Below are positions 1 through 17,869 of a DNA stretch of 17,869 bases, one piece after another. The position numbers were made by a program, and so were the translations under genes. This stretch comes from a bacterium. Its GTDB lineage: Bacteria; UBA9089; JASEIO01. Each line of letters opens with the position of its first letter. Position 1 is the stretch's first letter. The notes below the pieces were generated by a model. That model was not told the DNA's origin and did no database searches. It saw only the letters and a program-made list of their open reading frames with translations. Location of the stretch: positions 1 through 17,869 of the forward strand of contig JASEIO010000032.1 of NCBI GenBank assembly GCA_030017475.1, given 5' to 3'.

Positions 1-54
1 TACCCTTTCACCAAAATTCAAACCGAAATATTAAGATATATAGGAATCTGTTTT

Positions 55-1353
55 TTACGTCCCATTAACTTGCTCTTTCTTAAGTAGGGGTTTTATACTT
101 AGATATTCACGAAAATAGGCAAAAATTGACCCAAATGTTACAGCCAATAAGAATCCTACACTAAGATTTATGGTCTTTTTAGGTTTAATAGGCTTTCTTG
201 GCACTTTAGCCTTTTCTATTATCCTAATAGGGTTACTTTTTATATCTTCTATAACACTTGTCCCTCTCAATTTATGCAAAAGTATATTATAAAACTCCCT
301 ATTAGAATTTACTTCGTTCTCCAGCCTCATATATTCATTTGTTTTTCTATCAAGCGAAGCAGCTCTTCCTTTATAGTCAACCAGAGTGTTGTATAAATAT
401 TCCTCATTTGCTTTTAAATTTCTATATTCTATCTCTAATGTCCCTATTATACCTTCGGTACCCCTTCTTATCCGTTCTTTCACTGATTTTAATTCTGCCT
501 CTTTTTCTACTATCTTAGGATGTCTTTCCTTATATAACTTTTTTAGTTCTTTTAATTGTTCCTCTAAATCAATCTGTTGAAGATACAATCTTTGAATCTC
601 AGGGTCATTTACAATTAATGGTGTAGCTTCTTTTCTATCTTCTTTTAAAAACTTCCTAAGTTGTAAAAGTCGTGCTTCTGCTTCTAATCTTTGAGTTTTT
701 GCATCAAGATAAACAGCATTGATCTTCTCTAACTTCTTTGCCTCTATATCTTTTTCTGCATCTATAGAAATTATTCCTGTTCTCTCTTTAAACCTTTGCA
801 ATGCATCTTCAGATCTCTGAAGTTCCCTCTTAGCCTTTTCTACTTCTTTCGTAAGCCACTTAAATGTATCCCTTACATCCCCTCTGGTTGTATCTATATA
901 TTGTTCAATAAACACCTCAGTTAATCTATTAACAATCTCTGTAATCCTCTGAGGATTAGTACCATACATACAGATATCAACAATACTTGTTTCTTTTACT
1001 GGCTTAACAACAATTGCCTTTGTTATATCTCTAATTACCTTTTCGGAATCCCTATCTTCAGCCAGTTTCAGATCCTTAACTACCTCTTCAATCACATCGT
1101 GACGAGTTATCAACTCACAGATGGTTTGAAAATACGTCTTGCTTGGAATTGAAGTGGGCGAAGGATTGACCCCTTCAAATATAGGAGTGGCTTGTTCTCT
1201 AATTAATATCTTAGCCACAGCTTCATAGACTGGAGTTTGTAAAAATGTAGCAGCACAGGCAATACCCATAATGGTGATAAATAAGGTAATAAAGACCATT
1301 CTTCTTTTTAGAAGAATGTATAAATAATCACCAAGAAAGGTTTTTGGTTCCAT
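55..1353 (-). CDS. Wzz/GumC-family polysaccharide chain-length determinant
   Basis: Inner-membrane polysaccharide co-polymerase that would set chain length or assist export of a surface polysaccharide. The 432-residue product has the family layout. A short cytoplasmic N-terminus is followed by a first membrane segment at about residues 19-37. A long charged periplasmic region (about 150-350) is rich in Glu, Lys and Leu and looks coiled-coil. A proline-rich stretch (PRKPIKPKK) leads into a second membrane segment at about 395-415. The protein stops about 17 residues later, so it has no fused tyrosine-kinase domain. I chose the ATG at 1353: the in-frame ATG at 1395 lies upstream of the predicted transcription start and has no ribosome site, and MEPKTFLGDYLYILLKRR is a typical family start. 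The gene diverges from the epimerase. The family is clear; the polymer is unknown. Confidence 0.88.
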   Translation of the reverse strand: MEPKTFLGDYLYILLKRRMVFITLFITIMGIACAATFLQTPVYEAVAKILIREQATPIFEGVNPSPTSIPSKTYFQTICELITRHDVIEEVVKDLKLAEDRDSEKVIRDITKAIVVKPVKETSIVDICMYGTNPQRITEIVNRLTEVFIEQYIDTTRGDVRDTFKWLTKEVEKAKRELQRSEDALQRFKERTGIISIDAEKDIEAKKLEKINAVYLDAKTQRLEAEARLLQLRKFLKEDRKEATPLIVNDPEIQRLYLQQIDLEEQLKELKKLYKERHPKIVEKEAELKSVKERIRRGTEGIIGTLEIEYRNLKANEEYLYNTLVDYKGRAASLDRKTNEYMRLENEVNSNREFYNILLHKLRGTSVIEDIKSNPIRIIEKAKVPRKPIKPKKTINLSVGFLLAVTFGSIFAYFREYLSIKPLLKKEQVNGT

Positions 1354-1385
1354 AATCTCACACTCTCTATTCTTCTTATGTATAT

Positions 1386-1414
1386 AATATAACATAATAA
1401 TAAAAATCTTTCAA
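1386..1414 (-). promoter_or_regulatory. Predicted sigma-70 promoter for the Wzz-like gene
   Basis: Read on the minus strand: -35 TTGAAA (1409-1414), a 17-nt spacer, and -10 TATATT (1386-1391) preceded by TGT, an extended -10. Transcription would start near 1379, about 26 nt before the ATG at 1353. That supports the shorter protein start. Prediction by eye only. Confidence 0.55.
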
Positions 1415-1422
1415 TAAAAAAG

Positions 1423-1451
1423 TTGATAATTTTATCTCTTTTGTGTAAAAT
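1423..1451 (+). promoter_or_regulatory. Predicted sigma-70 promoter for the epimerase gene
   Basis: -35 TTGATA (1423-1428), a 17-nt spacer, and -10 TAAAAT (1446-1451); each hexamer matches consensus at five of six positions. Transcription would start near 1458, giving a leader of about 14 nt that contains the Shine-Dalgarno AGAGGGG (1461-1467) before the ATG at 1472. Its -35 lies only 8 nt from the -35 of the divergent promoter. Confidence 0.5.
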
Positions 1452-1471
1452 ATTATCGATAGAGGGGATAT

Positions 1472-2422
1472 ATGAGTAATATTCTCGTTACGGGAGGAGC
1501 AGGGTTTATAGGTTCTAATATTACGGAAAGGCTTGTTATGGATGGACATAAGGTAAGGGTAATAGATAATCTCTCTACTGGAAGGATGGAGAATATCTCC
1601 GGCTTTTTGGATCGTATTGAGTTTGTAGAGGGTGATATAAGAGATCTTAAGGTTGTAAAAAAGGTAATGGATGGGGTGGAATTTGTTTTACATCAAGCAG
1701 CTCTACCTTCTGTTCTAAGATCAATTGAAGATCCAATAAGTACAAATGATGTAAACATTAGGGGGACATTAAATGTACTGGTTGCAGCAAAGGGTGCCAA
1801 GGTTAAAAGATTAGTTTATGCATCATCTTCTTCGGTTTATGGAAACAACCTTGTGCTTCCAAAAAAGGAGGATATGAAGGAAGAGCCAATATCTCCATAT
1901 GGAATAACTAAACTTGTTGGAGAAAAATACTGCGAGGTTTTTTATCACGTATATGGATTAGAAACAATATCCTTAAGGTATTTTAATGTCTTTGGAAAGA
2001 ACCAGGATCCTACTTCACAATATTCAGCAGTTATCCCTCGCTTTATAACTAAAATGCTTAAAGAAGAACAGCCTATAATCTATGGGGATGGAGAGCAATC
2101 ACGAGATTTTACCTTTGTTGAAAATGTGGTATCGGCAAACCTCCTGGCTTGTTTTTCACCCAATGGTCAAGGTAAGGTTTTTAATATTGCCTGTGGAAAG
2201 AGGATAACTGTGAATGAATTAGTGAAAACCATAAATGAAATCCTTGAAACCAATATAGAACCGACTTATACTTCACATAGAACTGGAGATGTAAGACATT
2301 CCCAAGCCGAGATTTCTAAAGCACAGGAGGTTTTAGGGTATGAACCAATAGTTGACTTTAAAGAAGGGTTGAAAAGGACTATCGAGTGGTACAGAGATCA
2401 GATGTCAGAAATCAGATCTTAA
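1472..2422 (+). CDS. NAD-dependent nucleotide-sugar epimerase (WbpP/GalE-like)
   Basis: Extended short-chain dehydrogenase/reductase of 316 residues, cytoplasmic, expected to epimerise a UDP-sugar at C4 (UDP-GlcNAc/GalNAc or UDP-Glc/Gal) as precursor for a surface polysaccharide. Visible signs: the NAD-binding GGAGFIG glycine motif at residues 8-14, Asp32 at the end of beta-2 for the adenine ribose, the serine cluster before VYG at about 118-124, and the catalytic pair Tyr143/Lys147 in YGITK. The SRDFTFVENVV segment near residue 210 is typical of WbpP/TviC-like enzymes. The start is fixed by AGAGGGG five bases upstream of the ATG. It diverges from the Wzz-like gene, consistent with a shared polysaccharide locus. 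The last codons and stop lie in a heptad repeat. The exact substrate cannot be told from sequence. Confidence 0.85.
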   Translation: MSNILVTGGAGFIGSNITERLVMDGHKVRVIDNLSTGRMENISGFLDRIEFVEGDIRDLKVVKKVMDGVEFVLHQAALPSVLRSIEDPISTNDVNIRGTLNVLVAAKGAKVKRLVYASSSSVYGNNLVLPKKEDMKEEPISPYGITKLVGEKYCEVFYHVYGLETISLRYFNVFGKNQDPTSQYSAVIPRFITKMLKEEQPIIYGDGEQSRDFTFVENVVSANLLACFSPNGQGKVFNIACGKRITVNELVKTINEILETNIEPTYTSHRTGDVRHSQAEISKAQEVLGYEPIVDFKEGLKRTIEWYRDQMSEIRS

Positions 2423-2457
2423 ATGATTATATTCTAATCCTCTGTCTTCTGTTCTTC
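2393..2457. repeat. Opposed period-7 repeats at a convergent gene junction
   Basis: Four heptads of form AGANNTC run from 2393 to 2420 (for example AGATGTC at 2400 and AGAAATC at 2407). After 16 nt, heptads of the opposite orientation run from 2437 to 2457 (for example GTCTTCT at 2444, reverse complement AGAAGAC). The two sides form an imperfect inverted repeat. The left arm encodes the last residues of the epimerase and the right arm the last residues of the radical SAM protein, and both stop codons sit at the inner edges. A hairpin here could end transcription from both sides, but no clean T-run follows, so I do not call it a terminator. Confidence 0.55.
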
Positions 2458-4968
2458 TTTTGATGAACTAAATTGGGCTATTCTTTCCATGCCTAAGATT
2501 TTACCTTCTGGAAATATAGCTACGACTACTTCATCTGGTCGAACTGTACCATAAGGAGTAACCAAGAGTAATAGACTTAATTCAAACCTTCTTGGTGTCT
2601 TGTTTATCTGTATATCTTTAACAAATTCTCTAATATTTATCTCCTTTATCATACCTTCTCTTTTTCGCTCAATCCAAGCCTCCTTCTTACCTAAAAATTC
2701 ATCCAATCTTTTCTTCAATAAATCTTCCCCCAAATCAATCTCTATATATCCCTTATATAAACTATTTTCTGTAATCTTTGTCAATGGAAGGTCCGTTTTA
2801 GTAAGTAATTTTACCTCTAAAACAGTGATCCCTTTCGGCAATTCATGATTAAGGGCTGTTTTTAATAAATCAGGATTCATAGGTTTAATCAATTCTAAAT
2901 CTGCAAACTCCTCCTTACTTGTTATTCCAACCCGTAATGGAGGTGAAAACGAAATCTTTAGATGAGGACTAAACCCCTTGGTTACCGCTACGGGAATTTT
3001 AGCCCGCATTAAGGCTCGATAAAATGTCCTTATTAGATCCAAGTGGGAGATGTATTTCACCTCCTCTTCCTTAGTAAATCTCACCCTTATTTTCTGGGTG
3101 ATGGGTAATGGGTGGTGGATGATGGGTGATAAATGTTTGGTGCTGGGTTCTTGATATTGGACCATAAGGTCTGAATCCTGAACTCTTTGGTGTGCGGTCT
3201 TATTACATACCCCACACCCGACACATACATCTTTACAATCCGGGGTTTCAATCCCCTGGTAAGCCTTATTCCACTCGTCAATCAAGAATTCCTTATCTAC
3301 AAAGGTGTCAATGTGATCCCAAGGGAGGATTTCACTTGATTCCCTTTTTCTATTGGCATAAAATTCTGGCTTTATCCCACTTATTAAAAAGGCGTGCTGC
3401 CATTTTTTAAGATCGAGATAATCTGTCCAACCGTCGAATTTACAGCCTAACCTATATGCATTTAATAAAACGCACCCCAATCTTCTGTCTCCTCTCGAAA
3501 ATACCGCTTCTAAAAAGGAAAGCCTTGGATCCTGCCAACTAAATTTGAAATTATATAATCTCCTTTTTAGATAATCCTGCCTTTCAATTAATTTCCCTAA
3601 TCCTAATTGAGGTTCCCATTGAAAGGGAGTAAAGGGTTTTGGAACCCAGGGTGAAACACTAATCTTAAGCGATTTCCCTTTTTTATCCATCTTTAAGATG
3701 AGATCTACGATTCCGTCTAAATCCTCTTTTTCTTCCGTAGGTAAGCCAATCATAAAATATAACTTAATTAAATTCCAGCCAATTTTACAAGTGGATGAAA
3801 TAGATTCCAATATCTCATACTCATCTATGTTTTTATTAATCATCCTTCTTAATCTATCTGTTCCTGCTTCAATGGCTAAGGTTAATCCCGTCTTTTTAAT
3901 CATAGCCACATATCTTACTAAATCGAAGACCTTCTCATCAACTCTCAATGAAGGTAAAGATATACCTATCCCCCTTTTTTTAAATTCTTCAGAAAAATAG
4001 GCTATCAATTCAGTAATAGAAGAATAATTAATGACATTTAATGAAAGGAGGGAGAGCTCTTCATATCCAGTAGAATTAATTATCTCCTTTCCATATCCTT
4101 TTAGGAGAGAAAACGACCTTTCCCGAATTGGTCTATAAAGCATCCCTGCTTGACAGAATCGACATCCTTTACTACACCCTCTTTGTATCTCCAAACAGGC
4201 TCTATCATGAACAATCTCCATAAAAGGTACTATCTGTTTTAATGGGTAAAATGAATCATCAAGATTAGATACAACCCTTTTCTTTATTTTACCCGGAACA
4301 TTTGAAGATCTTGGATAAAAACTCCTTATGGTGCCATCTCGGTTATACTCAACACTATATAAAGAAGGTACATAAACACCTTGAATCTGTGATAATTCAC
4401 AAAGAAGTTTATCTTTGGGTTCCTCTTTATATTCTTTATATTTATCAACCAATTCTAAGATAATTTCCTCCCCTTCTCCGATGCAAAAGGCATCAATAAA
4501 ATCTGCTAATGGTTCAGGGTTGTATGCAGAAATTCCTCCAGCTATAATCAGAGGAAAATCTCTATCTCTATTTTGAGCGTGAAGCGGAATCTTGGCTAAA
4601 TCTAACATATTTAATACGTTGGTATAGGTCAATTCATATTGCAGACTAAATCCTACTATATCAAATTCTGTAATCGGTGTCTTTGATTCCAAACTGAATA
4701 GTGGTATCCCTTCCTTCCTCATCTCTTCTTCCATATCGAACCAGGGGGCATAAACCCTTTCAGCCAAACAATCCGATCGATTATTCAATATATGATACAA
4801 GATTCTCAAACCCAAGTGACTCATACCCACTTCATAAACATCTGGAAAGGCTAATGCTACCTTTACATCCACCTGATGTGAGTCCTTATGAATACTATTT
4901 ACCTCATTTCCTAAATACCTGGTTGGTTTTGAAACCTTAGGCAAAATGGGTTCAATATTGACTTCCAT
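2434..4968 (-). CDS. Radical SAM protein (TIGR03960 type) fused to DUF2344/TIGR03936 domain
   Basis: Cytoplasmic iron-sulfur protein of 844 residues; its reaction is not known to me. The N-terminal part (to about 190) looks like a B12-binding-type Rossmann domain (for example FPDVYEVGMSHLG). The radical SAM domain follows, with the cluster motif CSKGCRFC at residues 265-272 (CxxxCxxC). A second Cys-rich motif, CKDVCVGCGVC, lies near 572-582 and may hold another cluster. From about 626, KIRVRF onward, is a DUF2344 domain with YISHLDL and KGFSPHLKISFSPPL, in many bacteria encoded by a separate neighbouring gene. The two halves meet at a linker encoded by a heptad repeat. I chose ATG 4968 because family members begin just before the PRV-KP-RYIG-like segment (here PKVSKPTRYLG); a TTG at 5010 is possible but unsupported. 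The promoter sits so close that the mRNA may be leaderless. Confidence 0.88.
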   Translation of the reverse strand: MEVNIEPILPKVSKPTRYLGNEVNSIHKDSHQVDVKVALAFPDVYEVGMSHLGLRILYHILNNRSDCLAERVYAPWFDMEEEMRKEGIPLFSLESKTPITEFDIVGFSLQYELTYTNVLNMLDLAKIPLHAQNRDRDFPLIIAGGISAYNPEPLADFIDAFCIGEGEEIILELVDKYKEYKEEPKDKLLCELSQIQGVYVPSLYSVEYNRDGTIRSFYPRSSNVPGKIKKRVVSNLDDSFYPLKQIVPFMEIVHDRACLEIQRGCSKGCRFCQAGMLYRPIRERSFSLLKGYGKEIINSTGYEELSLLSLNVINYSSITELIAYFSEEFKKRGIGISLPSLRVDEKVFDLVRYVAMIKKTGLTLAIEAGTDRLRRMINKNIDEYEILESISSTCKIGWNLIKLYFMIGLPTEEKEDLDGIVDLILKMDKKGKSLKISVSPWVPKPFTPFQWEPQLGLGKLIERQDYLKRRLYNFKFSWQDPRLSFLEAVFSRGDRRLGCVLLNAYRLGCKFDGWTDYLDLKKWQHAFLISGIKPEFYANRKRESSEILPWDHIDTFVDKEFLIDEWNKAYQGIETPDCKDVCVGCGVCNKTAHQRVQDSDLMVQYQEPSTKHLSPIIHHPLPITQKIRVRFTKEEEVKYISHLDLIRTFYRALMRAKIPVAVTKGFSPHLKISFSPPLRVGITSKEEFADLELIKPMNPDLLKTALNHELPKGITVLEVKLLTKTDLPLTKITENSLYKGYIEIDLGEDLLKKRLDEFLGKKEAWIERKREGMIKEINIREFVKDIQINKTPRRFELSLLLLVTPYGTVRPDEVVVAIFPEGKILGMERIAQFSSSKEEQKTED
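3096..3130. repeat. Intragenic heptad array in the interdomain linker
   Basis: Five exact-period heptads with plus-strand consensus GGGTRAT (3096, 3103, 3110, 3117 and 3124); the third and fourth units are the most degenerate. Because 7 is not a multiple of 3, successive units are read in rotating frames on the minus-strand gene. They encode the Pro/His/Ile-rich linker LSPIIHHPLPIT at about residues 614-625, exactly between the radical SAM half and the DUF2344 half. The plus strand has four GGG runs and could form a G-quadruplex in the template strand. Confidence 0.75.
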
Positions 4969-4975
4969 ACTGCAG

Positions 4976-5004
4976 AATATATCAAATAGATGGATAGAAA
5001 TCAA
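4976..5004 (-). promoter_or_regulatory. Predicted promoter for the radical SAM gene, possibly leaderless
   Basis: Minus strand: -35 TTGATT (4999-5004), a 17-nt spacer, and -10 TATATT (4976-4981) preceded by TGA, an extended -10. The predicted start falls at 4968-4969, which is the A of the chosen ATG or the base before it. No Shine-Dalgarno sequence precedes that ATG, in agreement with a leaderless message. Confidence 0.42.
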
Positions 5005-5030
5005 TAACAAAAATGGGGAAGAAAATATTG

Positions 5031-5060
5031 GACGTAGATTGACGCTGATTAACAGGATAT
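5031..5060 (+). repeat. Degenerate 10-bp tandem motif
   Basis: Two closely similar decamers, GACGTAGATT (5031) and GACGCTGATT (5041), are followed by a weaker third unit, AACAGGATAT (5051). The tract lies in the gap between the divergent radical SAM and hisS genes, outside the predicted promoter boxes. It resembles short dispersed intergenic repeats, but only one copy is visible here. Confidence 0.35.
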
Positions 5061-5083
5061 ACCTATGCTATCACAAAATTATC

Positions 5084-5111
5084 TTGACTTTTTTTCCTAA
5101 TGCTGTATAAT
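5084..5111 (+). promoter_or_regulatory. Predicted sigma-70 promoter for hisS
   Basis: -35 TTGACT (5084-5089), a 16-nt spacer, and a perfect -10 TATAAT (5106-5111). Transcription would start near 5118 and leave a 63-nt leader before the hisS ATG at 5181. No other promoter as good is seen before lysS, so hisS, aspS and lysS may share it. Confidence 0.6.
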
Positions 5112-5144
5112 CCATAGTATCTTTGAGAAAAAGTTTTTCTAAAT

Positions 5145-5174
5145 CCTGCTGTCAAAATAATTGGTTTGAGCAGG
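5145..5174 (+). promoter_or_regulatory. Leader hairpin reaching the hisS Shine-Dalgarno sequence
   Basis: CCTGC (5145-5149) pairs with GCAGG (5170-5174), and TCAAA (5152-5156) with TTTGA (5165-5169). This gives ten base pairs with a 2-nt bulge and an 8-nt loop. The 3' arm ends in the AGG of the hisS Shine-Dalgarno AGGTGG (5172-5177), so folding would partly hide it. A second weak A/T palindrome, AGAAAAAGTTTTTCT, lies upstream at 5126-5140. The leader is too short for a T-box. A regulatory role is inference. Confidence 0.4.
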
Positions 5175-5180
5175 TGGGAG

Positions 5181-6449
5181 ATGGAGTTTAAAGCCGTAAG
5201 GGGAACAAAGGATATTTTGCCAGATACGGTAAAGGTTTGGCAATATATAGAAGGGAAGGCCAAGAAGATATTGGAATGCTATGGTTATCAAGAAATCAGA
5301 ACCCCTATATTTGAGGAGACAAATCTTTTTGTAAGAGGTATTGGAGAAACTACTGATATTGTAAGTAAAGAGATGTATACCTTCTTGGATAAGAAAGGAA
5401 GAAGTCTGACCTTAAGACCTGAAGGGACTGCTCCTGTTGTTAGGGCATATATTGAACATAGGTTAGATACAAGAGGTTCTCCTATTAGATTGTATTATTT
5501 TGGTCCTATGTTTAGATATGAAAGACCACAAGCAGGGCGTCAAAGACAATTTTGGCAATTAGGGATAGAGGTATTGGGTACATCTCATCCTTCGATAGAT
5601 GCAGAAGTTATTGATATGACTATGTATTTATTGCAAGAATTAGGCTTAAACGAGTTAGAGGTACAGATAAATTCTGTTGGTTGTGGAGTTTGCCGACCAA
5701 GATATAAGGAGGCATTAATCCGATATCTCAGTCCGTTTTTTAAAGATCTGTGCAAGAGCTGTAAAGAAAAGCTTTCGCGTAACCCAATGAGAATCTTAGA
5801 TTGTAAGGTGTGTTTCGATCTAAAGATCTCTTCTCCAGTTATGATTGAATTTTTATGTGACAGATGTAAGGATCATTTTGAAGGAGTAAAGGAATATTTA
5901 GATATGTTAGAGGTTACGTTTATTCTTAAGCCACATTTGGTAAGGGGTTTGGATTATTATACCAACACCTGTTTTGAGATAATTGACAAAAACTTAGGAG
6001 CACAAGATGCTGTTTGTGCAGGAGGTCGGTATGATGGATTGGTGGAAGAATTTGGAGGAAAGCCTACTCCGGCATTTGGGGCATCCGCTGGAATAGAAAG
6101 GATTATTGTAGCCTTAGAAAAGCAAGGGGTAGATGTGCCGAGCTCAACAAAGGTTGATGTATATTTTGCTACTATAGGTTCTCGGGTTAAAAAGAAGGTC
6201 TTTTCTTTGGTTAAAGATTTGCGGAAGAAAGATATATCAACTATATTTGAATGGAATGATAAAAGTTTAAAGGCCTCTCTTAGAGAGGCAAATAGGTTAC
6301 GCTCCAGGTTTGTAGTTATTATTGGAGACACTGAATTAAACAGAAATCAGGCTATCCTGAAAGACATGGAAACTGGGGAACAAAAAGAGATATCATTGAG
6401 TGGATTAGTAAATGTAATCAGTAATCTTTTACGAAGAGGCTGTAAGTAG
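5181..6449 (+). CDS. hisS: Histidyl-tRNA synthetase
   Basis: Class IIa synthetase that charges tRNA-His with histidine in the cytoplasm; 422 residues, normal for bacterial HisRS. Motif 1 lies in the first 60 residues. Motif 2 is FRYERPQAGRQRQFWQ (residues 111-126), with its ATP-binding Arg. The HisRS-specific LVRGLDYYT signature is at 253-261 and motif 3 is GASAGIERI (300-308). The anticodon-binding domain follows from about 325. An insertion at roughly 165-235 carries four Cys-x-x-Cys-like pairs (CGVC, CKSC, CKVC, CDRC), known in other HisRS proteins and possibly metal-binding. I chose ATG 5181, which starts at the family-typical MEFKAVRGTKDILPD and has AGGTGG just upstream; the TTG at 5166 is less likely. 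The 3' end runs into the heptad repeat shared with the aspS leader. Confidence 0.97.
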   Translation: MEFKAVRGTKDILPDTVKVWQYIEGKAKKILECYGYQEIRTPIFEETNLFVRGIGETTDIVSKEMYTFLDKKGRSLTLRPEGTAPVVRAYIEHRLDTRGSPIRLYYFGPMFRYERPQAGRQRQFWQLGIEVLGTSHPSIDAEVIDMTMYLLQELGLNELEVQINSVGCGVCRPRYKEALIRYLSPFFKDLCKSCKEKLSRNPMRILDCKVCFDLKISSPVMIEFLCDRCKDHFEGVKEYLDMLEVTFILKPHLVRGLDYYTNTCFEIIDKNLGAQDAVCAGGRYDGLVEEFGGKPTPAFGASAGIERIIVALEKQGVDVPSSTKVDVYFATIGSRVKKKVFSLVKDLRKKDISTIFEWNDKSLKASLREANRLRSRFVVIIGDTELNRNQAILKDMETGEQKEISLSGLVNVISNLLRRGCK

Positions 6450-6519
6450 TAAGCCATAAGAATTAGGTATAAATTAAGAAAGAGCTTACTGCTTAATCCT
6501 TACAGCTTATAGCTTTAGG
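6440..6519. repeat. Heptad-phased inverted repeat between hisS and aspS
   Basis: Four heptads of form NNNTAAG or close variants run from 6440 to 6467 (CTGTAAG, TAGTAAG, CCATAAG, then the weaker AATTAGG). Five heptads of the opposite form CTTANNN run from 6485 to 6519 (CTTACTG, CTTAATC, CTTACAG, CTTATAG, CTTTAGG). Positions 6440-6460 and 6485-6505 are inverted copies matching at 17 of 21 positions, with a 24-nt loop. The left arm includes the last two sense codons and the stop of hisS. The right arm contains the TTTAGG that serves as the weak aspS ribosome site. The hairpin could process or attenuate the hisS-aspS message. Confidence 0.65.
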
Positions 6520-6522
6520 AAT

Positions 6523-8277
6523 ATGAAAAGGACTCATAATTGTGGAGAGTTGAGACTTGAGAATGTTTCGGAAGATGTCACATTAATGGGGTGGGTCAAT
6601 ACAAGGCGCGACCATGGAGGATTGGTGTTTATTGATTTAAGGGATAGGTCAGGGGTGGTTCAGATAGTATTTAATCCAAAGATAGATACAATCTCCCATG
6701 CTAAAGCCCACGCCTTGAGGAATGAATATGTTATCGAGGTAGAAGGAGTAGTACAGGCACGACCCAAAGGAACTATTAACCCAACGATCCCTACAGGAGA
6801 GATTGAGGTAATGGTACATAGGTTAGAAATTCTCAATACATCCTTGCCTTTACCTTTTTCTATCTCTGAAGAAACTACGGTTTCTGAAGATATTCGTCTG
6901 CGATATAGATATTTAGATTTAAGAAGGTCTGCCTTACAGAGAAATCTTATCTTGCGACATAATATCTATCAGGAAATTAGGCGATTTTTGAGTGATGCAG
7001 GATTTGTTGAAATAGAGACTCCCTTTTTAATCAAATCAACCCCGGAAGGCGCCCGAGACTATATCATCCCAAGTCGTGTTAATCCAGGTAAGTTTTATGC
7101 CCTTCCTCAATCCCCGCAGCTCTTTAAACAGATTTTAATGGTAGCAGGGTTTGATAAATATTTCCAGATCGTTCGATGCTTCCGCGATGAGGACTTAAGA
7201 GCTGATAGGCAGCCAGAGTTTACCCAAATCGATTTAGAGATGTCCTTTGTAGATGAAGAAGATATCTTCTGCCTTATGGAAGATTTAATGGCTCATATAT
7301 TTAAAAAAGGTATTGGGGTAGAAATCCCTCGTCCCTTCCCAAGACTCACTTTTCAAGAGGCAATGGATAGATTTGGGACAGATAAACCAGAGACGAGATT
7401 TGGTTTAGAATTGATAGATATAACAGATCTGGCCCAGGAAAGTGGATTTCAGGTTTTTAATAAGGTGGCAAAAAGTGGGGGAAAGGTTAAAGGGATTAGG
7501 GTAGAAGATTCACTATCAAGATCCGAGATTGACAATTTAACCTCATTTGTCTCCATATATGGGGCTAAGGGATTAGCCTATTTTAAGGTGCTTGAAGGTA
7601 ATTTGGAATCCCCTATAGCTAAATTTTTCTCCCAAGATTTACAAACCAAGCTCCTTAAAAGAATGGGTGCAAAATCAGGTGATTTACTTCTTTTTGTGGC
7701 AGATAAATCCTCTATTGTAGCTCAAAGTTTATCCGCCTTACGTCTGTATCTTGGGAAAAAACTTAACCTAATCCCGAATTCTGGATTTAGCTTTACATGG
7801 ATTACCGATCCACTCCTTTTTGAATATAATGAGTCGGAGAGGAGATTGGAATCGATGCATCATCCATTTACCCATCCACGACTTGAAGACATCCCTTATT
7901 TAGAAACTTGCCCAGAAAAGGTTCATGCTAGGGCATATGACCTGGTTTTAAATGGGGTGGAAATCGGTGGTGGTTCAATTAGAATACATACCACGGAATT
8001 ACAAGAGGAAGTATTTAAGATACTTGGTTTACCTAAAGAGGAGGTAAAGAAAAGGTTTGGATTTTTATTAGAGGCATTATCCTATGGTGCACCACCCCAT
8101 GGAGGGATTGCCATTGGATTGGATAGATTACTACGGATTATCCTCAACTGTAATTCTATAAGAGAGGTAATTGCCTTTCCTAAAACCCAATCCGCTACCT
8201 GTTTGATGACTGATGCCCCATTTGATGTTGACTCCAAACAACTGAAAGAACTACATATAAAATTAGATCTGGAATAG
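6523..8277 (+). CDS. aspS: Aspartyl-tRNA synthetase, bacterial type, probably non-discriminating
   Basis: Class IIb synthetase of 584 residues, the usual bacterial length. In order: an N-terminal OB-fold anticodon domain (about 1-105), motif 1 near 145-171, motif 2 FRDEDLRADRQPEF from residue 220, the bacterial GAD insertion (about 285-420), and motif 3 GGIAIGLDRLLRI from 527. His31 (RRDHGG) and Gly83 (ARPKGTINP) are the residues I recall as marking non-discriminating AspRS, which also charges tRNA-Asn with Asp for later amidation by GatCAB. The start is MKRTHNCGEL, as in relatives, with a weak AGGA only two bases before the ATG. That poor site lies in the heptad repeat, so translation may depend on coupling or on the fold of the leader. 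Confidence 0.97.
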   Translation: MKRTHNCGELRLENVSEDVTLMGWVNTRRDHGGLVFIDLRDRSGVVQIVFNPKIDTISHAKAHALRNEYVIEVEGVVQARPKGTINPTIPTGEIEVMVHRLEILNTSLPLPFSISEETTVSEDIRLRYRYLDLRRSALQRNLILRHNIYQEIRRFLSDAGFVEIETPFLIKSTPEGARDYIIPSRVNPGKFYALPQSPQLFKQILMVAGFDKYFQIVRCFRDEDLRADRQPEFTQIDLEMSFVDEEDIFCLMEDLMAHIFKKGIGVEIPRPFPRLTFQEAMDRFGTDKPETRFGLELIDITDLAQESGFQVFNKVAKSGGKVKGIRVEDSLSRSEIDNLTSFVSIYGAKGLAYFKVLEGNLESPIAKFFSQDLQTKLLKRMGAKSGDLLLFVADKSSIVAQSLSALRLYLGKKLNLIPNSGFSFTWITDPLLFEYNESERRLESMHHPFTHPRLEDIPYLETCPEKVHARAYDLVLNGVEIGGGSIRIHTTELQEEVFKILGLPKEEVKKRFGFLLEALSYGAPPHGGIAIGLDRLLRIILNCNSIREVIAFPKTQSATCLMTDAPFDVDSKQLKELHIKLDLE

Positions 8278-8306
8278 TTTTTCGAGTATTCCAAAATTAC
8301 CTTGCA

Positions 8307-8320
8307 AATACAAATGTATT
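8307..8320. promoter_or_regulatory. Small perfect dyad upstream of lysS
   Basis: AATACA and TGTATT are perfect inverted copies separated by two bases, in the 105-nt AT-rich gap between aspS and lysS. It could be an operator half-site pair or chance in AT-rich DNA. No convincing lysS promoter was found around it. Another short pair, GGAATA (8272-8277) and TATTCC (8288-8293), flanks the aspS stop but has no T-run. Confidence 0.2.
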
Positions 8321-8382
8321 AAAATTAAAACTTCAAGCTATAAGAAAAGGGATGGCAAGGATTATTAGAGAGATTGAGATGA

Positions 8383-9798
8383 ATGGAAGAGATTATGGAT
8401 GAATTGATAAAGGAAAGGTATAATAAATTAGAGAATATAAAGAATAAAGAGATAGAACCCTTTGGAAGGAGATATGAAATAACTCATACTGCGTTATCTA
8501 TTTTAAAAAACTTTAAGGATGGAGAACGTGTTAGTTTGGCTGGAAGGATAATCTCTTTTCGATCTCATGGTAAGGCGAGCTTTGCCCATTTAAAGGATAG
8601 AACAGGAAAAATACAGATTTATACCAAGTTGGATATATTGGGAGAAGAGAATTACCTGCTCTTTAAACATTTAGACCTCGGAGATTTTATCGGGGTAAAA
8701 GGTAAAACCTTTAAAACAAGAACAGGAGAAATAACCATTCTAATAGAAGAATTCTCATTCCTAACCAAGTCGCTCCGCCCTTTACCTGAGAAGTGGCATG
8801 GTTTAAGGGATGTAGAGATAAGATATAGAAAGAGATATTTAGACCTATTGGTCAATCCTAAAGTAAAAGACACATTTATCATGAGATCTAAAATTATTCA
8901 GAAAATAAGGGAGTTTTTAGACAGACAGGATTTTTTGGAGGTAGAGACACCTATGATGCAACCAATTCCTGGTGGTGCAGTAGCAAGACCATTCTCTACC
9001 CATCATAATGCGTTGGATTTAGATCTATATTTAAGGATTGCCCCTGAATTATATCTAAAAAGATTGGTTGTTGGTGGATTGGAAAGGGTTTATGAATTAA
9101 ATAAGAGCTTTAGAAATGAAGGGATCTCAACTAGTCATAATCCAGAATTCACTATGCTTGAGGTATATAAGGCCTATGCGGATTATAGAGATATGATGGT
9201 GTTAACAGAGGAGATAATCATTTATCTTTTAAAAGAGCTGTTCGGAACTTTAAGGATTTCTTATCAAGGAAAGGAGATAGATCTTTCCCCTCCTTTTAAG
9301 AGGATAACCCTATTCGATGCAGTTAGAGAATATACTGGAGTGGAGGTTTCGGAGTTTTCTGATTTAAGAACCCGTTTAGGGATGGAATTTGAAGAGGATG
9401 AAACAGATGATGAGGTCTTAAACGACATCTTAGATAAGTATATTGCTCCACGCCTTATTCAACCAACATTTATCCTTGACTATCCAATCTCTATCTCTCC
9501 CTTAGCTAAGTCTAAAAAGGATAATCCTGATTTAGTAGAAAGATTCGAGTTGTTTATTGCCGGAGAAGAGGTAGCTAATGCCTATTCTGAGCTAAATGAC
9601 CCTATTGAACAAAGACGGAGGTTTTTAGAACAAGACAAGATCGATCCTGATTATATTGAGGCATTAGAGTACGGTTTACCCCCAACTGGTGGATTAGGTA
9701 TAGGTATCGATAGATTGGTTATGCTATTTACCGATTCCCCTTCTATAAGGGATGTAATCCTTTTCCCACAACTAAAACCAACGGGAAAAGGGGGATAA
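8383..9798 (+). CDS. lysS: Lysyl-tRNA synthetase, class II
   Basis: Class IIb synthetase charging tRNA-Lys; 471 residues, slightly shorter than the common 490-510. It has an N-terminal OB-fold (about 48-150), motif 1 around 167-195 (IIQKIREFLDRQDFLEVETP), motif 2 around 243-262 (RNEGISTSHNPEFTMLE) and motif 3 GLPPTGGLGIGIDRL around 431-445. The AYADY and GEEVANAYSELND segments are characteristic of LysRS. Two starts are possible. ATG 8383 gives MEEIMDEL. ATG 8395 (MDELIKERYNKLENI) has GGAAGAG about five bases upstream and matches the usual family start at least as well. I keep the longer form, moderately sure. It is third in the synthetase run and ends 16 bases from the oppositely oriented inositol gene. 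Confidence 0.95.
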   Translation: MEEIMDELIKERYNKLENIKNKEIEPFGRRYEITHTALSILKNFKDGERVSLAGRIISFRSHGKASFAHLKDRTGKIQIYTKLDILGEENYLLFKHLDLGDFIGVKGKTFKTRTGEITILIEEFSFLTKSLRPLPEKWHGLRDVEIRYRKRYLDLLVNPKVKDTFIMRSKIIQKIREFLDRQDFLEVETPMMQPIPGGAVARPFSTHHNALDLDLYLRIAPELYLKRLVVGGLERVYELNKSFRNEGISTSHNPEFTMLEVYKAYADYRDMMVLTEEIIIYLLKELFGTLRISYQGKEIDLSPPFKRITLFDAVREYTGVEVSEFSDLRTRLGMEFEEDETDDEVLNDILDKYIAPRLIQPTFILDYPISISPLAKSKKDNPDLVERFELFIAGEEVANAYSELNDPIEQRRRFLEQDKIDPDYIEALEYGLPPTGGLGIGIDRLVMLFTDSPSIRDVILFPQLKPTGKGG

Positions 9799-9814
9799 TA
9801 TGGAAGGGCATCCT

Positions 9815-10909
9815 TTAGGAATAGAGATTCCCCGCGATAAACTCATCCATCATCTTCTTAGCTTTATAACCCGGATATTGAATAGGTGGATGCTTCATCG
9901 TATACGCAGATACAGAAATAAGTGGGCCACTTATCCCTCTATCCAGCGCCAGCTTACAGCACCTTATCGCATCAATTGCCACACCAGCTGAATTTGGTGA
10001 GTCTTCAACAGATAATCTCAACTCCAAATTCATAGGAATGTCTCCAAAGCCCCTTCCCTCCATTCGGATAAAACATACCTTATTATCCTTCTGCCAAGGG
10101 ACATAATCGCTTGGGCCGATATGGATGTTTTGGGATTCTAATGGCTTAGCAAGTTGCGACTGCACTGCCTCTGTCTTAGAGTTCTTCTTGGAATTAAGTC
10201 GGTTGCGTTCAAGCATATTGAGAAAATCGGTATTGCCACCAGTATTTAGCTGATATGTCCTTTCTAACTTCACTCCCCGGTCACTAAACATCTTGGTCAA
10301 TACCTGATGAGTTATTGTAGCGCCAACCTGTGATTTTATATCATCCCCAACTAAAGGCAAGCCCTTTTCTACAAATTTACTCTTCCAGTTTTGGTCAGAA
10401 GCGATAAATACAGGGATACAGTTAACCAAAGCAACCCCAGCATCTAAACAGGCCTGGACATAGAAACGGGTTGCTTCCTCTGAACCTACAGGAAGATAAT
10501 TGACCAAAATCTCAGCGCCGCTTTCTTTAAGCTCTTTAACTACATCACAAGGCGACTCATCTGCCACTAAAAAGGTACACTCTTCAGGATAATCCTTCAT
10601 ATGGGAGGCTACGCCATCTAAAAGATTTCCCATCTTAACTATTACGCCATTATCAGGCATGTCGGAACAGAATATCTTGGTGCAGTTTGGTTTTGCAAAT
10701 ATCGCCTCATTCAATGGCTTGCCAACCTTTCGCTTATCAATATCAAAGGCAGCCACTACTTCAATATCCCCTACCTTATACCCACTAACATCATAGTGCA
10801 TTAAGCCAACAACCTTTTCTTCTTGTGAATCTTTATAGAACTCTATTCCCTGCACTAGAGAACTGGCGCAGTTTCCCACTCCTACAATAGCAATCTTGAT
10901 TCTTCCCAT
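9815..10909 (-). CDS. ino1: myo-Inositol-1-phosphate synthase
   Basis: NAD-dependent lyase/isomerase converting glucose-6-phosphate to 1L-myo-inositol-1-phosphate, the only de novo route to inositol. The 364-residue protein is of the short archaeal/actinobacterial/Thermotoga type, not the long eukaryotic one. An N-terminal Rossmann motif, IAIVGVGNCASSLVQG, starts at about residue 6. Other family signatures are NYLPVGSEEATRFY, GDDIKSQVGATITHQ, LNTGGNTDFLNM and SVEDSPNSAGVAIDAIR; the Lys of GDDIKSQ and those in the middle domain are expected in catalysis. AGAGGTGA eight bases upstream fixes the ATG. It is the last gene of the eight-gene operon, 42 nt after a glycosyltransferase. That position suggests that inositol phosphate feeds the product, but it could also serve phosphatidylinositol or di-inositol-phosphate synthesis. 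Confidence 0.93.
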   Translation of the reverse strand: MGRIKIAIVGVGNCASSLVQGIEFYKDSQEEKVVGLMHYDVSGYKVGDIEVVAAFDIDKRKVGKPLNEAIFAKPNCTKIFCSDMPDNGVIVKMGNLLDGVASHMKDYPEECTFLVADESPCDVVKELKESGAEILVNYLPVGSEEATRFYVQACLDAGVALVNCIPVFIASDQNWKSKFVEKGLPLVGDDIKSQVGATITHQVLTKMFSDRGVKLERTYQLNTGGNTDFLNMLERNRLNSKKNSKTEAVQSQLAKPLESQNIHIGPSDYVPWQKDNKVCFIRMEGRGFGDIPMNLELRLSVEDSPNSAGVAIDAIRCCKLALDRGISGPLISVSAYTMKHPPIQYPGYKAKKMMDEFIAGNLYS

Positions 10910-10951
10910 GTCTTACTCACCTCTTTAGAAGATTTAATATTCTATCAAGGT

Positions 10952-11992
10952 TTAAAATAGTGATTCAAAAAGCTTAATAAACTTTTTGGCAATCTCAATC
11001 GATGAATTCGCCTTCACGAATTCCTCGGCCGTCCTTAAAACGGACTTAACATTCTCCCTTTCCTCAAATACATCTTCAAGCACATCAGAAAGACTTGAAT
11101 ATTTTAAGACCTCTTTATCAAAGGTAGCAAAGAAGTTGGTATCATAGGCGAGGATTGGCCTGCCTGCTCCTAAACAGAGATATGCAGTTGAAGGAACAAC
11201 CACTGCCTCAGCCGAATCTTTATGGATTAAAAGACAGTCCGAAGCATGTAGGTATGTATAAAGCATATTAATGGGCAATTTCCCATCCCTTAATTCAATA
11301 AATTTATATTTTATCCTGGCTGTATCAAATAGATCAAACCACTCCTTGATATGGGTTAGGGTAAGGAAGATAAGTGGGTATTTTTTACTTACGCGTTCTA
11401 TCGTCGGTAAAAGATGAAGGTGGCGATATATCCCGATACCATAGTTAAAGATTATCTTTTTATCAAGTGGCAGATTCAGGCGGATACGGGCTTCTTTTTT
11501 ATCTCCAGGTAACAAAGGATGGCAGGGATAGGGGATTATATGTATCCTATCCTCAGGGTAAATCTTACAAAGAAATTCTCTATATCGTTCGTCAAAACAG
11601 ACAATGGCATCCCAGTCGAATCTATAAAATATCGGATCCCTGGGCGGCTTACCCTCATGGACCACAAAAACGGTCTTAGATCTTTCTTTTATCCGTGGAT
11701 AGACCTTAAGTAAATCTTCCATTGGCAGTATCTCAAGATTTTGCACTACAAAGAGATCATAATTGTCTTCTAGAAAAGGTGTAGGATTAAAGAAAAATCC
11801 CTCCTTCTTTTTTGGAAGCCTATAGCATCTCAAAACATAGGGTTCATCCTTATCAGTCTGATAGTCCTCATATTCTACAGGCGCTAAAACCTTAAGATTA
11901 TGACCCATCTTTACAAACGCCCTTCCGAGAAGTTCCGCATGGGTAGAGACCCCGCAGGGGATATTCCAGCGACTCATCATTGTAATCCTCAT
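10952..11992 (-). CDS. GT-B glycosyltransferase, paralogue 3
   Basis: Probable cytoplasmic GT4-like transferase of 346 residues. The N-terminal Rossmann half begins at once (MRITMMSRWNIPCGVSTHAELLGRAF) and has the glycine/His acceptor-loop pattern GVSTHAE. The middle contains RFDWDAIVCFDERY and IIPYPCHP. The C-terminal half has YLHASDCLLIH and PSTAYLCLGAGRPIL. It shares these landmarks with the genes at 13855-14898 and 14895-16010, so the three form a paralogous set. The C-terminal segment takes the place of the classical EX7E motif but lacks its second Glu. AAAGGAGAG seven bases upstream gives a strong ribosome site. It is split from its paralogues by the GH130 pair and preceded by a hairpin. 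Donor and acceptor are unknown; mannosyl transfer is an inference from the neighbours. Confidence 0.82.
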   Translation of the reverse strand: MRITMMSRWNIPCGVSTHAELLGRAFVKMGHNLKVLAPVEYEDYQTDKDEPYVLRCYRLPKKKEGFFFNPTPFLEDNYDLFVVQNLEILPMEDLLKVYPRIKERSKTVFVVHEGKPPRDPIFYRFDWDAIVCFDERYREFLCKIYPEDRIHIIPYPCHPLLPGDKKEARIRLNLPLDKKIIFNYGIGIYRHLHLLPTIERVSKKYPLIFLTLTHIKEWFDLFDTARIKYKFIELRDGKLPINMLYTYLHASDCLLIHKDSAEAVVVPSTAYLCLGAGRPILAYDTNFFATFDKEVLKYSSLSDVLEDVFEERENVKSVLRTAEEFVKANSSIEIAKKFIKLFESLF

Positions 11993-12006
11993 TTTGGCTC
12001 TCCTTT

Positions 12007-12052
12007 ACCCAGTTAGAAATCCTTGCCTTCGGTATCTTATCTCTAACGGGGT
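12007..12052 (-). promoter_or_regulatory. Intercistronic stem-loop between GH130 and glycosyltransferase genes
   Basis: In the minus-strand RNA, a 14-nt arm (12052 to 12039) pairs with 12020 to 12007 at 13 of 14 positions, including one G-U pair, leaving an 18-nt loop. It fills nearly the whole 60-nt gap: it starts right after the GH130 stop codon and ends just before the AAAGGAGAG ribosome site of the next gene. No U-run follows, so it is not a standard terminator. A role in processing, mRNA stability or partial attenuation is more likely. It may also be a mobile palindromic repeat. Confidence 0.6.
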
Positions 12053-12934
12053 TTAGTTAAAGAGTTTCAACAACCCCTCTTTTTCTATAGTAGCTACACA
12101 AACTACCTTGTCCGCCGCACCGTAATAAATGAAATAGGTCCCTCCAACCTCACACGCACCACAGCCAAATACCACCTGATGTACCTCTCCACGCAGTTCA
12201 TAATTCTCCTCAGGCTCAAGGATTGGCTCAGGGTGTCTATGTAGTAACCTCCAAGGGTATTTTAAATCAAATAATGCCACCCCTAATCTATATGTTGCCC
12301 TTTCGTCAACACCGTGATAGAGAAGTAACCACCCTTTCTCTGTCTTTAAAGGTGGGCAGCCTGCGCCAATGGTCACTCCATCCCAGTTTCCAGGCTCAGG
12401 TGCCATAACCTTTCTCTGATCATACCAGTTGATTAAATCGTCCGAATAGGCGATCCAGATACTTAAGGGTTTTTCATCCATCGGCCTGTGGAACATTACA
12501 TACTTACCCTCAATCTTTTCTGGAAAGAGGACTGCATCTTTATTATCTATATCAGGGAATATTACTCCCATCCTTTGCCAGCTAATAAAATTCGTTGTAG
12601 AGGCCAAAGCCACCCTTACCCCGACTTGCGAATAGGCGGTGTAGGTCATATAAAACCTATTGCCAAGCCTTACAACCCTCGGATCTTCACAGCCTCTTGT
12701 TTCTAATCTTCCTTCTGGGGAAAAGACAGCCTTATCCAGTCGAAAGAAATTAAAACCATCTGAACTTACAGCATAGCCTATTCTGGAGATATCATCTACT
12801 CCCATAGCCCGGTAGAACAAATGAAATAATCCATTTGTGTATATAGCTGTAGGATTAAAGACAAGCATCGATTCCCATTCATTCTCAACTTTGGGCCTTA
12901 AGATAGGATTGCCCTGGTAACGTTTTAGTCTCAT
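12053..12934 (-). CDS. GH130 family beta-mannoside phosphorylase (candidate)
   Basis: Five-bladed beta-propeller enzyme of 293 residues with no signal peptide, so cytoplasmic. GH130 enzymes cleave beta-mannosides with phosphate to release mannose-1-phosphate, or run in reverse. Seen here: NPTAIYTNGLFHLFYRA (from residue 27), IGYAVSSDG, CEDPRVVRL with the expected catalytic Asp84, NKDAVLFPEKIEGKYVMFHRP (131-151), whose His-Arg is expected near the phosphate, GAGCPPL, GWLLLYHGV and the terminal IYYGAAD. The motif set favours a phosphorylase rather than a hydrolase. Linkage (beta-1,4 or beta-1,2) and acceptor cannot be read from sequence. The start overlaps the stop of the previous GH130 gene by 4 nt (ATGA), implying coupled translation and perhaps joint function. 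Confidence 0.87.
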   Translation of the reverse strand: MRLKRYQGNPILRPKVENEWESMLVFNPTAIYTNGLFHLFYRAMGVDDISRIGYAVSSDGFNFFRLDKAVFSPEGRLETRGCEDPRVVRLGNRFYMTYTAYSQVGVRVALASTTNFISWQRMGVIFPDIDNKDAVLFPEKIEGKYVMFHRPMDEKPLSIWIAYSDDLINWYDQRKVMAPEPGNWDGVTIGAGCPPLKTEKGWLLLYHGVDERATYRLGVALFDLKYPWRLLHRHPEPILEPEENYELRGEVHQVVFGCGACEVGGTYFIYYGAADKVVCVATIEKEGLLKLFN

Positions 12935-13854
12935 TTTGCCCCACTCTCATATATGGCAAGACACGTAAGTCTATCCGCTGCACCATAGTAGAGAAGCCAT
13001 CTATTCCCATCCGTAATAAGTCCTTCGGCAACTGCATGATTACCCGTGCCAAACTCCTTTCCATAATTCCGGGAAGACAAAAATATTGGTCTATCTGTCC
13101 TCTTAATAACCTTTGTCGGTTCATCTATCGAGAATAATATTCCACCCGGCTTATAAATACTGTCTTCTCCCCAGCCGTTATAGATAAAGAGGATCCCCTC
13201 TTTTAGCAAGATAGGGCTTGGACCTGGTTCCACCCCTTGATAATCAAAATAACCTTTACGAGGCACTACCACAGGCTCATCCTGTGGTTCATACCAGTGG
13301 AAGAGGTCTTTTGAATAAGCTATTCCAATAGCCGTTTTCCAAGGTCTTTCCTCTCCCATAAAATACATAACATATTTTCCATCTATCTTATCTGGAACAA
13401 TAACACCTGCCTTTATCTGGCCGCTATTCCATCTTCCTTCCTTTGGTTGGAGAATTGAACCATGTTTCTCCCAATGTAAGAGGTCACGTGAGGTCGCAAG
13501 ACATATATTTCCTACATTATATCTACCACTATTTCCAACATAAGTGAGAAAATATGTATCCTTAAATCTCACAACCCTCGGGTCTTCGCAGCCAAACCTA
13601 TCAAAATCCGAAGAAGGTACTATTACTGGTTCAGGGTGCAAGCTAAATTGGATGCCGTCATAACCTCGGGCAAGTCCTATCGTTCCTGTTCCACCGCCTT
13701 CTCCTTCAGCCCTAAATAGCATAAAGAAATCTCTACCTTCTTTAATCACCGTAGGATTATATGCACCTTTTGAGGTAAACCCTTTCCCAGGACCTAAAAT
13801 TGGGTTCTTTGAATAATCCACAAATGGTCCGATTATAAAATCTTTCTTACGCAT
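12931..13854 (-). CDS. GH130-like protein, second and divergent type
   Basis: Predicted cytoplasmic beta-propeller of 307 residues, only distantly similar to its downstream neighbour. It shares NPTVIKEGRDFFMLFRAEG, CEDPRVVRF (expected catalytic Asp91), FHWYEPQ and the final LLYYGAADRL. The segment matching the phosphate site reads KAGVIVPDKIDGKYVMYFMGE, with Met-Gly-Glu where the neighbour has His-Arg-Pro. Some GH130 members with altered phosphate residues are beta-1,2-mannosidases (hydrolases), and the related GT108 proteins are transferases, so its reaction may differ from its partner's. It starts directly after the stop of the preceding glycosyltransferase (0-nt gap) with only a weak AG-rich site, so it is probably translated by coupling. 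The family is well supported; the activity is open. Confidence 0.83.
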   Translation of the reverse strand: MRKKDFIIGPFVDYSKNPILGPGKGFTSKGAYNPTVIKEGRDFFMLFRAEGEGGGTGTIGLARGYDGIQFSLHPEPVIVPSSDFDRFGCEDPRVVRFKDTYFLTYVGNSGRYNVGNICLATSRDLLHWEKHGSILQPKEGRWNSGQIKAGVIVPDKIDGKYVMYFMGEERPWKTAIGIAYSKDLFHWYEPQDEPVVVPRKGYFDYQGVEPGPSPILLKEGILFIYNGWGEDSIYKPGGILFSIDEPTKVIKRTDRPIFLSSRNYGKEFGTGNHAVAEGLITDGNRWLLYYGAADRLTCLAIYESGAK

Positions 13855-14898
13855 CTATCTTGCTCTTAAAACCTCAATAAATAGCCCTATATACCTTTTG
13901 GCAATTTCGTCAGGTGAATTCATTAACACAAACCCTTCTGCTGCGTCTTTGATTCTTTTATACGGCTCTTCATCTTCAACTAATTCAAGTAGCTTCCTAT
14001 TTAATTCCTCGGCATCTCCATAACGTATCACCTCATTCTGCAGAGGATGAAAGAAATCCGATTGCTTTGGAACAAAGATTGGGCAACCACAACCTAATGC
14101 CTGAAAGACAGTTGATGAAACAACAGCACGATAACGACTCTGGAACTTATGAAAAATAGCCGCATCCGAGGCAAAGAGATAGTCATCAAACCTCTCACGG
14201 GATAAGACATCCTCTCTTCTAATAATCATCCAATCAGGAGATGAGGTCTCTTCAAGCATCTGGTATTCTTTGGAGACGACATGTAGAAGCACCGCCTCAT
14301 CTTTAATCTCCTGAGGTAGGTATCGAAGATAGGAATGATAGCCGCGCTGGCCAAAGGAGTAGATGATTTTTTTATCCAATGGAAGCCCTAACCTCTTTTT
14401 TGCCTCAAGCTTGTCCCCCCTTCTTACTCCAAAACAAGGAAAAGGGATAAACTTAGCGTCAGGATAGACCTCTTTTAAGAATTCCTGCCACTTGTCGAAA
14501 TAGACTACCTTATCCCAGTCAAATTGATAAAACCAGGCTTCATCAGGCAATCTATTCTCATGAACTATATGTATTGTCCTTGCCCGATCTTTAATCAACG
14601 GGAATATCTTGGCCAATTTCTCTACCGGAAGCATCCTTAGATCCTGGACTACGAAGATATCAAAGTCTGAGGTTAGAATAGGCCTTGGGTCTAAAAAGTT
14701 CGTCTTGTCTTGAGTTCCAAAACATCTGATAACATAATCCTCATCTTCTCCAGTAAATCCTTCCCCATGGAAATCATCCTTTATGAAACTGAATACGGTT
14801 AACCTGTGTCCCATCTTTATCCAGGCTCTTCCCAATGGTTCCGCATGTACAGCTACTCCACTATCTGTGTTCCAGGCACCCATCATAGCGATCCTCAT
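13855..14898 (-). CDS. GT-B glycosyltransferase, paralogue 2
   Basis: Probable GT4-like transferase, 347 residues. It opens MRIAMMGAWNTDSGVAVHAE, then GRAWIKMGHRLTVFSF, and carries YQFDWDKVVYFDKW and FIPFPCFGV in the middle. The C-terminal half has LFASDAAIFHKFQS and SSTVFQALGCGCPIF. It is the most diverged of the three paralogues: the IPYPCHP segment is FIPFPCFG here and HASD is FASD. No membrane segment or signal peptide is seen. The strong ribosome site GAGGAGG lies seven bases upstream, and the ATG overlaps the stop of the preceding paralogue by 4 nt. The second Glu of the usual EX7E motif is absent. Substrates are unknown. Confidence 0.82.
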   Translation of the reverse strand: MRIAMMGAWNTDSGVAVHAEPLGRAWIKMGHRLTVFSFIKDDFHGEGFTGEDEDYVIRCFGTQDKTNFLDPRPILTSDFDIFVVQDLRMLPVEKLAKIFPLIKDRARTIHIVHENRLPDEAWFYQFDWDKVVYFDKWQEFLKEVYPDAKFIPFPCFGVRRGDKLEAKKRLGLPLDKKIIYSFGQRGYHSYLRYLPQEIKDEAVLLHVVSKEYQMLEETSSPDWMIIRREDVLSRERFDDYLFASDAAIFHKFQSRYRAVVSSTVFQALGCGCPIFVPKQSDFFHPLQNEVIRYGDAEELNRKLLELVEDEEPYKRIKDAAEGFVLMNSPDEIAKRYIGLFIEVLRAR

Positions 14899-16010
14899 CT
14901 TATAGCCTCCTCGGATTTTCTGAAGATTTCAGGGTTATCTCTTTTCACTACCTTCTTTTCTAACAAAGACTGAAATAGGTCAATATATTGATTGGCTATA
15001 GATGTAGCTGAATTTCTCATTAAGAAATCCTCTAAACTTCTCTGCCAGTTATAAAATCTTGGCCCTCGATTTAGGATCTCTATTAGATTATCTTCAAATT
15101 CCTCAAGATTGGTATAGGTAAGGACTACTCCATCCATATTATAGAAATAATTTGACATTAAAGCTAAGATAGGGCAATAAGAGCCCAGGCATTGATAGGC
15201 AGTAGATGATACTACAACCCCAGAAGGGGATGGGCGATGGTAAAGTAGTACATCTGATGCGTGAAGGTAACTATAAAGCCTCTCTATATCTGGTGCCTCT
15301 TCTCTAATTAAAATCTCTAAATGACCTCTCTTGAAGTCCTTTATTTGATCCAAATCCCTCTTTGAGACAACCAAAACGAGAATGGGAAAACGGCGGCTGA
15401 TATTCTCTAAGGTTGGTATAAGTGCTATATGGTCCTTAACCGCTCTTTGTCCAAAAAGAAGGAGGATATATCTATCCTGAGGAAGATCTAACTTCTCTCT
15501 TTCCTTAAACCTATCTCCACACCTTTTGGGGTGACAAGGATATGGTATAATATGAAGTTTTTCTTCAGGGAAGCCTTTTCTTAAAAAATTGTAATACCTA
15601 TCATCAAAGCAAACTATCGCGTCCCAATCAAACTGATAGAATGAAGGGTTAGATGGAAGTCTATTATGATGAATTATAGTTACAGTCCTTGCCCTTTGTT
15701 TAATGAGATGAAATATCTTTGCCAGTTCATCCTGAGGAAGCATCCCCAGATCCTGGGTAATGAATATATCATAATCTGCTTTAAGGATAGGCTGGACATC
15801 TAAAAAGGGAGGTTTTGCTTGTGATGTAGTAAAGCAGCGAGATACGTAATCCTCATCCTCACAAACAATGGCCGTTCCATGAAAATCAGTTTTAAGGAAG
15901 GAGAAGACAGAAAGCTGATGTCCCATCCTTACCCATTCCCTTCCGATTAACTCGGCATGGATAGATGCCCCTGAGTCCTGATTCCATGCAGACATCATCC
16001 CTATATCCAT
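14895..16010 (-). CDS. GT-B glycosyltransferase, paralogue 1
   Basis: Probable GT4-like transferase of 371 residues, the longest of the paralogous three because of a charged C-terminal tail of about 20 residues (KKVVKRDNPEIFRKSEEAIR). N-terminal MDIGMMSAWNQDSGASIHAE and GREWVRMGHQLSVFSF, middle QFDWDAIVCFDDRYYNFL and IIPYPCHPKRCGD, then LLLFGQR at the start of the second Rossmann half and LHASDVLLYHRPS with SSTAYQCLGSYCPIL near its end. AAGGTGG eight bases before the ATG fixes the start. It lies 12 nt after the phosphatase gene and overlaps the next paralogue by 4 nt. As in its relatives, no canonical EX7E is seen. Donor and acceptor are unknown. Confidence 0.82.
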   Translation of the reverse strand: MDIGMMSAWNQDSGASIHAELIGREWVRMGHQLSVFSFLKTDFHGTAIVCEDEDYVSRCFTTSQAKPPFLDVQPILKADYDIFITQDLGMLPQDELAKIFHLIKQRARTVTIIHHNRLPSNPSFYQFDWDAIVCFDDRYYNFLRKGFPEEKLHIIPYPCHPKRCGDRFKEREKLDLPQDRYILLLFGQRAVKDHIALIPTLENISRRFPILVLVVSKRDLDQIKDFKRGHLEILIREEAPDIERLYSYLHASDVLLYHRPSPSGVVVSSTAYQCLGSYCPILALMSNYFYNMDGVVLTYTNLEEFEDNLIEILNRGPRFYNWQRSLEDFLMRNSATSIANQYIDLFQSLLEKKVVKRDNPEIFRKSEEAIR

Positions 16011-16022
16011 TTACTCGCCACC

Positions 16023-16430
16023 TTATATAAATCTTTCCTTTTGTTTCAGAGCTATCTTTATAGTCTCAGCCAATAAAGGCAAGGGATCTATATGTCGCTT
16101 TTTTGAGGCGACAAATTTTACTGCCTCTGTATAATCAAAACCGATACTACACAGATAACCTATAACCACAGATACAGATCTTCCCGCGCCATATCTACAA
16201 AAAACCAATATCTTATCTAAAATTATATTCTTATCTATCCAGTTAATCGCCTTAAGCATCATTTCTACAGGGACACGTGACCCATCCTGCAGAGGAATCT
16301 TATAATATTTCTTGACAGGTTTATATAATTCAACGTCATCTGCCACATTAAGAAACGCGGTTATCTCACTTGGTGGATTTTCTGCATCACCGATGTTACC
16401 TAATGCTAAGTTTTCTAAGATAAAGACCAT
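16023..16430 (-). CDS. Small dual-specificity-type (cysteine) phosphatase
   Basis: Single-domain protein of 135 residues in the protein-tyrosine/dual-specificity phosphatase superfamily. The P-loop is CRYGAGRS (Cys78 to Arg84, CX5R followed by Ser85), preceded by the hydrophobic strand KILVF. The expected general acid is Asp49 in IPLQDGS, and the N-terminal FLNVADD strand is typical. The residue before the catalytic Cys is Phe77 instead of the usual His. The substrate may be a phosphoprotein, but members also act on phospholipids, glycans and inositol phosphates, and its place between glycosyltransferases suggests a pathway substrate. It lies 8 nt after one glycosyltransferase gene and 12 nt before another. 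No good ribosome site is seen, so translation is likely coupled. Confidence 0.85.
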   Translation of the reverse strand: MVFILENLALGNIGDAENPPSEITAFLNVADDVELYKPVKKYYKIPLQDGSRVPVEMMLKAINWIDKNIILDKILVFCRYGAGRSVSVVIGYLCSIGFDYTEAVKFVASKKRHIDPLPLLAETIKIALKQKERFI

Positions 16431-16438
16431 TGTAAAAC

Positions 16439-17668
16439 TTAGATTCGGTCAAGAATAGGTAGCTTACTTCCAGACCGCAATACCTCTTCTAATAAGAGAT
16501 GCTTCTGAGCCTGAATCTCGTAAGAAAAGTTTTGAGCATAGCGCCAACTCGACCTCAGTGCCCTTTCCTTCAATTCAGGTTTTAATGTGAGTATCTCTAT
16601 CTTCTCTGCCAGCTCTTCCAGGGTGCAAGCTCGTGGAAGTCCAGAAAGCCTTAAAGTCTCCCCTATCCCTTCAATATTTCGACCAACTACAAAAGTTCCT
16701 GCACCTTGAGCATGTGCCATTCTTCCTGACTGGGTAGCGTTATGAAACCAAAATATGGCAAAGTCTAATGCCTGAAAGGCAAAGGGAAAGATTTCTTCAG
16801 GGATATAATCTTCAAAGAATAGATTTCTTCTTCCATCGTGGATAGACTTTAGTCTTTCTAAAATGGGTAGACCCTCCTCCATCTTTTTATCCTTTCTCTT
16901 TTGAATCCTTCCAATATAGATAGCGATTACCTTATAGGTCGGAAGTCTTGCCTGAAGGATCTCACCAAGCTGGTAAAGTCTAAGGGGATCCTTATCCTTG
17001 GTGATAAATCCAAAGCTACCCAACAAAATTACCTTATCTAAAAAAAAGAGATCCTGCAGGGATTTGAGTTCTTCCTTTTGTGTTTGAGAACTTGCCCGAT
17101 TAATCAAATAACTCAAGAGTTTCTTCCTTGCTTCCTCTTTGTTAACCTCAGGATAAAGGTAAACCCCATGCCTTAAAACTACTACCTTATCTTTATATTC
17201 AGGAAATGTACTAACGACTGCCTGATAAGCTCCATTAGTAAAGACTGTTATGGCGTCGACTAAAGGAAGAATTTCCTCAAGAAGCCTTTTTTCCTTTTCC
17301 TGTAATCCATAAGGTGTCTCATCGGATTGGAAATGGATGGTATGAAGACTTACAATCGTCTTCTTTTGTCTTTCTTTTGCCTCTTCAATCAACTTAAGAA
17401 AACATGGGGATTCTCTGCCCCACATACCAAAGGCATGCTCAAACCATAGAACTTCTCCATCTAAAAGAGAAGGAAGGCTCGGGTTAGATAGAGAGATGGT
17501 ATATGCTACTCGTTTATCCAATTCAAATGGCTCCTCCGTCTTTAAAAATCCATCCAACCTCAAGGAAGTCACTCGCCAGCTTTTCCTAGGCATCTTAGAG
17601 ACCAAATATTTAGTATAACTTCCTATTCCACACATTATCGGTGGAAAGGTTGAGACGAAGTTGATCAT
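16439..17668 (-). CDS. GT-B glycosyltransferase (GT4-like), operon leader gene
   Basis: Probable cytoplasmic glycosyltransferase of 409 residues and first gene of the operon. It begins MINFVSTFPPIMCGIGSYTKYL, the nucleotide-sugar GT-B opening with the Gly-rich acceptor loop. Mid-protein it has VSLHTIHF and VVVLRHGVYLYPE, and the second half opens with VILLGSFGFITKDKDPLRL. Where GT4 proteins have the second Glu of EX7E this one has QSGRMAHAQGAGTFVVG. It is not close to the three paralogues downstream. Start: GGAGG at 17680-17684 lies 11 nt before ATG 17668 but only 2 nt before ATG 17677, so I prefer 17668; a TTG at 17686 is less likely. It follows a strong promoter with a leader of about 80 nt. 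The substrate is unknown. Confidence 0.82.
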   Translation of the reverse strand: MINFVSTFPPIMCGIGSYTKYLVSKMPRKSWRVTSLRLDGFLKTEEPFELDKRVAYTISLSNPSLPSLLDGEVLWFEHAFGMWGRESPCFLKLIEEAKERQKKTIVSLHTIHFQSDETPYGLQEKEKRLLEEILPLVDAITVFTNGAYQAVVSTFPEYKDKVVVLRHGVYLYPEVNKEEARKKLLSYLINRASSQTQKEELKSLQDLFFLDKVILLGSFGFITKDKDPLRLYQLGEILQARLPTYKVIAIYIGRIQKRKDKKMEEGLPILERLKSIHDGRRNLFFEDYIPEEIFPFAFQALDFAIFWFHNATQSGRMAHAQGAGTFVVGRNIEGIGETLRLSGLPRACTLEELAEKIEILTLKPELKERALRSSWRYAQNFSYEIQAQKHLLLEEVLRSGSKLPILDRI

Positions 17669-17690
17669 ACCAACCATTTCCTCCAAGAGG

Positions 17691-17709
17691 CTGTTTTTAG
17701 TTTAAACAG
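17691..17709 (-). promoter_or_regulatory. Short leader hairpin ahead of the operon
   Basis: CTGTTT and AAACAG are perfect inverted copies around a 7-nt loop, in the transcribed leader just upstream of the GGAGG of the first operon gene. Six base pairs, mostly A/T, make a weak structure. It may be chance. Confidence 0.2.
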
Positions 17710-17756
17710 AAGTGCCCCTCAGATGTTCTTTAGTACTTTGAACCCACTCGTTTCGA

Positions 17757-17785
17757 ATGATAGCATATAAAAATGGATACGTCAA
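17757..17785 (-). promoter_or_regulatory. Strong predicted promoter of the eight-gene glycan operon
   Basis: Minus strand: -35 TTGACG (17780-17785), an optimal 17-nt spacer, and -10 TATCAT (17757-17762) directly preceded by TGC, an extended -10. Each hexamer differs from consensus at one position. Transcription would start near 17750, leaving about 80 nt before the ATG at 17668. No other good promoter was seen between the operon genes. Upstream DNA (17786-17869) shows nothing recognisable. Confidence 0.65.
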
Positions 17786-17869
17786 GTGAAAAGTTCTGAA
17801 ACTTACCCACATCGTTGTAGAGCCATGAAATAACTAATAATTAAAACATTTTGCTTGAGGGAATTTGAA

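Follow-up and report, generated by a model that had tools for sequence, protein, structure and literature searches.

Gene organization of the locus

The window, i.e. the whole stretch of DNA analyzed (17,869 nt), is one entire 17.9-kb contig of a 1.64-Mb genome that is 98.5% complete. Eight genes are located on its minus strand between positions 17668 and 9815, in the transcription order GT8-DSP-GTa-GTb-GHa-GHb-GTc-Ino1 (Table 1). All eight minus-strand open reading frames of the co-directional array originally predicted are present. The genes had been described as mostly overlapping or 0–12 nt apart, which applies to five of the seven junctions but not to the last two (+8, +12, –4, 0, –4, +60, and +42 nt in order of transcription). 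The proposed single strong promoter corresponds to a good site at 17785–17757, which matches the consensus at 10 of 12 positions and is among the five best in the region; however, promoter-like sites in this region do not exceed the frequency in shuffled sequence (18 found vs. 18.8 expected). Translation of GT8 probably starts at the ATG codon at 17668, located behind a GGAGG sequence, and not at the TTG codon at 17686 that opens the longest reading frame. The operon and the lysS gene, which converge, are separated by 16 nt. Besides the operon, the window codes for a Wzz-type protein, an NAD-dependent epimerase, a radical-SAM/DUF2344 protein, and the hisS-aspS-lysS products. No transporter or flippase gene was found among the eight operon genes or the other genes of the window, and no membrane protein gene within the operon.

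Table 1. Features of the operon region in window coordinates
Feature	Position	Strand	Basis or remarks
Promoter-like site	17757..17785	-	TTGACG-17-TATCAT, extended -10 (TG before -10)
GT8, GT-B glycosyltransferase	16439..17668	-	Predicted structure, fold neighbors; no Pfam match
DSP, small dual-specificity-type phosphatase	16023..16430	-	PF00782, intact C-X5-R (CRYGAGR)
GTa, paralogous GT-B glycosyltransferase	14895..16010	-	Sequence comparison, GT tree
GTb, paralogous GT-B glycosyltransferase, most widespread and conserved member	13855..14898	-	Genome scan, predicted structure
GHa, GH130 protein of hydrolase type	12931..13854	-	Pfam; phosphate-binding residues lost, E-41-E base pair present
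GHb, GH130 protein of phosphorylase type	12053..12934	-	Pfam; nearest to Thermoanaerobacter beta-1,2-mannoside phosphorylases
GTc, paralogous GT-B glycosyltransferase	10952..11992	-	Sequence comparison, GT tree
Ino1, inositol-phosphate synthase	9815..10909	-	PF01658, motifs, Ino1 tree; second copy in genome

The GH130 pair

Both GHa and GHb belong to family GH130, with scores of 167.9 and 250.8 bits, respectively, against the Glyco_hydro_130 model (PF04041, cut-off 26) and a GCEDPR motif with the conserved aspartate in each. Their scores against the beta-1,2-mannobiose phosphorylase model NF052550 (GHb, 349; GHa, 146) lie below its equivalog cut-off of 450. The solved structures nearest to GHb are the beta-1,2-mannoside phosphorylases 9fj8 and 7fip, and GHb retains the basic phosphate-binding residues of the FHR, PP.K, and YHG motifs. 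In GHa, these motifs are replaced by MGE, PILL, and YNG, and its nearest relatives are hydrolase-type proteins of Bacteroides. The base of BT3780 is formed by Glu227/Glu268, 41 residues apart, and Lys199 marks beta-1,2-mannose specificity in GH130 (PMC4599007). GHa likewise possesses two glutamates at a distance of 41 residues (MGE...VEPGP), which align with those of BT3780-like chains, and the lysine equivalent to Lys199 is present in both GHa and GHb. Judged by its active-site residues, GHb is a predicted beta-1,2-mannoside phosphorylase, and GHa, by the same token, is a predicted hydrolase-like GH130 protein; both probably act on the same linkage. Since GHb has kept the phosphate-binding residues and GHa has lost them, a phosphorolytic and a hydrolytic enzyme appear to be paired in one operon, so that the assumption that the GH130 proteins act with phosphate fits GHb but not GHa. 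At the N-terminus of GHa, MRKKDFIIGPFVDYS, no signal sequence is visible by eye.

Glycosyltransferases and phosphatase

GTa, GTb, and GTc are mutually 42–45% identical and match glycosyltransferase models of Pfam below the cut-off only. Structural neighbors of the AlphaFold model of GTb (pLDDT 93.6) are PimA (Z 28.0), MshA (Z 27.4), and BshA (Z 26.7); the model thus predicts a GT4-like GT-B fold and offers at most a hint at function, likeness to PimA and MshA being common to many GT4-like enzymes, as the BshA score illustrates. In an alignment of 49 sequences, no E-x7-E pair, typical of retaining GT4 enzymes, appears among those columns of the C-terminal domain that are invariant or nearly so; in this motif, GTa, GTb, and GTc do not conform to the retaining GT4 enzymes, although their predicted fold is GT-B. 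Because this pair is missing, sequence does not fix the mechanism or the alpha or beta configuration of the product. A PDB sequence search with profiles of the three proteins gave no match. All other parts of the operon can be placed in known families or close to them; the exact place of this glycosyltransferase family is the exception.

The AlphaFold model of GT8 (pLDDT 87.3) is nearest in fold to glycogen synthase, MshA, and trehalose-6-phosphate synthases. Several of these neighbors use phosphorylated acceptors, which fits the frequent neighborhood of the phosphatase DSP. GT8 matched no Pfam or NCBIfam model, its invariant residues contain no pair with E-x7-E spacing, and a PDB sequence search with its close members gave no match; a GT8 profile matched MshA solely when distant archaeal members were included. 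The MshA model TIGR03449 (cut-off 462.5) did not match GT8 of the window and gave 45–48 bits with archaeal GT8-like proteins. DSP scored 37.1 bits against PF00782 (DSPc, cut-off 33.5), and its C-X5-R motif is intact in the window protein and in five relatives, as expected for a dual-specificity phosphatase. The GT8 and DSP genes adjoin wherever both were found; two GT8 loci (L017, L018) contain GT8, and no DSP was seen there. PF00459 is absent from the window genome and from G002, a second genome of the phylum. The idea that DSP substitutes for a missing inositol monophosphatase was discarded, since PF00459 is also absent from 14 of 17 members of the phylum that lack the operon; as DSP and PF00459 moreover co-occur in genomes G066–G068, the absence of PF00459 is uninformative with respect to the role of DSP.

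Distribution and probable transfer of the gene set

Scanning 84,980 species genomes with the glycosyltransferase alignment yielded at least 79 loci. The glycosyltransferases of the loci listed are 36–74% identical to GTb, and their hosts comprise ANME-1 and related archaea, deltaproteobacteria, Omnitrophota, Spirochaetes, WOR-3, Chloroflexi, Bathyarchaeota, and others. In 57 of the 79 listed loci, the glycosyltransferase gene has a GH130 gene immediately next to it on the same strand, with the Omnitrophota as the main exception; clusters of the WOR-3 type consist of this pair alone. Four of the 79 contain a linked ino1 gene; chance alone would give about 0.34. Most listed relatives combine glycosyltransferase and GH130 genes with no linked ino1 in the fetched stretch, so that inositol may be just one of several acceptors. 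Relatives that keep the other genes but never ino1 or the phosphatase would have spoken against a single pathway; both are kept in loci such as L019, L064, and L069.

Within the small phylum, the operon was found only in the window genome and in G002. The latter, belonging to another family, has GT8-DSP-GTa-GTb-GHa-GHb-GTc in the same order and ino1 elsewhere in its genome; genes of a membrane protein and a penicillin-binding protein (mreD and PBP2 by sequence) follow GTc in place of ino1. All eight genes are present in two other bacterial bins, L019 and L064, arranged as ino1-GTa-GT8-DSP-GTb-GHa-GHb-GTc; a GH5-type gene comes next, behind which L019 carries ManC; the ino1 gene of L064 is split in two pieces by a frame break. 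A ManC-like gene (by sequence) is located behind GTc in L022. As seven of the eight genes retain their order in another family and all eight recur, reordered, in L019 and L064, the arrangement is not due to chance.

In its GH130 pair, glycosyltransferase, and ManC content, and in the GH5-type gene of L019 and L064, the gene set resembles that of Thermoanaerobacter, which has been proposed to import beta-mannosides and salvage them for GDP-mannose, and the third GH130 gene of the window genome is located directly behind an MFS transporter gene (C45). However, the ABC importer of the Thermoanaerobacter-type cluster has no counterpart in the operon or the window, and four glycosyltransferases, a phosphatase, and Ino1 point to synthesis; we therefore regard salvage as very improbable.

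The glycosyltransferase tree comprises three old paralogue clades, each extending across phyla, and 24 archaeal GTb sequences form one clade amid bacterial ones. Transfer across domains is the simplest reading of this tree. Single loci could reflect bin contamination, which can mimic transfer, yet the 24 archaeal sequences cluster together. In the same deltaproteobacterial genomes, identities are 65–67% for GTb and 57–58% for AspRS, the latter being a weak yardstick for transfer.

Ino1 and the link to inositol

Ino1 scored 129.1 bits against Inos-1-P_synth (PF01658, cut-off 27), matched the inositol-3-phosphate synthase 1gr0 with an E value of 2e-127, and contains intact GDDIKSQ, GGNTDFLN, SKK.SKT, and D.PNSAG motifs, identifying it as an inositol-phosphate synthase. 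Its score against the mycothiol Ino1 model TIGR03450 (480.2) is below the cut-off of 638. In the Ino1 tree, the copies of the window, of L019/L064, of L069, and of the ANME loci fall in different parts, which indicates several recruitments into GT-GH130 loci and contradicts the idea that Ino1 traveled with the glycosyltransferases as one block. Genome-wide, Ino1 was found in 26 of 43 genomes bearing the glycosyltransferase and in about five of 12 unrelated genomes, a small and unmatched background; as the former is not clearly above the latter, only physical linkage counts.

In the loci L148 and L149 of ANME-type archaea, the gene order is ino1-GT-GH130-IPCT/DIPPS-DUF4202, and in L154 and L027, likewise of ANME-type archaea, it is regulator-IPCT/DIPPS-GTc-GH130-ino1; the GH130 protein of L027 has an arginine at the position equivalent to Lys199. 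L069 combines GTa-GT8-DSP-GTb-GHb with ino1-IPCT/DIPPS-DUF4202 and another GH130 gene. IPCT/DIPPS is full-length in L069, L027, and L148; scores against NF041135 of 300 bits (L069) and 193 bits are both below the Thermococcales cut-off of 580, and the two-domain layout is correct. For an ANME-1 genome, genes for di-myo-inositol-phosphate and mannosylglycerate synthesis were noted in a review (PMC4335971), so that this class of solute is not new for ANME. We found no description of a link between GT-GH130 loci and inositol solutes in the open-licence papers searched.

In a rival reading, the product is a beta-1,2-oligomannan reserve: the glycosyltransferases would prime and extend a short mannan chain, the GH130 proteins would serve to lengthen this chain or to break it down, and Ino1 and the phosphatase would be no more than co-regulated neighbors. 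Such a reserve would agree with the stable GT-GH130 core, with the far lower frequency of linked ino1, with the pair-only clusters of the WOR-3 type, and with the resemblance of GHb to Thermoanaerobacter enzymes phosphorolysing 1,2-beta-oligomannan. It would not be expected, however, that Ino1 and, in relatives, IPCT/DIPPS were recruited repeatedly and independently, and enzymes of branching or polymer type are absent from the linked genes, so that we consider this alternative rather unlikely.

Searching the window genome for the di-inositol-phosphate synthase IPCT/DIPPS, as the original prediction had suggested, gave partial, weak matches only. A di-inositol-phosphate product was therefore dismissed as unlikely for this organism. 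The mannose activation gene sought along with it does exist: a mannose-1-phosphate guanylyltransferase encoded on C56 provides for GDP-mannose supply. A second Ino1, 71% identical to that of the operon, is encoded at G000:C33:8486-9568, and genes resembling those of phosphatidylinositol-phosphate synthase, PimA, and PIM acyltransferase cluster on C62. The latter genes and the second Ino1 suggest that phosphatidylinositol-type lipids are probably made with the other Ino1; the operon copy would then be dedicated to the operon.

The same C62 cluster, and PimA as the best structural match of GTb, could also indicate that the glycosyltransferases act on phosphatidylinositol or phosphatidylinositol mannoside to form a lipid headgroup, with the operon Ino1 boosting inositol phosphate. 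This is improbable, given that the operon lacks a flippase, a polyprenyl-phosphate mannose enzyme, and a membrane protein, and that an exported lipid would be out of reach for cytosolic GH130 proteins. Moreover, relatives link the solute enzyme IPCT/DIPPS to these loci, whereas their lipid-type CDP-alcohol transferase gene adjoins ino1 away from GT-GH130.

Proposed pathway

Our preferred reading, held tentatively and at somewhat less than even confidence, is that the operon encodes a cytoplasmic pathway for making, trimming, and recycling a soluble mannosylated inositol compound, i.e., a solute or small reserve. It builds on the observed gene set and how well it is conserved, on active-site residues and fold class, on the recurrent association with Ino1 and, among relatives, with di-inositol-phosphate genes, and on the spread across phyla and domains. 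It is favored because Ino1 entered GT-GH130 loci from different lineages and more often than expected by chance; because IPCT/DIPPS sits in GT-GH130-ino1 loci of relatives (L148, L149, L027, L154, L069); because GHb has phosphate-binding residues and both GH130 proteins the beta-1,2 lysine; because GT8 adjoins DSP and has many fold neighbors with phosphorylated acceptors; because the folds nearest to GTb, PimA and MshA, are both inositol-linked; and because GDP-mannose supply is encoded in the genome, with ManC in L019 and a ManC-like gene in L022. Against it stand the relatives with glycosyltransferase and GH130 genes and no ino1, the unlinked ino1 of G002, a possible role of the operon Ino1 in merely boosting supply for a phosphatidylinositol-type lipid, the wide occurrence of PimA/MshA-like folds among GT4-like enzymes, the product configuration left unfixed by the absent glutamate pair, the dependence of the GT8-MshA profile match on distant archaeal members, and the GT8 loci L017 and L018.

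We infer the donor, acceptor, linkages, step order, product, and physiological role as follows. Ino1 would convert glucose-6-phosphate to inositol phosphate, to which GT8 or one of the paralogous glycosyltransferases would attach a sugar, with mannose donated by GDP-mannose as the likeliest candidate. The phosphate would be removed by the C-X5-R phosphatase DSP, just as a phosphatase acts in other two-step solute pathways, such as that of MshA with its partner phosphatase and the sucrose-phosphate and mannosylglycerate routes. GTa, GTb, and GTc might then add further mannose. Phosphorolysis of terminal beta-1,2-mannose by GHb would release mannose-1-phosphate, rechargeable by the genome's own guanylyltransferase, and GHa may trim by hydrolysis.

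The original prediction of a cytoplasmic, mannosylated, perhaps inositol-based pathway is thus upheld in part: the lack of transporter and membrane genes, the beta-1,2-type GH130 sites, the recurrent Ino1 linkage, and IPCT/DIPPS in relatives agree with it, whereas the majority of relatives without linked ino1 does not. Its statement that no system with this gene set has been described agrees with our search of the open-licence literature, in which we found no description of the gene combination, of paired GH130 types in a synthetic setting, or of the cross-domain spread. The kind of metabolism, a glycosylated inositol solute or beta-1,2-mannoside turnover, is already known.

A bolder proposition, which we advance with still greater reserve, is that ANME archaea, deltaproteobacteria, and further bacteria from anoxic habitats share an undescribed class of mannosyl-inositol metabolites that has spread horizontally. 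In this view, a GT-B family lacking the glutamate pair of GT4 enzymes would synthesize the compounds, a GH130 phosphorylase and a GH130 hydrolase would recycle them as a pair, and two forms would exist, one based on di-inositol phosphate and one on simple inositol. Solutes of the mannosylated inositol type have mainly been known from a small number of hyperthermophiles; a conserved gene set shared across domains by ANME archaea and uncultured bacteria would point to an unsought solute or reserve in ecologically central organisms. If true, a synthetic or recycling role would fall to many orphan GH130 proteins that are at present taken to degrade imported mannan, and a glycosyltransferase family would be defined. 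The operon offers directly testable enzymes, namely four glycosyltransferases, two GH130 proteins, and one phosphatase.

Comparison with known systems

Thermotoga and Archaeoglobus synthesize di-myo-inositol phosphate and mannosyl-di-myo-inositol phosphate. The operon would resemble the latter route in combining Ino1 with mannosyltransferase action on an inositol acceptor and beta-1,2-mannose, and its relatives adjoin IPCT/DIPPS; the window genome, lacking this enzyme, falls outside the di-myo-inositol phosphate pathway. To our knowledge, the mannosyl-di-myo-inositol phosphate pathway has not been described with GH130 genes. The MshA step of mycothiol synthesis likewise involves Ino1 of the same type (1gr0, TIGR03450 family), a GT-B enzyme, and then a phosphatase, but GT8 does not match the MshA model, and the operon adds three glycosyltransferases and GH130 proteins. 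In Leishmania, GH130-related GT108 enzymes handle beta-1,2-mannan (mannogen) in the cytoplasm; unlike these, the operon proteins score as GH130 and are accompanied by separate GT-B enzymes and Ino1. In the Thermoanaerobacter cluster Teth514_1785-1796, both GH130 proteins are phosphorylases, and the cluster was read as salvage (PMC4264767). In contrast to the operon, it contains a five-gene ABC transporter and a single glycosyltransferase annotated as alpha-mannosyltransferase, and no ino1 or phosphatase gene. The two share adjacent GH130 beta-1,2-mannoside enzymes and a GT4-type glycosyltransferase, with mannose-1-phosphate guanylyltransferase and GH5 genes on the Thermoanaerobacter side, and GHb is closest to such phosphorylases.

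Genes associated with inositol phosphate metabolism

The gene for the di-inositol-phosphate enzyme IPCT/DIPPS is directly followed by a gene coding for a DUF4202/HD-domain protein (PF13875) in six bacterial and archaeal loci. To our knowledge, no phosphatase has been identified for the completing step of di-myo-inositol-phosphate synthesis, and the DUF4202/HD-domain protein is a candidate for this function. The inositol monophosphatase family (PF00459) was missing in 16 of the 19 genomes of the phylum of the host genome (G000), and was present in all 14 control genomes. Both bins containing all eight operon genes in a different order (L019 and L064) possess a second Ino1 elsewhere in the genome; their operon Ino1 proteins, with intact motifs, lie on a long branch (0.87) in the tree.

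GH130 proteins and glycosyltransferase homologues

In the GH130 variant of archaeal locus L027 and its relatives, present in L023, L067, L092 and L093, the lysine marking beta-1,2-mannose specificity (Lys199 of BT3780) is replaced by arginine, perhaps suited to a phosphate-bearing acceptor. G000 has a third GH130 with 50% sequence identity to the phosphorylase-type operon protein GHb; a single base separates its start from the end of the MFS transporter gene ahead of it. Omnitrophota homologues of the operon glycosyltransferase GTb (about 60% identity; L025, L026, L036, L038–L040, L049) lack GH130 neighbours and adjoin other conserved genes; they may therefore have a different role.

Coordinates of genes and gene groups
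Feature	Location	Context
DUF4202/HD-domain protein	L069:11587-12138	directly after IPCT/DIPPS
DUF4202/HD-domain protein	L148:3524-4087	directly after IPCT/DIPPS
DUF4202/HD-domain protein	L149:5049-5612	directly after IPCT/DIPPS
DUF4202/HD-domain protein	L152:7599-8168	directly after IPCT/DIPPS
DUF4202/HD-domain protein	L153:7513-8109	directly after IPCT/DIPPS
DUF4202/HD-domain protein	L155:7423-8037	directly after IPCT/DIPPS
Operon Ino1	L019:4910-6115	
GH130 variant, arginine at beta-1,2 lysine position	L027:3022-4191	linked to ino1 and IPCT/DIPPS
Third GH130 of G000 and preceding MFS transporter gene	L014:6443-8708 (G000:C45)	
Phosphatidylinositol-phosphate-synthase-like gene, PimA-like glycosyltransferase, PIM-acyltransferase-like gene	L114:821-3887 (G000:C62)	consecutive
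hisS, aspS, lysS (tRNA synthetases)	window 5166-9798	co-directional cluster, convergent with operon

PIM-type lipid genes

The PIM-acyltransferase-like gene on contig C62 of G000 scored 197 bits for PRK07920, below the cut-off of 209. The three-gene row to which it belongs resembles the actinobacterial PIM gene set.
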